From Flavobacteriaceae bacterium (GTDB taxonomy: Bacteria > Bacteroidota > Bacteroidia > Flavobacteriales > Weeksellaceae): a stretch of DNA of 64,000 nucleotides. Made by a program: the position numbers and the translations under genes. The notes under the pieces are model-generated. The model saw only the letters and a list, made by a program, of their open reading frames with translations, made no database searches and was not told the DNA's origin. Each line of letters begins with the position of its first letter. The first letter of the stretch is position 1. This document shows positions 1 through 64,000 of the stretch, one piece after another. Where the stretch lies: assembly GCA_004359435.1 (NCBI GenBank), contig PTET01000001.1:380446-444445 (forward strand). Reading direction: 5' to 3'.

Positions 1-530
1 ATTTTTTTAATTCTCTTTAAGAACCAGCGTCCATAAGGTTTGAAGAATATTTGATTTTCCCTAACAATTCCCGAGGTTAAATAAACAGGAATGTTTTTTT
101 TGTTTAGCACATCCAAAAGATTATACCAGTATTCGTACTTCACCAAAAAAAGCGCTTTGGGGTTTAAGGCAGAAATCAGCTTTATAATTTCTCCATGAAT
201 ATCATAAGGCAGGTAAAATACTACATCGGCAAGTGGATCGTCTTTTCTTATGTTGTATCCAGAGGGAGAGAAAAAAGATACCGCAATTTTATCTTTGGGA
301 TATTTAGATTTTAGGGCCTCTATAACAGGCTTTCCTTGCTCAAATTCACCTAGAGAGGCGCAATGAAACCAAAGGCATTGGTCGCGTATGGGCTCTATTT
401 TTTGGCTAATTCTTTCCAAGGTTTGGGCTCTTCCTTTTACCATATCTTGGATCTTGGGGTTAAAAATCGCCCCAACTTTTAAGGCAAGTTTTAGCCCATA
501 CATAGACAAAGTGTAAAGCGCTGCGATCAT
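1..530 (-). CDS. waaA: 3-deoxy-D-manno-octulosonic acid (KDO) transferase, C-terminus cut by window edge
   Basis: The minus strand reads an open frame from an ATG at 530 to the window edge, so only about 176 N-terminal residues are present. It contains WFHCASLGEFEQGKP followed by VSFFSPSGYN and a stretch ending SGIVRENQIFFKPYGRWFL, which are hallmarks of the KDO transferase WaaA/KdtA, the inner-membrane enzyme that adds KDO to lipid A precursor. An N-terminal hydrophobic segment (IAALYTLSMYGLKLA) fits its membrane anchor. The nearby aminotransferase and galE genes fit a surface-sugar context. The family assignment is firm; the C-terminal half cannot be judged. Confidence 0.85.
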   Translation of the reverse strand, partial: MIAALYTLSMYGLKLALKVGAIFNPKIQDMVKGRAQTLERISQKIEPIRDQCLWFHCASLGEFEQGKPVIEALKSKYPKDKIAVSFFSPSGYNIRKDDPLADVVFYLPYDIHGEIIKLISALNPKALFLVKYEYWYNLLDVLNKKNIPVYLTSGIVRENQIFFKPYGRWFLKRIKK

Positions 531-693
531 ATAACGAAAATACCATAACCATAACGGTTATCCAAATGTTTTTAAATATAGCCATTTTTAATAGACGCCT
601 TTTTGTAAAGTGTTAAAAAACATTGGTTCTTTAGCAAGATTTTGTATGTTTGTTAGCAATTGTTTAAATGAAAAAAAGTTTAAAAAATAAGCT

Positions 694-1494
694 ATGAGCG
701 CAGCAGTTACGGTAATTTCCAACGGAATGTATTTTGATGGAACAGGAAAAAAAGGGTCTATCCAAAATGTTCTCATCAAAAACGGAAAAGTAGAAAAAGT
801 AAGCTCCAATCCAATTCAGGTTGAGGGAGCCACAGAAATCGACGCAACGGGAAAATGGGTTATGCCAGGAATGATAGACATCCACACCCACTATGATGCA
901 GAAATTGAAGTAATGCCAGGAATTGAAGAATCTCTTAGACATGGGGTTACCACCTGCATCATGGGAAACTGCTCTCTTTCTGCCGCCATTGGGAAAGACA
1001 CAGACATTGTAGATCTTTTTTGTAGAGTAGAGAACATTCCTGCCCAAAGTTTGAAAGATTGGCTGGTAAACAACATTTCTTGGAAGAGCGTCACAGAATA
1101 CTATCAGCATTTGGACACCCTGAATTTGGGTCCAAATATCGCAACTTTCTTGGGTCACTCCAATGTCCGTATCGAAGCGATGGGACTCAAAAGAAGCCTT
1201 ACAGAAAGAAAGGCCTCAAAAGAGGAAATAAACAAAATGAAAGCCATTGTTAGCGAAGCTGTAGATGCGGGATTTTTGGGACTTTCTATCGATATGCTTC
1301 CTTTCCACAGAATGTCAGGGGTTTTCAGTTCAGAATTTACAGGATTTACAGTTCCATCACAAGTGGCTGCGGTTTCCGAGTACAAACAACTCTCTGAGAT
1401 TCTAAGAGAAAGAGACAAGGTACTTCAAATCACCCCCAATGCCATCAAAAAAACCACCATTTTGGACATTTTTGCCCTGAGTTCTGGTTGGTAA
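694..1494 (+). pseudogene. D-aminoacylase/N-acyl-D-amino-acid deacylase family amidohydrolase, N-terminal part of a broken gene
   Basis: The 266-residue frame is the front half of a D-aminoacylase-type amidohydrolase. It has the small beta-sandwich start, then the metal motif MPGMIDIHTHYD near residue 60, TTCIMGNCS, and LGHSNVR. Reading runs normally to LSEILRERDKVLQITPNA and then stops at TAA after ALSSGW. The rest of the protein continues in another frame from about 1481. Family members are usually about 550 residues; the two pieces sum to roughly 465, so about 100 residues between them are absent. As it stands the enzyme lacks a complete metal-dependent barrel and is probably inactive, or the join is an assembly error. 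Confidence 0.8.
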
Positions 1495-2086
1495 AAGCCA
1501 AATCGGGAAAAATTTCGAGCAGATTGCCAAAGAACTCGGAAAAGATCCAGTGGATACCTTTATGGATTTGATGATGGAATACGACAAAGACATCCGTTGG
1601 AAATGCGACACCGCAAACCACAGACCAGAACAAAGAATGGATTTGCTTTCAGACCCCAATTGCATGCCTGGATTCAACGACTCTGGAGCCCACAACGTAA
1701 ACATGGCTTTCCACGATGGAGGTTTGCAAATGCTTGCCCAAGTGTACGAAAACCAAGACAAAATGAGTATCGAACGCGCCATCCACAGAATCACCAAAGA
1801 AACTGCAGATTTCCTAAACATCGATTGTGGAGACATCTCTGAGGGAAAAACCGCAGATTTAATTGTAGTAGATCCATCCCGTTTTAAAACAGACTTAACC
1901 CTAGAACCTACCGAAGACCACCACCCTATGCTGGAAGGAGGATACAGACTGGTAAAACGCTCTGGAAAAGTGGTTCAACATGTTTTTGTAGGTGGAGAAG
2001 AAGTTTACAAAAACAATGGAACCGTTGGTTTTCACCCAGAACTTGGGAAAAGAAAATTCGGAAAGCTTTTGCGTTCGAAATCTTAA
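1481..2086 (+). pseudogene. D-aminoacylase family amidohydrolase, C-terminal part of the broken gene
   Basis: This frame starts without its own good start codon (a GTG at 1550 is internal to conserved sequence) and carries GKNFEQIAKELGKDPVD, then FNDSGAHNVNM with the aspartate and histidine expected near the active site, then the C-terminal beta-sandwich with GKTADLIVVDPSRF and VFVGGEEVYKNNG. It is the natural continuation of the preceding N-terminal piece in a different frame. An upstream in-frame TGA at 1478-1480 blocks further extension. The segment normally lying between the pieces is missing. Confidence 0.78.
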
Positions 2087-2110
2087 TTTTTTCGCTTTCT
2101 ATTAAGCATA

Positions 2111-2147
2111 AAAAAATCCCTGACTCCAATAGAGTCAGGGATTTTTT
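2111..2147. terminator. bidirectional intrinsic terminator
   Basis: A perfect 16-base inverted repeat (AAAAAATCCCTGACTC and its complement around a five-base loop) is flanked by A and T runs. It lies between two convergent genes and can serve both. Confidence 0.9.
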
Positions 2148-2167
2148 ATATTCCATCTTTATTATTC

Positions 2168-2803
2168 TTACAAAGGTATATTGTAAGAAAGACCTAGTCC
2201 TAAAGAAGAAATAGAGTTGTCAGACATAAAGGTATTTTGGTAGTATCCAAAAAAGTTCCAGTCGTTGTTGTGGTATCCAATTTCTGGTCTTAGATAAAAA
2301 CCTCCAGCGTCTAGCTTCTCGCTGTTGTCAAAATCTTTTTCAGTAGTTGTAGTACCAATTGGTGAAGTGTCTGTTGTTTCGATAGACCCTTTTCCTCCGT
2401 TTATCAGCAATCCATATCCTGCATCGGCTCCAAAATAGAAACCAGTGTTGTCTGGATAGTATCTAAAAAGTGCTGCAATTGGAATAATTCCAAAATCATC
2501 GTTTTTAGTTTTGATAGTTTGTGAGGTTAATCCAGCCAAACCAGTTTCTGTTTTGGTAGTGTCATCTCCGAAATAGTTTGTGTATCCAGTGGCAAACCCG
2601 ATCCCAACATTGGTATTAATTAAGTGTTGGTACGAAATGTTTATCCCTAGGGCCGCAGAAGAAATGTCTTTGGCGTCAGATACTGGAATTCCTGCTTGAA
2701 TTCCCACTTTGATAAGATCATCTAATTCGCTAGATGAATTGTTTTGTGCACTTGCTGTGCCCATCAAAAGAAATCCTGCTAATAACAAACTTAGTTTTTT
2801 CAT
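2168..2803 (-). CDS. secreted outer-membrane beta-barrel protein (porin-like/PorT-like family)
   Basis: I place the start at ATG 2803, where MKKLSLLLAGFLLMGTASAQ forms a clean signal peptide; the frame is open 25 residues further upstream but those residues do not look like a leader. The mature protein of about 190 residues has alternating-hydrophobicity strands such as IGFATGYTNYFG, FYFGADAGYGLLINGG and FYLRPEIGYHNN, and it ends in an aromatic/aliphatic strand SLGLGLSYNIPL typical of outer-membrane barrels. A TATTTTTG promoter box lies on the minus strand at 2848-2855. The exact ligand or role is unknown; a similar barrel gene lies at 63090. Confidence 0.75.
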   Translation of the reverse strand: MKKLSLLLAGFLLMGTASAQNNSSSELDDLIKVGIQAGIPVSDAKDISSAALGINISYQHLINTNVGIGFATGYTNYFGDDTTKTETGLAGLTSQTIKTKNDDFGIIPIAALFRYYPDNTGFYFGADAGYGLLINGGKGSIETTDTSPIGTTTTEKDFDNSEKLDAGGFYLRPEIGYHNNDWNFFGYYQNTFMSDNSISSLGLGLSYNIPL

Positions 2804-2953
2804 ATTTTTATTTGTTTGATTGTACTGAGGTTTAACATAAAACATGCCAAAAATAATTTTAAGGGCATAGATTTTCATTTTTTTGGTCTTAAGTCTTCTA
2901 AATAGCCTTAATTTCTACCTAAAGCTTTTGAGGAAAAAATTGGGTTTCACTAC

Positions 2954-2981
2954 TTTGACCCAAGACTTTTTAATACCTTTG
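2954..2981 (+). promoter_or_regulatory. Bacteroidota-type promoter for the aminotransferase-galE pair
   Basis: TTTG at 2954-2957 and TACCTTTG at 2974-2981 match the -33 TTTG and -7 TAnnTTTG elements, with a 16-base spacer that is slightly short. The start codon follows 22 bases after the -7 box. Confidence 0.6.
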
Positions 2982-3003
2982 AATAACTATAAAACTCTTA
3001 TCG

Positions 3004-4143
3004 ATGAAGAAAATACAAATGGTGGATTTGGTTTCTCAAACCCAAAAAATTCAGTCAACCATCACAGATTCTTGGAACAAAATCCTTCAAACAGGAGCCT
3101 TTATAGGAGGAGATGAAGTAAATGCCTTTTCCAAAGAACTCGAAACTTTTTTGGGAAACAGTAGCCAAGTTATTCCTTGTGCCAACGGAACAGATGCTCT
3201 TCAAATCGCCTTAATGGCCTTAGATCTCAAACCAGGAGACGAGGTAATTACCGCAGATTTCACTTTTGCTGCTACCGTGGAGGTAATTCACTTGTTGGGA
3301 TTGACATCCGTACTTGTGGATGTAGATCCAGAAACCTTTTTGATGGATCCCAAAAGACTCGAGGCTGCCATCACAGACAAAACCAAAGCCATTATTCCCG
3401 TGCATTTGTTCGGGCAATGTGCCCCGATGGAAGAGATTCTACACATCGCCAAAAAACACGATTTGTTTGTGATAGAAGATACTGCTCAGGCGATTGGTGC
3501 TGAATACACCTTTACCGATGGAAGCGCCAAAAAAGCAGGTACCATGGGAACCATTGGCACCACTTCTTTTTTCCCCTCCAAAAATTTAGGTTGTTTTGGG
3601 GATGGAGGAGCCATTTTTACAGGGGACGACAAACTCGCCCATATCATCCGAGGCATCGCCAACCATGGGATGTATCAGAGATATTACCACGATGTAGTTG
3701 GGGTAAACTCCAGATTGGACGCTTTGCAGGCCAGCGTTCTGAGAGCAAAACTTCCACTTCTTCCAGAATACAACAAGGCAAGACAAGAAGCGGCCAGAGT
3801 CTATTCTGAAGGTCTTTCTGGAGTAAAAGAGCTCAAAACTCCAAGTTTTGCAGCAAATTCTACCCATGTTTTTCATCAATACACCTTGCAAGTGTTGAAT
3901 GGAAAACGAGATGAATTGCAAGCTTTTTTGGCTTCTAAGGATATTCCTGCGATGATTTATTATCCCGTAGCCCTTCGAAAACAAAAGGCATACGATACTG
4001 GAAATTACAACGATGCTGAGTTCCCCGTAACGGACGATTTAATCACCAAAGTAATTTCCCTACCTATGCATACGGAATTGGATAGCGAGCAACAAAACTA
4101 CATCATAGACAACATCAAGGCGTTTTTTCATGAAAACAACTAA
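3004..4143 (+). CDS. DegT/DnrJ/EryC1/StrS-family PLP-dependent sugar aminotransferase
   Basis: The 379-residue protein has full family length. FFPSKNLGCFGDGGA carries the lysine (about K193) that binds pyridoxal phosphate, VIEDTAQAIGA holds the cofactor aspartate, and CANGTDALQIAL is the phosphate-binding region. Enzymes of this family aminate nucleotide-linked keto-sugars for LPS or other surface glycans. Its last 14 bases overlap the start of galE, which shows tight translational coupling and supports a role in envelope sugar synthesis. The specific sugar substrate cannot be told from the sequence. Confidence 0.9.
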   Translation: MKKIQMVDLVSQTQKIQSTITDSWNKILQTGAFIGGDEVNAFSKELETFLGNSSQVIPCANGTDALQIALMALDLKPGDEVITADFTFAATVEVIHLLGLTSVLVDVDPETFLMDPKRLEAAITDKTKAIIPVHLFGQCAPMEEILHIAKKHDLFVIEDTAQAIGAEYTFTDGSAKKAGTMGTIGTTSFFPSKNLGCFGDGGAIFTGDDKLAHIIRGIANHGMYQRYYHDVVGVNSRLDALQASVLRAKLPLLPEYNKARQEAARVYSEGLSGVKELKTPSFAANSTHVFHQYTLQVLNGKRDELQAFLASKDIPAMIYYPVALRKQKAYDTGNYNDAEFPVTDDLITKVISLPMHTELDSEQQNYIIDNIKAFFHENN

Positions 4144-5173
4144 GGGAAAAATTCTGGTTACAGGTGGATTGGGTTATATCGGCTCGCATACCGCTGTTGA
4201 ACTTCTCTCTCAAGGGTTTGAGGTTGTTTTGCTCGATGATCTAAGCAACTCCAAAGCCTTTGTAAAAGATAGAATTTCTGCCATTACTCAGAAATCTCCC
4301 GATTTTGTTCAGGTAGATTTGAAAGACAAAGAGGCATTGTACGATGCCTTATCTCAGTATGCTGGAAAAATTGAGGGTGTAATTCATTTTGCAGCCCACA
4401 AGGCGGTTGGAGAAAGTGTTGAAAATCCACTTAAATATTACAAAAACAACCTTTTGTCTCTCATTCATGTTTTAGAATGGATGAAAGAATTCTCTGTTGG
4501 CTCCCTCATTTTTTCTTCTTCATGTACGGTTTATGGGCAGGGTGATACCATGCCTCTCACCGAAGATTCGCCCCTTAAACCCTGCGAGTCTCCCTATGGA
4601 AATACCAAAAAAATGTGTGAGGAAATTTTGGTTGATTTCGCCAAAATCAATAGCCAGAAGTGTACCCTTTTAAGGTATTTTAATCCCATTGGAGCACATC
4701 CTTCAGGGTTATTGGGAGAACTACCTCTTGGGGTTCCCAACAATTTGGTGCCTTATGTTTCTCAAACTGCCGCTGGCATTAGAGAGGTTTTAAAGATTTT
4801 CGGCAATGATTATCCAACTCCAGACGGCACGGCTATCAGAGATTATATTGATGTGGTAGATTTGGCTTTTGCTCATGTGTTGTGCCTAAAAAAACTTCTA
4901 GAAAAAAGTTCTGTTGAGGATTCTTCCAGGGTAGAAATATACAACTTAGGAACAGGAAGTGGATCTAGCGTGCTAGAGGTAGTGCAAACCTTTGAAAAAG
5001 CCGCACAGACCAAGGTGAACTATATTTTTGCACCCAGAAGAGAGGGAGACATTGTTTGCGCCTATGCAGACAACCAAAAAGCCAAAATAGAACTTGGATG
5101 GCAACCCAAAACCAGCCTTTTGGAAAGCCTACAAAATGTTTGGAGATGGCAACAAAGTTTAGGTGAAGATTGA
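4130..5173 (+). CDS. galE: UDP-glucose 4-epimerase
   Basis: This extended short-chain dehydrogenase of 347 residues begins with the NAD-binding motif TGGLGYIGSH (glycines 12, 15 and 18), has serines in FSSSCTVYG, and the catalytic pair in SPYGNTK (Y156, K160). LRYFNPIGAHPSG and the C-terminal GSGSSVLEVV segment are typical of GalE, which interconverts UDP-glucose and UDP-galactose. It starts inside the end of the upstream aminotransferase gene and ends just before a terminator, so the two genes form a bicistronic unit. Confidence 0.93.
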   Translation: MKTTKGKILVTGGLGYIGSHTAVELLSQGFEVVLLDDLSNSKAFVKDRISAITQKSPDFVQVDLKDKEALYDALSQYAGKIEGVIHFAAHKAVGESVENPLKYYKNNLLSLIHVLEWMKEFSVGSLIFSSSCTVYGQGDTMPLTEDSPLKPCESPYGNTKKMCEEILVDFAKINSQKCTLLRYFNPIGAHPSGLLGELPLGVPNNLVPYVSQTAAGIREVLKIFGNDYPTPDGTAIRDYIDVVDLAFAHVLCLKKLLEKSSVEDSSRVEIYNLGTGSGSSVLEVVQTFEKAAQTKVNYIFAPRREGDIVCAYADNQKAKIELGWQPKTSLLESLQNVWRWQQSLGED

Positions 5174-5203
5174 TGTTAATCTTTCTTTTGATAATGAAGA
5201 CAG

Positions 5204-5239
5204 AAACGCAAAATGTACCCACGCATTTTGCGTTTTTTT
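5204..5239 (+). terminator. intrinsic terminator after galE
   Basis: A 12-base stem (AAACGCAAAATG and its complement) with a short loop is followed by a T run. It closes the aminotransferase-galE unit and separates it from the OLD nuclease gene. Confidence 0.88.
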
Positions 5240-5316
5240 GTTTTTGAGGAGATAAATCTGTTAAAAATAATCTACAATGCTTTGATTTTGTTAGATTTGA
5301 ATAAACCTATTGAAAA

Positions 5317-7026
5317 ATGAAAATATCCAGTTTTACAATTCAAGAATACCGAGCAATCGAGAAAATAAATTTCAAACTTAATTATCAAATTAATCCAATA
5401 ATAGGAATAAACGAAGCTGGTAAGACTTCAGTTTTAAAGGCTATTTTGGCTTTTGATAAAACAAGAGACAAAACCAACAAAGGAGAACATTTAGAATTTA
5501 GAAATAATTATTCCATAAATAAAAAAGAATGTAAAATCAGTGCAGAATTACATCTAGAAGAAACGGAGTTAAAAGAATTATTTTCAATCTCAGGAATAAA
5601 AACAGATTCTGATGAATTTCTAGCATTATCTAAATTTAAAGAAGATAATTGTTTCACATTAATTAGAACTTTATCAGAACCAAACCTTCCCTATTCATTA
5701 AACTTATCAGGTATTTCTGAAAGAACAAATACCAAAATTGTAAAATTTCTAGTTTCAAATTTGCCCTATATATTATATTTCGATGATTTTGCAGATAGAG
5801 TTCCCGAAGAAATTGAATTTCCTACTGACTATGAAAAAACAGGAAATATAGGGAATGGAAAAGATAGAGACTGGAAAGAAATAATTGAAGAAATATTCAA
5901 GAGAGCTGACACTGAGGGAGTAAGTGAAAATGTTAATGATAATCACTTAATACCGTACCTTAAAATTGACGACAAAGATACTAAAGATGATATATTGTCC
6001 GATGTACAAGACACTCTAAATAAAGAAATAATAAATGAATGGAAACGTATTAAAAAAAGTGGAAATTCATTTGCTGATGATAGTGATAAACTTGAGTTGG
6101 TAATTGTTAATGAAGGAAATGTATTTAGATTTAAAGTTAAAGATAAATCTCATCAAGATAGAAAAAGAACATTTGACATCAGTCAAAGAAGCAAAGGTTT
6201 TCAATGGTTTTTTAATTATATGATTAAACTAAAGTTTAACCCAAATTATAAGGGAAAATTAGAAAACTCTATATTCCTCCTTGACGAACCAGGTTCATAT
6301 CTTCATTCTTCCGCTCAAAGTGAGTTACTAAAAGAATTAGATACTGTTTCACAAAAAAACACAATAATTTATTGTACCCATTCTCAATTTTTATTAAATC
6401 CAGAAGTAATTAAATTAGGAAGTATTAAAATTGCAGAAAAAAAGGATGCTAAAATCTCACTTCATAATTTCGGAAATTTTAAAAGTAGCAATGATAAAGG
6501 AGCGTTAAGCCCTATTTATCAAGCTTTACAGCTCAATTTTGCAAATGATTTTCTAGGTAAAATTGTAATAACTGAAGGTATAACAGATTATTACCTTTTA
6601 AAAATTCTACAGAACCACACGAATTATATAGATAAAGAAATTAAAATTATACCTAGTTCTGGTGCAAGTCAATCCTCAACATTATTAAGCCTTGCAATTT
6701 CATATTCAGATGACTTTGCTATATTTCTAGACAATGATAAAGCGGGTAAAACTGCAGAAAAAAAATATCTAAAAGAATTTGGAGAATTTTTAAATAAAAA
6801 AATTCATATTTACAAATCTAATGAACCAAGATTTCTATTAGAAGACTATTTATCTCAAAATGATAAAGATATCTTATTAGAATTAACTAAATCTAAAGAT
6901 ATTAAAAGAGCCTTAGGATTTCTTTTTTATGACTACAAAGAAAATCAGAAAACCTTTATTACTAAACTATCACCTGATACTCTTAAAAATCTAGATGATA
7001 TTTTTCTAAGAATAAAACAAATTTAA
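5317..7026 (+). CDS. OLD-family ATP-dependent endonuclease (AAA ATPase plus TOPRIM)
   Basis: The 569-residue protein has a RecF/SMC-like ATPase start with Walker A GINEAGKTS (about residues 30-38). A Walker B/signature region, SIFLLDEPGSYLHSSAQSEL, lies near residue 320, and YCTHSQFLL follows. A C-terminal TOPRIM domain has VITEGITDYYLL (catalytic glutamate near 420) and FLDNDKAGK (DxD-like pair near 475). This is the layout of OLD nucleases, which cut or nick DNA and often serve in phage defence. No UvrD-like helicase (GajB) or other partner lies next to it, so it is a stand-alone type. Base composition and codons are clearly AT-richer than the genes on both sides, which suggests horizontal transfer. 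Its biological target is inference. Confidence 0.85.
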   Translation: MKISSFTIQEYRAIEKINFKLNYQINPIIGINEAGKTSVLKAILAFDKTRDKTNKGEHLEFRNNYSINKKECKISAELHLEETELKELFSISGIKTDSDEFLALSKFKEDNCFTLIRTLSEPNLPYSLNLSGISERTNTKIVKFLVSNLPYILYFDDFADRVPEEIEFPTDYEKTGNIGNGKDRDWKEIIEEIFKRADTEGVSENVNDNHLIPYLKIDDKDTKDDILSDVQDTLNKEIINEWKRIKKSGNSFADDSDKLELVIVNEGNVFRFKVKDKSHQDRKRTFDISQRSKGFQWFFNYMIKLKFNPNYKGKLENSIFLLDEPGSYLHSSAQSELLKELDTVSQKNTIIYCTHSQFLLNPEVIKLGSIKIAEKKDAKISLHNFGNFKSSNDKGALSPIYQALQLNFANDFLGKIVITEGITDYYLLKILQNHTNYIDKEIKIIPSSGASQSSTLLSLAISYSDDFAIFLDNDKAGKTAEKKYLKEFGEFLNKKIHIYKSNEPRFLLEDYLSQNDKDILLELTKSKDIKRALGFLFYDYKENQKTFITKLSPDTLKNLDDIFLRIKQI

Positions 7027-7043
7027 TCAAACACAAAAACATT

Positions 7044-7073
7044 TGAACATTTATTAAAATGTTCATATATTTG
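7044..7073 (+). promoter_or_regulatory. palindromic operator overlapping promoter of the sulfur operon
   Basis: TGAACATTT at 7044-7052 and AAATGTTCA at 7057-7065 form a 9-base-arm palindrome around ATTA. It is immediately followed by TATATTTG (7066-7073), an exact match to the Bacteroidota -7 box. A dyad against the -7 box just upstream of an arsR-family gene is the expected place for autoregulation. A looser copy (ATGAACAATTGAACAA) lies around 7444-7460 before the next gene. Confidence 0.75.
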
Positions 7074-7093
7074 TCCAATAAAACAAAAAGTTT

Positions 7094-7402
7094 GTGAAAA
7101 CAACAGGTAGAAATTTGTCCATCGAAAAACTCTCTAAGGTTGCGGGAGTCTTAAAAGTCATTGCCCATCCAGTAAGGCTAGAGATTTTGGAGATTTTGGA
7201 AACCGCAGAATCCATGGATGTAGGAACTTTGTGCAGCAAGATTTCTTGCGGCTGCGAAATTTCTATGCTTTCTCACCATCTTACCAAAATGAAAGACAAT
7301 GGAGTTTTGGACAACAAAAGAGAAGGAAAACAAATCTATTACAGCATCAAAGACAGACAAATCCTCTCTCTTTTTGATTGCATGGAAAAATGCAAACTCT
7401 AA
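7094..7402 (+). CDS. ArsR-family (BigR/SqrR-like) winged-helix repressor, probable sulfur-responsive
   Basis: This 102-residue protein starts at GTG 7094, 20 bases after a -7 box. AHPVRLEILEIL and the recognition helix SMLSHHLTKMKDNGVL followed by the wing REGKQIYYSI define the ArsR fold. It has five cysteines (47, 52, 54, 96 and 100), clustered in CSKISCGC and the C-terminal CMEKCKL. Related BigR/SqrR repressors sense persulfides through a cysteine pair, and the genes downstream handle sulfite, persulfide and thiosulfate. I therefore infer that it controls this operon through the palindrome at 7044. Metal sensing remains an alternative. Confidence 0.85.
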   Translation: MKTTGRNLSIEKLSKVAGVLKVIAHPVRLEILEILETAESMDVGTLCSKISCGCEISMLSHHLTKMKDNGVLDNKREGKQIYYSIKDRQILSLFDCMEKCKL

Positions 7403-7479
7403 TTTTTTTAAAAAAACACTTCCGTTTTTTTTTGGCTCAAACATATGAACAATTGAACAACTAATAAAATATACATCTT

Positions 7480-8322
7480 TTGGAAAACTCGCTACAATAC
7501 ATTTTGGAATTTGGTCTTGGCTACTTGGGGGTGCTTTTGGCGGGAATTTCTCTGGGTCTTACCGGTGGTGGAGGTTCCATTTTGGCCATGCCCGTTTTGG
7601 TGTATCTCTTCGGGGTAGAGCCATTTTTGGCTAGAACCTATTCCCTTTTTATGGTGGGAGCTGGTGCCATTGCAGGAAGCTGGCAATACTACAAAAACAA
7701 AGAAATTTCGTTTCCCTTGGCACTCATCTATGTTTTGCCCGGATTTTTGGCCATCTATTTTACCTCAACCTTTTTGATGCCCATGCTTCCCAAAGAGATT
7801 TTTTCCATCGGAAGTTTCACCCTCACCAAAGATGGACTCATTATGCTTTGTTTCTCTATTGTGATGTTTCTTTCCGCCTATGGAATGATTCGTGAAAAAA
7901 AAGAAACAAATCCAAACTCAAACACACATGAACTATATATAGACACAAACCCAAAAACCAATGTACCTCTTGCCCTTTTGATGGGTGCTGCAGTGGGAAT
8001 GCTTACCGAGTTTTTGGGTGCGGGAGGAGGATTTCTGATTGTTCCTTCACTGGTTCTGTTTCTCAAAACGCCTATCAAAACCGCAGTTGGAACCAGCCTT
8101 TTTGTGGTGAGTTTGAACTCTCTTTCGGGAATATTTTTTCATATCGATACAGATGGAATCGACCATTTTTTTCTACTTCGCTTTGTTTTGATTACCTTAA
8201 CTGGCGTTTGGATAGGAGGGAATTTGTCCAAAAAAATCGATTCGAACAAACTCAAAAAAGGGTTTGGATACTTTGTCCTTTTGATGGCTCTGGTCATTCT
8301 AAGCCAAGAACTCACAAAATAA
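7480..8322 (+). CDS. TauE/SafE (TSUP) family sulfite/organosulfonate exporter
   Basis: This 280-residue membrane protein has about eight hydrophobic segments. It carries the duplicated glycine-rich signature of the TSUP family: LTGGGGSILAMPVL in the first half and EFLGAGGGFLIVPSLVLF in the second. The start is a TTG at 7480; the conserved first helix forces a start this far upstream, and no ATG is available there. It follows the ArsR gene by 77 bases, with a second partial operator-like sequence between them. Its place beside a persulfide dioxygenase, which yields sulfite, makes sulfite export the likeliest role. Confidence 0.87.
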   Translation: MENSLQYILEFGLGYLGVLLAGISLGLTGGGGSILAMPVLVYLFGVEPFLARTYSLFMVGAGAIAGSWQYYKNKEISFPLALIYVLPGFLAIYFTSTFLMPMLPKEIFSIGSFTLTKDGLIMLCFSIVMFLSAYGMIREKKETNPNSNTHELYIDTNPKTNVPLALLMGAAVGMLTEFLGAGGGFLIVPSLVLFLKTPIKTAVGTSLFVVSLNSLSGIFFHIDTDGIDHFFLLRFVLITLTGVWIGGNLSKKIDSNKLKKGFGYFVLLMALVILSQELTK

Positions 8323-8385
8323 ATCTCTTTTTTAGAAAACGTAAGAAAACCAAAGAAATATTAGAATCAACAAAAAATTCCAAAG

Positions 8386-9813
8386 ATGAAAATAGAACAA
8401 ATTTATACTGGATGTTTGGCACATGGAGCCTACTTTATCTCTTCCAATGGAGAAGCAGTGGTGATTGACCCTCTTCGTGAAATCAAACCCTATCTAGAAA
8501 AAGCAGAGAGAGAAAACGTCAAAATCAAATACATTTTTGAGACCCATTTTCATGCAGATTTTGTCTCTGGACACAAAGATTTGGCAGAAAAAACAGGAGC
8601 CAAAATTGTTTATGGACCCACAGGAGCCAAACTGGGTTTTGATGCACACATCGCCAAGGATGGGGAGATTTTCCCTCTGGGTGAAATTTCTTTTCAGCTT
8701 CTTCACACACCTGGGCACACCCTAGAATCCAGCTGTTTTTTGCTACTAGACAAAAACCAAAAACCCCATTCTCTTTACAGTGGTGATACCCTTTTTATCG
8801 GGGATGTGGGAAGACCAGATTTGGCACAGAAAATAGACGACACCCTAACCCAAGACAAACTCGCTGGAATGTTGTATGATTCTCTTCGTGAAAAAATCAT
8901 GCCTCTTCCCGATGATGTCATCGTATATCCTGCACACGGAGCGGGTTCTGCTTGTGGAAAAAACATGAGCAAAGAAACTTTTGACACCCTAGGGAATCAG
9001 AAAAAGAACAACTACGCACTGGCAGAAGGTTTGAGCCGTGAAAATTTCATAGCCGAACTCACCTCTGGCCTTCCCACTCCTCCAGCCTATTTCCCCCAAA
9101 ACGTGATGATGAACATTTTGGGAGCGGATTCTAGCATCGATTCCATTTTGGACAAATCCTTTGGAGCTGGGCTTTCCCCAGAAAAATTCGAAGAATTGGT
9201 GAACCAATCTGGAGCCTTGGTTTTGGACACCAGAAAACCTGCGGATTTCGCCTCTGGTTTTGTTCCCAACTCCGTTTTTATCGGAATAGATGGAAGTTTT
9301 GCTCCATGGGTAGGAACCCTTATCGAGGACATCAAACATCCATTGGCTTTGGTCTGCGAGGAGGGATGTGAAGAAGAAGTAATTACCAGACTAGCTAGAG
9401 TTGGATACGACAATGTGCTTTGTTACTTAAAAGGCGGAATCAAGGCTTGGAAAGAAGCGGGGAAAGAAATAGACCACATAGAGAGCATCAGTCCAGAGGA
9501 GGCATATCAAAAATTCAAGGAGGAAAATCTTCCTGTGGTGGATGTTCGAAAACCTTCTGAAAATCTTTCCCAAAGAATCGAAAATGCCATCAATCTTCCA
9601 CTGGATGCGGTGGGTGTCGCCACAGAAAATCTGGACAAAAACAAAACCTATTTGGTGCATTGTGCGGGTGGATATCGCTCGATGATTTTCAATTCTATCT
9701 TAAGAGCCAGAGGATATGACCATCTTATTGACATCAAAGGAGGATTTACTGCCATTGTTGAGGACGCAAAATTCCCGCTTACCAATTTTGTTTGCCCTTC
9801 GACCCTTTCGTAA
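8386..9813 (+). CDS. persulfide dioxygenase-rhodanese fusion (MBL fold plus two rhodanese domains, CstB-like)
   Basis: Residues 1-240 are a metallo-beta-lactamase fold of the persulfide dioxygenase type: THFHADFVSGH (H54, H56, D58, H63), HTPGHT, SGDTLFIGDVGRPDL and PAHGAGSACG. Two rhodanese domains follow. The first (about 270-365) has LVCEEGCEEE in the loop position. The second (about 370-470) has the active loop VHCAGGYRS with its cysteine near residue 426. Such fusions oxidise glutathione-, CoA- or protein-type persulfides to sulfite and move sulfane sulfur to make thiosulfate. Placement between a sulfite exporter and thiosulfate-type transporters fits. Confidence 0.9.
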   Translation: MKIEQIYTGCLAHGAYFISSNGEAVVIDPLREIKPYLEKAERENVKIKYIFETHFHADFVSGHKDLAEKTGAKIVYGPTGAKLGFDAHIAKDGEIFPLGEISFQLLHTPGHTLESSCFLLLDKNQKPHSLYSGDTLFIGDVGRPDLAQKIDDTLTQDKLAGMLYDSLREKIMPLPDDVIVYPAHGAGSACGKNMSKETFDTLGNQKKNNYALAEGLSRENFIAELTSGLPTPPAYFPQNVMMNILGADSSIDSILDKSFGAGLSPEKFEELVNQSGALVLDTRKPADFASGFVPNSVFIGIDGSFAPWVGTLIEDIKHPLALVCEEGCEEEVITRLARVGYDNVLCYLKGGIKAWKEAGKEIDHIESISPEEAYQKFKEENLPVVDVRKPSENLSQRIENAINLPLDAVGVATENLDKNKTYLVHCAGGYRSMIFNSILRARGYDHLIDIKGGFTAIVEDAKFPLTNFVCPSTLS

Positions 9814-9889
9814 AAGATGATTCAGGGTTTCAAACCAAATTTTTAACCCAAATTTCAATCCAAATAAATATTCAAAAATACCCTCGTTT

Positions 9890-10453
9890 ATGGAACAAAT
9901 ACTTTCTTTTCTTTCTAAGCCTTGGCCCTTTTATGTTTCTGGGCTCGCCATTTCTTTTGTGATGCTTTTGCTGCTTTGGATGGGAAAAAACTTTGGGGTA
10001 TCCGATACCCTAAGAACGGGCTGTGCCATGCTTGGTGCTGGCAAAACCGCTTCTTTTTTCGACTTTGATTGGAAGGAGCAAAGATGGAATCTCGCCTTTG
10101 TTTTTGGGGCGATGATTGGTGGCTATATCGCACAAACCTTTTTGCATGCTCCCACCAACATTTCACAAGAAACTATTTCAGATTTGCAGAAACTGGGCAT
10201 AGAATACAATGGAGGTTTGGCTCCAGATTCACTCTTTTCATGGGAATCTTTGGCCACAACCAAGGGATTTGTCACCCTTATTTTGGGAGGATTCTTGGTG
10301 GGATTTGGCTCGAGATGGGCAGGAGGATGCACCTCAGGACATGCCATCTCTGGGCTTTCTAACCTGCAAATTCCCTCTCTGATTGCGGTTGTGGGATTTT
10401 TTATCGGCGGACTTGTGATGACCCACCTGATTTTTCCATTCATTTTTAAATAA
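9890..10453 (+). CDS. YeeE/YedE family sulfur transporter, first half
   Basis: This 187-residue polytopic protein carries the family signature WAGGCTSGHAISG near residue 140; its cysteine is thought to pass thiosulfate or a sulfane sulfur through the membrane. It also has GAMIGGY and LGGFLVGFG segments. In many Bacteroidota the YeeE/YedE (DUF395) transporter is encoded as two consecutive half-size genes, and the second half follows 13 bases later. Operon context with persulfide dioxygenase supports thiosulfate or sulfane-sulfur uptake or export. Confidence 0.87.
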   Translation: MEQILSFLSKPWPFYVSGLAISFVMLLLLWMGKNFGVSDTLRTGCAMLGAGKTASFFDFDWKEQRWNLAFVFGAMIGGYIAQTFLHAPTNISQETISDLQKLGIEYNGGLAPDSLFSWESLATTKGFVTLILGGFLVGFGSRWAGGCTSGHAISGLSNLQIPSLIAVVGFFIGGLVMTHLIFPFIFK

Positions 10454-10466
10454 AACCTAGAAAACA

Positions 10467-10880
10467 ATGAAATTAGCAAAATTCACCCTAGTGGGAATCC
10501 TCTTTGGAATTGTAATGACCAAATCTGAGGCCATTTCTTGGTACAGAATTCAAGAGATGTTTCGTTTTCAATCTTTCCACATGTACGGAATCATTGGCGT
10601 TGCGGTAGTGGTGGGAATCATCATGGTAGCACTTATCAAAAAAACAGAAGCCAAAACCCAACAAGGAACACCCATTGTTTTTCATGACAAGAGCTTTTCT
10701 GTTCCCAGATATCTGTATGGAGGGATTCTTTTTGGATTGGGCTGGGCTCTCTCTGGTGCATGCCCGGGGCCTATGTACACACTGGTTGGGAACGGAGTAA
10801 CGGTTTTTGTAGCCATCATCGCCTCTGCCCTTCTTGGAACCTACTGTTATGGGCTTGTGAAAGACAAATTGCCCCATTAA
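10467..10880 (+). CDS. YeeE/YedE family sulfur transporter, second half
   Basis: This 137-residue membrane protein has the second signature ALSGACPGPMYTLVG, which pairs with the WAGGCTSG signature of the preceding gene. It also has GGILFGLGWA and four hydrophobic stretches. The two halves together correspond to a single YeeE/YedE protein of other bacteria. It is the last gene of the arsR-tauE-persulfide dioxygenase-yeeE operon and is followed by a terminator. Confidence 0.87.
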   Translation: MKLAKFTLVGILFGIVMTKSEAISWYRIQEMFRFQSFHMYGIIGVAVVVGIIMVALIKKTEAKTQQGTPIVFHDKSFSVPRYLYGGILFGLGWALSGACPGPMYTLVGNGVTVFVAIIASALLGTYCYGLVKDKLPH

Positions 10881-10902
10881 CACCACTTACTTTAAAAAAT
10901 TC

Positions 10903-10940
10903 AAAAAGGTTGTAGGAGAAATTCTTACGACCTTTTTTTG
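10903..10940 (+). terminator. intrinsic terminator of the sulfur operon
   Basis: AAAAAGGTTGTAGGA and TTCTTACGACCTTTTTTT form a stem with G-U pairs and a T tract, just after the last operon gene. Confidence 0.8.
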
Positions 10941-11021
10941 TGGGATTCTTTGTATATTGGGTGGTGGCAGTCTGGCTAAGACTATCTTGCATTAATATCT
11001 ATCAATTCAAAATCTACAAAT

Positions 11022-11357
11022 ATGACAACCTGCTTTTTGAAATATACAATTGACCCAGATAAGGTAATTCAATTTGAACACTATGGAAAACTTTGGATTG
11101 ATTTAGTAAATGAAATGGGAGGGCTTCATCATGGTTATTTATTGCCACACGAAGGTGCAAACAATATTGCATATGCTTCTTTTTCTTTTCCCTCATTGGC
11201 TGAATACGAAAATTATAGAAACAGAATCTCTCATTCACCCAAATGCCTTGAAGCCTTACAATACGCAAAAGACACAAAATGTATTATAAGTTTTGAACGA
11301 AATTTTTTAAGACCAGTATTTGAAGGAGTTTCTGAGAAAGAAAAATTGTTTTACTAA
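11022..11357 (+). CDS. NIPSNAP family protein
   Basis: This 111-residue protein reads MTTCFLKYTIDPDKVIQFEHYGKLW, GGLHHGYLLPHEGANNIAYASFSFPSLAEY and ends with SFERNFLRPVF. This pattern belongs to the NIPSNAP family, small ferredoxin-like dimers without a firmly known reaction. It stands alone between the sulfur operon and a small membrane protein on the same strand. Confidence 0.85.
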   Translation: MTTCFLKYTIDPDKVIQFEHYGKLWIDLVNEMGGLHHGYLLPHEGANNIAYASFSFPSLAEYENYRNRISHSPKCLEALQYAKDTKCIISFERNFLRPVFEGVSEKEKLFY

Positions 11358-11539
11358 GAATAATCTAGGAACTCATAGAGAATAACGATGATTTGGTTTG
11401 AAAAAAACATAAGCCAGACCTCTAAAAGGGTTTTGCGAAATAGATACTTATCGCTAATCCGAACATTCATACTTTTGTATATTTTTGTTCTAGGTTGAAA
11501 CGAAGTGGAGAATTCAACAATCTATTTGATAAACAAAAA

Positions 11540-11968
11540 ATGAATAAATACAATCTATACTTTGGACTGTTGTTATTTGTGTGTTTTCTATGTTCTGGAT
11601 TTTATTTAGAAGAATATTTTAAACCTCAAAACATTCAAAATCTAACGCTACGAATGGAAATTAGAGCAAATCACATTTATATTCTATTTGTATCTCTTTT
11701 GAATGTCCTTTCTTTTAAATGCGATTTATCAAAAGGAAAATTGACCCCTTTTTTTGAATTTGCATTTAGAATTATGCTGATTTTGTCTGGCATTGTAGCA
11801 ATCTATGCCTTTATGTATAATCATCATGGAAATTTGCTTAAAAGGGATTGGACTTTGCTTTCGGTTGTTCTGTCACTTTCTTCTATAGCCATATTTTTAA
11901 CGAACGAATTGATTTGCATTTTTGTAAAAAAATCAGAAACGAACCGCCAACAAGATTTTCCAAAATAA
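11540..11968 (+). CDS. small integral membrane protein of unknown function
   Basis: I take the ATG at 11540, where MNKYNLYFGLLLFVCFLCSGFYL gives a membrane-inserted start; an in-frame TTG 45 bases earlier is less convincing. The 142 residues contain about four hydrophobic segments (near 6-22, 45-60, 72-95 and 108-130) and a charged tail. I recognise no family and no conserved motif. It is flanked by the NIPSNAP gene on one side and a convergent kinase gene on the other. Confidence 0.6.
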   Translation: MNKYNLYFGLLLFVCFLCSGFYLEEYFKPQNIQNLTLRMEIRANHIYILFVSLLNVLSFKCDLSKGKLTPFFEFAFRIMLILSGIVAIYAFMYNHHGNLLKRDWTLLSVVLSLSSIAIFLTNELICIFVKKSETNRQQDFPK

Positions 11969-12011
11969 GGACTTCATAGCCACGAATGTTTTTACAAACG
12001 TAAAATTCCTT

Positions 12012-12932
12012 TTATCCCAGAATCAACTGGTTGTAATCCAAAATGGTTTTGTAGCCTTTGGAGACAAAATAGTTTTTGTCTTCTCCGGTAACCAAGATAA
12101 AATCTCCACCCCAAGCGCCTAAACTTTTGATGGATCCATTGTAGTTAGAGAACCATTTTTCTTTGATGGTTTGTGTCTTTAGAATTTTGGACATCTTAGA
12201 CTCCGAATCTTCTATCAGCGTTTCGAATTCTTCTAAAGTTTGGCAAAGACAAGCTTTTTCTGCCATAGATGAGAAATCTTCTAAGATTTCTTTGCTGGCT
12301 GGAGTTTCCTTTAAAAACTCAGATATGGCCTGTTGGCTGTTTCTTTTTTGGTTTAGGTATACAAAGAAGATTCGATCCGAAAATTTGGGTGCAAAAGAAG
12401 CTTGGCTCACCAAAGGTTTCTTTTGCGAATCTAAAGCATAATAAATGGGAGAGGAGTGTTTGGCGCAGGCAATGTCGTAGCCACTTCCCCCAAAACTAAG
12501 AGACAATAGCTGGTATGGATCTACCTTTAACCAACTAGACAAATTATAGACAAGGGTAGAGCTGGTACCCAGCCCCCAAAGGGTAGGGAATTCTAGTCTG
12601 GTGACGCAGTGGTAGTTGGATTGATTGCAAAACGATGCACCGAGAGATTTTGCCGCTCTAAAAAGTCCCAAAAGTCTTTCGCTCTTGCTTGGGTCAGAGC
12701 TTTCTAAGATCAGGTCGCTTTTTAGGTCTATCTTACAGGTAAACCAACTTTTTTCGTTGATTTTAAAAGCTTTCCAAGACAAGATGCCTTCTCCAAGGGT
12801 TTGTTCTACCTCTAAACTTTGTCCATATTTACAAGGCAAAGCCAGTGCTTTGGCGCCATAAAGCACCAAATATTCTCCAAAAAGAAGAAGTTTGCCGTGG
12901 CTGTAATATTGGGACAAATTAGATTTCGGCAC
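12012..12932 (-). CDS. GYDIA-family GHMP kinase (mevalonate-kinase-like)
   Basis: The 306-residue protein starts HGKLLLFGEYLVLYGAKALALP, as in mevalonate-pathway GHMP kinases. It has the glycine-rich GLGTSSTLVYNL phosphate loop and the diagnostic GSGYDIACAKHSSPIYY, the GYDIA signature of a Bacteroidota-restricted GHMP kinase family. Its likely role is phosphorylation of a small alcohol, probably in the mevalonate/isoprenoid route, but the substrate is not fixed by sequence. Its start overlaps the end of fabD by 14 bases, so it is translated with it. Confidence 0.87.
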   Translation of the reverse strand: MPKSNLSQYYSHGKLLLFGEYLVLYGAKALALPCKYGQSLEVEQTLGEGILSWKAFKINEKSWFTCKIDLKSDLILESSDPSKSERLLGLFRAAKSLGASFCNQSNYHCVTRLEFPTLWGLGTSSTLVYNLSSWLKVDPYQLLSLSFGGSGYDIACAKHSSPIYYALDSQKKPLVSQASFAPKFSDRIFFVYLNQKRNSQQAISEFLKETPASKEILEDFSSMAEKACLCQTLEEFETLIEDSESKMSKILKTQTIKEKWFSNYNGSIKSLGAWGGDFILVTGEDKNYFVSKGYKTILDYNQLILG

Positions 12933-13797
12933 TGTGTACTTCTACTTCAGAATTAATTTTTTTCACCATGCCAGAAAGCGCTTTCCCAGGACCAACTTCT
13001 GTAAAGCTGGTGGCACCATCTAGAATCATTTGCTGAATGCTTTGGGTCCATTTTACAGCTGAGGTAAGTTGAGCCACCAAATTGTCCTGAATGGCTTGAG
13101 GGTCTGTTTCTGCTTTTTGGCTTACGTTTTGGTAAATGGGGCAGATGGGAGCTTTAAATTGAGATTGAAAAATGGCTTCTTTTAATTTTTCTGCTGCAGA
13201 TTCCATCATCGGGGAGTGAAATCCTCCTCCAACAGGAAGGATCAAGGCTCGTTTTGCACCTGCTTGTTTTAAGGATTCGCAAGCGGCTTCTAAGGCTTTA
13301 ATTTCTCCTGAAATAACCAGTTGTCCAGGGCAATTGTAATTGGCGGCAACCACAACCCCTGGAGTTTTTTCGCAAATGTCTTCAATAATGGCGTCTTCTA
13401 GTCCCAAAACAGCAGCCATAGAAGAAGGAGCAAGTTCGCAGGCCTCTTGCATGGCTAAGGCTCTTTTGTGTACCAAAGAGAGTCCTTCTTCAAAGCTCAA
13501 GGCTTGGCTGGCCACAAGGGCCGAAAATTCACCCAAAGAATGTCCCGCTACCATGTCTGGCTTAAATTGTTTCATGCACATGGCCATCACCACAGAATGA
13601 ATGAACACCGCGGGTTGGGTAACTTTGGTTTGGGCAAGTTCCTCTGGGGTTCCTTCGAACATAATTTGGGCGATGTCGAATCCAAGGATATTGCCTGCAA
13701 CATCGAAATATTCTTTGGCCAAACTGTAATTCTGGTGCAAATCTTTGCCCATTCCTACAAATTGAGATCCTTGTCCAGGAAATATATATGCTTTCAT
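12919..13797 (-). CDS. fabD: malonyl-CoA:ACP S-malonyltransferase
   Basis: This 292-residue acyltransferase has YIFPGQGSQFVGMG at its start, the nucleophile serine in VAGHSLGEFSALV (S87), and later ILPVGGGFHSPMM with the catalytic histidine, plus FTEVGPGKALSGMVKKI. It loads malonate onto acyl carrier protein for fatty-acid synthesis. It lies in a same-strand run: cvpA-like, LuxE-like, RDD, fabD, GYDIA kinase. Its start codon abuts the stop of the RDD gene (one base apart) and its end overlaps the kinase gene. Confidence 0.95.
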   Translation of the reverse strand: MKAYIFPGQGSQFVGMGKDLHQNYSLAKEYFDVAGNILGFDIAQIMFEGTPEELAQTKVTQPAVFIHSVVMAMCMKQFKPDMVAGHSLGEFSALVASQALSFEEGLSLVHKRALAMQEACELAPSSMAAVLGLEDAIIEDICEKTPGVVVAANYNCPGQLVISGEIKALEAACESLKQAGAKRALILPVGGGFHSPMMESAAEKLKEAIFQSQFKAPICPIYQNVSQKAETDPQAIQDNLVAQLTSAVKWTQSIQQMILDGATSFTEVGPGKALSGMVKKINSEVEVHSAEI

Positions 13798-14349
13798 TTA
13801 TTGGTTTTTATCGTTGTTAAGTACAAAAGTAGAAGCCAGTCTATCCCCTAGGGATCTAGATCTACGATCCAAAAGATACAACAAAACATTGTTTGTAAAA
13901 ATAAGGCTTATCATCAATTGTAAAATTTGAAATTGAGGCTCTTGGATCAGTAAATTTTCTATGAATTTGATAATAGGATCTAAACTTTGGCTATTTACAA
14001 GTCCATTTTGGTAAAGTTTTTCCATCAATGGAAATGCTAGCAAAGTAGTGGCAATATTGGGTAAATTTCTAAGCATAGATCTATGGAAAGTTATCTTTTT
14101 TCCTTGCTGGTCGGTAACTGCAATCCCTAAGGCCAATTTACCCAAAGAGGCCTTTTTTGAACTGCTTTCTAAAAGGGGTTTGTAAAGAAGTAAAACCAGA
14201 GAAACCAAAACATAGTTGTAAAAACAATTGGGTAATAAATAGAGCAAGGAATTGTGTAAAAGCCCAAGGAATAATCCGTCTAAAAGATAGGCAGTAGCTC
14301 TTTTGGAAATCGGAGCGAAATCAAAAATTTTGTTTGTTTTTTCTATCAT
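13798..14349 (-). CDS. RDD family membrane protein
   Basis: The 183-residue protein opens with FAPISKRATAYLLDGLFLG, the R-D signature of the RDD family. It has several hydrophobic segments, KASLGKLALGIAVTDQQGKKI between them, and a C-terminal DRRSRSLGDRLASTFVL with the second conserved arginine/aspartate pair. RDD proteins are inner-membrane proteins of mostly unknown transport function. It is packed between the LuxE-like gene and fabD with almost no spacing. Confidence 0.83.
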   Translation of the reverse strand: MIEKTNKIFDFAPISKRATAYLLDGLFLGLLHNSLLYLLPNCFYNYVLVSLVLLLYKPLLESSSKKASLGKLALGIAVTDQQGKKITFHRSMLRNLPNIATTLLAFPLMEKLYQNGLVNSQSLDPIIKFIENLLIQEPQFQILQLMISLIFTNNVLLYLLDRRSRSLGDRLASTFVLNNDKNQ

Positions 14350-14350
14350 G

Positions 14351-15325
14351 TTATTGTACTAATAAATTACAGCCCCTAAGATCGCTGTGGTCAAATCTTC
14401 CTAGAACCTCAAAGGTACAAGAGCTTTTGTTTTTACCCAAATCATCGGTGGCAATAAAGCTACAACTGTAAAGATTGGCCAAATCTATCACATTGATGCC
14501 TCCGGTTTGTCCATCCTTTAGATAGCAAAACGGATCGTTCAGTTCGCGAATTAAGATTTTCATCCAGCTGGGTGTTTCAAATAGGCTTTCTTGGGTGGTA
14601 TATCCTTGAGAAAGAAGCTCTGTCATGCCGTATTCTGAGTAAATGGTAGAAAGCCCGAAGGCTTTTTTTAAAACGGCATTAAATTCTTCTTTGGGCATTT
14701 CTTCTCTTTTTCCCTTCATGCCGCCTGTATCCATAATTTTGGTATTAGACAAAGACATAGGAAACCTTTGGGCAAAATCAAGCAGGGCATAACTCACCCC
14801 AAAAAGCAAAGTGGGAAGTTGATTTTTTTCGTTCTCCAGTATTTTCTGAGCCAATTCTTCTTGGTTGTGTAGGTAAAAACCGCTTTTTGGATGGGATTTT
14901 TCGATTAATTTTTCGACCATATAAACCAAAGAAGAACCTTCTCTTTCTAGATAACTAGGCAAAAGGGCGAAAATACACAGCTCGGATAGTTCACCAAAAT
15001 GGTTCTGAAAAGTATTTAAAAAACTTCTTTGGTAAAGGTTTAGGTCAAACACATAATGTTTGCTTTGCACCATAGAGGTGGTGGCTGAACTTAGAAACAC
15101 TTTTTGGAAATTTTCTTGGCAACTCACCTTATGGGTTTTGAAAAACCCAATAGGCAAAAAAGGAATTTCATCGATGTTTTGAATGTCTCTGATGTCTTTT
15201 TTGAGTGAATCGACAAAACTTCGGTACACCCTGTTGCGCTCATATTGAAATCTAAAAACCTCTAGGCTTAAAGATTGAAAAGAGTCCTGGTCCTTGATTT
15301 CAAAAATAGCATCCTCTAACTTCAT
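14351..15325 (-). CDS. LuxE/PaaK-like acyl-protein synthetase/acyltransferase
   Basis: The 324-residue protein resembles the LuxE domain (acyl-protein synthetase), a member of the adenylate-forming group. Visible landmarks are IPFLPIGFFKTHKV near residue 55, SSATTSMVQSKHY near 80, TGGMKGKREEM near 205 and YSEYGMTELLSQGY near 235, matching the order in LuxE/PaaK-like enzymes. In Flavobacteria this gene commonly lies near lipid genes; here it is in the fabD operon, which fits acyl transfer. The exact acyl acceptor is unknown. Confidence 0.78.
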   Translation of the reverse strand: MKLEDAIFEIKDQDSFQSLSLEVFRFQYERNRVYRSFVDSLKKDIRDIQNIDEIPFLPIGFFKTHKVSCQENFQKVFLSSATTSMVQSKHYVFDLNLYQRSFLNTFQNHFGELSELCIFALLPSYLEREGSSLVYMVEKLIEKSHPKSGFYLHNQEELAQKILENEKNQLPTLLFGVSYALLDFAQRFPMSLSNTKIMDTGGMKGKREEMPKEEFNAVLKKAFGLSTIYSEYGMTELLSQGYTTQESLFETPSWMKILIRELNDPFCYLKDGQTGGINVIDLANLYSCSFIATDDLGKNKSSCTFEVLGRFDHSDLRGCNLLVQ

Positions 15326-15329
15326 TTGG

Positions 15330-15803
15330 TTAAACTACTTCCAGAATCTGATCTCCAATGGCTTTAAAGTAAGGATAAAAGTAACTTTCCACAATGGCCT
15401 CTGGGGTTATAAATTGGAAAATGTTGTTGAATTTGGTGAAGTAATGGGTGAAAAGGCAAAGAAGCAAACCGTATTTGAGAACTCCAAAAACGCTTCCCAA
15501 AAGTTTGTTGATAATTCCAAGACCCGTGGCAGAGAGAACTCCACGCAGAAGATTTGCCACCAGTTTGATTGAGATAATAATCAACACAAAAGTTACTCCA
15601 ACCGATACAAAAGGAACCCAAGTGGGATTTACTAGGCTGCTTCCTTCAAAGAAATTTTGGGCAAAAGAGGAAAACTTAAAACTACCAACAGTGGCAATTC
15701 CAACCCCAACCAGAGAGGCAATTTGATGGATGAAACCTTTGCTAAATCCAAAAACGAGTCCAACCAAAAGGGGAATTAAAAAAATATAATCTAAAAATAC
15801 CAT
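15330..15803 (-). CDS. CvpA family membrane protein
   Basis: Starting at ATG 15803 gives 157 residues: MVFLDYIFLIPLLVGLVFG, then FSKGFIHQIASLVGVGIA. Four hydrophobic segments and LSATGLGIINKLLGSVFGVLKYGL are the CvpA (colicin V production) pattern. The frame is open to 15845, but the extra residues form no leader. It is the first gene of the fabD run and is divergent from the gene at 15846, sharing a 42-base intergenic strip with promoter boxes on both strands. Confidence 0.85.
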   Translation of the reverse strand: MVFLDYIFLIPLLVGLVFGFSKGFIHQIASLVGVGIATVGSFKFSSFAQNFFEGSSLVNPTWVPFVSVGVTFVLIIISIKLVANLLRGVLSATGLGIINKLLGSVFGVLKYGLLLCLFTHYFTKFNNIFQFITPEAIVESYFYPYFKAIGDQILEVV

Positions 15804-15845
15804 AAGTTGCAATTTTGGTAAAAATAAACAATCTATTTTTGCCAA

Positions 15846-16190
15846 ATGAGTATACTTGGCGATAAGTGGAAAAAAGTAGAAGATTTTTTTTCTGAAAACT
15901 TTCAGGTTGAAACGCCTATGGATTTAGATATTGTACTTTTTCTTATTGGGGTACAAGAGCTAGGTTTTGGCGCGCAAGAGTTTAAAAAAGACGATAAACT
16001 CAATTTGATGCACATTGCGGTGTGCAGAATACTAAGCCCATTTGGTTATTATGCCTTTGTTGATAAAGATAATCAAGGTTGGCCTCACTATGAATTAATC
16101 AAACCGCTTCCTGTTCTAAAACCCAATGAGCAAACCCTTCTGATGAAAGAAGCGGTTATCCAATATATGGAAGAAGAAGGATATATTTAA
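15846..16190 (+). CDS. conserved hypothetical protein (flavobacterial type)
   Basis: This acidic, soluble protein of 114 residues has ETPMDLDIVLFLIGVQELGFGAQEFKKDDKLNLMHIAVCRIL and HYELIKPLPVLKPNEQ as its most distinctive parts. I recognise it only as a small protein often seen beside cvpA in Flavobacteria; no function is known to me. A TATTTTTG box at 15834-15841 ends four bases before the ATG, so the transcript may be leaderless. Its end overlaps the convergent dus gene by four bases. Confidence 0.75.
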   Translation: MSILGDKWKKVEDFFSENFQVETPMDLDIVLFLIGVQELGFGAQEFKKDDKLNLMHIAVCRILSPFGYYAFVDKDNQGWPHYELIKPLPVLKPNEQTLLMKEAVIQYMEEEGYI

Positions 16191-17179
16191 ACTATTGTTG
16201 AATTTTCGAAGTTTTCAGGAATCCAAAGAAGCAAGTTTTGTAAGGTTTCAAGGTCTTCTAATTCCACCAATTTTTTTCGGGTTTCTTTGAAGTTTTCTAT
16301 CCCTTTAAAATAGTTGGTATAGTGTCTTCTCATTTCTAGAATCCCTAGTTTGTCTCCCTTCCACTGGCAGGACCAGTTTAGATGATCCAGTGCTGCTTTG
16401 GTTTTTTCTGCCAAGGTAGGGGCTTGCAAATGATTTCCAGTATTTAGAAAATGTTTGATTTGATTAAAAACCCAAGGATTTCCAATGCTAGCTCTTCCAA
16501 TCATACAGCCATCGAGTCCAAAATCGTCTCGCATTAATTTTGCTTTTTCTGGACTGTCTACATCGCCATTTCCGAAGACCGGAATATGCATTCTTGGATT
16601 GTTTTTTACCTTTGAAATGGGCTTCCAATTGGCAGATCCTTTGTACATCTGGGCTCTTGTTCTTCCGTGAATAGAAATGGCGGCAATGCCCACATCTTGA
16701 AGTCTTTCGGCTACTTCTTCAATGTAAATAGAGTCATCATCCCAGCCCAATCTTGTCTTGACTGTGATAGGAAGCGAAGACCTTTCTACCATGGCTTTGG
16801 TAAGGGAAACCATTTTGTCTATGTCTTTTAGAATTCCTGCTCCCGCACCTTTGCTCACTACTTTTTTAACTGGACAGCCAAAATTGATGTCAATAAAATC
16901 TGGCCCAGAGTTTTGTACGATGTCTATGGCCTGTAGCATAGAATCTAATTCGGCGCCAAAGATTTGGATTCCCACAGGTCTTTCGTGACCGTAAATATCT
17001 AGTTTTTGTACGCTTTTTTGCGCATCTCGAATGAGTCCCTCTACCGAGATAAATTCGGTATAAACCATATCGGCTCCATTTTCTTTGCAAAGCCTTCTAA
17101 ATGGAGGATCGCTCACGTCTTCCATGGGTGCAAGCAATAGGGGGAAATCGGGAAGTTCTATGTTTCCTATTTTGATCAA
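16187..17179 (-). CDS. dusB: tRNA-dihydrouridine synthase (DusB type)
   Basis: This TIM-barrel flavoenzyme reduces uridines in tRNA D-loops. It shows LAPMEDVSDPPFRRLC near the start, DINFGCPVKKVVSKGAGAGIL with the catalytic cysteine, TVKTRLGWDD, ISIHGRTRAQMYKG and GRASIGNPWVFNQI, in the order of the DusB family, and ends with a helical tRNA-binding domain (MRRHYTNYFKG). I prefer the TTG at 17179 (LIKIGNIELPDFPLLLAPM); the frame is open to an ATG at 17224, but those residues do not match the family start. Confidence 0.9.
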   Translation of the reverse strand: MIKIGNIELPDFPLLLAPMEDVSDPPFRRLCKENGADMVYTEFISVEGLIRDAQKSVQKLDIYGHERPVGIQIFGAELDSMLQAIDIVQNSGPDFIDINFGCPVKKVVSKGAGAGILKDIDKMVSLTKAMVERSSLPITVKTRLGWDDDSIYIEEVAERLQDVGIAAISIHGRTRAQMYKGSANWKPISKVKNNPRMHIPVFGNGDVDSPEKAKLMRDDFGLDGCMIGRASIGNPWVFNQIKHFLNTGNHLQAPTLAEKTKAALDHLNWSCQWKGDKLGILEMRRHYTNYFKGIENFKETRKKLVELEDLETLQNLLLWIPENFENSTIV

Positions 17180-17280
17180 AATCGCAAATTTATTTGGCAA
17201 AAATAGGCAAAAAAGAAGCCTCAAACAAAAGGCAATCCTTCGATTTAAATAAATCTATAGAAAAGAAAAACCAATATGGA

Positions 17281-18102
17281 TTAGTTGAGTTCTTCTGGGG
17301 TGTTTGTAAATTCAGAGGCGTTTTGAAATTGATCTGTAGAATCTCCTTCAGTCGCTTCGAATTCTTTTGATTCTTTTTCTATTGAAGCATTTGCGCCTAC
17401 ACTTCTGACAATTTCTTTAAAATCGTTTTTCTTGAATTTAATTTTTTTGTGTTTAAGTGTTTCAGCCTCAATATAATAAACTGTGTCTTCAGAAATGTTG
17501 CTACAAAGGGCGCTAATTCGCTCAAGGTTGTTCATGATGTTGAACAAAATCAAACAATTCTTGGTTTGTTTTTTGTTGTCTTGAATGTATTTTTCAAGGG
17601 TTTCAGCGGTCTTTTTGTTGATTTCTTCAATGGCGATGTCTACCCGAAGTACTTTTCTGGAAAGCTCTGTGTCTTCATTTATAAAACCACCAATGGAGTC
17701 GCTTACTTGGCTCAAAACCAGATCGAAAACCTCATTGAAACGCACCGCCTCTAGTAGTTTTTTGTCGAAGGCAGAATTAAGGGTTTCTTTTCGAACATAA
17801 TTGGCGATGGTATACGCGTGATCTCCAATTCTCTCCAGGGAAGCAGAAATTTGTAGACCAGAAATCACAAACCTAAGATCGGAGGCTACAGGATTGTAAA
17901 GAGCGATAATGCTCTCACATTCAGCGTCAATGGTAGAGTCCATGCGGTTGACAATCTTCTCTATTTTGCGAACTTCGGTGGCTTGTTCGGTATCTAGTTC
18001 TTCGATGCAGTGTCTGGATCGTTCGATTTGATTGCTCACCAAATTCATCATTTTGATGATGTTTTCTTTGAGTGAAAATAATGAGAGATCGATTGTAGCC
18101 AT
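17281..18102 (-). CDS. phoU: PhoU phosphate-transport regulator with C-terminal extension
   Basis: The 273-residue protein has two three-helix bundles with metal-binding motifs: ASLERIGDHAYTIANY in the first and NNLERISALCSNI in the second. A polar acidic tail of about 45 residues follows the second bundle. PhoU restrains Pst transport and sets phosphate signalling through the PhoR kinase. It is the last gene of the pst operon, 14 bases after pstB. The tail is longer than in most PhoU proteins and looks disordered. Confidence 0.9.
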   Translation of the reverse strand: MATIDLSLFSLKENIIKMMNLVSNQIERSRHCIEELDTEQATEVRKIEKIVNRMDSTIDAECESIIALYNPVASDLRFVISGLQISASLERIGDHAYTIANYVRKETLNSAFDKKLLEAVRFNEVFDLVLSQVSDSIGGFINEDTELSRKVLRVDIAIEEINKKTAETLEKYIQDNKKQTKNCLILFNIMNNLERISALCSNISEDTVYYIEAETLKHKKIKFKKNDFKEIVRSVGANASIEKESKEFEATEGDSTDQFQNASEFTNTPEELN

Positions 18103-18116
18103 GGTTTTTTATAGGT

Positions 18117-18878
18117 TTATCCGAATCTACCGGTTATATATCTTTCGGTGGTTTCGTTGTTGGGTTTGGTAAATAGTTTTTTTGTATTGTCATATTCTAT
18201 GAGCTCACCCATGTAGAAAAAGGCCGTTTTGTCGCTAATTCTGGCCGCTTGCTGCATGTTGTGGGTTACGATCAAGATAGTAAATTCCTTTTTTAAATCC
18301 ACAAGCAAATCTTCAATTTTTCCAGTTGAAATTGGATCTAGAGCAGAAGTAGGCTCGTCCATTAATACCACATGTGGTTTTACCGCTAGTGTTCTGGCAA
18401 TACAAAGCCTTTGTTGTTGTCCACCTGAGAGTGCTAAGGCAGATTTTTTGAGTTCATCTTTTACCTCTCTCCACAAATCGGCCTGAACCAATGCTTCTTC
18501 TACCCTTTGGTCGATGAAGTTTTTGTCTTTGATCCCTTGAATTTTAAGTCCAAAAGCTACATTTTCGTAGATGCTTTTGGGAAAAGGATTGGGTTTTTGG
18601 AACACCATTCCAATTTGCTTTCTAAGCTGTTCAACACTTACTTCTTTTCTGTAAATGCTTTTTCCATCCATCAAAATATCACCTGCACTTTTATAGCCTT
18701 CGATGTAATCGTTCATTCGGTTGATGTTTCTAAGAAAGGTAGATTTCCCACAACCCGAAGGCCCAATGAGCGCTACAATTTCTTTCTCTCTAACCCCTAG
18801 GTTGATGTTTTTGATAGCCTGAAATTCTCCGTACCAAATGTTGATGTTTTTGGCCTCTAGTTTATATGTTGTTTCCAC
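18117..18878 (-). CDS. pstB: phosphate ABC transporter ATP-binding protein
   Basis: This 253-residue ABC ATPase has Walker [21 protein letters not shown], the Q-loop [20 protein letters not shown], signature [17 protein letters not shown] and Walker [17 protein letters not shown] followed by a histidine switch [13 protein letters not shown]. The NRMND and PNPFPKS segments are specific for PstB. It powers phosphate import through PstC-PstA. The gene sits between pstA and phoU with short spacers. Confidence 0.95.
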
Positions 18879-18893
18879 AATTTTATTATTTAA

Positions 18894-19757
18894 CTACCAT
18901 TTGTTTTGCCACTTGTTTCTAAGATATACCGCAATAAAGTTTAACCCGAAAGTTATTACTAAAAGGATGATGATTCCCGCTGCTGCATTGGTTTTAAAAT
19001 CTTCACTTGGCATACCTGTCCAATGAAAAATTTGTATAGGAAGCACCGTAAATTTATCCGTAGGTAAAACCGGAACCTTCGAGGCTCTTAAAAGCGCGCC
19101 AACTACAATAAGCGGAGCGGTTTCACCAATAGCTCTAGAGAGAGCTAGAATTACCCCAGTGAGAACCCCACCAATAGAGGCGGGTAAAATCTGCGTCCAA
19201 ATGGTTTGCCATTTGGTGGCTCCAAGGCCGTAGGCGGCTTCTTTGATAGATTTGGGCACAGCTTTGATGGCTTCTCTGGTAGATACAATGATAATGGGCA
19301 TTACCAGCAGCGAAAGAGTAAGCGAAGCCGCAAGAATGCTACTTCCAAAATCAAGTGCTTGCACAAAGACGGTAAGTCCTAAGATTCCATAAATTACAGA
19401 GGGTACTCCAGCCAAATTGGCTATGTTCACCTCAAGAAGATCGGACCATTTGTTTTTCTTACTGTATTCTTCTAGATAAACACCTGCGCCAAGTCCGATG
19501 GGGAAGGCAAAAAGTGCGGTAAACACAAGTACGTAAACCGATCCTAGTAGTGGAATTAAGATTCCCGATTTTTCGGCTCTTCGAGAAGAGTGGTTGGTGA
19601 TAAAATCCCAATCTATTCTTCCCAGTCCATCCATACCTATTTTTCCAATAAAAAAACACAAAGCCAAGAATCCTGCCAGGGTGCAAAAAATCCCCCAATA
19701 TTCAAATGCCTTGTCTTTTCTAGAATTCCACCTGTGGTTGTTTTTGAAATCAGTCAT
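18894..19757 (-). CDS. pstA: phosphate ABC transporter permease PstA
   Basis: This 287-residue permease has six hydrophobic helices. The coupling loop AVPKSIKEAAYGLGATKWQTIWTQILP near residue 175 is the EAA motif that contacts the ATPase. PIGLGAGVYLEEY and GVPSVIYGILGL are PstA-typical. Its first codons overlap the end of pstC by eight bases. It is complete, unlike its partner PstC. Confidence 0.93.
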   Translation of the reverse strand: MTDFKNNHRWNSRKDKAFEYWGIFCTLAGFLALCFFIGKIGMDGLGRIDWDFITNHSSRRAEKSGILIPLLGSVYVLVFTALFAFPIGLGAGVYLEEYSKKNKWSDLLEVNIANLAGVPSVIYGILGLTVFVQALDFGSSILAASLTLSLLVMPIIIVSTREAIKAVPKSIKEAAYGLGATKWQTIWTQILPASIGGVLTGVILALSRAIGETAPLIVVGALLRASKVPVLPTDKFTVLPIQIFHWTGMPSEDFKTNAAAGIIILLVITFGLNFIAVYLRNKWQNKW

Positions 19758-20271
19758 ATTTCTCTTGGTATTTTTTCTTGATGTAGAAACTAAAGTTGTT
19801 CAGCAAGAAAGTAAGAACAAAAAGGGCGATTCCTGCAGCAAATATGGAAGTTCTGATAAAAGGTGTAACCACCGTTAAGGCAAAGAATCCATAAACCACC
19901 GTGGGTACAGCTGCTAGCATTTCTAGCATGGGTTTAAAGATTTTTTGGGTATTGGTTTTGGCGTATTGGCTCAAATATATGGCGATAGTAAGGCCTACAG
20001 GTAAAGCTACAATCATGGCGATTGCAGTGGTCAAGAGCGTTCCTGATAATAGAGGAAGTATACCGAATTCACGGCTGATGGTCGGTGCCCATTTGGTCCC
20101 AAAAAGAAAATCTGTTATCCCTACATTGATTTCTTTGTTGGTGAAAAAAAGCACCGAATTGTATGTAAGTATAGCAATAATGCCTATTGTGGTAAAAATA
20201 GTTATCCCAGCACAAAACATCAAAAGGGTTTCGATGATTTTCTCAGTTTGTTTTCTCTCTTGTAGTGCCAT
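19750..20271 (-). CDS. pstC: phosphate ABC transporter permease PstC, internally shortened
   Basis: Only 173 residues are present where PstC proteins have about 290-320. The N-terminal part is normal (FLFGTKWAP, GILPLLSGTLLTTAIAMIVALPVGLTIAIYLSQYA, AAVPTVVYGFFALTVVTPFI), but after IRTSI near residue 143 it jumps straight to FAAGIALFVLTFLLN and the usual C-terminal tail. The missing 120-130 residues include the EAA coupling loop and several helices. The reading frame is kept, so the gene looks intact at first glance, yet the product could not couple to PstB. This resembles the other deletion joints in this window. Confidence 0.88.
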   Translation of the reverse strand: MALQERKQTEKIIETLLMFCAGITIFTTIGIIAILTYNSVLFFTNKEINVGITDFLFGTKWAPTISREFGILPLLSGTLLTTAIAMIVALPVGLTIAIYLSQYAKTNTQKIFKPMLEMLAAVPTVVYGFFALTVVTPFIRTSIFAAGIALFVLTFLLNNFSFYIKKKYQEKYD

Positions 20272-20346
20272 TATAAAATATTTAAATCATCAAGCTGTAA
20301 GCAATTTACAACTTGATGATTTGTTTAGAAAATGATTTCTCAATTA

Positions 20347-21309
20347 TTATTTGATGAAAGCAGAAAATTTTGCTTTTTGCTCTTGATATTTTTCCGTTGG
20401 AAGTGGAATGTATCCTGCTTCTGCAGAAAGTTCAGCTGCTTTATCCAAATAAAAGTTTACAAATTCAATAACCTCTGGTTTTTTTGCAGCTTCGCTATTT
20501 ACATATATAAATAGAGGTCTAGAAAGAGGGGCGTAGCTTCCATTTTTTACATTTTCTATTGTTGGAAGAACGGCTCCTTTTCCACCATTGATGGCAACTA
20601 GGTTAAGTTTGTCTTTGTTTTCTTCAAAGTAAGCAAGACCAAAGAATCCAAGAGCAAATTTATCTCCAGCAACTCCTTCTACCAAGATATTGTCATCTTC
20701 GCTGGCGTTAAAGTCTGATCTAGATTTTGGCGCTCCTTTTTCTGGATCTATAATTGCTTCGGTAAAGTAGTCATAGGTTCCAGAGTCTGTACCTGCTCCG
20801 TAAAGTTTGATTTCTTCGTCTGGAAATCCAGCTCTTACTTGTGACCATTTGGTGATTTTTCCTTCAGCGGCAGGCTCCCATATTTTTTTAAGCTCTTCTA
20901 CAGTTAGGTCTTTGGCAAAGGTATTTTCTTTGTTTACAACCACAGCTAGTCCGTCAAAAGCTACTTCTAGTTCTACATACTCAATTTTGTTCTCTTTTGC
21001 AGTTGCAGCTTCTTCCTCTTTGATGGCTCTCGAGGCGTCTGCAATAGCAATTTCACCTTTGGTGAATTTTTTAAATCCTCCTCCAGTTCCAGAAATCCCA
21101 ACATTTACACCCACGTTTGGAGCAATGGCTTCGAATTCTTCAGCCACAGCTTCTGTAATAGGTGCAACGGTAGAAGATCCGTCGATCTCGATAGTACCTT
21201 CAATGGCATCATTGGTTTTTGCGTTTTGGTTTTCGGTTTTTCCCTTGCAGGATACAACCAAAGCCATGATGCTTGCACTTAATAACAATAAGATTGATTT
21301 TTTTCTCAT
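20347..21309 (-). CDS. pstS: phosphate-binding lipoprotein PstS
   Basis: Starting at ATG 21309 gives 320 residues with a lipoprotein leader ([20 protein letters not shown], lipobox cysteine at about 21). The substrate-binding fold has [42 protein letters not shown] and [16 protein letters not shown], the phosphate-contact loops of PstS. It is first in the pst operon, behind a strong promoter match at 21337-21364. Confidence 0.94.
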
Positions 21310-21336
21310 TTTTTTATAATTAATTTTTTTCAAGGA

Positions 21337-21364
21337 CAAAGGTACATTCTGTGTTTTTTTCCAA
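21337..21364 (-). promoter_or_regulatory. promoter of the pst operon
   Basis: On the minus strand TTG (21364-21362), a 17-base spacer and TACCTTTG (21344-21337) match the Bacteroidota promoter closely, 27 bases before the pstS start. I see no clear Pho-box-like direct repeat. Confidence 0.68.
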
Positions 21365-21377
21365 TGTTACCTAGATG

Positions 21378-22135
21378 TTAACTTTGTAAATTATTTTGAA
21401 GAAAAAACAGCATGCTTTTGGTGTAAAATTCCTCTGGATTATCTGCCTGAACCCAGTGTCCGGCCTCACTAACAGACAAAATCTGTGCATTTGTAAATTG
21501 ACTTCTTATAATTGGAAAATCTTCAGAGCTTATATAAGGAGAATTTTCTCCGTACAAAAATAGGGTTTGAATGCTAGAAGTACCATTTTGGGATAATTTT
21601 CCAAAATCACATCCAAATTGGCTTTCCATTTAAAGGTGTTGTCTTTTTGTCTTTCAATGTTTTTTCCAACAAAACCTACCAGTTCCCTATCTTCTAGTTT
21701 TTCCAATAAATATTGATGTATGTCACTTCGATCTTCGAACTTTTTTAAATCTGTACTGTGTAAAAGGTTTAGAAGACCTAACATTGAAGGCTGATAAGCC
21801 CTCTGACAAATGTCTACAACAATTACTTTGTGAAATCTTTCTGGATATAAGAAAGATAGGGTGATGGCAACTTTTCCTCCCAGAGAATGTCCGATGATTA
21901 AACATTTTTTGATGTTCTCAGAATCCATGTACTGGATAATGTCCTGGGCCATGCTTTCAAAGCTCATGTTTTTTTGGTGTGGACTCTGTCCGTGATTGGG
22001 TAAGTCTAAGAGATGTACTCTATAAGTTTGGGCATATCTTTTTCCCAGTACACCCCAGTTGTCACTCATTCCAAGTAGCCCGTGCAGAATAATTAAATCT
22101 GTTTTGGGTTCTTCGATTTTTCTATAATGAAGCAT
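21378..22135 (-). pseudogene. alpha/beta hydrolase (YbfF-like esterase) with one frameshift
   Basis: From ATG 22135 the frame reads LIILHGLLGMSDNWG (oxyanion region), the nucleophile elbow IIGHSLGGKVAI and VVDICQRAY, as in YbfF-type esterases. It runs to ENYPK near 21590, then leaves frame. The correct continuation IQTLFLYGENSPYIS...SEAGHWVQADNPEEF, with the catalytic histidine, lies in the next frame and ends at 21378. Adding one base to the four-T run at 21586-21589 restores NYPKNGTSSIQTLF, so this looks like a homopolymer slip, either in the cell or in sequencing. The start overlaps pdxJ by 14 bases. Confidence 0.8.
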
Positions 22136-22853
22136 TCTTGAGCTTTTCTTGATAAGATTGGATGGTTTTTTCAAGTCCAAGATACAAGGCTTCACAAATT
22201 AGTGCATGGCCAATAGATACCTCTGATAGTTTGGGGATTTCTCGGGCAAAAAATTCGATATTTTGTAGGTTTAGATCATGACCCGCATTAATTCCTAATC
22301 CCAGTTCACTGGCTTTGATAGCCGTTTCTAGGTAGGGATTAATGGCGTTTGTATTAGATAAGGTATAATTTTGCGCGTACATTTCGGTGTAAAGTTCAAT
22401 TCTATCTACCCCTGTTTTGGCTGCACTTTCTACCATGGCTGGGTTTGGGTCTAAAAAGATGGAGGTTCGAATGCCTTGGGCTTTAAATTCAGCAATCACT
22501 TCGCTAAGAAAGTCAAAATGTTCTTCTGTATCCCAGCCTGCGTTTGAGGTGATGCTGTTTACTTGGTCTGGCACCAAGGTTACTTGATGAGGTTTTACTT
22601 TGAGTACCAGATCCATAAAAGGTCTGTAGGCCGGGTTTCCCTCGATGTTGAATTCGGTCTGAATGAGATCTTTTAATTCTTCAACATCTTGATAAGTAAT
22701 GTGTCTTTCGTCTGGTCTTGGATGAACGGTAATTCCATCTGCCCCAAATTTTTGACAATTTACCGCTGCCTCTAAAACGCTTGGGAAATTTCCACCTCTA
22801 GCATTCCGAAGGGTTGCAATTTTATTTATATTTACACTCAATTTGGTCTTCAT
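22122..22853 (-). CDS. pdxJ: pyridoxine 5'-phosphate synthase
   Basis: This 243-residue TIM barrel is of standard length. It shows LSVNINKIATLRNARGG, GADGITVHPRPDERHI, TLVPDQ and LGINAGHDLNLQN, which carry the conserved residues of PdxJ. The enzyme condenses 1-deoxyxylulose 5-phosphate with 3-amino-2-oxopropyl phosphate to pyridoxine phosphate. Its end overlaps the esterase gene, so the two are probably co-transcribed; the DUF456 gene on the other side is divergent. Confidence 0.94.
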   Translation of the reverse strand: MKTKLSVNINKIATLRNARGGNFPSVLEAAVNCQKFGADGITVHPRPDERHITYQDVEELKDLIQTEFNIEGNPAYRPFMDLVLKVKPHQVTLVPDQVNSITSNAGWDTEEHFDFLSEVIAEFKAQGIRTSIFLDPNPAMVESAAKTGVDRIELYTEMYAQNYTLSNTNAINPYLETAIKASELGLGINAGHDLNLQNIEFFAREIPKLSEVSIGHALICEALYLGLEKTIQSYQEKLKNASL

Positions 22854-22915
22854 CTAAATCGTCTTGAAATTTGGTGAAACAAAAATAAGTTAAAAAACAA
22901 AAACAATTGCATTCT

Positions 22916-23416
22916 ATGGAAGATTCAACCCAGCAGTATTTGTCTTTATTTATTATGGTAATAGGACTTTTTGGGATTATTTTGCCTTTTGTTCCAGGGG
23001 TTTCTCTGGTATGGTTAGGTTTCTTGCTTTTTAAATTCACCCAGATTTGTACCTATTCTTGGACAACGGTATTTGTTGCGCTTGGATTTACCCTTTTTGC
23101 CTTTGCCATGGAATATGTGGTTCCTATTTTGGGGACCAAAAAAATGGGAGGAACCAGATATGGTGTTATCGGAGCGATGATAGGTCTTGTGATGGGAGCT
23201 TCTATCGGATTTGGGGTTGGGGTTTTATTCATGCCTTTTATTGGGGCGTTTATAGGGGAGCTTCTTTACGATGGTCAAGATTTTAAAAGAGCTTTCAAAG
23301 CTTCTTTGGGGACTATTATTGGCTTTATGCTAACCACAGGAATCAATATTCTTGTGGCTTCTTGGATGCTTATTTTGGCGTTCAAAGATTTCGGCTTTTT
23401 AGATATGTTTAAGTAG
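22916..23416 (+). CDS. DUF456 family membrane protein
   Basis: From ATG 22916 the protein has 166 residues and several glycine-rich helices: FIMVIGLFGIILPFVPGVSLVWLGFLLF, VVPILGTKKMGGTRYGVIGAMIG and GPFIGAFIGEL-like FMPFIGAFIGELLYDG. The pattern of PG and GGS/GTR-rich loops is that of DUF456, a membrane family of unknown function. It is divergent from pdxJ and upstream of the rimP-nusA-infB operon. Confidence 0.83.
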   Translation: MEDSTQQYLSLFIMVIGLFGIILPFVPGVSLVWLGFLLFKFTQICTYSWTTVFVALGFTLFAFAMEYVVPILGTKKMGGTRYGVIGAMIGLVMGASIGFGVGVLFMPFIGAFIGELLYDGQDFKRAFKASLGTIIGFMLTTGINILVASWMLILAFKDFGFLDMFK

Positions 23417-23430
23417 TAAATGCGTATATT

Positions 23431-23462
23431 TTTGTCCTGCAAAAGAAAATTTGTTATCTTTG
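23431..23462 (+). promoter_or_regulatory. promoter of the rimP-nusA-infB operon
   Basis: TTTG at 23431-23434 and TATCTTTG at 23455-23462 are separated by 20 bases, a textbook Bacteroidota promoter. The first gene starts 61 bases later, leaving a leader that contains a terminator-like hairpin. Confidence 0.75.
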
Positions 23463-23489
23463 CGGTTAATTGAGAGAATTGAAAAGATT

Positions 23490-23518
23490 GAAGAGGGCAG
23501 TTTAGCCCTCTTTTTTTT
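23490..23518 (+). terminator. terminator-like hairpin in the leader of rimP-nusA-infB
   Basis: AGAGGGC, a six-base loop and GCCCTCT are followed by eight Ts, all between the promoter and the rimP start codon at 23524. In shape it is an intrinsic terminator placed inside the leader. Because NusA itself modulates termination, attenuation or autoregulation is a reasonable inference; it might instead end read-through from the upstream DUF456 gene. Confidence 0.75.
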
Positions 23519-23523
23519 AAACC

Positions 23524-23991
23524 ATGAAAAAAAGAGCAGAAGAATTATTGCATGAAGTTTTGGCCGAAAACCCACATTTGTTTTTGGTGGATTTTAAGGT
23601 GGATTTATCCGGTAAAATTTCTGTAACAATTGATGGAGATTCGGGGGTAAAGGTCAAAGACTGTGTAACGGTTTCAAGACACATTGAGCACAATTTGCTC
23701 GAAGAAGACCCCGAGATGGAATTTTCATTGGATGTTTTTTCTGCAGGTGTTGGAAGCCCACTAGTTTTACCAAGACAGTTTAAAAACAATGTTGGAAGAG
23801 AGCTCAAGGTAATAACCAATCAAGGAGAAGAATTTCTTGGAACCCTTACTGGGGCAGATGAAACTCAAATTGAACTTTCATGGAGTCAAAAGGAGCCTAA
23901 GGAAATCGGAAAAGGAAAAATCTTGGTTGAAAAATCAATTAACATAGAACTAAGCAATATAAAACAAGCAATAGTGCAAATTACGTTTTAA
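23524..23991 (+). CDS. rimP: ribosome maturation factor RimP
   Basis: The 155-residue protein has the RimP pattern: LFLVDFKVDLSGKISVTIDGDSGVKVKDCVTVSRHIEHNL, then FSLDVFSAGVGSPLVLPRQFKNNVGREL, ending in a short SH3-like domain with GTLTGADETQIEL. RimP helps late 30S subunit assembly. It is the first of the classic rimP-nusA-infB operon, with 12 bases to nusA. Confidence 0.94.
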   Translation: MKKRAEELLHEVLAENPHLFLVDFKVDLSGKISVTIDGDSGVKVKDCVTVSRHIEHNLLEEDPEMEFSLDVFSAGVGSPLVLPRQFKNNVGRELKVITNQGEEFLGTLTGADETQIELSWSQKEPKEIGKGKILVEKSINIELSNIKQAIVQITF

Positions 23992-24003
23992 CGACAAAAT
24001 GAA

Positions 24004-25239
24004 ATGGATAGTTTAGCTTTAATAGAGTCTTTTGGAGATTTTAAAGATGAAAAGAATATTGACAGAATCACCCTGATGGCAATATTGGAAGAATCTCTGA
24101 CTTCTGTTCTCAAAAAGAAGTTTGGATCTGAAGACAATTTTGATATTATTGTAAATCCCGACAAAGGAGATCTTCAAATTTGGAGAAACAGAATCGTGGT
24201 TGCAGATGGAGAAGTAGAAGATGAAAATGCCGAAATCGAAATTTCTCAGGCTAGAAAAATCGAGCCTGATTTTGAAGTAGGAGAAGAAGTTTCTGAGGAA
24301 GTTTTGATTCAGAATTTGGGTAGAAGAGCCATTTTGGCCCTAAGACAAAATCTAATTTCTAAGCTCACAGAACACGATAATGTTCAACTTTTTGATAAAT
24401 TCAAAGATTTGGTTGGAGAGATGGTTTCCGCTGAGGTTCATCACATCAGAAACAGACATGTAATTGTGATGGATGATGATGGAAACGAAATGATTCTGCC
24501 CAAAGAAGAGCAAATTCCTTCTGATTTTTACCGCAAAGGAGACTCCATTAAAGCGGTGGTAGAAGATGTGAAATTTAGAGGAAACAAACCGCAAATCGTG
24601 ATTTCTAGAACTTCACCCAAGTTTTTAGAAAGACTTTTTGAGCAAGAAATTCCAGAGATTTTCGACGGGATTATCACCATCAAAAAAGTAGTGAGAATTC
24701 CAGGTGAAAAGGCAAAAGTAGCCGTAGAATCTTACGACGATAGAATCGACCCTGTGGGAGCTTGTGTGGGTATGAAAGGATCAAGAATTCACTCGATTGT
24801 AAGAGAGCTTCAAAACGAAAACATCGATGTGGTAAACTTTACAACCAATCAACAGCTTTACATTACAAGAGCACTGAATCCAGCCAAAATCACCCGAATG
24901 GATATCAACGATGAAGCCAAATCTGTGAAGGTATACCTAAAACCAGAAGAAGTTTCTAGAGCGATCGGAAAAAGTGGATACAACATTCGCTTGGCTTCTA
25001 GACTTACCGAGTATGACATCGATGTGTTTAGAGATTCACCAGCCGAAGAAGATGTTGAACTAAGCGAATTTTCGGATGAAATCGAACCATGGATCATTGC
25101 TGAATTTGCCAAAATTGGACTAGATACTGCCAAAAGTGTATTAGAGCATGATTTGGTAGATTTGGTAGGTAGACTAGATTTAGAAGAAGAAACCATTAGA
25201 GAAGTAATCCAAATTCTTCGTGAAGAATTTGATGAATAA
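24004..25239 (+). CDS. nusA: transcription termination/antitermination factor NusA
   Basis: The 411 residues run from the N-terminal polymerase-binding domain (ITLMAILEESLTSVLKKKFG) through an S1 domain (SAEVHHIRNRHVIVMDDDGNE) to two KH domains (ISRTSPKFLERLFEQEIPEI, VGACVGMKGSRIHSIVRELQ, and a second GKSGYNIRLASRLTEYDIDV). A short acidic helical end follows instead of the long acidic repeats of Escherichia coli, normal for Bacteroidota. NusA controls pausing and termination. Confidence 0.95.
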   Translation: MDSLALIESFGDFKDEKNIDRITLMAILEESLTSVLKKKFGSEDNFDIIVNPDKGDLQIWRNRIVVADGEVEDENAEIEISQARKIEPDFEVGEEVSEEVLIQNLGRRAILALRQNLISKLTEHDNVQLFDKFKDLVGEMVSAEVHHIRNRHVIVMDDDGNEMILPKEEQIPSDFYRKGDSIKAVVEDVKFRGNKPQIVISRTSPKFLERLFEQEIPEIFDGIITIKKVVRIPGEKAKVAVESYDDRIDPVGACVGMKGSRIHSIVRELQNENIDVVNFTTNQQLYITRALNPAKITRMDINDEAKSVKVYLKPEEVSRAIGKSGYNIRLASRLTEYDIDVFRDSPAEEDVELSEFSDEIEPWIIAEFAKIGLDTAKSVLEHDLVDLVGRLDLEEETIREVIQILREEFDE

Positions 25240-25291
25240 ACCTAAGATTTGGGTTTTCAAAGTAATAAGTAAGTAATAAATCAACAGACGT

Positions 25292-28111
25292 ATGTCGGGT
25301 AGTATTAGATTAAATAAAGTTTTAAAAGAACTCAACATTTCAATGGAAAGAGCAGTGGAATTCCTGCACGAAAAAAGCATTGAAATCGAAGCGAGGCCTA
25401 CATCCAAAATTGACCAAGAGGTATATGATATCTTAAAAGGTCAGTTTCAATCGGATAAAAAACAGAAAGAAGCTTCTGAAGAAGTGGTACTTCCTAAACT
25501 ACCGGTTAAAAAAGAAGAGCCTTTGGCCAAAGAAGAGGTAGTAAAAGCTACTGCCAAAGGACTATCTGGTCCAAAAACCGTTGGAAAAATTGATTTGGAA
25601 AGTCTTTCTCCTTCCAAAGAGAAGAAAGTTGAAGCGCCTTTGGAAAAAGAAGACACTACAAAACAAACTGCGACCAAAATTTCTGCTGAAACAATCAAAG
25701 AAACACAAAAGGAAAATGCCAAGGATTCTTCTGAGCAAGATCAGCTCATTAAAGCCGTAGCGCCTGTTTCTAAATTAAAAGTTCAGGGAAGCATAGATCT
25801 TAGCAAAACCGAAATTTCTAAAAGACCTTCTAAAGCCAAAAAGCAAGAAGAAAAACAGGTCGAAATACAGCCTCAAAAACCGGTTGATAAGAAAGAGGAA
25901 AAACAAAATCCAGAACCAATAGTAGAAATTGAGCCAGTAGAAATACCCGCTGAAGCTAAGACCGAAGAAACCCTTGCACCCACAGAGGATATACATAAAA
26001 CCAACTACACCAAACTGGATGGGCCTAAACTTACGGGACAAACTTTGGACCTTTCTAAATTTGAGAGAAAACCAAGTATTGATAAGAAAAAGCGTAAGCG
26101 AATACAGAAAGATGTAAAACCTACAACTGCTGGAACTCAAAATCAAGCTGGAAATAGACCTACTGGAAATAAGCAAAACCCAAGACCTGCAAGGGTAGCA
26201 GCGGTAGAGCCTACAGAGGAAGATGTACAAAAACAAATCAAAGAAACCCTAGAGAGGCTTACCAATAAAGGCGCCAAATCTAAAGGATCTAAATATAGAA
26301 GAGACAAAAGAAAAGAAAGAGCCGAAGAACAAGAGCTAGAAATGATGGCTCAGAGCGAAGACAAAACGCTTCGTGTAACCGAATTTGTTACCATCAACGA
26401 ACTTGCTAGTTTGATGAACGTAGGGGTAACAGAGGTAATTTCTACCTGTATGTCTTTGGGTATTATGGTTACCATGAACCAACGGTTAGATGCAGAAACC
26501 CTTACCATTGTGGTGGACGAATTTGGTTTTGATATAGAATTCGCTAAAATTGAACAAGACCTAGAAGAAGAAATTCCAGACAGCGAAGAAGATTTGCTCA
26601 CTCGTGCGCCAATTATCACTGTGATGGGTCACGTAGACCATGGTAAAACCTCACTTTTAGATTATATAAGAAAAGAAAATGTAATTGCTGGAGAATCTGG
26701 AGGAATCACCCAGCACATTGGGGCTTATAGTGTGGTACTAAAAAATGGACAAAAAATCGCGTTCTTGGATACACCAGGTCACGAAGCCTTTACTGCGATG
26801 AGAGCTCGTGGAGCGCAGGTTACAGACCTTGTAATTATCGTGGTGGCGGCCGATGATGATGTAATGCCACAAACCAAAGAGGCCATTTCCCATGCGCAGG
26901 CTGCAGAAGTACCTATGATTTTTGCTATCAACAAGATGGATAAACCTACGGCCAATCCAGACAACATTAAAACGCAACTTTCTACCATGAACATTTTGGT
27001 AGAAGATTGGGGAGGGAAATACCAGTCTCAAGAAATCTCCGCCAAAACAGGAATGGGCGTAGAAGAACTTTTAGAAAAAGTACTTCTAGAGGCAGAAATG
27101 TTAGACCTAAAAGCCAATCCTAATAGAGAAGCTTCGGGAGCTGTAATCGAGGCCGCACTGGACAAAGGTAGAGGTTATGTTTCTACCCTAATGGTTCAAA
27201 ACGGTACTTTGAAAATTGGAGATTATGTGGTGGCAGGTTCTAACCATGGAAAAGTAAAAGCCATGTTAGACGAAAGAGGTCATCCCCTTAAAAATGTGGG
27301 GCCATCTACCCCTGTAACCATCTTAGGATTAGACGGAGCGCCAACTGCCGGAGATAAATTTAGGGTCTATTTGGATGAAAAAGAAGCCAAACAAATCGCC
27401 AGCAAAAGAGATCAACTTCAAAGAGAGCAGACCATTAGAACCCAGAAACATCTAACCCTGGATGAGATAGGACGAAGAATTGCCCTTGGAGAATTCCAAC
27501 AACTCAACATCATCCTCAAAGGAGATGTGGACGGTTCTGTAGAAGCACTTACAGATTCACTTCAAAAACTTTCTACCGAGGAAATTATGGTGAAAATTCT
27601 TCACCGTGGAGTAGGACAAATCACCGAGTCTGATGTACTTTTGGCCGCCGCTTCGGATGCCATTATCATTGGATTTAACGTGAGACCTGCCTCTGGTGCT
27701 AGAGACATTGCAGACAAAGAAGAGGTTGAAATTAGAACCTACTCTATTATTTACGATGCCATTTCTGATGTAAAAGAAGCCATGGAAGGAATGCTTTCTC
27801 CTGATCTAAAAGAAGAAATCACCGGAAATGTGGAAATTAGAGAAACCTTCAAAATCTCTAAAATTGGTGTGATTGCAGGTTGTATGGTACAATCAGGAAA
27901 AATCTTTAGAAATTCTAACATCCGAATCATTCGAGATGGAGTGGTAATTCACCAAGGTCTTCTGGACAGTTTGAGAAGATTCAAAGACGATGTAAAAGAA
28001 GTGAGCAAAGGTTATGAATGTGGACTAAACATCAAAGGCTTTAATGACATTTTAGAAGGAGACATCATCGAAGCTTACCAAGAAGTTGAGGTAAAGAAAA
28101 CCTTGAAATAG
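25292..28111 (+). CDS. infB: translation initiation factor IF-2
   Basis: This is a 939-residue GTPase. The first 380 residues are a Lys/Glu/Pro-rich, low-complexity N-terminal region. The conserved core begins with [21 protein letters not shown] near residue 440, then DTPGHEAF and INKMDKP, the G1, G3 and G4 motifs, and AIISAKTG-like [15 protein letters not shown]. Domains II-IV follow with [15 protein letters not shown] and the C-terminal fMet-tRNA-binding part ([22 protein letters not shown]). It is complete and closes the operon before a terminator. Confidence 0.96.
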
Positions 28112-28128
28112 GGCAAAAAAAATGACTT

Positions 28129-28159
28129 TCAAACCCTTATTTAAGGGTTTGATTTTTTT
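28129..28159 (+). terminator. intrinsic terminator after infB
   Basis: TCAAACCCTTA and TAAGGGTTTGA form an 11-base perfect stem, followed by T-rich sequence. Confidence 0.88.
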
Positions 28160-28183
28160 AATTTGATTCGCGAAATTGTGGGC

Positions 28184-29998
28184 ATGAATACCAGAATTAT
28201 ACTTGTTTTTTGTTTGTTGTTTAGTTCTTTGGTTTTTGCCCAAACTCCCGGCTCTACAAGTCCTTTCGATTTCCCAAATACCAAATATTACCAAAAAAAC
28301 AGTTTCGAAAAAGACCTTTTTTTCTTTAGCAAACCTTCCAATGACGGAACGGCCTTAAATCCACTGAGTCTTAATTATTCAGATTTGGTGCATACACGCT
28401 TTCAGCCCAAAGGAAAGTCAGATTTTTTGCAGAACCAACAAGAGGTACGATACTTCGACGTAAAAACACCACTCACAGAATTTTCACTTGAAAATGCAAC
28501 CGAAGAAGGATATTATTTACGAACCTTATTTACCAGAAACCTAAGCCCAAATTGGAATTTTGCTTTGCAATACAAGGCGCTAAAAAGTTTGGGAAGATAC
28601 CAAAGGCAAACCTCAGACCACGGCTCTTTCAATGCCAACACCCATTATACAAGCCCAAACAATAGGTTTTCGGCCGAGCTTAGTTTTCTTCAGCAAAATA
28701 TCATAAACCAAGAAAATGGAGGGATCAAAAACATAGAAGATTATTCCAGTGGTAATCCCGATTTCTTTCAAAGAAGCAGAATGGAAGTAAACTTAGAGGA
28801 TGCCAATTCTGTTTTTCATACCAAGTCTATTCTTTTTCAGGGGAAATACAAGCTGTATAAAAATCCTATAAAAATAGATAGTTTGCAAGCAGGAGGATTT
28901 TATCTCAAAAACAAATCCGAAATGGATTATTCTAGGTTTGTATATACAGCCAGCGAATCGTCTTTTGACGATCCAGAAGTTACTTCCTTTTTTGGGCCGT
29001 CTAACAGTGCTACCATTTTTGACCAAAATAGATGGAAATCTATGGGCAGCACATTATTTTTTGGATTCGAGAATTCAAGTACTCAAATTGAGGTTGGGCC
29101 ACAATTTATCAGCGGAAGTTTTTATCAAAATGAATTGGATCAAAACACCTATGATTACGCTCAGATTGGGTTCCAAGGAAGTTTCGAAAAAAAATGGGAC
29201 AACCTAAAGGCTAGCACCAAAGGACAATATTTGCTAGGAACTGATTTTTTCAACACATTTAATTTGGAGCAAGAAGTTGTTTGGTCTGGTCCAAAATTCC
29301 AGTTGGGAGCAGGGCTTGTTTTGGCCAGTAAAGCTCCCGATTACAATTTTTTATACCACAACAGCAACTACACCGATTTTGCTTATAACCATATTTCTGA
29401 TTTTTCTACCGAAAACCATCAGGTTTTACACGTAAATCTAAAGGTTAATCCTTGGAATTCTTGGTTAGATTTTTCGACCCAAAGAATCGAAAATTATACC
29501 TACATCGACTCAAACAATCAAATTAAACAAAGCGAGAACCCAGTTTCGGTGAGTCTTTTAAAAGCCAACAATCAACTCCAATTTGGAAACATTCACCTAG
29601 ACAACACCCTTGGGTTTCAAAGTGTGAATAGGGAAGATATTTTGCCACTGCCTAATATCATCGCTAGGTCTTCGGTGTATTTTCAGGGGCCTATGTTTAA
29701 AAATGCAGCCCAAGGACAGATAGGCTTTACCGCACACTATTTTTCTGAATTTGAGTCTAGAGGGTATCTTCCTGTGCTAGGAGAATATGCCCTTCTTGCA
29801 GATGAGCAGAAACAAAAAATAGGCGAATCGCCTATTTTAGATGTGTTTTATAACCTAAATGTAAAAAGAATGAATATTTACATTCGAGCCAATAACGTTA
29901 CTTCTTTCCTTCGTCCAGCAAACCAGTATAACTTTCCAGGTTATCCTACCCAAGAATTCAAAACGCAAATTGGTTTAATCTGGCAGCTTTTCAACTGA
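28184..29998 (+). CDS. putative porin (Bacteroidota outer-membrane porin family)
   Basis: From ATG 28184 the protein has 604 residues with a signal peptide MNTRIILVFCLLFSSLVFAQ. VRYFDVKTPLTEFSLENATEEG and NWNFALQYKALKSLGRYQRQ match the large putative-porin family of this phylum, and the chain ends with QEFKTQIGLIWQLFN, an outer-membrane barrel terminus. The middle consists of long amphipathic strands. What it passes is unknown. An earlier in-frame start at 28163 would spoil the leader. It ends right against the convergent TPR gene with no gap. Confidence 0.8.
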   Translation: MNTRIILVFCLLFSSLVFAQTPGSTSPFDFPNTKYYQKNSFEKDLFFFSKPSNDGTALNPLSLNYSDLVHTRFQPKGKSDFLQNQQEVRYFDVKTPLTEFSLENATEEGYYLRTLFTRNLSPNWNFALQYKALKSLGRYQRQTSDHGSFNANTHYTSPNNRFSAELSFLQQNIINQENGGIKNIEDYSSGNPDFFQRSRMEVNLEDANSVFHTKSILFQGKYKLYKNPIKIDSLQAGGFYLKNKSEMDYSRFVYTASESSFDDPEVTSFFGPSNSATIFDQNRWKSMGSTLFFGFENSSTQIEVGPQFISGSFYQNELDQNTYDYAQIGFQGSFEKKWDNLKASTKGQYLLGTDFFNTFNLEQEVVWSGPKFQLGAGLVLASKAPDYNFLYHNSNYTDFAYNHISDFSTENHQVLHVNLKVNPWNSWLDFSTQRIENYTYIDSNNQIKQSENPVSVSLLKANNQLQFGNIHLDNTLGFQSVNREDILPLPNIIARSSVYFQGPMFKNAAQGQIGFTAHYFSEFESRGYLPVLGEYALLADEQKQKIGESPILDVFYNLNVKRMNIYIRANNVTSFLRPANQYNFPGYPTQEFKTQIGLIWQLFN

Positions 29999-30559
29999 TT
30001 ATCGGCAAGCTTTTTCGAAGTTGTTTTTAGAATTTTCGCTACCCAAATTCATGGCTTTTTCCCATTGGATACAAGCTTCAGACTTTTCATTCATTTTAAA
30101 GTAGGCATTTCCAAGGTTGTTTAGGGCAGAAACATTTTCTGGGTCTACACTAAGTACAGATTTGTAGGCTAGTGCTGCCTCGCGATAGTTTCCAGAGGCA
30201 TACAAAACATTGGCTTTGTCTACCGATTTTGATACATTCGCGTCCATTTTAATAATGCCTCGGTTGGTGTAACCCAGAGAAACTTCTGGATTAATGGTAA
30301 GGGCTTTATTAAAATCACTCATGGCTTTGTCATACTCTCCTCTGTAGCCGTAAGCTGCCCCTCGGTTGATATAGGCAATGGCGTCATTTGGATTTAGTTC
30401 GATGGCTTTGTCGTAACTTCTAATGGCGCTAGAATAGTTTTTTGAATTGCCATATTCTACACCATTGTTGTAGTATTTGGCTGCAGTTTTTTTTGAATTT
30501 TGGGCCATAGACAAAGATCCAGCCAAAACCAAGGTGAATAAACAAACAATTTTTTTCAT
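29999..30559 (-). CDS. exported tetratricopeptide-repeat protein
   Basis: The 186-residue protein begins with a signal peptide (KKIVCLFTLVLAGSLSMAQ). About four TPR units follow: AAKYYNNGVEYGNSKNYSSAIRSYDKAIELNPN, AYINRGAAYGYRGEYDKAMSDFNKALTINP and ALAYKSVLSVDPENVSALNNLGNAYFKMNE are the clearest. Such proteins mediate protein contacts in the periplasm; no partner is evident here. It is monocistronic, between a convergent porin gene and a terminator. Confidence 0.85.
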   Translation of the reverse strand: MKKIVCLFTLVLAGSLSMAQNSKKTAAKYYNNGVEYGNSKNYSSAIRSYDKAIELNPNDAIAYINRGAAYGYRGEYDKAMSDFNKALTINPEVSLGYTNRGIIKMDANVSKSVDKANVLYASGNYREAALAYKSVLSVDPENVSALNNLGNAYFKMNEKSEACIQWEKAMNLGSENSKNNFEKACR

Positions 30560-30637
30560 TCTATATTATTTTCAACAGTTAGCATTTTATCTAGCCTACT
30601 GACTAGATAAAACAAGGTTATAAAAGTAGTGTATTTA

Positions 30638-30670
30638 AAAAAAAACCGCGAACATAATTCGCGGTTTTTT
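30638..30670. terminator. intrinsic terminator downstream of the DUF2147 gene
   Basis: AAAAACCGCGAA and TTCGCGGTTTTTT form a stem with A and T flanks. It lies between two minus-strand genes and ends the DUF2147 transcript. Confidence 0.88.
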
Positions 30671-30686
30671 TCAAATCGGTTAAGAT

Positions 30687-31121
30687 TTATTTTACTCTAT
30701 ACCAAGTTTGGCTTCTACCAAGGGCTTCGATACCTATGTATCCTTTCACTTGAAGTTTATCTCCATTTAAAACGACAAAGCATTTGTATACTTTTCCGTT
30801 TTCAGGATCTAGAATGTTACCTCCAGAGTATTTGGTAGTTTTCCCTTCTTGCTTTAAGTCTTTTAGGATTTGCATACCTAGGATTTTTTGGTTCTTTCTG
30901 TAATCGGTACAATCGTCACATTTAGAGTCTTGTTCTTTTGGGTCCATTATTTTCACTACGTTTCCATAGTATTTTCCATCTTTGGACTTGAAGATTTTTA
31001 CATAAGAGCTTGGTTTTCCATCTACATCATCGATGGTTTTCCAGGTACCTTCTAGGCTTTGAGCAGATACCATTGAGATGGCAAAAAAGAAGGCAAAAAC
31101 AAAAGAGATAAATTTTTTCAT
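30687..31121 (-). CDS. exported DUF2147 family protein
   Basis: This 144-residue protein has a signal peptide (KKFISFVFAFFFAISMVSAQ). A lipocalin-like single domain follows: LEGTWKTIDDVDGKPSSYVKIFKSKDGKYYGNVVKI, a CDDC cysteine pair, and GGNILDPENGKVYKCFVVLNGDKLQVKGYIGIEALGRSQTWYRV, which is the DUF2147 signature. The function is unknown. A monocistronic unit with its own terminator is likely. Confidence 0.87.
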   Translation of the reverse strand: MKKFISFVFAFFFAISMVSAQSLEGTWKTIDDVDGKPSSYVKIFKSKDGKYYGNVVKIMDPKEQDSKCDDCTDYRKNQKILGMQILKDLKQEGKTTKYSGGNILDPENGKVYKCFVVLNGDKLQVKGYIGIEALGRSQTWYRVK

Positions 31122-31360
31122 AATTTTTTATTGGTTTTAATTTGAACTTAGCGTGAATTTATATATTATTTTTAATACTGATTACACATTGCGTGCCAAA
31201 ATTTCAAAAATTTTGAAAAATTATGCAATAAACAAGACAAAATTTCAGCTATTTCTTTTGTTTTTCAGGGTTTTAAGACATTTTGTCTGCAAGTATTTTA
31301 CTTTTCGTGCTTTGGTTTGTTTTTTGAAATAGTGCTTTTGTAACGTAAAACCCAAAAGCC

Positions 31361-33931
31361 ATGAATTTTGATCTATTTACTTTAAAAAGTCAAGCGCTTT
31401 TACATGAATTGCAAAAATTTGCCAAAGATAAGGGTCATCAAAGTATAAACCCAGAACATCTCTTGTATCTTCTACTTGAAGAACCTTATTTGAAGTCTTT
31501 TTTTAATCAACCGAAAGAACTTCAATCAGAACTCAAAACAAAAATAGAGGGTTTGCCTAAAGTTCAGGGAAATTCCAATGAATATCTTACCACAGATACC
31601 CTAAAAATCCTTGAAGAATCTCAAAGAATCTCAAAAGAAAACGGCGACCAGTTTACGCCTTTAGAAAATATTTTGCTCGCTTTTTATTCTGTTTCTTCCT
31701 CTGTAAAGGACTTGTTAGAAAACCATTTGAGCAAAGAAAAATTACAAAATCACATTCAAACTTTAAGAAAATCTAAACCTGTGACAAATCAAAACGCCGA
31801 AAACACGTACAATGCACTAGAAAAATATGCCAAAAATCTTAACGAACTAGCCCTTAAAGGCAAGTTAGATCCGGTGATTGGTAGAGACCAAGAAATTAGA
31901 AGAGTGCTGCAAATTCTCTCTCGAAGAACCAAAAACAATCCCTTGTTAATTGGAGAGCCAGGTGTTGGGAAAACCGCCATCGCAGAAGGATTGGCTCATA
32001 GAATCGTCAATGACGACGTACCCGAAAACCTAAAAGGAAAGCAAATCTATGCCTTAGATTTGGCTTTGCTGATTGCTGGTGCCAAATATAAAGGGGAATT
32101 CGAAGAAAGATTAAAAGCCGTTGTAAATGAGGTTTCCGAGTCTATGGAACAGGTAATTTTGTTCATCGATGAAATCCATACTTTGGTTGGCGCAGGAGCA
32201 GGTGAAGGGGCCATGGATGCAGCCAACATTTTAAAGCCTGCTTTGGCAAGAGGAGAACTTAGAAGCATAGGCGCCACCACGCTTTTGGAGTATCAAAAAT
32301 ATTTTGAGAAAGACAAAGCTTTGGAGCGAAGATTTCAAAAAGTTTTGGTAGAAGAACCCAGCGAAGAAGACGCCATTTCTATCCTTAGAGGAATCAAAGA
32401 CAAATACGAAGCACATCATAAAATACGAATTCAAGATGCGGCTATTGTTTCGGCTGTAAAATTATCCAAAAGATATATATCCGATCGATTTTTGCCAGAC
32501 AAGGCCATTGATTTGATAGACGAAGCTGCGGCTAAAATTAGAATCCAAATGAATTCTAAACCCCAAGAACTAGACGAGCTTAACCGAAAAGTAACCCAAC
32601 TAGAGATTGAAATTCAGGCCATCAAACGCGAAGAAGATCTAACCAAATTGGTTCCACTAGAAGAAGAGCTCAAAGGTTTGATTCAGAAAAGAGATGCTCT
32701 TCAAGAACGTTGGCAAGCCGAAAGATCTGCTTCAGATAGTATCCAAAGCATCAAAAACGAAATAGAATCTCTAAACTTTCAAGCAGACAAAGCTCAAAGA
32801 GAAGGAGATTTTCAGACGGTCGCCGAAATTCGATATGGGAAAATCAAAGACAAAGAAAAAGAACTTTCTGCTCTTGTAGAAAAAGCCAGTAGCCAAAGCG
32901 ACAAGTTGGTCAAAGAAATGGTAGAACAGGAGGATATTGCTTCTGTGGTTTCGAAATGGACGGGAATTCCGGTCGAAAAGCTATCTGAGGGAGAAAAAGA
33001 AAAGCTCCTAGACTTAGAAAGCTATCTGCACAAAAGGGTGATTGGTCAAGACTTTGCCATTGCTGCAGTTTCTGATGCCATCCGAAGAAACAGAGCCGGT
33101 CTTAGCGATCCAAGCAAACCCATGGGTTCTTTCTTGTTCCTTGGACCAACAGGTGTCGGGAAAACTGAACTTGCCAAGGCTTTGGCGGAGTACCTTTTCG
33201 ATTCTCAGGACAACCTTACCAGACTAGACATGAGCGAATTCCAAGAGAGACATTCGGTTTCAAGGCTCATTGGCTCGCCTCCGGGTTATGTGGGCTACGA
33301 TGAAGGTGGACAGCTAAGCCAAGCGGTAAGAGAAAAACCATATAGCGTGGTGCTGTTAGACGAAATAGAAAAAGCGCATCCCGATGTGTTCAATGTGCTT
33401 TTGCAAGTTTTGGATGATGGAAGGCTCACAGACAACAAAGGAAGATTGGTAGATTTTAAAAACACACTAATAATTATGACTTCAAATCTGGGTTCTATGC
33501 AAATCATAGAAGAATTTGAGAAGTCGCCCAAAGATTTTGATCCCGAAAAAATGCAAGACAGAGCCATGGCACTACTCAAAACTGCATTTAGACCTGAGTT
33601 TTTAAATCGTATCGATCAAACCCTTGTTTTTTCACCCTTAAGCAAGAAAGAGATTGGAAAGGTGGTAGAACTGCATTTAAAACAGATTGCCAAAATGCTT
33701 TTGTCAAAAGAAATCACCTTGCAATACAGCCAAGAGGCCGTAGATTTTTTAACCCAAAAAGGCTACAACCTGGAGTTCGGAGCCAGACCGCTTAAAAGAT
33801 TGGTAGAAAAAGAAGTGTTGAATCCGCTTTCCAGAACTTTGCTTTCCGGTAAAATTAGCCCCAACGATGTTTTGGTTTTGGATTGTTTCGATGAAAAACT
33901 AGTCTTTAGAAGTCCTAGTCTTTTAAACTAG
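31361..33931 (+). CDS. clpB: ATP-dependent disaggregase ClpB
   Basis: The 856-residue protein has the full ClpB layout. It comprises an N-terminal Clp repeat domain, AAA module 1 with GEPGVGKTAIAEGLA and FIDEIHTLVGAG, a coiled-coil middle domain (about 405-530, with EREGDFQ-type heptads), and AAA module 2 with GPTGVGKTELAKALAEYLF, LDMSEFQERHSVSRLIGSPP and LLDEIEKAHPDVF. It ends with the arginine-rich FGARPLKRLVEKEV domain. It rescues aggregated proteins with DnaK. About 240 bases of upstream DNA hold no gene; I see no clear heat-shock operator such as CIRCE there. Confidence 0.96.
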   Translation: MNFDLFTLKSQALLHELQKFAKDKGHQSINPEHLLYLLLEEPYLKSFFNQPKELQSELKTKIEGLPKVQGNSNEYLTTDTLKILEESQRISKENGDQFTPLENILLAFYSVSSSVKDLLENHLSKEKLQNHIQTLRKSKPVTNQNAENTYNALEKYAKNLNELALKGKLDPVIGRDQEIRRVLQILSRRTKNNPLLIGEPGVGKTAIAEGLAHRIVNDDVPENLKGKQIYALDLALLIAGAKYKGEFEERLKAVVNEVSESMEQVILFIDEIHTLVGAGAGEGAMDAANILKPALARGELRSIGATTLLEYQKYFEKDKALERRFQKVLVEEPSEEDAISILRGIKDKYEAHHKIRIQDAAIVSAVKLSKRYISDRFLPDKAIDLIDEAAAKIRIQMNSKPQELDELNRKVTQLEIEIQAIKREEDLTKLVPLEEELKGLIQKRDALQERWQAERSASDSIQSIKNEIESLNFQADKAQREGDFQTVAEIRYGKIKDKEKELSALVEKASSQSDKLVKEMVEQEDIASVVSKWTGIPVEKLSEGEKEKLLDLESYLHKRVIGQDFAIAAVSDAIRRNRAGLSDPSKPMGSFLFLGPTGVGKTELAKALAEYLFDSQDNLTRLDMSEFQERHSVSRLIGSPPGYVGYDEGGQLSQAVREKPYSVVLLDEIEKAHPDVFNVLLQVLDDGRLTDNKGRLVDFKNTLIIMTSNLGSMQIIEEFEKSPKDFDPEKMQDRAMALLKTAFRPEFLNRIDQTLVFSPLSKKEIGKVVELHLKQIAKMLLSKEITLQYSQEAVDFLTQKGYNLEFGARPLKRLVEKEVLNPLSRTLLSGKISPNDVLVLDCFDEKLVFRSPSLLN

Positions 33932-33934
33932 GGC

Positions 33935-33962
33935 TTTGCCAAGCAAAAAAATCGTATTTTTG
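33935..33962 (+). promoter_or_regulatory. probable promoter of the tmRNA gene
   Basis: TTTG at 33935-33938 and TATTTTTG at 33955-33962 with a 16-base spacer lie about 46 bases before the mature tmRNA 5' end, implying a leader that is removed by processing. Confidence 0.5.
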
Positions 33963-34007
33963 CATGAAGTTTTTTCCTTAAAAAGGAGGAAAGTGATCTT
34001 TGAAATT

Positions 34008-34411
34008 GGGGCTGACATGGATTCGACTACAAGAACAGTGGGCAAGTAAGCATGTGGTACTATGTTTCCTACGTACCTTAAAAAGTGGATTCAACCTATT
34101 TAACTGGCGAGAATAACTACGCCTTAGCTGCCTAATTTTTACCCGAATTATAGTAAGGTATTGGCGCATCTGTACTAGGTACAGAAGCTAAGTATCTCTC
34201 AGGGGCTCGGTTTCGCGGCGCCTGATTCAGAGGTATAGAAATGCGAAAATAAGCTTTCGAAGGCTTCGGTCGAAAGTCGAAAAAACATAGAAGATAAGTT
34301 TTGTCTTGGGCGTTTGCTCTCTGGGCAAAATCGAAAATCAAAAGCAAAATAAACATGTAGAAAGTTTGTTTATTGCTTGTTAGGACGTGGGTTCGATTCC
34401 CACCAGCTCCA
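34008..34411 (+). ncRNA. ssrA: transfer-messenger RNA
   Basis: The tRNA-like ends are clear. GGGGCTGACATGGATTCGAC at 34008 pairs through GGGGCT with AGCTCC at the 3' end, and GGTTCGATTCCCACC near 34389 is the T-arm. The discriminator A is at 34411 and CCA is not encoded. The tag-coding stretch 34106-34135 reads GENNYALAA followed by TAA, the usual Bacteroidota tag. Pseudoknot-like stems (for example CTTTCGAAGGCTTCGGTCGA around 34252) follow. tmRNA with SmpB frees stalled ribosomes and tags the nascent chain for proteolysis. It is one continuous molecule, not the two-piece form. Confidence 0.96.
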
Positions 34412-34422
34412 CTTTTTTATCC

Positions 34423-34452
34423 AAAAAAAAACCACCATCGGTGGTTTTTTTT
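34423..34452. terminator. terminator between tmRNA and the convergent metalloprotease gene
   Basis: ACCACC and GGTGGT arms flanked by A and T runs give a hairpin usable from both sides. Confidence 0.85.
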
Positions 34453-34455
34453 GTT

Positions 34456-35088
34456 TTAATCGAGTCCAATCTTCCCACTACATTCCCCACAAAGCCTAAG
34501 CTCCACATTGTCTATGGTAACGATGGTTTCGGCAGCGTCTTGCATCACACATTCTTTGTTTGGGCAGTGAGCAAGTCCCAAGTTGTGACCCATTTCATGA
34601 GTTGAGATTTTGCTCAGGCGAGAGAAAAATCTGGCTCTGTCCACGCTTTTTTTGTCCAGGCGAAAGGTAGAAACCACACAGCTTTTCCCAGGGCAAAATC
34701 CTAGCCCAAAAACACCCCAATCTCTGTATTTTTGTTCAGGAAGAAGGATTTTTCCCTTCGAATCCCTTTTGGTGGTAGAAATATCCCTTTCTGTAAGTCC
34801 CAAGACATAAGAAAGGCTGTCTGGTTTGGTGTTTTTAAGGATTTTTATCAAACTGTCTGCTCTGTATCTGGGAGATTTGATGTTCACAAAAGCAGATTTG
34901 GGCAGTGGTTTTTCCTCCAAAACAACCACTGTAAAACCATACATTTTATGTAATGTACTTTGTAAACTGTCCAAGATTTCCCTTTCAAAATGGTTGTAGG
35001 GTTGGATGCCTATAATTCTCTCTTTGGGTTCCTTTTGGCAAGAAAATAGCAATAGCAAAAGCCCGATGAGAAAAGCCCTAATTGCCAT
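34456..35088 (-). CDS. archaemetzincin family zinc metalloprotease, lipoprotein
   Basis: The 210-residue protein starts with a lipoprotein leader (AIRAFLIGLLLLLFSCQ, lipobox cysteine at 17). It carries the archaemetzincin signature HEMGHNLGLAHC (H164, E165, H168, H174) with a second zinc site from C175, C180, C200 and C203 (HCPNKEC ... CGEC). Archaemetzincins are HExxHxxGxxH metallopeptidases without a well-defined bacterial substrate. A lipid-anchored form would act in the periplasm or at the outer membrane. Its start overlaps the end of the next upstream gene by 11 bases. Confidence 0.9.
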   Translation of the reverse strand: MAIRAFLIGLLLLLFSCQKEPKERIIGIQPYNHFEREILDSLQSTLHKMYGFTVVVLEEKPLPKSAFVNIKSPRYRADSLIKILKNTKPDSLSYVLGLTERDISTTKRDSKGKILLPEQKYRDWGVFGLGFCPGKSCVVSTFRLDKKSVDRARFFSRLSKISTHEMGHNLGLAHCPNKECVMQDAAETIVTIDNVELRLCGECSGKIGLD

Positions 35089-35752
35089 CAGGTACTACTT
35101 CTGTAATAGGCGGAGGCATTATTCCTCCTTGTACAACCGGGCCTCTATCGTGAGGTGGAGCAACTTCACCCATTACCCGAGGTTGTTTAACTTTTGTAGA
35201 ATCCACAGGTTTAGTATCGCAAGCGGGTTTTCTTGGCGGAGCAACTTTTCCAGTTAGGGGTTGTTCAAACTGTTCTGGCTCTCTTATTTCAACAGTATCT
35301 ACTCTTTCTTCAATGGTTTTTGGATCTACCGCTACAGTTACTCCTGTTAAGACTTGTGGCTCGTCTTCATGCGGAATTTGCAAGGAATCCACCAGTTTTA
35401 CTTTTTTGATTCTTGCGGATTCACCCCTTGGTGTAGTACAGCTAAAAAGGGTAGTGGCAAAGGTGAGGAAGAGTGCCCATTTGGCAATTTGGCTGGGGAT
35501 TTTGGTCTGATAAAACACGCCCACTGGCAAACTGAGTTCAAGATCTTTGGGCTGATCCAGTTGATCTTGGTAAAACCTTCCGCAGACAGAACCAGAGGTG
35601 GCTCCACTAATTACAGAGAGAATCTCTTCATTGGTTTTCCCAGTGAAATCATAGACGGTTTTCTGGCAAGAAAGACAGAATCTTCCGTCTAGGTTTTCTT
35701 TCATCTTGTCCCAGCTTTCAAAGCAGGGTTCCTTTATGCTCGGTTTTGTCAT
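35078..35752 (-). CDS. Bacteroidota Cys-rich N-domain protein with membrane/lipid anchor and Pro-rich tail
   Basis: Residues 1-65 form a small cysteine domain, EPCFESWDKMKENLDGRFCLSCQKTVYDFT ... VCGRFYQDQLD, common in this phylum at the front of diverse proteins and likely metal-binding (C10, C26, C29, C57). A hydrophobic stretch TKIPSQIAKWALFLTFATTLFSC follows near residue 85-107. A proline-rich tail repeats GKVAPP, GEVAPP and GIMPPP. I do not know its function. It is coupled to the archaemetzincin gene, and its 5' region is a near copy of that of the gene at 35816-36346. Confidence 0.72.
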   Translation of the reverse strand: MTKPSIKEPCFESWDKMKENLDGRFCLSCQKTVYDFTGKTNEEILSVISGATSGSVCGRFYQDQLDQPKDLELSLPVGVFYQTKIPSQIAKWALFLTFATTLFSCTTPRGESARIKKVKLVDSLQIPHEDEPQVLTGVTVAVDPKTIEERVDTVEIREPEQFEQPLTGKVAPPRKPACDTKPVDSTKVKQPRVMGEVAPPHDRGPVVQGGIMPPPITEVVPDGN

Positions 35753-35789
35753 TTGTTATGGTGATTAGAGGGCTGAATGGTAGGTTTAT

Positions 35790-35811
35790 ATCAAAAATCG
35801 AGCCAAGGGGA
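35790..35811 (-). repeat. duplicated upstream element, copy 1
   Basis: On the minus strand the 22 bases reading CCCCTTGGCTCGATTTTTGA with one flanking base each side are identical to copy 2 at 36384-36405. The element lies about 40 bases before the start of the gene ending at 35078. The presence of TTGG and a TTTTTGAT stretch suggests it holds promoter elements. Confidence 0.75.
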
Positions 35812-35815
35812 GTCT

Positions 35816-36346
35816 CTATTGGTTGTCTTTTTCGTAAGGCACAGCTAAATCTGGAGAATAATTATTAGGCTCTTCCATGACAGAAGGAACAGGATAATCA
35901 TGCTCCTTTGGTTTGTTTATATAAACCTCTGGAGGCGCTGGATTAGGGTACGATTCAACTTCTGGAAGTGGGTTAGCTTTTACATCTTTCTTTTTAATAG
36001 GAGGATCTATTATTATAGGCGGATCCAATATTACTTTAGGCACTATTTCTGGTGGTGATGGAGGAAATATTGTATCTTTAGTAGGAGTTTTGTTTTTTGC
36101 ATTTTTCTTAGGAGTAATGGGATCTACCTTTAGGGAATCGGGAGTATCTTCAAGTTTTGTTTTGATGGAATCCACAACTTTTGTTTTGATAGAATCCGAT
36201 GCGGTTTCATTGTTATTTTTTGTTTGATCTTCCTTTGTGTTTTTACATCCAAAAAGGGTACTTACAAAGGTAATAAGCAAGGCGAATTTAGCGATTTGGG
36301 TAGGAATTTTTGTCTTGCCTAGGATTTGATAGTTTGGTTTTGCCAT
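35816..36346 (-). CDS. Pro-rich envelope protein, shortened paralog of the downstream gene
   Basis: The 176-residue protein starts MAKPNYQILGKTKIPTQIAKFALLITFVSTLFGCK. The TKIP..IAK..L..TF..TLF.C segment matches that of its neighbour at 35078-35752, but the N-terminal cysteine domain is missing. The tail is rich in Pro, Lys and Asp (DPPIIIDPPIKKKD, NPAPPEVYINKP). Because the first residues (MAKPN) resemble the neighbour's MTKPS, an in-frame loss of the N domain seems likely. The function is unknown. The hydrophobic stretch may act as an internal anchor. Confidence 0.65.
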   Translation of the reverse strand: MAKPNYQILGKTKIPTQIAKFALLITFVSTLFGCKNTKEDQTKNNNETASDSIKTKVVDSIKTKLEDTPDSLKVDPITPKKNAKNKTPTKDTIFPPSPPEIVPKVILDPPIIIDPPIKKKDVKANPLPEVESYPNPAPPEVYINKPKEHDYPVPSVMEEPNNYSPDLAVPYEKDNQ

Positions 36347-36383
36347 TGGGGTTGGGGATTAGAAGGTTGGATATCAAAGTGAA

Positions 36384-36405
36384 ATCAAAAATCGAGCCAA
36401 GGGGA
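36384..36405 (-). repeat. duplicated upstream element, copy 2
   Basis: Identical over 22 bases to 35790-35811 and at the same distance class (about 40 bases) upstream of the paralogous gene at 35816-36346. Weaker similarity continues between element and start codon, so the pair arose by duplication of gene plus promoter. Confidence 0.75.
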
Positions 36406-36409
36406 AATA

Positions 36410-36832
36410 TTAATTTCTAGAAAAAATATCTAAGAAAAACTGGACAAAAGCATTGGATGCTTTTTTATTTACAAACTGATTGTATCTCGCTCGATAATGG
36501 TCAACAAGACTTTTGTTTGTCAAAGATTTACAAATTTTTGTTGCATTTTCTTGCCACAAATTATATTGAAAGTCAATGTTTTTTTGTTTGAAGTTTGCCA
36601 ATTTGTTTTGTTCTTGTTGTAAGTACAAATCAAAGGTATCTCTTTCCTTCTTGTTGGAAAGCACCTCGAAAGATTCTATAAGGTCTAAATATTTTTCGAG
36701 ATTTTCTATGTCTAAGATATGCTTGGGTGAAATCGAACCTGATTTTAACCAAAATGCTTCTAAAAGTTCGTTTTTATCAGAAGTTTTAGATAAACCCAAA
36801 ATGTGGTAATAATTCTTCAAAATATGAAACAA
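36410..36832 (-). CDS. J-domain-like protein without an HPD motif
   Basis: The 140-residue protein begins NYYHILGLSKTSDKNELLEAFWLKS, which is the opening of a DnaJ domain, and continues with a third-helix-like LIESFEVLSNKKERDTFDLYL. Between them, where HPD is expected, it has SISPKHILD, so stimulation of DnaK is doubtful. The C-terminal half is helical and positively charged and ends in a possible amphipathic helix (FVQFFLDIF). I recognise no specific family. It is the third minus-strand gene in this envelope cluster, but it is separated from its neighbour by a promoter-like repeat. Confidence 0.62.
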   Translation of the reverse strand: MFHILKNYYHILGLSKTSDKNELLEAFWLKSGSISPKHILDIENLEKYLDLIESFEVLSNKKERDTFDLYLQQEQNKLANFKQKNIDFQYNLWQENATKICKSLTNKSLVDHYRARYNQFVNKKASNAFVQFFLDIFSRN

Positions 36833-36882
36833 AATACTTGTTTAAATGTAAAGAAAAAATCAATCTGAAAATCAGAAAAATA

Positions 36883-37863
36883 TCATTCCCCAAAATGCAA
36901 TTTGGAACAAATCAGTCCGGTGGGAATTTTGGGAAGAACCCAAGTGGCTTTGGGTGGCAAAACCTGTTTTTGGTCTGCTTTTTCTTTGATGACCTCAAAA
37001 GGAATAGGGGCAAGGTAGATGCCGTACTGAAAATCGTGGCTCATTTTTTGGCGTTTGTCCAAATCAAAAGGCCCTGGGAAATATTCCAAATCTGGACAAA
37101 AGGTGTTTTCGTCCATGTCAAAGACTTCAAACAAAATCATTTTGGAAACGATTTCTGTATCCAAAAGAAAAGGAAACCTTTCTCTTGGCTTTAACAAAAA
37201 CCATTTTTCTTTGTGTTGAAGCTGAATTTCTCCCTTTTTTGGGGATGGATTGTACTGATGGATTTGGGAAACCTCAAAGTTTTTGGAAAGAGAAGAAAGT
37301 ACCTCTTCCAAATTCAAATTGCTTTGGGTCAAAAATCGGTTGTATTCAAAGACTTTCAGGCTGTTTTGTTGCAAAATGTAGGCGAAAATCCCGTTGTGTG
37401 AGGCATTGAGGTCAAAAAATCTTTCCATGGCAGCACATCTGTGGTGTCCATCGGCAATGTAGAGTTTTTCGACTTTTTTGTAAAGCTCAATTATTTGGGT
37501 TTCTTGAGGTTTGGTCAAAACCCAAAATTGGTGGATTTTGTCGTTTCGCTCTATGGTTTTGGTCGGGGGTTCTGTTTCTATTGCTTTGTAAAAATCGCTG
37601 ATTTCTGGAAGTGTGGGATGGCTAAGCAGAACGGGCTCTTCCAATTCGTTTTTTTCCAAAATGGCATGGAAGAGCGCGTTTTGTTTGTGGGTAAGAAGGT
37701 TTTCGTGCTTTAAAATTTCTCCACGCAGGTAATCTTCTGTGCCAATTCCACACAAAATCCCGATGAAATTCTGCCCAGATTTTTCGGTGATTTTGTACAC
37801 CAAAAGATGTTTGGACTCTGTATCAAATGGGGTGGTAGGAGTAAAGGGAAGAAGATTTGCCAT
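36883..37863 (-). CDS. DUF1015 family protein, probably missing an N-terminal segment
   Basis: The 326-residue protein carries the family hallmark LYIADGHHRCAAMERFF and FIGILCGIGTEDYLRGEILKHENLL, plus FCPDLEYFPGPFDLDKRQ and a final MPPKATWVLPKIPTGL-like region. Homologs have about 400 residues. Here MANLLPFTPTTPF runs straight into DTESKHLLVYKITEKSG, skipping the NPYSFL-type segment normally present, so about 80 residues appear to be lost in frame near 37826. The function of the family is unknown; it is thought to bind a phosphorylated ligand. Monocistronic. Confidence 0.8.
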   Translation of the reverse strand: MANLLPFTPTTPFDTESKHLLVYKITEKSGQNFIGILCGIGTEDYLRGEILKHENLLTHKQNALFHAILEKNELEEPVLLSHPTLPEISDFYKAIETEPPTKTIERNDKIHQFWVLTKPQETQIIELYKKVEKLYIADGHHRCAAMERFFDLNASHNGIFAYILQQNSLKVFEYNRFLTQSNLNLEEVLSSLSKNFEVSQIHQYNPSPKKGEIQLQHKEKWFLLKPRERFPFLLDTEIVSKMILFEVFDMDENTFCPDLEYFPGPFDLDKRQKMSHDFQYGIYLAPIPFEVIKEKADQKQVLPPKATWVLPKIPTGLICSKLHFGE

Positions 37864-38086
37864 GGGATGAAGTTTGAGAATGAAAGTTATAGATTTTCTT
37901 TCTTTTCTTTAGGGATTTAGGTCAAATAGGTTTGTCTTTTTTAGGAAAAGGTAGGTTTTTGCTTTGTTTTGAGAAATCAAAACTAAAAAACAACTGGTTT
38001 AATCTTGGAATTGAAAATAAAAGTTCAAATAAACGCATTTTACAGGCCTAAAAAAGTATTTTTGTAGTTAGTCAATTTTAATTTTT

Positions 38087-39721
38087 ATGAATCATACACA
38101 GAGAATTTTAAATTTCGCCAGACCCTACCGAAAGAATTTTATTTTAAACTTAATCTTCAACTGGCTTTTTTCTTTGATGTCTATTTTCTCTGTAGCCTCT
38201 ATCGAGCCTGTTTTAACCATCATTTTAAATGCGAAACAAACTTCAAAAGAACTTGCTGTAAAACCCGTTTTTACCGGTGAGATTTCTAATATTTCCCAGT
38301 ATTTTCATGCTTGGCTTAAGTATACCATCTCTAGTTTTACAGAGGATTATGGTGCCGGCAAAGCTCTTTTGTATTTTGCTTTGTTTACCATTTTCACCTT
38401 CTTTCTTCGAAATGTTTTTAGGTATATCAGTTCGTATAACCTCATAGAACTTCGGGTAAAAACCTCCATGGACATTAGAAATACATTCTATCAGAAGATT
38501 TTAAAACTGCCCGTGGCCTATTTTTCGGACCAAAGAAAGGGAGATGTTATGGCCAGAATATCCTCGGATGTAGGAAATGTGGAGGGAAACATTTTGATGT
38601 CTTTGGTAGATTTAACCCGAGCTCCATTTATGTTATTTATGTCTTTGGCAGCACTTTTTGTTTATGATGTTAAGCTTTCTTTGTTTTCTTTAATTTTAAT
38701 TCCTTTTATGGGAGGAATCATCAGTTATTTTGGAAGCAAACTCAAAAAAGAATCCCATGTTTCTCAAGAGCTTTTGGGGCAGACTTTTTCTAGGGTAGAT
38801 GAAACCATGACAGCTTATAAAATCATCAAGGTTTTTGGAGCCCAAAATATGCTAATTAACCAATTTCAAAAGTTGACGGATCTTTGGAAAAATGCCACCA
38901 TCAAACTATCTAGAACTTCCGAGATTGCCTCACCATTATCTGAGTTTTTGGGTTCTGTGGCTCTGGTTGGAGTATTTTGGTATGGAGGTGCTCAAATGTT
39001 AAAAGGAAACAGCTTTATGACCTTAGCGTCTTTTATGGTCTATCTGGGGCTTTTTTATCAGATGTTAGAACCCGCCAAAACCCTCACCAGATCTTTCACA
39101 AATTTAAAGATGGGAGAAGCCTCCGCCGAGCGAATTTTTAACATATTAGATCTTCCAGAGCCTTTTGTAGATGCTCCATCGGCACAAGAGGTAAAAGAAT
39201 TTAAAAATTCTATAGAATTTAAAAATGTAAGTTTTGGTTATTCTAAAGACAAACCTCTACTTTCTGATTTTAACCTGAACATCAAAAAGGGAACCACCGT
39301 GGCGCTGGTGGGACAATCTGGAAGTGGGAAAACCACCATCGCCAATTTACTTTCAAGGTTTTATGATGTACAAAAGGGCGAGATTACCCTGGATTCTGTT
39401 AACATCAAAGATCTTAAAATAGAGCAATACAGCTCTCTGCTTGGGATGGTTACCCAAGATTCAATCTTGTTTAACGATACTGTAGCCAATAATTTGAGAC
39501 TCGCCAAACCGTTGGCTACTCAGCAAGAAATGATAGAGGCTCTCAAAGTAGCCAATGCATGGGAATTTGTAGAAAAATTGCCCCTTCAATTGGAGGAAAA
39601 TGTTGGTGAGGCGGGAGGAAAACTCTCTGGTGGTCAAAAACAGAGATTGAGCATCGCCAGAGCTGTACTCAAAAATCCGCCTATTATGATTTTGGATGAG
39701 GCAACCTCTGACCCAAAGTAG
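38087..39721 (+). CDS. ABC exporter (MsbA-like, transmembrane plus ATPase), truncated at the C-terminus
   Basis: The frame has six transmembrane helices in residues 1-320. The ATPase domain has ALVGQSGSGKTTIANLLSRFYD, the signature KLSGGQKQRLSIARAVL and Walker B PPIMILDEATS. Right after EATS (codon at 39707) the sequence changes and stops at DPK. The D-loop, histidine switch and about 60 residues are missing, and the DNA continues as the 3' part of a rhomboid gene on the other strand. Full-length homologs (about 605 residues) export lipids or drugs. A TATTTTTG box lies at 38057-38064. Confidence 0.88.
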   Translation: MNHTQRILNFARPYRKNFILNLIFNWLFSLMSIFSVASIEPVLTIILNAKQTSKELAVKPVFTGEISNISQYFHAWLKYTISSFTEDYGAGKALLYFALFTIFTFFLRNVFRYISSYNLIELRVKTSMDIRNTFYQKILKLPVAYFSDQRKGDVMARISSDVGNVEGNILMSLVDLTRAPFMLFMSLAALFVYDVKLSLFSLILIPFMGGIISYFGSKLKKESHVSQELLGQTFSRVDETMTAYKIIKVFGAQNMLINQFQKLTDLWKNATIKLSRTSEIASPLSEFLGSVALVGVFWYGGAQMLKGNSFMTLASFMVYLGLFYQMLEPAKTLTRSFTNLKMGEASAERIFNILDLPEPFVDAPSAQEVKEFKNSIEFKNVSFGYSKDKPLLSDFNLNIKKGTTVALVGQSGSGKTTIANLLSRFYDVQKGEITLDSVNIKDLKIEQYSSLLGMVTQDSILFNDTVANNLRLAKPLATQQEMIEALKVANAWEFVEKLPLQLEENVGEAGGKLSGGQKQRLSIARAVLKNPPIMILDEATSDPK

Positions 39722-40321
39722 GTAAACAACAGGGATAAGCATCAAAAGGATATAAATTAGATTTTGGCTCAAAAGACTCGGCGCCAAAACAAGCGGAAAA
39801 AGTAGACCTACCACAGCTCCGCCCAAATGGGCAGAATGCCCAATGTTTCCATGTCCGTTTTGCATACCATAAATTGAATAAAACAAATAACCTATTCCAA
39901 AGATCCAACCAGGAATAACTCCGTAAATAAGAATTCCGTTAGGATAGGTAGCAATGGCGGCATAAATAATCCCAGAAACTGCACCAGAAGCACCCACCGC
40001 CGAATAGTAGGGTTTGTTTTTGTGGATGAGTAGTCCAAGCAAACTTCCCCCAAGCATAGAGGCAAAATAGATCAAGAGAAAAATTCCAGCAGAAAAAGAG
40101 CGCACCACAATGTCTGCAAAGAAATAAAGGGTAATCATGTTAAAAAGAAGATGCTGAAAATCTACATGCAGAAATCCGCTGGAGAACATTCTATCGAATT
40201 GTTTTCCTTGAAGAATTCCCGAAACATTGAATTTATACCTTTCAAAAATTGAAGAATTCTCAAAAGCCATATAACTAATCAAACAGGTTAGCACAATTAA
40301 AACAAGTACCGTTGGATGCAT
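39713..40321 (-). CDS. rhomboid family intramembrane serine protease, truncated at the C-terminus
   Basis: From ATG 40321 the protein has six or more hydrophobic helices, the active-site serine in SAVGASGAVSGIIY (S112), the histidine in NIGHSAHLGGAVVGL (H165), and the family's LHVDFQHLLFNMITLYFF. Homology runs to about LIPVVYLLWV at 39713. Beyond that the open frame (to 39461) is only the antisense of the ABC exporter and is not real. So the C-terminal end, perhaps a few dozen residues, was lost at the same joint that truncates the ABC gene. Catalytic residues are kept. Confidence 0.82.
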
Positions 40322-40337
40322 AAGGTGTAATTTATCA

Positions 40338-41654
40338 TTAAAAATTAAGGGTAGCTTGCCCGTCTTCTTCTATGTTGATGTCAATTTCATCTTCCTTTGA
40401 AACAGGAGATGGATTGAGATTGTTTTCTGGTGTTTCTGATTCGAGATTTTCCTGGGTTTCTTCTTCTGGCTCAAACTCTAGAGGCTCTAAAATTTTGACT
40501 TCTTTAAGGGCTTCTTTGCTGAAAATATTTCCTTGGGCTTTGATGCCTTTCACAGCAATAAGGTCTTCTACCAAAAGGGTTTGAGGATCTTTTTGCAGCC
40601 CATTTGTTTTCTTGAAAACAATTTCAACCTTAGGTCTGTAATCCAGAAGTACACATTCTATGAAAGACCCTGGGTTCTCTGATTCAAAAAATATTTGTGG
40701 ATTTGGGGTGTTTTCCAGCAAAAATCTTTTGATGTAATAACAATCCTTATCTTTTTCATAGTAAATGCAACTGATGGGTTTTTTGGGATCCCATTTTTCG
40801 ATGGTAAGTAGATCTTCTGGGAAGTGTAGGGTTAAATCGAAACCGGTGAGCTGGGCTTTTCCATCGCTAGAAAGGGTTAAGATCTTGTCGGTGGGATGAA
40901 ACTGCCCCAAAAAGTCGCCTCTTTCTTGGGTGTTAAGTTTGCCTATGGCAGGATCGAACCAAATTCTTCTAGGCGCCAAGGTAGAAACTCCACTTTCTTT
41001 GAGTTCTATTTTTTTGATGGCGTTTTTGGTTACCAAGTTTCCTTTTGAGGTTCTTCCTTTGATTAAGATATCCGAAAAATCAAGGTCTATTTTGAGTTTT
41101 TTAAGCCTTAGTTGAGGTCTTAAATGCACCGTTACAGACTCTGCTTCTCCGTTAGGATTCGCACTAAAATAAAGAATTTCTGAATCTTTGTTTCCAGCGG
41201 TTAAATCGTATTCTTTGTCTCTAGTAACCCCTGTTACATTGAATCTTTTGATGTAGTTGGCTCCTAATTTTCCATCTCTGTAAATCAGGTTGTAAACGGT
41301 TCTTTTGTCATTTTTGTTCCAAACCGCCACATGGATGATGTTTTTTCCTACGAAAGTTTTTCCCTCTACCTTGGTTACCATCATGCTACCATCGGCACGA
41401 AAGACAATTAAATTGTCTAAATCCGAACACTCAAAAAGAAAATTGTCTTTTTTTAGATTGGTTCCGATGAATCCTTCGCCAAAGTCTGCATACAACTTTA
41501 CATTCGCCGCCGCCACTTGGCTAGCCTCAATGTTGTCGAAGGTTTTTATTTCTGTTTTTCTTTCTTTTCCAGCTCCGTATTTCTTTTTTAGGGCTAGAAA
41601 ATAATCGATGGTAAAAGTTACAATGTTGGCCAAATGGTCTTTTACCTGCTCCAT
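40338..41654 (-). pseudogene. parC: DNA topoisomerase IV subunit A, 3' part of a gene with a deletion
   Basis: This frame covers the end of the coiled coil (MEQVKDHLANIVTFTIDYFLALKKKYG with ERKTEIKTFD) and the C-terminal beta-pinwheel-like domain with ADFGEGFIGTNLKKD, ANPNGEAESVTV and an acidic tail. These are recognisable as Bacteroidota ParC. In the same frame upstream the bases still read EFIASIEEKMEQ-like sequence to about 41672, then shift. About 120 residues normally lying before this point are missing. ParC with ParE decatenates replicated chromosomes and is essential. Confidence 0.83.
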
Positions 41655-41672
41655 TTTTTCTTCGATAGAAGC

Positions 41673-42351
41673 AATGAATCACGCAGGCATTAGGCGAAAG
41701 CGAAATCTCACATTCGCTAAAAGCATAAAGGGCATCGATCATGATGTCTAAAGAAGTCCCAGGGTGAAGATGGATGAGGATTTCTGCATTTTCAGCCGTG
41801 TTGTCCTCAATTTTTCTGATCTTAATTTTTCCTTTGTCGTTGGCTTTTAAGATAGAATCAATCAGGGTTCCAGTGGTAGTATTGTAAGGGATTTCTGTGA
41901 TGCTAAGGGTGTTTTTGTCTACCTTGTTGATCTTGGCTCTCACCTTTACTTTTCCTCCTCTTTCCCCTTTGTTGTACTCCGAAACATCTATCATTCCTCC
42001 GGTTAAAAAATCCGGATATAGGGTAAAGGGTTTTCCTTTTAAATGAAGGATGGTTGCGTCGATGAGTTCGTTGAAGTTATGAGGCAAAATTTTGGTAGAA
42101 AGACCAACGGCAATTCCTTCTACCCCATGGGCCAAAAGAAGCGGAAATTTTACAGGCAGATTGTCCGGCTCTTGGTTTCTACCATCGTAAGAGGTATTCC
42201 ACTGGGTGGTTTTGGGGTTAAAGACAATTTCTAGGGCAAACTTGGTTAGTCTTGCCTCAATATATCTAGAGGCCGCTGCGGAGTCTCCCGTTAGGGTATT
42301 TCCCCAGTTTCCTTGGGTGTCAATCAGTAGGTTTTTTTGACCAATTAACAT
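41673..42351 (-). pseudogene. parC: DNA topoisomerase IV subunit A, middle part of a gene with two deletion joints
   Basis: This piece starts inside the breakage-reunion domain at [16 protein letters not shown] and runs through AAASRYIEARLTKFA (catalytic tyrosine), HGVEGIAVGLSTKILPHN and SECEISLSPNACVI. It then leaves frame at about 41680. The first 75-90 residues of ParC are absent, because parE sequence joins here directly (about 42340). The open frame beyond 41673 to 41527 is antisense of nothing real but out of frame with the true 3' part. Confidence 0.83.
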
Positions 42352-43771
42352 TGTTGTAGCGCAAATCTTCTAACCCATCTTCTATGTTCAATGCGGCTTG
42401 AAGCAAATTGAACTCTTCGTTTTCGTACACGATTTTTTTGGTGAGTCCATAGGAGTTAAGGGGTTTTCCTCGAAGCGAAAATACCGCTTGGGTTTCTACA
42501 TCTCGGCTTTTGGTGATGGATCCAGAGGCCGAATCTCCCTCGGTAATAAACAAAGTAGACTCTTTGGCTCTGTCTTTGCCTGTGTTGTAATGTTGTCTAC
42601 AATCCCGAAGTTTTTTGTTGTGCAGATTGGCTTTTTTGGCTCTGTCTTTGGCGAGTTTTCGAATACCAGAGAGTTCTTTTCTCTCTCTTTCGGACTGAAC
42701 AATTTTTCTTTGGATGGCATCTGCGATTTCAGGATTTTTATGAAGAAAATTATCAAAATGATTCTTCATGAAATCGTTGATGTAACCTCTCACGGTGGGC
42801 ATATCTCCACCCATGTCTGTGGATCCTAGTTTGGTTTTGGTTTGAGACTCAAAAACCGGTTCCATCACTTTGATAGAAATCGCAGCAATGATAGATTTTC
42901 TAACATCCGAGGCTTCGTAATTTTTGCCAAAAAAGTCTCGGATCGATTTTACATAGGCTTCTTTAAATGCAGCCAGATGGGTTCCTCCTTGGGTGGTGTT
43001 TTGTCCGTTTACAAAAGAATAATACTGCTCCGAATAGGCTTTTTGGCTGTGGGTAATGGCAACCTCAAAATCTCCTTCCTTTAGATGAATAATGGGATAG
43101 GTGGCTTCGTCGGCTTCTATTTCTTCTTCCAAAAGGTCTTTGAGTCCATTTTCAGAAAAAAATTCGGATCCGTTGAAATAGATTTTTAGCCCTGGATTTA
43201 AATATACGTAGTTTCGAAGCATGCGCTCCACATACTCAAATCGAAAATTATAATTGACAAAGATAGAAGCATCTGGGGTGAAAACCGTTTTGGTTCCTTT
43301 TTGCAGACTGCTGGATTTTATTTCTTCTTCTACAGTAAGTTCTCCTTTTTCGAATTTGGCTATTTTGGTTTGACCATCTCTTATAGATTGCACCAAAAAT
43401 CCGCTAGAAAGGGCATTCACCGCTTTGGTACCTACCCCGTTGAGTCCTACAGATTTTTTAAAGGCAAGGGAGTCATACTTTCCACCGGTATTCATCTTAG
43501 ATACCGCTTCTACCATCTTTCCAAGGGGAATTCCTCTTCCGTAATCTCGAACCGTAACAGTTTTTTCGTCTATTTGAACCTCAATCTTTTTTCCAACACC
43601 CATCACATATTCGTCGATGGAGTTGTCCAAAATTTCTTTTAGAAGGATGTAAATCCCATCATCAGGGGCAGAACCATCGCCCAGTTTTCCAATGTACATA
43701 CCTGGACGCATACGAATATGCTCTTTCCAATCCAGAGATCGGATATTGTCTTCAGTATAGTTTTGGCTCAT
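42320..43771 (-). CDS. parE: DNA topoisomerase IV subunit B, truncated at the C-terminus
   Basis: From ATG 43771 it shows [33 protein letters not shown] (ATP-binding), [23 protein letters not shown], and the TOPRIM start [19 protein letters not shown] with [15 protein letters not shown]. Homology stops at EDLRYNNV near residue 475, and the following NWSKKPTD is out-of-frame parC. About 145 residues are missing, including the DxD of the TOPRIM domain. parE directly precedes parC in one operon in this phylum, so the gene order is real and the joint is internal to the operon. Confidence 0.88.
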
Positions 43772-43811
43772 GGTTTGGTTTTTTTCTGCGCTTTGGTTTT
43801 ATAAGATAAGT

Positions 43812-44903
43812 TTAGACGTTGAAACGGAAATGCATAATGTCTCCGTCCTCTACGATGTATTCTTTTCCTTCCACGGAGAGTTTTCCCGCTTCTTTGACTT
43901 TGGCTTCAGATCCGTAATTTACAAAATCTTCGTATTTAATGACTTCCGCACGGATGAATCCGTGTTCAAAATCTGAGTGAATCACCCCGGCTGCCTGTGG
44001 AGCAGTCGCCCCTTTTTTGATGGTCCAAGCACGCACTTCTTTTACTCCAGCGGTAAAATAGGTTTGTAAATTTAGCATCTGGTAGGCCTCTCGAATTAGT
44101 CTGTTTACTCCAGCTTCCTGAAGACCGGCTTCTTCCAAAAACATTTGTCTTTCTTCGAAGGTTTCTAGCTCTGCGATGTCAGCCTCTGTTTGAACGGCCA
44201 ATATAAGCATTTGAGCGCCTTCTTGTTTGATGATTTCTTTGAGTGAATCTGTGAAAGCATTTCCTTTGTTTACACTTTTTTCATCTACATTGCAAAGGTA
44301 CAAGATGGGTTTTTGGGTGATGAGATGATAACTGGCCATCATTTCTTTGTCGTCATCAGAAAGTTCCATAGATCTAATGGATTGTCCCTCTAGAAGGTGC
44401 GCTCTGGCTTGATCTAACAAACTTTGTTCTTTTTTGGCGTCTTTGTCTCCGGTTTTGGCTGCTCGGTTTACTTTTTCTAGTCTTTTTTCAATAATTTCTA
44501 GATCTTTGAGTTGCAGCTCTATGTCTATGGTTTCTTTGTCTCTAAGGGGATTTACGGTTCCGTCTACATGGGTAATGTTAGGATCTTCAAAGCAGCGTAA
44601 TACGTGAATAATGGCATTGGTTTCTCTAATGTTGGCCAAAAATTGATTTCCTAGACCTTCTCCTTTGCTGGCTCCTTTTACCAGACCCGCGATGTCTACA
44701 ATTTCTACCACAGCAGGTTGGGTTTTCTCTGGTTTTACCAGCTCTTCTAGTTTTATAAGTCTAGGATCTGGCACAGAAACCGTTCCTACATTGGGCTCTA
44801 TGGTGCAAAAAGGGTAATTCGCAGATTGGGCTTTGGCGTTGGAAAGACAGTTAAAAAGCGTTGATTTTCCAACATTGGGTAGGCCTACAATTCCACATTT
44901 CAT
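43812..44903 (-). CDS. ychF: redox-regulated ATPase/GTPase YchF (Obg-like)
   Basis: The 363-residue protein is full length. MKCGIVGLPNVGKSTLFNCLSNAKA (G1), VEIVDIAGLVKGASKGEGLGNQFLANIRE and YLCNVDEKS mark the G domain with the YchF-type G4 that prefers ATP. A helical insert follows, and the TGS-like C-terminal domain contains RAWTIKKGATAPQAAGVIHSDFEHGFIRAEVI. It associates with ribosomes and stress responses. A TACTTTTG box on the minus strand at 44936-44929 is a likely promoter. Confidence 0.95.
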   Translation of the reverse strand: MKCGIVGLPNVGKSTLFNCLSNAKAQSANYPFCTIEPNVGTVSVPDPRLIKLEELVKPEKTQPAVVEIVDIAGLVKGASKGEGLGNQFLANIRETNAIIHVLRCFEDPNITHVDGTVNPLRDKETIDIELQLKDLEIIEKRLEKVNRAAKTGDKDAKKEQSLLDQARAHLLEGQSIRSMELSDDDKEMMASYHLITQKPILYLCNVDEKSVNKGNAFTDSLKEIIKQEGAQMLILAVQTEADIAELETFEERQMFLEEAGLQEAGVNRLIREAYQMLNLQTYFTAGVKEVRAWTIKKGATAPQAAGVIHSDFEHGFIRAEVIKYEDFVNYGSEAKVKEAGKLSVEGKEYIVEDGDIMHFRFNV

Positions 44904-45047
44904 AACTATTTCACTTTTATTAGTTTTACAAAAGTACGCAATGTATTTGAATCTCTAAAGTTCTGCCTAGATGATTTATGGGCATATTTTACTTGCAAAG
45001 GGTAAAACTTAAATGCTTTCTCAAAGGGATTTTTTTATCTTTACCCC

Positions 45048-47477
45048 ATGAAAAAATTATTGACTTTATTGATGGTTGTTCTAAACTTTTTCTTTGGTTT
45101 TGGGCAAGAAAAATCACAGGTAAAAGGAAAAGTACAAGATCCAAATGGAGTGGGCATAGAACTGGTTGAAGTGATTGCTCGATCTAGCTCTAATAAAGAG
45201 GTAGAAGTTGTAGAGTATACCCTAGAAACTGGAGAATTTGAGTTGTCCTTAGAAAACGGAACCTACGATTTAACTTTTGACAACACACTAGATCCCAAAA
45301 AAAGTATTCAGATCATTGTCGAGCAAAACACCACTTTGCCTCCAGTTGTTCTTGAAAGTGCTACAAATACCCCAAAAAGGGATGAATTAAAAATTTCGGA
45401 CATTAATCTTGTGGCAAGAAAAAAACTCATCACCCAAGAAGTAGGCAAAACCGTGTACAATGTGGCTCAAGACCCATTGACCAAAGGAAAAACCGTGGCA
45501 GATGCTCTTGGAAATGTCCCCTCTGTTGGAGTGGATGCAGATGGTTCTGTAACACTAAGAGGTTCTTCCAACGTAAAGGTGCTTATCAATGGAAAACCGT
45601 CTTCTATGGTGGGAGTGGGAAATGCGACTTCGGGGCTCTCTAGCCTTCCTGCGGACATGGTGGAAAGTGTGGAGGTGATTACTTCTGCCTCTGCCAAATA
45701 TGATGCAGATGGAGAGGGAGGAGTCATCAACATTGTCCTTAAAAAAAACAACAAAGAAGGCATCAATGGTTCCGTGGAAGCGGGTGGAGGATATCAACCC
45801 AAAGCCTTTGTCAACACCCAACTTGGGGTCAACACCAAAGCAGCAAACTGGAACTTTGGAGCAGGTTTTAGGCATGAAGAACCCCTTTTGGGTGTGAGAT
45901 ACACTGCCCAAGCTTTGGATCAGGGGCAAATCACAGAAAAATTGTCCCAAAATTCCACAAGACTCAAAAACAGAAATACTTTGTACGCCACAGCGGGAGT
46001 GGATTTTTCAATTGATACACTCAACACCGTAAACTTCACCCTTGGGATGAAAAACCTGTGGGCAAACAATTATAGAGACATCCATTTTTCCAGTGAAACC
46101 CCAGGAGTTTCCACTTCCTCTTGGATGAGAAATGAAGCAGAAGATGAAGACAACAACGCCATAGATTTTGGACTTTCTCTCACCCATCTAACCCAAAAGA
46201 AAGGTGAGAAAATCACCTTTTCTGCCAATTCTGCTTTTATGAATGCCCAGCTAAATTCGGACATTACAGAGACGGTTTCCCCAAGAAGTACAGGTGAGGC
46301 TATCTACACTTCAAGTGACGAAAAACAGTACAACGGACAGGTTTCGGTAGATTACATCAATCCACAGCTACCTTTCATTTCCAAGACTTTCAAACTGGAA
46401 ACTGGGGCGAAGTACGACCAGATGCTCAACAACACAGATTTTTCTGTTCTGAATTTGGCGACCAATGCCTATCTCTCAGACTTCACCAATGATGTGATTT
46501 ACGACCAAAAAGTGGCTTCTGGGTATGTGATGGGAACCGAAACCTTTGGAAAATGGACTACAAGTGGGGGACTTAGGGTAGAGAATACAGACATCGACCT
46601 TTCCTACCAAAATTCCGATACCAACATCCATAAGAATTACACCAATTTCTTTCCATCGCTTCAAGCTCTATACAACCAAAGCGACAAAACCCAGCTTCGT
46701 TTTGCCTATTCCAAAAGAATCAACAGACCTTTTGCCAGATTTCTTTCTCCCTTCAATTCTTATTCAGACAACAAAAACATTTTTGTTGGAAACCCAGATT
46801 TAGACCCGACCTACACCCATTCCTTTGAAGTGGGAGCCCAAACCAAAATAGGAAAAGCCACTCTTTCTCCCGTTGTTTTTTACAGAAATACCCAAGATTT
46901 CATCTCTGTGATTTATCTTCCAGATTCTGTGGACCCAACTGTTTTTGTGGCTACACCAAGAAACATTGGGGTAAATCAGTCTTATGGGCTCGAAAATACC
47001 ATCAATTTTCCCTTGACATCAAAGTGGAACACCATCACCACCTTTACTGTTTTTGGATATTCCAGAGATGCCTCTTATCTGAATTTTGATTTTTCAGGAA
47101 ATGGAATTTCTGCCAACCTTACCCATAGAAGCAACTTGAAACTTCCAAATGGTTGGGACCTTACCGCCAGATACATGTTCAACGGGCCAGACAGAGACAA
47201 TACCAACCAAAGAAAATCTTTTTCTTCCTTTGATTTGGCAGTGAACAAAGAACTGTTAAATGGAAAGGCGAGCATCGGGCTGAACGCACAAAACATTTTC
47301 AATACCATGTACAGGTCTTTTGAAGTTACCACTCCAACCTTTTACAGAGATGTACATATGCAAATGAAAAACAGACAAATCGACCTTGTGTTTGTGTACA
47401 GATTCGGACAAACCTCCAAACAAAAAAATCAAGCTCCCAAGAAACCAGCCATGGAAGATATGGATGGAGGGTTTTAA
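45048..47477 (+). CDS. TonB-dependent outer-membrane receptor (carboxypeptidase-like domain plus plug and barrel)
   Basis: The 809-residue protein begins with a signal peptide (KKLLTLLMVVLNFFFGFGQ). A carboxypeptidase-like beta-sandwich of about 80 residues (SQVKGKVQDPNGVGIELVEV) follows, then a plug domain with GKTVADALGNVPSVGVDADGSVTLRG and VNVKVLINGKPSSMVG-like text near residue 180, SLPADMVESVEVITSASAKYDADGEGGVINIVLK, and a 22-strand-type barrel ending QIDLVFVYRFGQ. It belongs to the outer membrane beta-barrel family of TonB-dependent receptors rather than the SusC group (no paired SusD gene). Its substrate is unknown. A TATCTTTA box ends only four bases before the ATG. Confidence 0.87.
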   Translation: MKKLLTLLMVVLNFFFGFGQEKSQVKGKVQDPNGVGIELVEVIARSSSNKEVEVVEYTLETGEFELSLENGTYDLTFDNTLDPKKSIQIIVEQNTTLPPVVLESATNTPKRDELKISDINLVARKKLITQEVGKTVYNVAQDPLTKGKTVADALGNVPSVGVDADGSVTLRGSSNVKVLINGKPSSMVGVGNATSGLSSLPADMVESVEVITSASAKYDADGEGGVINIVLKKNNKEGINGSVEAGGGYQPKAFVNTQLGVNTKAANWNFGAGFRHEEPLLGVRYTAQALDQGQITEKLSQNSTRLKNRNTLYATAGVDFSIDTLNTVNFTLGMKNLWANNYRDIHFSSETPGVSTSSWMRNEAEDEDNNAIDFGLSLTHLTQKKGEKITFSANSAFMNAQLNSDITETVSPRSTGEAIYTSSDEKQYNGQVSVDYINPQLPFISKTFKLETGAKYDQMLNNTDFSVLNLATNAYLSDFTNDVIYDQKVASGYVMGTETFGKWTTSGGLRVENTDIDLSYQNSDTNIHKNYTNFFPSLQALYNQSDKTQLRFAYSKRINRPFARFLSPFNSYSDNKNIFVGNPDLDPTYTHSFEVGAQTKIGKATLSPVVFYRNTQDFISVIYLPDSVDPTVFVATPRNIGVNQSYGLENTINFPLTSKWNTITTFTVFGYSRDASYLNFDFSGNGISANLTHRSNLKLPNGWDLTARYMFNGPDRDNTNQRKSFSSFDLAVNKELLNGKASIGLNAQNIFNTMYRSFEVTTPTFYRDVHMQMKNRQIDLVFVYRFGQTSKQKNQAPKKPAMEDMDGGF

Positions 47478-47513
47478 GGAGTATGTAAATTAACACCATG
47501 TTAGGCTTTAAGC

Positions 47514-47553
47514 ACAAAAAATCCCCTTTAGAGTTTTCCAAAGGGGATTTTGT
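47514..47553. terminator. bidirectional terminator
   Basis: ATCCCCTTT (47521-47529) and AAAGGGGAT (47540-47548) pair, with A run before and T run after, between convergent receptor and transketolase genes. Confidence 0.87.
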
Positions 47554-47572
47554 ATTGTAATTGAGGAAAATA

Positions 47573-48523
47573 TTATTTTCTTTTCAGAACAGCTTTGGTT
47601 TTTTCGATAACCGCAGTGCTGTCTATGCCGTATTTTTTCATGAGTTCTGCTGGTGTTGCAGATTCTCCAAAGCTATCGTTCACCGCAACAAATTCTTGTG
47701 GGGTAGGTCTTTTTTCAGAGAGTAGTCTGGCTACAGATTCACCAAGTCCACCAAATTTGTTGTGCTCTTCACAGGTTACGATGCATCCTGTTTTTTCTAT
47801 GGATTTCAAGATGATTTCCTCGTCCAAAGGTTTGATGGTATGGATGTTGATGATTTCTGCCGAAATCCCTTCTTTTGCAAGTTCATCAAAGGCCAAAAGT
47901 GCCTCCCAAACCAAATGTCCTGTGGCAACGATGGTGACATCTGTTCCTTCTTCTAGCAAAATTCCTTTTCCAATTTCAAAAGGCATGTCTTCTGGAATAA
48001 ACACCGGAATGGAAGGTCTTCCAAAACGAAGATAAACGGGTCCATGGTGCTCTGCAATGGCAAGGGTAGCTGCTTTGGTTTGGTTGAAATCACAAGGGTT
48101 GATCACGGTCATCCCAGGAAGCATTTTCATAAGGCCAATGTCTTCCAAAGTTTGGTGGGTAGCACCGTCTTCTCCAAGGGTAAGCCCTGCGTGAGAAGCA
48201 CAGATTTTTACGTTTTTGTCCGAATAGGCAATGGATTGACGAATTTGGTCATATACCCTAGCGGTAGAAAAGTTGGCGAAGGTTCCTGTAAAAGGGATTT
48301 TTCCTCCTATGGTAAGTCCCGCAGCGATTCCCATCATGTTGGCCTCTGCAATTCCCACTTGGAAAAATCTCTCTGGAAATTCTTCGATAAATGCATCCAT
48401 CTTTAAAGATCCAACTAGGTCAGCACAAAGTGCAACCACATCTGGATTTTTTTTGGCAGCCTCCAAAAGACCTACTCCAAATCCTGATCTGGTGTCTTTT
48501 TTTTCTGTGTATGTATATTTCAT
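47573..48523 (-). CDS. transketolase, C-terminal subunit
   Basis: This 316-residue subunit holds the pyrimidine-binding (FFQVGIAEANMMGIAAGLTIGGKIPFTGTFANF) and C-terminal domains of transketolase, with HAGLTLGEDGATHQTLEDIGLMKMLPGMTVINP. In many Bacteroidota and other bacteria transketolase is split into two genes, and the N-terminal half lies 18 bases upstream. Together they shuttle two-carbon units in the pentose phosphate pathway. The split is normal and is not one of the broken genes here. Confidence 0.93.
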   Translation of the reverse strand: MKYTYTEKKDTRSGFGVGLLEAAKKNPDVVALCADLVGSLKMDAFIEEFPERFFQVGIAEANMMGIAAGLTIGGKIPFTGTFANFSTARVYDQIRQSIAYSDKNVKICASHAGLTLGEDGATHQTLEDIGLMKMLPGMTVINPCDFNQTKAATLAIAEHHGPVYLRFGRPSIPVFIPEDMPFEIGKGILLEEGTDVTIVATGHLVWEALLAFDELAKEGISAEIINIHTIKPLDEEIILKSIEKTGCIVTCEEHNKFGGLGESVARLLSEKRPTPQEFVAVNDSFGESATPAELMKKYGIDSTAVIEKTKAVLKRK

Positions 48524-48541
48524 GGTGTTGTTTTCTGGGAA

Positions 48542-49387
48542 TTAATAATCGGAAAGACTGGAAGGAAGTTGACCTAAGGCAGTTTCTAGTTGGGCATCGC
48601 TAGGGGCTTTTCCGTGCCAAGCATGTGAACCTACCATAAAATCTACACCCGCTCCCATTTCTGTATACAACATAATGGCGATGGGTTTTTTCTTACCTGT
48701 TTTCTCTTTGGCCAAATTCAAGGTTTTGATGACAGAAGCATAGTCGTTTCCGTTTTTTTCTTCCAACACTTCCCATCCAAAAGCCTCGAGTTTTGCTCTT
48801 AAATCACCAAGAGGCATCACCTGATCTGTATCTCCATCAATTTGTCTTCCGTTGTAGTCGATGGTCGAAATTAGGTTGTCTACGTTTTTTCCTGCAGCAT
48901 ACATGAGTGCCTCCCAGATTTGTCCTTCTTGCAATTCTCCATCTCCATGAAGACTGTAAACAAGGGAAGAATCACCGTTGAGTTTTTTGGCTTGTGCAGC
49001 ACCAATTGCCACAGAAAGTCCTTGTCCCAGTGATCCAGATGCCATTCTCACCCCAGGAAGTCCCTCGTGGGTGGTGGGGTGTCCTTGCAAACGAGAGTTG
49101 ATTTTTCTAAAAGTCGCGAGTTCTTCAACGGGGAAAAATCCATTTCTGGCAAGGGTACTGTACAAAACTGGGGAGATGTGTCCGTTGGAGAGAAAAAACA
49201 AATCTTCTCCTTTTCCGTCCATGGTAAAATCGGTGGAATAGTTCATGATTTCCCCATAAAGAGCTTGAAAATATTCTACACAACCAAGGGAACCACCAGG
49301 GTGTCCGCTTTGTACCGCATGTACCATGCGCAAAATATCTCTTCTAATTTGGGAACAAATTTCCTCTGGGGTATGTTTTTCTGACAT
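48542..49387 (-). CDS. transketolase, N-terminal (thiamine pyrophosphate-binding) subunit
   Basis: The 281-residue protein carries the diphosphate-binding half. VQSGHPGGSLGCVEYFQALYG, SNGHISPVLYSTLA, ASGSLGQGLSVAIGAA and the TPP motif SLHGDGELQEGQIWEALMYAA (GDG...N-like) are all in place, followed by NLISTIDYNGRQIDG. It pairs with the C-terminal subunit gene directly downstream. Confidence 0.93.
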   Translation of the reverse strand: MSEKHTPEEICSQIRRDILRMVHAVQSGHPGGSLGCVEYFQALYGEIMNYSTDFTMDGKGEDLFFLSNGHISPVLYSTLARNGFFPVEELATFRKINSRLQGHPTTHEGLPGVRMASGSLGQGLSVAIGAAQAKKLNGDSSLVYSLHGDGELQEGQIWEALMYAAGKNVDNLISTIDYNGRQIDGDTDQVMPLGDLRAKLEAFGWEVLEEKNGNDYASVIKTLNLAKEKTGKKKPIAIMLYTEMGAGVDFMVGSHAWHGKAPSDAQLETALGQLPSSLSDY

Positions 49388-49525
49388 AAAATAGAATATC
49401 TAAAAGTATAAAAGCGAAGATATAAAATAATGTACAACTAGCCCAGAGTCTATGGAATTTCTAGAAAAATTCTAGAATGATTGACACGACTTAAATGAAA
49501 TTTCTGTTTTTTTTCTTTTTCGGAC

Positions 49526-52500
49526 TTAGGGCTTTTTTTCTTCCTCTTCTGTTTTTGGCTTGAAAATTTCATCGAGTCTATCGAATTCTTTTCTGTATAC
49601 CATTCCCGCTCCAAAGCTTTGGGCATAACCAGAGTTTGTAGCACCAAAGTTTTCTACCCCAAAAGCGGTAGGTCTAGAAAAAGCTCTTAGCAAAAAGTCT
49701 CCATCATTGTCTTTGGTAACATCTAGTTCGGCCTCGAATTGACCGCTGATGGTCTCATTGTATGCTCCACTGAGTGGGACACCAATAGAACCATTGACCC
49801 TAACCCTTGGATTAACTTCATAGTCTACCGAAGTTTTAATTCTATCTGAGTTAAGGGCAAGATTGTTTCTGGCGGTATACTCAAAATTAAGTTTGAGGTC
49901 TTCGTTGAGGTTAGAGATAATGTTAGCCAGTTGATTAAGTCCGTATTCTATACCAGAAGAAAGGGTGCTGTTTACACTAACATCTGTTTGTGAGATAAAC
50001 TGTCCGATGGTAAGAATGGCCCCAAACTGGTTGGTGACTTCTTCTTTGGCGCTAAATTTGGTGGCAAGCTCTTGTTTGATTTGTTCACTAGCTCCAGGGG
50101 TTTGGATGTCGAACCTCAGTTCTGGATCGTCTAGACTTCCGCTTAGGTTAAGAAGGAGTTCTGCGTCTATGTTAATCTTTTGCTGATTGCCTAGATATTC
50201 TCCAACGTTGCTCACGGTTTTGTTGTAGGCTGCGGTAACATCAATGCCTGCTTTGCCAGGATCGCCGTTAAATACAATGTTGCTGTTGTTTTTGAGTTTA
50301 AAATCTTTAGAAATCACCCTTCTAAATTGATATTCTCCATCTTTGATCTCATATCTTCCATTTAGGGAGATGTCTCCTGCTCTGTTGAGTCTAAACTTTA
50401 AATGGTCGGCTTTTCCTAAGGCTTTGATGGCATCTCCAGAGGTGGGGTCAAAAATTAAGTTTACAGGGGTATGGGTGTCTAGGTCTAGGTCAAAATCTAA
50501 TTCAACGCCTTTGAGTTCATCGGGTTTTTGGGCCAAAACTTCAGCCTGTGGATTATCAAAATCGATAAATTTCACCAAATTGCTTTGGGCTACTGTTTTG
50601 CTGGCACCCATATTTACAGTTATCTCCGATCCTTTGCTTATTTTGGAGGTTCCAGAAATGTCTAATCCGTTTAAATCATCAAAAGTGATTTGGAAATCTC
50701 CATTGGCAAAGGCTCTACCGTAAAAGCTTTCGTTTAGCTTGGGGTTAGAGTTTAAAACAAGAAGATTGTTGGAGTTAATGGTAAGGTCAATTCCCCAAGT
50801 AGAAAGATCTTTGAAGAAAATAGATCCATCTAATTCTCCTTTGGTTTTAAAGGTGGTGTCTGTCATGGGGTATCCGTTAAGAAGAAACACCCCGCCGTTA
50901 CCCTTTAAAAGCGTTAAATCATTTCTACCTGGAAACAAATAATCTACCCCAGTGTAAGGGATAGTTAAACCCAAATCTTCCAGGGCCAATTCTCCGTTGT
51001 AATTGAGGTCTGAAACGGGTCCATCAAGGTTGATGTCTCCATGGAGATTTCCTCTGAAATTCTGGATGCTATTTCCCAAAAACTTTTGAATCATCTTCAT
51101 GTTGAAGCCTTCGAAGTGGGTAACCAAATCTACCTCTGGTTTTTCTTTGGTATTGTCTATGTAACCAGAAATATTTAGGATTTCTTGATCGAAGAGTTTT
51201 TGGTTGTCAACCAGCTGAGATTCTACTTTGTAGGCTTTTTTGTCTTTGTCAAAATGAGACTGTAGGTTTAAATCTCCCAGAATATAATCATCCAAAGCCA
51301 CATCTTTTACCTGCAAATCTACGTTAGGTTCTAGGGCATATTGGGTTTTATTGATTTGAATTAACCCATTGGCGAGACCCTTCCACTGACTTCCATCTTT
51401 TTTGCCTTTGGGAATTAGGTCTGCCAAGACCAAGTCTTCAACATGCAAGTCAAAATTGAAATTCTCTGAACTTTTATAGTTTCCCTCTACCATTAACTTC
51501 TGACCCTCTCGGTTAAGGGCGATGTCGTAGATACTAAAAATTTTGTTTTTAAGATCCAAAAGCAAAAAGTTTCCCTCTACACTGTTTTGTTGGTTAATCT
51601 GCCAAGGTTTATTGTCTATTAATATTTCGGATTTGCTAAATCCAATTTGCATACGATTTTGCGCATCGAATTTTTGGTATAGATTTAGGTCTAGGTTCGA
51701 TCGAAAATCCCCACTGGTTAGGTCTAAATTCACCATTGCATCCATCAGATCTCCCCTTGGAGTAGCGCTAATGGAGATGTTTTCTAATAGGGTTTTTCCT
51801 GTTGAAAGTTTCTCTATTTCTCCTTGAATTAGATATGGGTTTTGTGTGGATAGATTAAGATGGGTTGCCCCCAAATTTATGTTGTCTATGTTAATTCCCT
51901 CTGAGGATAAATTCATGCTGAAATCTCCCGTTGTTGTATTGGCAGAACCGCTAATTTGGGTATTGGGCTCAATGCTTAGTTTGGGATAAAATAAATCGAA
52001 AAAGCTATTGTTTAGGTTAAAGTCAAAGGTAAAGTTTTGTCCCTTGCTCACGCTTTGAGGTTTGTATTTGAGGTAAAGTTTTCCAAAGGCATTTGAAATG
52101 ATGTCTGGCACTTGGGTTAAGATGAAATCTCCCTGAGCATATCCTTCTATGGTTTGAGGTAAACTCACAAATACCTTTTTCTGGCTTTTACCTATTTTTT
52201 CGATTCCAAAATCAATTTGCTCAAAAGCCAAGGCTTTGTTGTTGCTGAGGTAGATAAAATCTGTAAGGTGAAGATTTCCTAGCAAATCGTCTAGGTGTGT
52301 AAAACTTAATTTTCCACTCGCTTTTCCGTTAATCTGGCTGTTGGGCTCTTTGGTAATGCCGTAATGGCTGAGGTTTAGATAGTTTAGCTTGGCGTCAAAT
52401 TCTACCTGTTTTAAAACTTCTTTGTAGAAATAGATTCCAGCGATTGTACCTTTGGCCATGGCATTGTTGATGTTAAGATTGGCATCGATTTTTTCATCAG

Positions 52501-52855
52501 AGAAGTTTCCGTCAAAAGAAAGGCCATCCAAAAGTTTGTTTTGGTAGGTAAATTTCTCAATAAATCCTTTGGCTAATAGGTTAAAAGTTTTGTTTTTTCC
52601 TTCCAATGAGAAGGGACCTTTGGCGTCTATCCAGCCTTTGAGGGCTGGGTTGTCTAGTTTTACCAGCGCATCGATATAGTTCCCAGAAAAAAGCCCGTCA
52701 AAGGTGGTGTTGTCTAAGATTTGATCTTTGATCGAGAATTTGTTTAACTTTCCTTTGGTGTTTATTTTTAGGTTTTTATCGGCTCCTATTCCATCGAAAT
52801 TTAGGTTTCCGCTAAAAAGTCCAAGTTGGCTTTTTGGGGCAAAAGCAGAGATCAA
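49526..52855 (-). CDS. tamB: TamB-like translocation/assembly module protein, C-terminal part (gene interrupted)
   Basis: The 1109-residue frame consists of long runs of short beta strands (NINGKA, FDGLFSGNYID, GNLHGDINLDGPVSDLNYNGELALEDLGL). It ends with the TamB C-terminal domain: NIVFNGDPGKAGIDVTAAYN, PELRFDIQTPGASEQIKQ and GIEYGLNQLANIISNLNEDLKLNFEYTARN. TamB proteins span the periplasm and move phospholipids or help insert outer-membrane proteins. The first residues from 52855 (ISAFAPKSQLGLFSG) are internal. The frame shifts near 52860-52885, where QGPNLKAENFL links to the upstream part, so the gene is interrupted. Confidence 0.83.
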   Translation of the reverse strand: MISAFAPKSQLGLFSGNLNFDGIGADKNLKINTKGKLNKFSIKDQILDNTTFDGLFSGNYIDALVKLDNPALKGWIDAKGPFSLEGKNKTFNLLAKGFIEKFTYQNKLLDGLSFDGNFSDEKIDANLNINNAMAKGTIAGIYFYKEVLKQVEFDAKLNYLNLSHYGITKEPNSQINGKASGKLSFTHLDDLLGNLHLTDFIYLSNNKALAFEQIDFGIEKIGKSQKKVFVSLPQTIEGYAQGDFILTQVPDIISNAFGKLYLKYKPQSVSKGQNFTFDFNLNNSFFDLFYPKLSIEPNTQISGSANTTTGDFSMNLSSEGINIDNINLGATHLNLSTQNPYLIQGEIEKLSTGKTLLENISISATPRGDLMDAMVNLDLTSGDFRSNLDLNLYQKFDAQNRMQIGFSKSEILIDNKPWQINQQNSVEGNFLLLDLKNKIFSIYDIALNREGQKLMVEGNYKSSENFNFDLHVEDLVLADLIPKGKKDGSQWKGLANGLIQINKTQYALEPNVDLQVKDVALDDYILGDLNLQSHFDKDKKAYKVESQLVDNQKLFDQEILNISGYIDNTKEKPEVDLVTHFEGFNMKMIQKFLGNSIQNFRGNLHGDINLDGPVSDLNYNGELALEDLGLTIPYTGVDYLFPGRNDLTLLKGNGGVFLLNGYPMTDTTFKTKGELDGSIFFKDLSTWGIDLTINSNNLLVLNSNPKLNESFYGRAFANGDFQITFDDLNGLDISGTSKISKGSEITVNMGASKTVAQSNLVKFIDFDNPQAEVLAQKPDELKGVELDFDLDLDTHTPVNLIFDPTSGDAIKALGKADHLKFRLNRAGDISLNGRYEIKDGEYQFRRVISKDFKLKNNSNIVFNGDPGKAGIDVTAAYNKTVSNVGEYLGNQQKINIDAELLLNLSGSLDDPELRFDIQTPGASEQIKQELATKFSAKEEVTNQFGAILTIGQFISQTDVSVNSTLSSGIEYGLNQLANIISNLNEDLKLNFEYTARNNLALNSDRIKTSVDYEVNPRVRVNGSIGVPLSGAYNETISGQFEAELDVTKDNDGDFLLRAFSRPTAFGVENFGATNSGYAQSFGAGMVYRKEFDRLDEIFKPKTEEEEKKP

Positions 52856-52869
52856 GAAGTTTTCGGCTT

Positions 52870-54087
52870 TTAGATTAGGGCCTTGGCATTTAAATCTAAG
52901 CTTCCTTTTTGGGTGGTGATTTTGGCATTGGAGACAATTTTGACTTTGTTTAAGAAAAAATCTCCTACATAATGTATTTGCCCAAAAGGCAAAAGAATTT
53001 CTGGTATTTTTTGGGCTACTTTCTTGGGAAGATATGCCTTTAGGTTAGCATAAGAGCTAGAAAGATCTAGGTTTTTTGACGATATTTCGCTCTCTCCAGG
53101 GCTTAACACCTGAAACAAATCTAGTTTTGTGGCAAGCAGCTTGAACTGCTTGCTTTGGGCCGAAAATTCTTCTAGATGAAGATTTTCTAAGGTTCCACTT
53201 GCATTTTTGAAAGAGATTTCTGTGGTGTTTTGTTTTTCCCAATCTGGAATAAAATAGGTGAGATCGTAATCCGAAACCACCGATCCTTGGTTGAGGTTCA
53301 TTTTTAGAAGTACCTCTTTGGCGAAGTTTTTTAGTCCTTTCTTGGGGTCAAAATTTAGCTTAAGGTTTCCACTTAAATTTGTTCCTTTTGTTTTGATAAG
53401 AAAATCTTCCAAATCTAAACGGCTTTCGTCTTTGAGTACACGAGCCCTGAATCTTAAAAAATCATAGATTTTGTTGTGTTTTTTCGCCTGAAAAGAAAGG
53501 TCTTCTATTCGTGCCGAAATGCGGTTGTTTTTAGAGGAAAAGGCATTGATGTCCGCAAAAATCTTTTGAGCATCAAGCTGCAAAAAATCTTTTTGGTTGT
53601 AATTTAAAACACGCGAAACTCCAGAGAAAATATCCACATCTCCAGAGAGAACAAAGTTTGGATTTTTTTCTTTTTTGGGATCAGAAAGACTTTCAATGAG
53701 TTGGGTGAGGTTAGATTTTTTGGCTCCTTTGTAGGTGATTAGTTCTAATTTGGGCTCATCAAGGCTTAGGTGTTTGATTTTTAGCTGGTCTTTTTTAAGG
53801 TAAAGATCTACATAGCTAAGGTTGGCTTTTACTTCTTTAATCTGTACAAATTTCAGACCGGTGGAGTCTCTGGCTCCTAGATTGTGTAGGTGAACATTGC
53901 CAAAGAAATCGATAGACAAAGAGTCTAATTCTAGGCAAGCAGACTGTTTTTGATTGATTTTTTCGAGGATTTTTCTGCTGATCTCACTTTGCACTTTGGG
54001 ATGTTGGATTAGGCCTAAAGCCAAAACCGCCAAAAACAGCACGCCAAGGAGCAAGAAAATGATCAGTTTAAAAAATCGAACAATCAT
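52870..54087 (-). CDS. tamB: TamB-like translocation/assembly module protein, N-terminal part (gene interrupted)
   Basis: The 405-residue frame starts with a single membrane anchor (FFKLIIFLLLGVLFLAVLALGLI) followed by the AsmA-like HPKVQSEISRKILEKIN segment and repeated beta-strand sequence. It stops at TAA after SLDLNAKALI, while homologous sequence resumes in another frame. A base slip or a short deletion near 52875 explains this; I cannot tell which. It is divergent from tsaD with only 27 bases between start codons, a gene order common in Flavobacteria. Confidence 0.83.
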   Translation of the reverse strand: MIVRFFKLIIFLLLGVLFLAVLALGLIQHPKVQSEISRKILEKINQKQSACLELDSLSIDFFGNVHLHNLGARDSTGLKFVQIKEVKANLSYVDLYLKKDQLKIKHLSLDEPKLELITYKGAKKSNLTQLIESLSDPKKEKNPNFVLSGDVDIFSGVSRVLNYNQKDFLQLDAQKIFADINAFSSKNNRISARIEDLSFQAKKHNKIYDFLRFRARVLKDESRLDLEDFLIKTKGTNLSGNLKLNFDPKKGLKNFAKEVLLKMNLNQGSVVSDYDLTYFIPDWEKQNTTEISFKNASGTLENLHLEEFSAQSKQFKLLATKLDLFQVLSPGESEISSKNLDLSSSYANLKAYLPKKVAQKIPEILLPFGQIHYVGDFFLNKVKIVSNAKITTQKGSLDLNAKALI

Positions 54088-54114
54088 TAAAATAATATAT
54101 ATTTTTGTAAATAT

Positions 54115-54726
54115 ATGAAAGAATCAATTACCATACTAGCCATTGAATCTTCTTGTGATGATACCTCTTGTGCGGTAATAAGAGACGCTAAGGTTTTGTC
54201 AAATCTTATTGCTAACCAAAAAGTGCACGAAAATTATGGGGGTGTGGTGCCAGAATTGGCCTCAAGAGCCCATCAACGAAACATTGTGCCTGTGGTTTCA
54301 AGGGCACTTTCAGAGGCTGGAGTAGATCCCAAACAGTTGGATGCCATTGCATATACCAGAGGGCCAGGACTTATGGGTTCGCTTCTTGTTGGGGCTAGTT
54401 TTGCCAAAAGTTATGCTCAATCTTTGGAGATTCCTCTTATTGAAGTCAACCATTTGCAGGCTCATATTTTGTGCCATTTTATAGACCAAGAAGGTTTTGA
54501 AAAACCGCCTTTTCCTTTTTTGTGTTTAACCGTTTCTGGAGGCCACACACAGATAGTTTTGGTTGAGCAAAATCTTGAGATGAAAGTAGTTGGAAGCACA
54601 CTCGACGATGCCGCCGGTGAGGCTTTTGATAAAATTGGCAAGGCCATGAGAGCAGAACAATGTCTTTTTGTCAAAAGAAGAAAGCCGTCATTTGGTAAAG
54701 GTTCTGCGGGCAAGAATTTCCGATGA
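54115..54726 (+). CDS. tsaD: tRNA threonylcarbamoyladenosine synthase TsaD, C-terminal half missing
   Basis: The frame opens ILAIESSCDDTSCAVI, with HENYGGVVPELASRAHQRNIVPVV, the metal-binding HLQAHI and TRGPGLMGSLLVGASFAKS, SGGHTQIVLV and STLDDAAGEAFDKIGKAM. This is a typical TsaD start to residue 178. It then runs into RsmE sequence out of frame and ends. About 160 residues are missing, including the second half of the ATPase fold. TsaD is needed for t6A37 in tRNA and is essential in most bacteria. A TATTTTTG box ends seven bases before the ATG. Confidence 0.9.
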   Translation: MKESITILAIESSCDDTSCAVIRDAKVLSNLIANQKVHENYGGVVPELASRAHQRNIVPVVSRALSEAGVDPKQLDAIAYTRGPGLMGSLLVGASFAKSYAQSLEIPLIEVNHLQAHILCHFIDQEGFEKPPFPFLCLTVSGGHTQIVLVEQNLEMKVVGSTLDDAAGEAFDKIGKAMRAEQCLFVKRRKPSFGKGSAGKNFR

Positions 54727-55333
54727 ACTTTGGCTAACAGACGGAAAAGGGCTGTTGGCTCATGCAAAGGTGAAAAGCCTAGACCAAAATAGAGCCGAAG
54801 TAGAAATTGTAGAAAGATTTTTTGAGCATCAGAAACCCAAAGCCTATTTGCATTTGGCTCTTGCGCCTACCAAAAGTTTGGATCGATTTGAGTTTTTTGT
54901 TGAGAAAACCACAGAAATAGGAATCCAAAGAATCACCCCTATTTGTTCTGCCAATTCTGAGCGAAAAACCCTCAACCACGAAAGAACCCAAAAGAAGGTG
55001 GAGTCTGCTCTAAAGCAATCTTTGGGCGCCTATTTGCCCCAGTTAGATCTTTTAATTAGTTTGACAGATTTTTTAAATACAACCGATTTTTCTAGCTATA
55101 CCCATCTGTATATCGCGCATTGTAATCCAAATTTTGAAAGGAAAGCCTTGGATGGATTTGCACCTTCTTGCAAAGCCCTTATTCTGATAGGGCCAGAGGG
55201 AGATTTTAGCCCCAAAGAAATTGAGTTGGCTATCCAAAAAGGGTTTACTTGTATTCATTTGGGTGAAAAAAGACTCAGAACAGAAACTGCCGGAATCAAA
55301 ATTGCCACCCTTTTCGACTTTTTAACTGCCTGA
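54668..55333 (+). CDS. rsmE: 16S rRNA (uracil-1498-N3) methyltransferase RsmE, N-terminus missing
   Basis: LSKEESRHLVKVLRARISDELWLTDGKG is the normal PUA-like start of RsmE minus about the first 15 residues. The SPOUT domain follows: LALAPTKSLDRFEFFVEKTTEIGIQRITPI, ALKQSLGAYLPQL, ILIGPEGDFSPKEIELAI and HLGEKRLRTETAGI, the SAM-binding knot. The apparent start is a TTG inside conserved sequence, since the real start was lost where tsaD joins it near 54650. rsmE next to tsaD is a usual order in this group, so only an internal piece is gone. Confidence 0.88.
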   Translation: MSKEESRHLVKVLRARISDELWLTDGKGLLAHAKVKSLDQNRAEVEIVERFFEHQKPKAYLHLALAPTKSLDRFEFFVEKTTEIGIQRITPICSANSERKTLNHERTQKKVESALKQSLGAYLPQLDLLISLTDFLNTTDFSSYTHLYIAHCNPNFERKALDGFAPSCKALILIGPEGDFSPKEIELAIQKGFTCIHLGEKRLRTETAGIKIATLFDFLTA

Positions 55334-55476
55334 GGTCGAGTTTTTCTTTCATTTTTATCCCTGTTGTTTAAGAATAAACAAACATTTTTTTAAGAGTTTG
55401 TTTGAATGGAAAATATTCTCTAGTTTTAAGCATCTTGGCAAAACCAGAAAATAACTAAAACCAATAAAACAAAATT

Positions 55477-55859
55477 ATGGAAGATTCATTGATTCAAAAA
55501 GCATTGCCTGCATCTCTAGGAATAATCATGCTCGGAATTGGGCTACACTTAAAACCAAGCGAAATGATATTCTAAAAGAAAATTTTTCCAGAGTTGGATT
55601 GTCTTCCCTTCTTTTTGCGTCTGTGAGTTTGCTTTCGGGGTATATCGCTGGGAAAATTTTCGGTCTGCAAGAAGCACAAAGCAGAGCCATTGCTTTTGAA
55701 ATTGGGATTCACAATTCAGCACTAGCCATTGTGCTTGCTATGGAAATTTTGAAAAGTGAAGTGATGGCGGTTCCCTCTGCGGTGTATTCGCTTTTGATGT
55801 ATCCTATTGCAGCTTTGTTTGGGTTTATGCTAAGTAGGATGGATTCTGCTAAGGTATGA
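55477..55859 (+). pseudogene. bile acid:sodium symporter family (BASS) transporter remnant
   Basis: The ATG at 55477 opens MEDSLIQKALPASLGIIMLGIG with LHLKPSEM, the first helix of a BASS-family transporter, and hits TAA at 55573-55575. A different frame at once continues KENFSRVGLSSLLFASVSL, IGIHNSALAIVLAMEIL and VYSLLMYPIAALFGFML, the family's final helices with the GxHNxxLA-type motif. About 190 residues (six or so helices) are missing, so nothing functional remains. The end at 55859 lies directly against the Rhs fragment. Confidence 0.75.
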
Positions 55860-55862
55860 TGA

Positions 55863-56690
55863 ATTGAGTATACCTACGACTCCAAAATTTGGAGTTGGCT
55901 AAGTGTGGATCCGTTGGCAGAGAAACAACCAGATGTTTCACCGTATGCTTATGTAAATAACAATCCAGTAAGGTACATTGACCCAGATGGAAGGTTTTTG
56001 TTTGATGTTCATAATAGAATTTTAACCAATGCAATAAATATGATGAAAACAAGTTTTTCTAAAGATATTTTAGCTGGAATGGGTTATAATAATAAAATTT
56101 ATAGGGGTGGTATTGTATTTCCCGATCTGAGAGGTGTGGGACCTTTTAGTGGTAAATACGATAAACATGACCATTTTGATTCTATGAATAAAGATCAGAT
56201 TGCGACCAATTTTAATAGAATTGGTTCAGAGGCAAATATGTTGATTAAACAATTTAAATCAGGTTTAATTAGTGAAAATGATTTTGGATTTGGAATCGGC
56301 GAACAAGTTCACGCAATACAAGATTTTTATTCACATTCCAATTTTGTAGAATTATTTGAAGAAGCTGGAGGAGACATAAATGGATTTATTCCAACTTATG
56401 AGGAAGTAATGAATGGTAATAATTATTCCAAACTTAAGGACTTAATTAATTCAGGTAGGTTATTTACAGGTGAATATGATGAAGAAAATCATAAGAGAGG
56501 TCCTGGTTCACATCAAGTTATGAACAAAGATCAAGGTAAAGGTAGCTCGTTAAATTTTCGAGGGTTTCTTTCTGAATTTCTTATTGAAGATGCTCATAAT
56601 AAAGCTCCAACGCCCCAATCACGAGCAGCAGAAAGAGCAGCAGAAAGAGCTACATTTCAATTTTTAAGAAGAGTAAGAGACGATTTATAA
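55863..56690 (+). CDS. Rhs-type polymorphic toxin tail with zinc-phospholipase-C-like C-terminal domain (5' part missing)
   Basis: The frame begins EYTYDSKIWSWLSVDPLAEK and continues PDVSPYAYVNNNPVRYIDPDGR, the conserved end of an Rhs/YD-repeat core whose upstream thousands of bases are absent. A variable domain of about 215 residues follows DPDG. It has HAIQDFYSHSNFVEL (56310-56354), HQVMNKD (56511-56531), a KHDHFD cluster and EDAHNKA ahead of RAAERATFQFLRRV. These histidine/aspartate motifs, in this order, are those of zinc-dependent phospholipase C-like/Het-C-like proteins. An Rhs tip of this kind would act as a membrane-attacking toxin in contact competition. Catalysis is inference. Confidence 0.75.
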   Translation: MEYTYDSKIWSWLSVDPLAEKQPDVSPYAYVNNNPVRYIDPDGRFLFDVHNRILTNAINMMKTSFSKDILAGMGYNNKIYRGGIVFPDLRGVGPFSGKYDKHDHFDSMNKDQIATNFNRIGSEANMLIKQFKSGLISENDFGFGIGEQVHAIQDFYSHSNFVELFEEAGGDINGFIPTYEEVMNGNNYSKLKDLINSGRLFTGEYDEENHKRGPGSHQVMNKDQGKGSSLNFRGFLSEFLIEDAHNKAPTPQSRAAERAAERATFQFLRRVRDDL

Positions 56691-57082
56691 TGAAAAGATA
56701 TTTCAAAATACTTTGTATTGGATGGTTTTTGACATATCTTTTTGTCAAATTAAACATAAAAGACAGCTTTTTATTTGCACATATTAAATATAGAGCAGTT
56801 AATTCTGGTATATACTCTTATTGTTTAATTATGTTGGTTTGTGCCTTTTTTTTTGAAAAAAGACTGAGAGCAATTTTGTTAATTGTACCTGCATTTTTAT
56901 TAGTTATTTCTTTTGTTATGTTTTTTCCATATTCATCAGAAATTATAAAGATTTTTGATGGATTTGATCCATTATATGGAATGACAATTTCAACTTTGTT
57001 AGCTTTGTTTTTTTTAGATTTTTTATTCAATAAATTTTGGACTAGCTACCATCAAACAATAACCCCTAAACCCAACCAATAA
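56690..57082 (+). CDS. four-helix membrane protein, candidate immunity protein
   Basis: The start ATG shares a base with the toxin gene's stop codon (TAATG), which indicates coupled translation. The 130-residue product is strongly hydrophobic with about four membrane segments (near 5-20, 40-55, 62-80 and 98-114) and a short charged tail. I recognise no family. Position after a polymorphic toxin domain, small size and membrane location fit an immunity protein against a phospholipase-like effector, but this rests on context only. Confidence 0.65.
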   Translation: MKRYFKILCIGWFLTYLFVKLNIKDSFLFAHIKYRAVNSGIYSYCLIMLVCAFFFEKRLRAILLIVPAFLLVISFVMFFPYSSEIIKIFDGFDPLYGMTISTLLALFFLDFLFNKFWTSYHQTITPKPNQ

Positions 57083-57136
57083 TAAAACAACCCCTTTATC
57101 CAAAATCCTTTAAAAACTTACACTAAAATTTTAACC

Positions 57137-57168
57137 TTCCCCAAGAAAATTTCTGGGGCAGTTTTTTT
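57137..57168 (+). terminator. possible terminator after the toxin-immunity pair
   Basis: CCCCAAGAAA and TTTCTGGGG can pair around a short loop and are followed by GCAG and eight Ts. Confidence 0.55.
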
Positions 57169-57200
57169 TGAATTAGTGCAAAAAACCCAAAACAAAGATT

Positions 57201-57386
57201 TTATAGAGTAGCGACATTTTTGGAGAAGAAGTCTTTGAAGCGTTTGTTAGTGAGCATTTTGTCCACGAGTTTGAAGATGGTTGGTCTTTTTCTTCGAGTT
57301 GTGCGATGCGTTTGAGTTGTTCTTAAGACGTATTTGTCTTCTAAGCATTTTGTTTGGGATGATGACTTCTTGTGGTATGCCAACTT
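57201..57386 (-). pseudogene. degenerate C-terminal remnant of an XRE-type regulator, copy A
   Basis: On the minus strand the last residues IFKLVDKMLTNKRFKDFF followed by SKNVATL match the C-terminus of flavobacterial XRE-family regulators. Upstream the match continues only with frame changes (GIPQEVI in another frame), and no helix-turn-helix part exists. It is a clear sequence copy of the remnant at 57974-58145. Confidence 0.6.
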
Positions 57387-57389
57387 TTG

Positions 57390-57414
57390 CGGTCACTGAG
57401 GCTCTCGAAGTGAC
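57390..57414. repeat. palindromic repeat, copy 1
   Basis: GGTCACT ... AGTGACC arms enclose GAGGCTCTCGA. This is close to a short imperfect palindrome dispersed in many bacterial genomes (CACTGAG..TCGAAGTG). Confidence 0.6.
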
Positions 57415-57476
57415 CTTTTCCAAGGACAAAAACACGAAGTAAACTGCCGATGCCTGCGGTTGCTGGGGTTTTCGAT

Positions 57477-57497
57477 GGTCACTGAGGTTCTCGAAGG
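57477..57497. repeat. palindromic repeat, partial copy 2
   Basis: GGTCACTGAGGTTCTCGAAG repeats the first 20 bases of the element at 57390 with one change and lacks the right arm. Confidence 0.55.
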
Positions 57498-57507
57498 CGG
57501 AGGAAAC

Positions 57508-57543
57508 AACCTCTCCTTAAATCCTCTCCAAAGGAGAGGAGAC
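57508..57543. repeat. REP-like element, forward copy
   Basis: CCTCTCCAAAGGAGAGG forms a perfect dyad next to AACCTCTCCTTAAAT. This type of extragenic repeat is widespread in Bacteroidota genomes. It is the inverse of the element at 57647. Confidence 0.6.
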
Positions 57544-57646
57544 TATTGTGGAAAGGGAGTTTTTAAGAGAAATTTCTTTTGATATTACTTTTGGACTTCC
57601 TGAAAGTCATTCCATATTCCTAAAACATTTGGTTATCAATTCTTTG

Positions 57647-57682
57647 CTCCCTCTCCTTTGGAGAGGGTTGGGGTGAGGATTT
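57647..57682. repeat. REP-like element, inverted copy
   Basis: CCCTCTCCTTTGGAGAGGG is a perfect dyad followed by TTGGGGTGAGGATT. With the copy at 57508 it forms an inverted pair about 100 bases apart. Apart from these and the regulator remnants I see no gene between 57083 and 58173. Confidence 0.6.
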
Positions 57683-57933
57683 ACCCCCAAAAACCCCGAA
57701 GCCCCCCCAAGCCTTGAAAAAAAGGCTATTTGGCTTGCCCCTTGAACATAGAACGAATTATATGGAAAACCCTCTTAAAGAATTTGAGGGTTTTGCGTGT
57801 AATGTCAGAATGTTTTATGTTAAATAGCTTCCAGAAGGGCTTTGAGAGAGAGGTTTGGGGGCTTTGGGGCTTTTGGGGATGAAGCCTTTTTTATTTCATT
57901 TGAAGAAAGAAAACAAAAGACCCTTAGGGTCAA

Positions 57934-57967
57934 AAAAGAAGCCTTTGCGAGTGTGCAAAGGCTTTTT
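57934..57967. terminator. intrinsic terminator
   Basis: AAGCCTTTGC and GCAAAGGCTT form a 10-base stem with A and T flanks, just beyond the end of the second regulator remnant on the minus strand. Confidence 0.78.
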
Positions 57968-57973
57968 GGTGTT

Positions 57974-58145
57974 TTAGAGGGTGGCGACGTTTTTGGAAAA
58001 GAAGTCTTTAAAACGTTTGTTTGTGAGCATTTTGTCCACGAGTTTAAAGATGGTTTGCTTGTCATCTTCTTCGAGTTGAGAAATGAGTTTCAATTGCTCT
58101 GAAGCATGTTTGTCTTCGATGATGACTTCTTGGGGTATGCCACTA
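57974..58145 (-). pseudogene. C-terminal remnant of an XRE-type regulator, copy B
   Basis: The minus strand reads GIPQEVIIEDKHASEQLKLI, SQLEEDDKQTIFKLVDKMLT and NKRFKDFFSKNVATL followed by a stop, the intact C-terminal 55 or so residues of a flavobacterial XRE-family regulator. The DNA-binding half is missing, and the frame beyond about 58145 runs into the end of the regulator gene at 58174. It is better preserved than copy A. Confidence 0.65.
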
Positions 58146-58173
58146 AAGTGTTGCCCTTCGAGAGCCCACAAAA

Positions 58174-59655
58174 TCACCCAAAAGAAAGCTTCAATTTTTC
58201 TATGGAGGCTTCTTTGGTTTTTTCTCTTTGTTCTTTTTGCAGTTTTAGCGGTGGGCTTACTCTTTCCCCGCAGTTTTCAACGCTACAAGATTCGCAGGTT
58301 ACCCCAACCTGTCTTTGGGTGATATTTGGGTCTTCCAAAAAGTGAATGAGTTTTTTGGATTTTTCACCGATGAGAAGTCCAATCGAAACACTTCTGAGCA
58401 TATTTTCTGAGCTGTGGTCTTTGGTTACTGTGGTGAAAATTAGGTATTTGTCACCAAGTGGATACTGAGAAATCTGGCAGTCTGTAAGGTAGGGTTGGTT
58501 GTCCAGTTCTTTGAAACGATTGAATAGGGTAATAGAAAGCCATCTTCTGCAATAGTGTTCTAGGGTTTCATTGGCATGAGGTGAGGTGTTTTGGGAAAGG
58601 TGCAACTCTTTGGTGATGTGGTATTCTTGGGTGTTTAAGACATAGGACATGCGGATAAAAAACAAATCATTCACCTTAAAATGCACAGAGAGCAAATTGC
58701 TGATTCTCTGGTAAAAAGTCTCTGGAGACTGGGTAAATTGGGTCATCAGAGAATTGAACAAAATTGGATTCCATTTGGGCTCCATGAAGAATTCTTCTAG
58801 TTTTTGTAAGACAGCCATTTTGGGAATCAAAAGGGCACCAGCAAAATAGGAGTGGTAGAAATTGTGGAGTAGTGGGTCGAAACTGTTGTGTTTGGCCCAT
58901 GGAAAGGTGTACAATCTTTCGGGAGATTCCAAAAAGTGGTATCCGATTTCTTTGGCATAAATGAATTCCAGATGGATGTCTTGTGCACATTCATTGATAA
59001 GTAGGGTTTTGTTTTTCTCCAAATAGATAGAGCGTAGATTTTCCAGCTCTTCACCATGGGAAGAAAAATCCAGTTTTTTGATGGAATAACCATATTCTTC
59101 CTCCAAAATGGATTCCAGAAAAAACAAACTTGGGGTAACATCGTTTTTGGTTCTGTAACGCAGGTTAAAGAGTTCTACCTTTTTTTCTATCTCTTCAAAA
59201 TAATTTCGATTGGCTTCTTGGTAAGAGCGAAGGGCAGCCAAAAAGAAGTTTTCACGGGTTAGGTTGTAGTGATTTCCAATTTCAATCAAAGTACTCAAAA
59301 ATGCCGTGACTTTGATGGGAGCCTCTGCGATGATGTCAATCAAATCTCTTTCTTCAATCCCGAAAAGTTCCAGCGGAATTTCTTTGAGTATGTTGGATTC
59401 CAAAATTTGACCGATGGGAGAGAGGTTTTGGTCTAGCTTTTTGGAGATGAGCATTGCACTTGTGGTTTTCAGTGCAGTGGCAAGAAGCTCTATTTTGTCT
59501 TCTTTGGGATATTTTTTTCCTTTTTCAATCTCGTTGAGGTAAGATTTGGAAAGTCCAGTGAGTTTGGAGAGTTTGAAAAGAGACAAATCTTGCTGGGTGC
59601 GAATTTGTTTTACTTTGAGTCCAAAAATAATCTTCAGGTGGTCTTCTTTCTTCAT
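58174..59655 (-). CDS. RamB/ScfR-like transcriptional regulator of acetate/glyoxylate genes
   Basis: The 493-residue protein starts with an XRE helix-turn-helix (about residues 10-65, QDLSLFKLSKLTGLSKSYLNEIEKG). A long central domain of the IrrE/ImmA-like type without a HExxH motif follows. The C-terminal cysteine motif CESCSVENCGERVSPP (about 450-465) is typical of RamB/short-chain fatty acyl regulators. Those control acetate and propionate use, including glyoxylate-shunt genes. It is divergently transcribed from aceB-aceA across 103 bases that contain a 20-base palindrome, so regulation of that operon is a strong inference; activator or repressor mode is open. Confidence 0.85.
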   Translation of the reverse strand: MKKEDHLKIIFGLKVKQIRTQQDLSLFKLSKLTGLSKSYLNEIEKGKKYPKEDKIELLATALKTTSAMLISKKLDQNLSPIGQILESNILKEIPLELFGIEERDLIDIIAEAPIKVTAFLSTLIEIGNHYNLTRENFFLAALRSYQEANRNYFEEIEKKVELFNLRYRTKNDVTPSLFFLESILEEEYGYSIKKLDFSSHGEELENLRSIYLEKNKTLLINECAQDIHLEFIYAKEIGYHFLESPERLYTFPWAKHNSFDPLLHNFYHSYFAGALLIPKMAVLQKLEEFFMEPKWNPILFNSLMTQFTQSPETFYQRISNLLSVHFKVNDLFFIRMSYVLNTQEYHITKELHLSQNTSPHANETLEHYCRRWLSITLFNRFKELDNQPYLTDCQISQYPLGDKYLIFTTVTKDHSSENMLRSVSIGLLIGEKSKKLIHFLEDPNITQRQVGVTCESCSVENCGERVSPPLKLQKEQREKTKEASIEKLKLSFG

Positions 59656-59704
59656 TGTACTAAAAAAATGCTAAAAACTTTGAAATTTAATAATATGTAC
59701 CTAA

Positions 59705-59724
59705 TTTAGCGAACGTTCACTAAA
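59705..59724. promoter_or_regulatory. palindromic operator between the regulator and aceB
   Basis: TTTAGCGAACGTTCACTAAA is a perfect inverted repeat except for one symmetric position. It lies 35 bases before the aceB start and 50 before the divergent regulator start. A second sequence, AAAAACTTTGAAATTT near 59673, resembles the ACTTTGCAAA-like sites known for RamB. The palindrome could also be a site for an unlinked TetR-type regulator. Confidence 0.72.
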
Positions 59725-59758
59725 GTATAAAAAATATAACAATAAAACCCTATATTAG

Positions 59759-61348
59759 ATGATAAGTACATCCAATGAAAAGTTGAAATTAAACGGAACA
59801 GACAAAGCTTTTCCAGAGGTTTTGACCCCAGAGGCAGTGGATTTTTTGGTTGCTTTGCACGAAAAATTTAACGCAAAAAGATTGGAGCTTTTAAAAGCCA
59901 GAGAAGAAAGACAAGTATTTTTGGATGCAGGAAATTTTCCATCTTTTCCAGCAGAAACCAAAGACATCAGAGAAGGGGACTGGGTAGCTGCACCACTTCC
60001 AGAGGCACTACTAGATAGAAGAGTAGAAATCACAGGTCCTGTGGACAGAAAAATGGTAATCAATGCCTTGAATTCTGGAGCGAAAATGTTTATGGCAGAT
60101 TTTGAAGATGCCAATTCACCCACTTGGGAAAACAACATGAACGGACAGATTAACTTAACTGATGCTGTTAACCGTACCATTTCTCTAGAAGACCCAAAAA
60201 GTGGGAAATCTTACAAATTGAACGACAAAATTGCGACACTTCTGGTTCGTCCAAGAGGTCTTCACCTAGATGAAAAACACATTCTTGTAAATGGAGAAAG
60301 AACTTCTGGGTCACTGGTAGATTTCGGATTGTATTTACTTAGAAATGCCAAAGCAACTGTTGAAAAAGGATTTGGTCCTTTCTACTATTTGCCAAAATTG
60401 GAAGACTATACAGAGGCAAGATGGTGGAACGAGGTGATTGTTTTTGCACAAGATTACCTAGGAATCCCACAAAAAACGGTAAAAGCTACGGTTTTGATTG
60501 AGACCATCACGGCTTCATTCCAAATCGATGAGATTATTTATGAACTGAGAGACCATATGGCGGGACTGAACTGTGGAAGATGGGATTACATCTTTTCTTA
60601 CATCAAAAAGTTCAAAAACCACAAAGGTTTCGGAGTGCCAGACAGATCTGAAATCACCATGGAATCTCCATTTATGGCGGCATATTCACTTCGTGTAATC
60701 CAAAGATGTCACAAAAGAAATGTAGCTGCAGTAGGAGGGATGTCTGCCAACATTCCAGTAAAAGACAATCCAGAAGCCAACAAAATCATCATCGACAAAA
60801 TTGTGGCTGGAAAAACCCGTGAGGTACAAAACGGACACGATGGAACTTGGGTTGCTCACCCAGCTCTTGTAAGCGTTGCGATGGAAGTGTTTGACAAATA
60901 CATGCCAACACCAAACCAAATCGATAACAAAAGAGAAGATGTCAACATCACTGAAGAGCAACTACTGGAAATGCCAAAAGGTAAAATTACCGAGCATGGT
61001 GTAAGAGAAAACATCAACGTAGGTATTTTGTATGTAGAATCTTGGCTTTCTGGACGTGGAGCAGTGGGACTTTACAATTTGATGGAAGATGCAGCAACAG
61101 CAGAGATTTCCAGAGCACAACTATGGCTATGGATTAACTCTGGTGCGAAAATGGAAGACGGAAGAACTGTGGATATGGAGTTGTACGAGGCTCTCAAAGC
61201 AGAAGAAATCGTAAAAGCCAAAGCCTATGTGGGGGAAGCGTACATTGCAACTTCCAAATTTGACCAGGCGGTAACTCTTTTCGACGAATTCATCAAAGCC
61301 AAAACATTTGACGAATTCTTAACGCTCAAAGCTTACGAGTTAATCTAA
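59759..61348 (+). CDS. aceB: malate synthase A
   Basis: The 529-residue protein has the length of the A-type enzyme. FMADFEDANSPTWENNMNGQINL near residue 112 and RPRGLHLDEKHIL, VLIETITASFQIDEIIYELRDHMAGLNCGRWDYIFSYIK (active-site arginine and glutamate region) are diagnostic, and GHDGTWVAHPALV follows. It joins glyoxylate and acetyl-CoA to malate, the second step of the glyoxylate shunt. It is followed by aceA after 46 bases. Confidence 0.96.
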   Translation: MISTSNEKLKLNGTDKAFPEVLTPEAVDFLVALHEKFNAKRLELLKAREERQVFLDAGNFPSFPAETKDIREGDWVAAPLPEALLDRRVEITGPVDRKMVINALNSGAKMFMADFEDANSPTWENNMNGQINLTDAVNRTISLEDPKSGKSYKLNDKIATLLVRPRGLHLDEKHILVNGERTSGSLVDFGLYLLRNAKATVEKGFGPFYYLPKLEDYTEARWWNEVIVFAQDYLGIPQKTVKATVLIETITASFQIDEIIYELRDHMAGLNCGRWDYIFSYIKKFKNHKGFGVPDRSEITMESPFMAAYSLRVIQRCHKRNVAAVGGMSANIPVKDNPEANKIIIDKIVAGKTREVQNGHDGTWVAHPALVSVAMEVFDKYMPTPNQIDNKREDVNITEEQLLEMPKGKITEHGVRENINVGILYVESWLSGRGAVGLYNLMEDAATAEISRAQLWLWINSGAKMEDGRTVDMELYEALKAEEIVKAKAYVGEAYIATSKFDQAVTLFDEFIKAKTFDEFLTLKAYELI

Positions 61349-61394
61349 GTAACAAACTAAACAACAAACTCAAAAATTAAATATTTAACACATT

Positions 61395-62969
61395 ATGGCA
61401 ACACAACAAAATTATGTTTCTGTTCTTGAAACAGTAAAAAATCTAAAAGCCAAGTATGGTAACTCTTGGGGTGCAATTTCTCCTGAGAATGCGGCGAGAA
61501 TGTACAACCAAAACCGTTTCAAAACTGGTATTGATATCGCAAAATACACTGCTGCGATCATGAGAAAAGACATGGCAGAGTACGATGCAGACAATTCTAA
61601 ATACACCCAATCTCTTGGATGCTGGCATGGTTTTGTGGCGCAACAAAAAATGATTGCGGTAAAAAAACACCACAAAACAACTTCCAAAACTTACCTATAC
61701 CTTTCTGGATGGATGGTTGCTGCTTTGAGATCTGAATTTGGACCACTTCCAGATCAATCTATGCACGAAAAAACTTCTGTACCTGCACTTATCGAAGAAA
61801 TCTACACTTTCCTAAAACAAGCAGATGCAGTTGAACTCAACGACCTTTTCAACAGATTGGATGCTGGAGAAGATGTTCAAGCACAAATCGACAACTTTGA
61901 GACGCACGTAGTGCCAATCATCGCTGATATCGACGCTGGATTCGGTAACCCAGAGGCGACTTACCTATTGGGTAAAAAAATGATCGAAGCAGGAGCTTGT
62001 GCTTTGCAAATTGAAAACCAAGTATCAGACGTGAAACAATGTGGTCACCAAGATGGAAAAGTAACTGTTCCTCATGAAGAATTCCACGCAAAAATCAACG
62101 CACTCAGATATGCATTCTTGGAATTGGGTGTAGAAGATGGAATCATCGTTGCTAGAACAGACTCTGAAGGAGCTGGACTTACTCAAACCATCCCAGTTTC
62201 TAAAGAAAAAGGAGATTTGGCTTCCAAATACATCAGTTTCTTGAAAACCGAAGAGGTTGACATCGCAGATGCAAAAGAAGATGAGGTACTCATCAAAAAA
62301 GACGGAAAACTTCACAGACCATCTAGACTTTCTTCTGGATTGTATGAATTTGCTCCAGGAACCAACATCGACCGTGTTGTTCTAGACTGTATCGCTTCTA
62401 TCCAAGCTGGAGCAGACCTACTTTGGATTGAAACTCCAATTCCACACGTAGGAGAAATCGCTCACATGATGAACAGAGTAAAAGAGGTAATTCCAAACGC
62501 GAAATTGGTTTACAACAACTCTCCATCTTTCAACTGGACTCTAAACTTCAGAAAACAAGCTTATGATGCAATGAAAGAAGCGGGTGAAGATATGTCTGCA
62601 TATGTGAAAGAAGAATTGATGGACATCAAATATGACAACACTCCACTTTCTGAAAAAGCTGACGAAATGATCCGTACTTTCCAAGCGGATGCATCTAGAG
62701 AGGCTGGAGTATTCCACCACTTGATTACACTTCCAACTTACCACACTACAGCTCTTCATATGAATGACCTTTCTGAAGGTTACTTCGGAGACCTAGGAAT
62801 GTTGGCTTATGTGAAAGGAGTACAACGTCAGGAGTTGAGAAAAGGAGTATCTTGTGTAAAACACCAAAGAATGGCAGGTTCTGACATCGGTGATGACCAC
62901 AAAGAATTCTTCGCTGGTGAACTTGCACTCAAAGCAGGAGGAGCCAACAACACTTCTAACCAATTCTAA
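61395..62969 (+). CDS. aceA: isocitrate lyase
   Basis: The 524-residue protein cleaves isocitrate to glyoxylate and succinate. SLGCWHGFVAQQKM, PIIADIDAGFGNPEATY (metal site), QIENQVSDVKQCGHQDGKV with the catalytic cysteine in KQCGH, and VARTDSEGAG are present, with YNNSPSFNWTLNF near the end. It is longer than the Escherichia coli enzyme through a mid-chain insertion, like other Bacteroidota isocitrate lyases. It closes the aceBA operon before a terminator. Confidence 0.96.
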   Translation: MATQQNYVSVLETVKNLKAKYGNSWGAISPENAARMYNQNRFKTGIDIAKYTAAIMRKDMAEYDADNSKYTQSLGCWHGFVAQQKMIAVKKHHKTTSKTYLYLSGWMVAALRSEFGPLPDQSMHEKTSVPALIEEIYTFLKQADAVELNDLFNRLDAGEDVQAQIDNFETHVVPIIADIDAGFGNPEATYLLGKKMIEAGACALQIENQVSDVKQCGHQDGKVTVPHEEFHAKINALRYAFLELGVEDGIIVARTDSEGAGLTQTIPVSKEKGDLASKYISFLKTEEVDIADAKEDEVLIKKDGKLHRPSRLSSGLYEFAPGTNIDRVVLDCIASIQAGADLLWIETPIPHVGEIAHMMNRVKEVIPNAKLVYNNSPSFNWTLNFRKQAYDAMKEAGEDMSAYVKEELMDIKYDNTPLSEKADEMIRTFQADASREAGVFHHLITLPTYHTTALHMNDLSEGYFGDLGMLAYVKGVQRQELRKGVSCVKHQRMAGSDIGDDHKEFFAGELALKAGGANNTSNQF

Positions 62970-63001
62970 TCTTTTTAAGAAAAGAATTTGTTTCAAAAGA
63001 G

Positions 63002-63027
63002 AGCCCCGCTGTTAGCGGGGCTTTTTT
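63002..63027 (+). terminator. terminator of the aceBA operon
   Basis: AGCCCCGCT, loop GTT and AGCGGGGCT are followed by six Ts. Confidence 0.92.
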
Positions 63028-63034
63028 ATGAATT

Positions 63035-63065
63035 TTTGGTTAGATGGATATTATATCTATATTTG
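63035..63065 (+). promoter_or_regulatory. promoter of the outer-membrane barrel gene
   Basis: TTTG at 63035-63038, a 19-base spacer and TATATTTG at 63058-63065 match the Bacteroidota consensus exactly; the start codon follows 24 bases later. Confidence 0.78.
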
Positions 63066-63089
63066 TCTAAACATTTTAAAAAAATAAAA

Positions 63090-63770
63090 ATGAACGTAAC
63101 AAAAAAATTATTGACACTAGGGCTAGCTTTAGGTTCTATGTTCACTGCAAATGCACAAGAATTGGGAAGTACACTCATTAGAGGAGGTGTGAATTACAAT
63201 CATCTTTTCGGTACTTATGGTGACGCTGATAATGATGGATCATATATCACTGGGTCTATGGTTGGATTCAATGCAGGGGTTACCCAAGAAATTGTTTTAA
63301 GTAGTGACATTATGCTAGAAACAGGTCTTTTGTATACCTCAAAGGGTAAGAAAGACGATAGCAAAGGTGAAGGTTATGAATACTCAGATGAAACTAATCT
63401 ATCGTATATTGAGCTTCCTATCGACTTTAAGTATAAAGTTACTGGAAGCTTGCCTTTAATTCTAACCGCTGGACCATATGTGGCTTACGGGGTAGATGGA
63501 AAGAGTAAAGAAACTGCTACTGTAACTGCACTCGGAGTAAACTCTAGCGTTGAAAAGGATATTGAATGGGGATCATCCGAAGGAGAGTACAACCAATGGG
63601 ATTATGGTTTCAATTTTGGAATTGGTGTAGATTTAAACCCAATTGAATTGACTTTAAGATATGGATTGGGATTAAGTGATTTAGAAAACAATAGTGAAGA
63701 TGAGGATGGTTTAACAAAAAAGTATTACAACAGAGGCGTTTCTCTAAACATTGCTTACAAACTAAACTAA
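63090..63770 (+). CDS. secreted outer-membrane beta-barrel protein (PorT-like)
   Basis: From ATG 63090 the protein has 226 residues: signal peptide MNVTKKLLTLGLALGSMFTANAQ, then strands LIRGGVNYNHLFG, MLETGLLYTSKGKKD, YIELPIDFKYKV, ILTAGPYVAYGVDG and DYGFNFGIGVDL with GVSLNIAYKLN at the end. The ELP-DFKYK and AGPY-AYG blocks are typical of the PorT/outer-membrane beta-barrel domain family. The frame is open upstream to 62988, but that part overlaps the aceA terminator. Function is unknown; it stands alone between two terminators. Confidence 0.82.
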   Translation: MNVTKKLLTLGLALGSMFTANAQELGSTLIRGGVNYNHLFGTYGDADNDGSYITGSMVGFNAGVTQEIVLSSDIMLETGLLYTSKGKKDDSKGEGYEYSDETNLSYIELPIDFKYKVTGSLPLILTAGPYVAYGVDGKSKETATVTALGVNSSVEKDIEWGSSEGEYNQWDYGFNFGIGVDLNPIELTLRYGLGLSDLENNSEDEDGLTKKYYNRGVSLNIAYKLN

Positions 63771-63784
63771 TATTTCTTAGTTAT

Positions 63785-63817
63785 AAAAAAGCCCCGCAAA
63801 CAGCGGGGCTTTTTTTG
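63785..63817. terminator. bidirectional terminator
   Basis: AAAAAAGCCCCGC and GCGGGGCTTTTTTT pair around AAACA, between the barrel gene and the convergent gene at the window edge. Confidence 0.92.
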
Positions 63818-63829
63818 TTATGCTAAATT

Positions 63830-64000
63830 CTATTGTTTGGGCATCACATATTTCTTTTTGTAAACCTCCGATGGAATGCGTTTTTCTCCAAATTTTTCTC
63901 TTAGTTCCACCACATCTTCTTCCAGAGCCATGGCACGGTAGATTTCTGGCCAAGGTTGGTTGATATTTTCAAACAATCCATTTCCTCTTTTGATGATGAT
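63830..64000 (-). CDS. C-terminal end of an unidentified protein, cut by window edge
   Basis: The minus strand is open from the window edge to TAG at 63830. The 56 residues read NINQPWPEIYRAMALEEDVV and REKFGEKRIPSEVYKKKYVM before PKQ, a charged, soluble tail. I do not recognise the family, and the start lies outside the window. Confidence 0.55.
   Translation of the reverse strand: MIIKRGNGLFENINQPWPEIYRAMALEEDVVELREKFGEKRIPSEVYKKKYVMPKQ

What the first reader, a model, noticed from the sequence alone, without database searches (positions are those of the whole stretch)
55863..57082. Rhs toxin tip with zinc-phospholipase-like domain and a coupled four-helix membrane protein
An Rhs core end (DPLAEK...YIDPDGR) is followed by a domain with HAIQDFYSHSN, HQVMNKD and further His/Asp clusters like those of zinc-dependent phospholipase C/Het-C-like proteins. 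The next gene starts on the toxin's stop codon and encodes a small membrane protein. A lipid-attacking effector with a membrane-embedded immunity protein is a coherent, testable pair that I have not seen described for this combination.
Basis: partly seen in the sequence, partly recalled or inferred. Interest (0 to 1): 0.62.

Follow-up and report, generated by a model that had tools for sequence, protein, structure and literature searches.

The report
Rhs-delivered zinc-enzyme toxin and membrane partner
This stretch is a detached bacterial weapon cassette: a toxin tip built like zinc phospholipases, followed by a small membrane protein that probably protects the producer, and its sequence suggests that the delivery protein's own self-cutting step creates the toxin's metal-binding end and so switches it on.

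Summary
In detail: a truncated Rhs core (55863-55994) runs into a 231-aa helical domain (55995-56687), and its stop codon overlaps the start of a 130-aa membrane protein. A profile built only from non-Rhs relatives finds the tip at E=9.9e-24. All six Tox-HET-C motif elements are present, and the AlphaFold model (pLDDT 84) matches only zinc-PLC/S1-P1 structures at the top of Foldseek, though weakly. Six Rhs tips of this kind (four clear relatives, two by motif only) are each followed by a polytopic membrane protein (4) or a lipoprotein (2); polytopic neighbours follow 1 of 36 other Rhs tips (p=0.0006). The Rhs "5' part" is probably not lost from the assembly: tandem orphan core-tip-immunity cassettes are usual in this family. 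The new point concerns the N-terminus. In these enzymes residue 1 binds the metal, and one extra residue kills Listeria PC-PLC. Relatives fix an aromatic or Met as residue 1 by signal-peptidase cleavage or by the start codon. In all six Rhs tips the known Rhs autocleavage position (DPxGx|) falls exactly there (Phe/Tyr1, His6). I infer a zymogen activated by Rhs self-cleavage. Phospholipase activity is likely; a nuclease is not excluded. Nothing was tested at the bench.

The parts
55863..55994 (+). Truncated distal Rhs core (WLSVDPLAEK...NNNPVRYIDPDGR) with both putative aspartyl-autoprotease Asp residues (55908-55910 and 55980-55982) and the PxxxxDPxG consensus
   Evidence: TIGR03696 E 1.4e-9, model positions 38-75 of 76. 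Consensus PxxxxDPxG[W/L/F] and catalytic Asp pair as in RhsA (PMC8765631). No own start codon except an internal GTG at 55905.
55992..55997 (+). Predicted Rhs autocleavage position DPDGR|F: Arg (55992-55994) / Phe (55995-55997); Phe would be residue 1 of the released enzyme, with the first conserved His (56010-56012) as residue 6
   Evidence: Position by homology with P. laumondii Rhs1 (cut after DPLGL) and RhsA (W1350). Same join in L012, L013, L022, L194/L171 and L195/L096.
55995..56687 (+). Toxin tip: all-alpha domain of the VWA7_N/Het-C/zinc-PLC/S1-P1 superfamily
   Evidence: Non-Rhs profile E 9.9e-24. AlphaFold2 pLDDT 84.3, pTM 0.85. Foldseek PDB top 11 all zinc-PLC or S1/P1/TBN1, best prob 0.91, no E<1e-3.
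56010..56012 (+). Conserved His (H14 in A4 numbering, His6 of the mature enzyme), predicted metal ligand
   Evidence: near-invariant column
56124..56126 (+). Conserved Asp (D52), predicted metal ligand
   Evidence: near-invariant column
56172..56180 (+). HFD motif (H68, D70), predicted metal ligand
   Evidence: near-invariant columns
56310..56336 (+). HAIQDFYSH = HxxxDxxxH (H114, D118, H122), predicted metal ligands
   Evidence: near-invariant columns; matches the Tox-HET-C motif of PMC3482391
56511..56531 (+). HQVMNKD (H181, D187), predicted last ligands of the metal cluster
   Evidence: D187 near-invariant; H181 conserved in most
56690..57082 (+). 130-aa polytopic membrane protein, candidate immunity protein, start overlaps toxin stop by 1 base
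   Evidence: helices 2-22, 28-54, 57-78, 94-124 in a low-confidence model (pLDDT 64). No Pfam/NCBIfam/PADLOC match above chance. No credible relatives in 395 class and 346 order genomes.

Best explanation
The locus is an orphan (displaced) Rhs toxin-immunity cassette of a Bacteroidota bacterium. The tip is a metal-dependent phosphodiesterase of the zinc-PLC/S1-P1 superfamily, most likely a phospholipase that attacks target-cell membranes, and the overlapping gene encodes its membrane-embedded immunity protein. When such a tip sits on a full Rhs shell it is delivered as a zymogen. The Rhs aspartyl autoprotease cuts after DPxGx and so exposes Phe/Tyr as residue 1, whose main-chain atoms complete the metal cluster with His6 and the other conserved His/Asp residues. 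Shown here by sequence: family, motif set, register and recurrence of an envelope partner. Inferred: catalytic activity, phospholipid as substrate, cleavage position in Bacteroidota Rhs, activation by cleavage, and immunity function. This copy has no shell of its own and is probably silent unless it recombines onto an Rhs gene. Component confidences: superfamily 0.93, toxin-immunity pair 0.85, orphan cassette 0.8, phospholipase rather than another substrate 0.6, activation by cleavage 0.55.
For: Independent non-Rhs profile E 9.9e-24. All eight superfamily His/Asp positions conserved in A4. Fold hits are only zinc-PLC and S1/P1/TBN1 at ranks 1-11. Four secure Rhs tips (window, L012, L013, L022) plus two motif-level ones (L194, L195) each have an envelope protein next. 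Polytopic next gene 4/6 vs 1/36 background Rhs tips, Fisher p=0.0006. Register: in all six, D-x-x-G-x is followed at once by F/Y and by His at position 6; among 69 other Rhs core ends both occur once, and that one (L171) proved to carry HxxxDxxxH. Leaderless relatives have Met1-x4-His6 in 11/11, all with a second residue predicted to keep Met1. Secreted relatives have Phe at signal-peptidase +1. Literature: S1 zinc cluster bound by the N-terminal main chain (PMC5201275); in Listeria PC-PLC only W1F keeps activity and one added residue abolishes it (PMC10576769); Rhs cut right after DPLGL or at DPxGW (PMC8636562, PMC8765631). Orphan cassettes are common in the family.
Against: No curated Pfam family passes its cut-off for the window tip. 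Foldseek E-values are weak (best 0.043) with TM about 0.4. Lipoprotein or membrane neighbours are common after any Rhs tip in this family (22/36 envelope; p=0.07 for envelope alone). The four polytopic partners are not demonstrably homologous (for one pair). Six tips are few and four of them are related, so the register is not six independent events. The Rhs cleavage position is known from T6SS Rhs proteins, not from Bacteroidota. L194 and L195 rest on motif only (DUF6765 at E 0.003 and 0.25).
Confidence: 0.6

Rival explanations
1. The tip is an S1/P1-type nuclease (same metal cluster, nucleic acid as substrate), and the membrane protein blocks entry or binds it at the membrane.
For: S1, TBN1 and P1 nucleases are Foldseek ranks 9-11 and SmNuc1 follows. 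F1-x4-H6 spacing recalls the W1/H6 pair of P1 nuclease (own knowledge). Zhang 2012 left nuclease or phospholipase open for Het-C.
Against: Ranks 1-8 are clostridial zinc-PLCs. Zn_dep_PLPC, not S1-P1 nuclease, is the Pfam family that appears, if weakly. The partner is a polytopic membrane protein more often than for other tips.
Confidence: 0.22
2. The domain is a non-catalytic VWA7_N-like or lipid-binding tip, or acts on eukaryotic predators, and the membrane protein is unrelated to immunity.
For: The nearest curated family is VWA7_N, whose function is unknown. Many relatives are secreted VWA proteins.
Against: All putative ligands are retained across 21 divergent sequences. The next-gene coupling (1-base overlap here, L022 overlapping start) is typical of toxin-immunity pairs.
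Confidence: 0.1
3. The window copy is debris: a dead remnant or an assembly junction, not a functional cassette.
For: The core is shorter than in other orphan cassettes (starts at model position 38). Upstream lie a bass-family transporter remnant with an internal deletion and a tsaD fragment joined to rsmE. The assembly is 83% complete.
Against: Tip and partner are both intact, start/stop overlapped, with all metal ligands present. Relatives carry tandem orphan cassettes, and the same genome has another orphan tip plus lipoprotein.
Confidence: 0.2
4. The exact register of DPxGx and residue 1 reflects one ancestral fusion that was inherited, without functional meaning.
For: Four of the six tips are homologous at 26-42% identity, so they may share one fusion event.
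Against: L171/L194 and L195 are not found by the family profile yet keep the same register. Zero linker is kept although sequences around it diverge. The same residue-1 rule holds in leaderless and secreted relatives.
Confidence: 0.3

Closest known systems
Tox-HET-C (Zhang et al. 2012, PMC3482391)
   Same: All-alpha domain with H, [DE], HxD, HxxxDxxxH, Nxx[DE], [ST]G; all six elements found in the window tip; predicted relative of zinc-PLC and S1-P1
   Different: There: PVC/T6SS/T2SS-linked, no immunity protein known, not listed for Bacteroidetes. Here: Rhs tip in Bacteroidota with a coupled membrane partner and a defined N-terminal register. Pfam Het-C itself scores only about 11 bits (cut-off 21).
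Pfam VWA7_N (PF25107)
   Same: Nearest curated family; relatives L013, L014, L016 and L022 pass its cut-off; the window scores 26.1-26.7 against 27.5
   Different: VWA7 proteins are secreted with VWA domains; the window tip is Rhs-borne and just below the cut-off
YdjM-domain Rhs tips (PMC8557891)
   Same: PLC/alpha-toxin/Het-C-related domain used as an Rhs tip
   Different: A different domain family; the N-terminal register was not discussed in the passages read
Zinc-dependent phospholipase C (Listeria PC-PLC, clostridial alpha-toxins)
   Same: Fold, comparable metal-ligand set, aromatic residue 1; W1F is tolerated in Listeria PC-PLC (PMC10576769)
   Different: Pfam Zn_dep_PLPC 17-18 bits (cut-off 26.8); the last acidic ligand is an Asp at H+6; release would be by Rhs autocleavage, not by a separate protease
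S1/P1 nucleases
   Same: Same superfamily and N-terminal metal coordination (PMC5201275); Foldseek ranks 9-11
   Different: No Pfam S1-P1 match; nucleobase-binding sites not assessed
Orphan Rhs-CT/immunity cassettes
   Same: Short core segment, tip and immunity gene without shell or N-terminus; tandem arrays in relatives
   Different: The core piece here is shorter than most and is of a different type from the one full-length Rhs of this genome

Membership tests
Rhs polymorphic toxin (tip of) | Rhs-associated core ending in PxxxxDPxG before a variable tip | tested here: met
   TIGR03696 38.3 bits over cut-off 32.5, positions 38-75; PVRYIDPDG present
Rhs polymorphic toxin (tip of) | RHS/YD repeat shell and delivery N-terminus | tested here: not met
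   Frame opens at 55863; no repeats upstream; only one full-length Rhs in the genome, at C1:840202-847407, with another core type
Rhs polymorphic toxin (tip of) | Adjacent immunity gene | tested here: inconclusive
   Overlapping downstream gene present; envelope proteins follow 6/6 tips of this kind; protective function not tested
Tox-HET-C | H, [DE], HxD, HxxxDxxxH, Nxx[DE], [ST]G | tested here: met
   H14, D52, H68-F-D70, H114/D118/H122, N124-F-V-E127, T166-G167 (numbering; motif list)
Tox-HET-C | Score over Pfam Het-C cut-off | tested here: not met
   10.8-11.1 bits vs 21
Pfam VWA7_N | Score over curated cut-off 27.5 | tested here: not met
   26.1-26.7 bits; close Rhs relatives L013 34.2 and L022 30.0 pass
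Zinc-dependent phospholipase C | Score over Pfam Zn_dep_PLPC cut-off | tested here: not met
   17.2-17.8 bits vs 26.8
Zinc-dependent phospholipase C | PLC/P1-like all-alpha fold | tested here: inconclusive
   Top 11 PDB matches all of this superfamily, prob up to 0.91, but best E 0.043 and TM about 0.4
Zinc-dependent phospholipase C | Free aromatic N-terminal residue bound to the metal cluster | tested here: inconclusive
   Phe lies exactly after the known Rhs cut position and 5 residues before the first His; cleavage not shown
Zinc-dependent phospholipase C | Phospholipid hydrolysis | not testable with these tools
   needs enzyme assay
S1/P1 nuclease | Sequence match to the nuclease family | tested here: not met
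   no S1-P1 nuclease family among Pfam matches up to E 5
T6SS effector | T6SS in the same genome | tested here: not met
   no VipB in the 83%-complete genome; T9SS SprA present

The most novel reading that the evidence does not exclude
The Rhs aspartyl autoprotease does more than release its cargo here: by cutting exactly before Phe/Tyr it manufactures the metal-binding N-terminus of the toxin, so that shell cleavage and enzyme activation are one event. The fusion point of metallo-hydrolase tips is therefore fixed to the residue, and the same residue-1 rule is met by three different routes in one family (start Met, signal peptidase, Rhs autoprotease).
Probability: 0.5. Interest if true: 0.75.

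Novelty: new variant of a known kind. Interest (0 to 1): 0.6.

Why it matters
Rhs self-cleavage is known to be needed for toxicity and is explained as release from the cage. For this class of tips the sequence predicts a second, chemical reason: the cut completes the active site. That is a simple self-protection device (an enzyme that cannot work until cut) and gives a residue-exact rule for recognising further tips of this kind; the rule already picked out one (L171) that the profile had missed. It also gives Tox-HET-C-like domains, for which no immunity protein was listed in 2012, a recurring envelope partner.

Tried and rejected
Relatives of the tip in plasmids, phages and viral contigs: none with the window tip or L005 tip; one distant VWA7-type viral contig, L081. 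PDB sequence searches: two chance hits for the tip, none for the profile. Viral fold library: no useful match. Weak genome hits of the 130-aa protein (L007, L008, L099-L104) inspected in L007, L008, L099 and L103: overlaps with unrelated ORFs or transporters, rejected as chance. DNA-level match of the window core to the genome's other Rhs loci: none. Envelope location of the partner taken alone as evidence: rejected as weak, since 22/36 background tips also have such neighbours. A regex for signal-peptide counts mis-assigned many sites, and the residue offset was off by one; the listing, the AxA|F count and the corrected count were used instead. Searches failed on input or on rules.

Full report
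WHAT IS THERE. The frame 55863-56690 is open for 275 aa. It starts directly after a stop and begins with the distal half of an Rhs core (WLSVDPLAEKQPDVSPYAYVNNNPVRYIDPDGR), which passes the TIGR03696 cut-off although only model positions 38-75 are present. The remaining 231 residues form the tip. The stop TAA (56688-56690) overlaps the ATG of the next gene by one base; that gene encodes a 130-aa hydrophobic protein with 3-4 probable membrane helices.

IS IT MORE THAN CHANCE. Single Pfam scores are weak: VWA7_N 26.1-26.7 (cut-off 27.5), Zn_dep_PLPC 17-18 (26.8), Het-C about 11 (21). A scan of 84,980 genomes returned 69 loci with relatives. Leaving out the window and every Rhs-linked sequence, a profile of 16 relatives finds the window ORF at E 9.9e-24, with no other window ORF and no background Rhs-locus ORF hit. 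In the 21-row alignment H14, D52, H68, D70, H114, D118, H122 and D187 are near-invariant (numbering from 55971). These match the Tox-HET-C motif list of Zhang et al. 2012. The AlphaFold2 model is all-alpha (pLDDT 84.3, pTM 0.85). Its eleven best PDB matches are all zinc-PLC or S1/P1-type enzymes; E-values are modest (best 0.043, highest prob 0.91). I take superfamily membership as established and substrate as open.

SURROUNDINGS AND RELATIVES. Secure Rhs-borne relatives are L012 (36-42% identity; its tip carries an in-frame TAG), L013 and L022. L012 is followed by a 127-aa protein with four membrane helices. L013 and L022 are followed by lipoproteins that are homologous to each other (25%, E 5e-10); in L022 the genes overlap. 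Two more tips, L194 (contains L171) and L195 (contains L096), from genomes of the same family as the window genome, keep the His/Asp pattern but are not found by the family profile and touch only DUF6765 weakly; I count them as motif-level members. They are followed by small proteins with about three and two membrane helices. As background I took 40 other Rhs tips of related genomes, 36 of them parseable: 22 have an envelope protein next, but only one is polytopic. Polytopic partners, 4/6 against 1/36, give p=0.0006; envelope location alone gives p=0.07. The 130-aa protein has no credible relatives in 395 genomes of the class and 346 of the order, as expected of a fast-changing immunity gene.

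ORPHAN CASSETTE, NOT A HALF-LOST GENE. The window genome holds one full-length Rhs (2401 aa, signal peptide, a different core type, three-helix membrane protein next) and a second orphan tip with a lipoprotein. Related genomes carry many short core-tip frames in tandem. The window cassette is thus ordinary in form, though its core is shorter than most. Upstream lie a bass-type transporter remnant and a tsaD fragment joined to rsmE, so the junction itself needs reads. No T6SS sheath gene was found and T9SS SprA is present, so T6SS delivery is unlikely here; the route is not shown.

THE N-TERMINUS. In S1 nuclease the zinc cluster is bound by the main chain of the N-terminal Trp (PMC5201275). In Listeria PC-PLC all W1 substitutions except W1F lower activity, and one added residue abolishes it (PMC10576769). 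In the present family residue 1 is fixed by different routes. Eleven of eleven leaderless relatives have Met1-x4-His6, with Met predicted to be retained from the nature of residue 2. Secreted relatives have Phe directly after an AxA-type signal-peptidase site (37 clear cases), and in about 15 of those listed the first His is residue 6; in the others, mostly VWA7-type proteins, it lies further on. In Rhs proteins of T6SS the C-terminal self-cut lies directly after DPLGL (Leu1342|Ala1343 in P. laumondii Rhs1) or at DPxGW (RhsA W1350). In all six tips the residue after D-x-x-G-x is aromatic and the sixth is His: DPDGR|FLFDVH (window), DPSGD|FLLDVH (L012), DKNGE|FTIGVH (L013), DRDGK|FKIPIH (L022), DADGL|YETDGH (L194), DKNGD|YAVSVH (L195). 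All six also keep both core Asp residues. Among 69 core ends of related genomes, 11 have an aromatic there, 5 have His at position 6, and only one has both: that one was L171, which on inspection carries HYFGDSYAH (HxxxDxxxH) and so is another tip of this kind. The register therefore predicted a member that the profile had missed.

HOW IT MOST LIKELY WORKS. Tip on a full Rhs shell: enzyme folded inside the cage, N-terminus still tied to the core, so the metal cluster is incomplete. Self-cleavage after DPxGx frees Phe1/Tyr1, the cluster closes, and the released enzyme attacks membrane phospholipid. The producer is protected by a membrane-embedded or lipid-anchored partner made from the overlapping or next gene. 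Steps shown: family, motif, register, gene coupling. Steps inferred: catalysis, substrate, cut position in this lineage, activation, protection. The main rival for the substrate is nucleic acid (S1/P1-type). The main rival for the register is inheritance of a single fusion without functional meaning; the two divergent tips speak against that but do not exclude it.

NOVELTY. Het-C-type toxin domains and a related Rhs tip (YdjM) were predicted before. New, as far as the searches show, are the Bacteroidota Rhs form, its polytopic/lipoprotein partners and the residue-exact match between the Rhs cut and the enzyme's residue 1. The literature held is open-access only, so earlier mention elsewhere cannot be excluded. 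Verdict: new variant of a known kind, interest 0.6.

Noticed in passing
window 54115-55333: tsaD is cut at about residue 178 and runs into rsmE (whose start appears trimmed); tsaD is normally essential, so this is either an assembly join or a second copy exists.
   Followed up: partly
window 55478-55859: Bass-family transporter reduced to N- and C-terminal pieces with the middle missing, directly upstream of the Rhs core piece
   Followed up: partly
window 57201-57435 and 57974-58177 (minus strand): Two copies (84-nt repeat, 89%) of a small regulator-like C-terminal fragment '...FKLVDKMLTNKRFKDFFSKNVATL'; a similar fragment (IDKMLTTKKFKDFFNKNVAAL) lies downstream of the Rhs tip in L096 (2428-2670, minus strand), suggesting that such remnants accompany orphan Rhs cassettes.
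   Followed up: partly
G000:C1:840202-847407 (L091:2703-9908): Only full-length Rhs of this genome: 2401 aa with signal peptide, hydrophobic tip, 162-aa three-helix membrane protein next; the upstream gene carries a T9SS type A sorting domain.
   Followed up: partly
G000:C3 (L092:1692-2465 and 1260-1679, minus strand): Second orphan Rhs tip with a short core remnant, followed by a 139-aa lipoprotein
   Followed up: partly
L012:6409-6411: In-frame TAG inside the closest relative's tip, directly after the QDLYSHSNYV motif; that copy may be dead or a sequencing error.
   Followed up: no
L015, L017, L018, L040, L045, L048, L049, L062: Chloroflexi/Anaerolineae encode leaderless, free-standing relatives of about 215 aa with all conserved residues; their role is unknown.
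   Followed up: no
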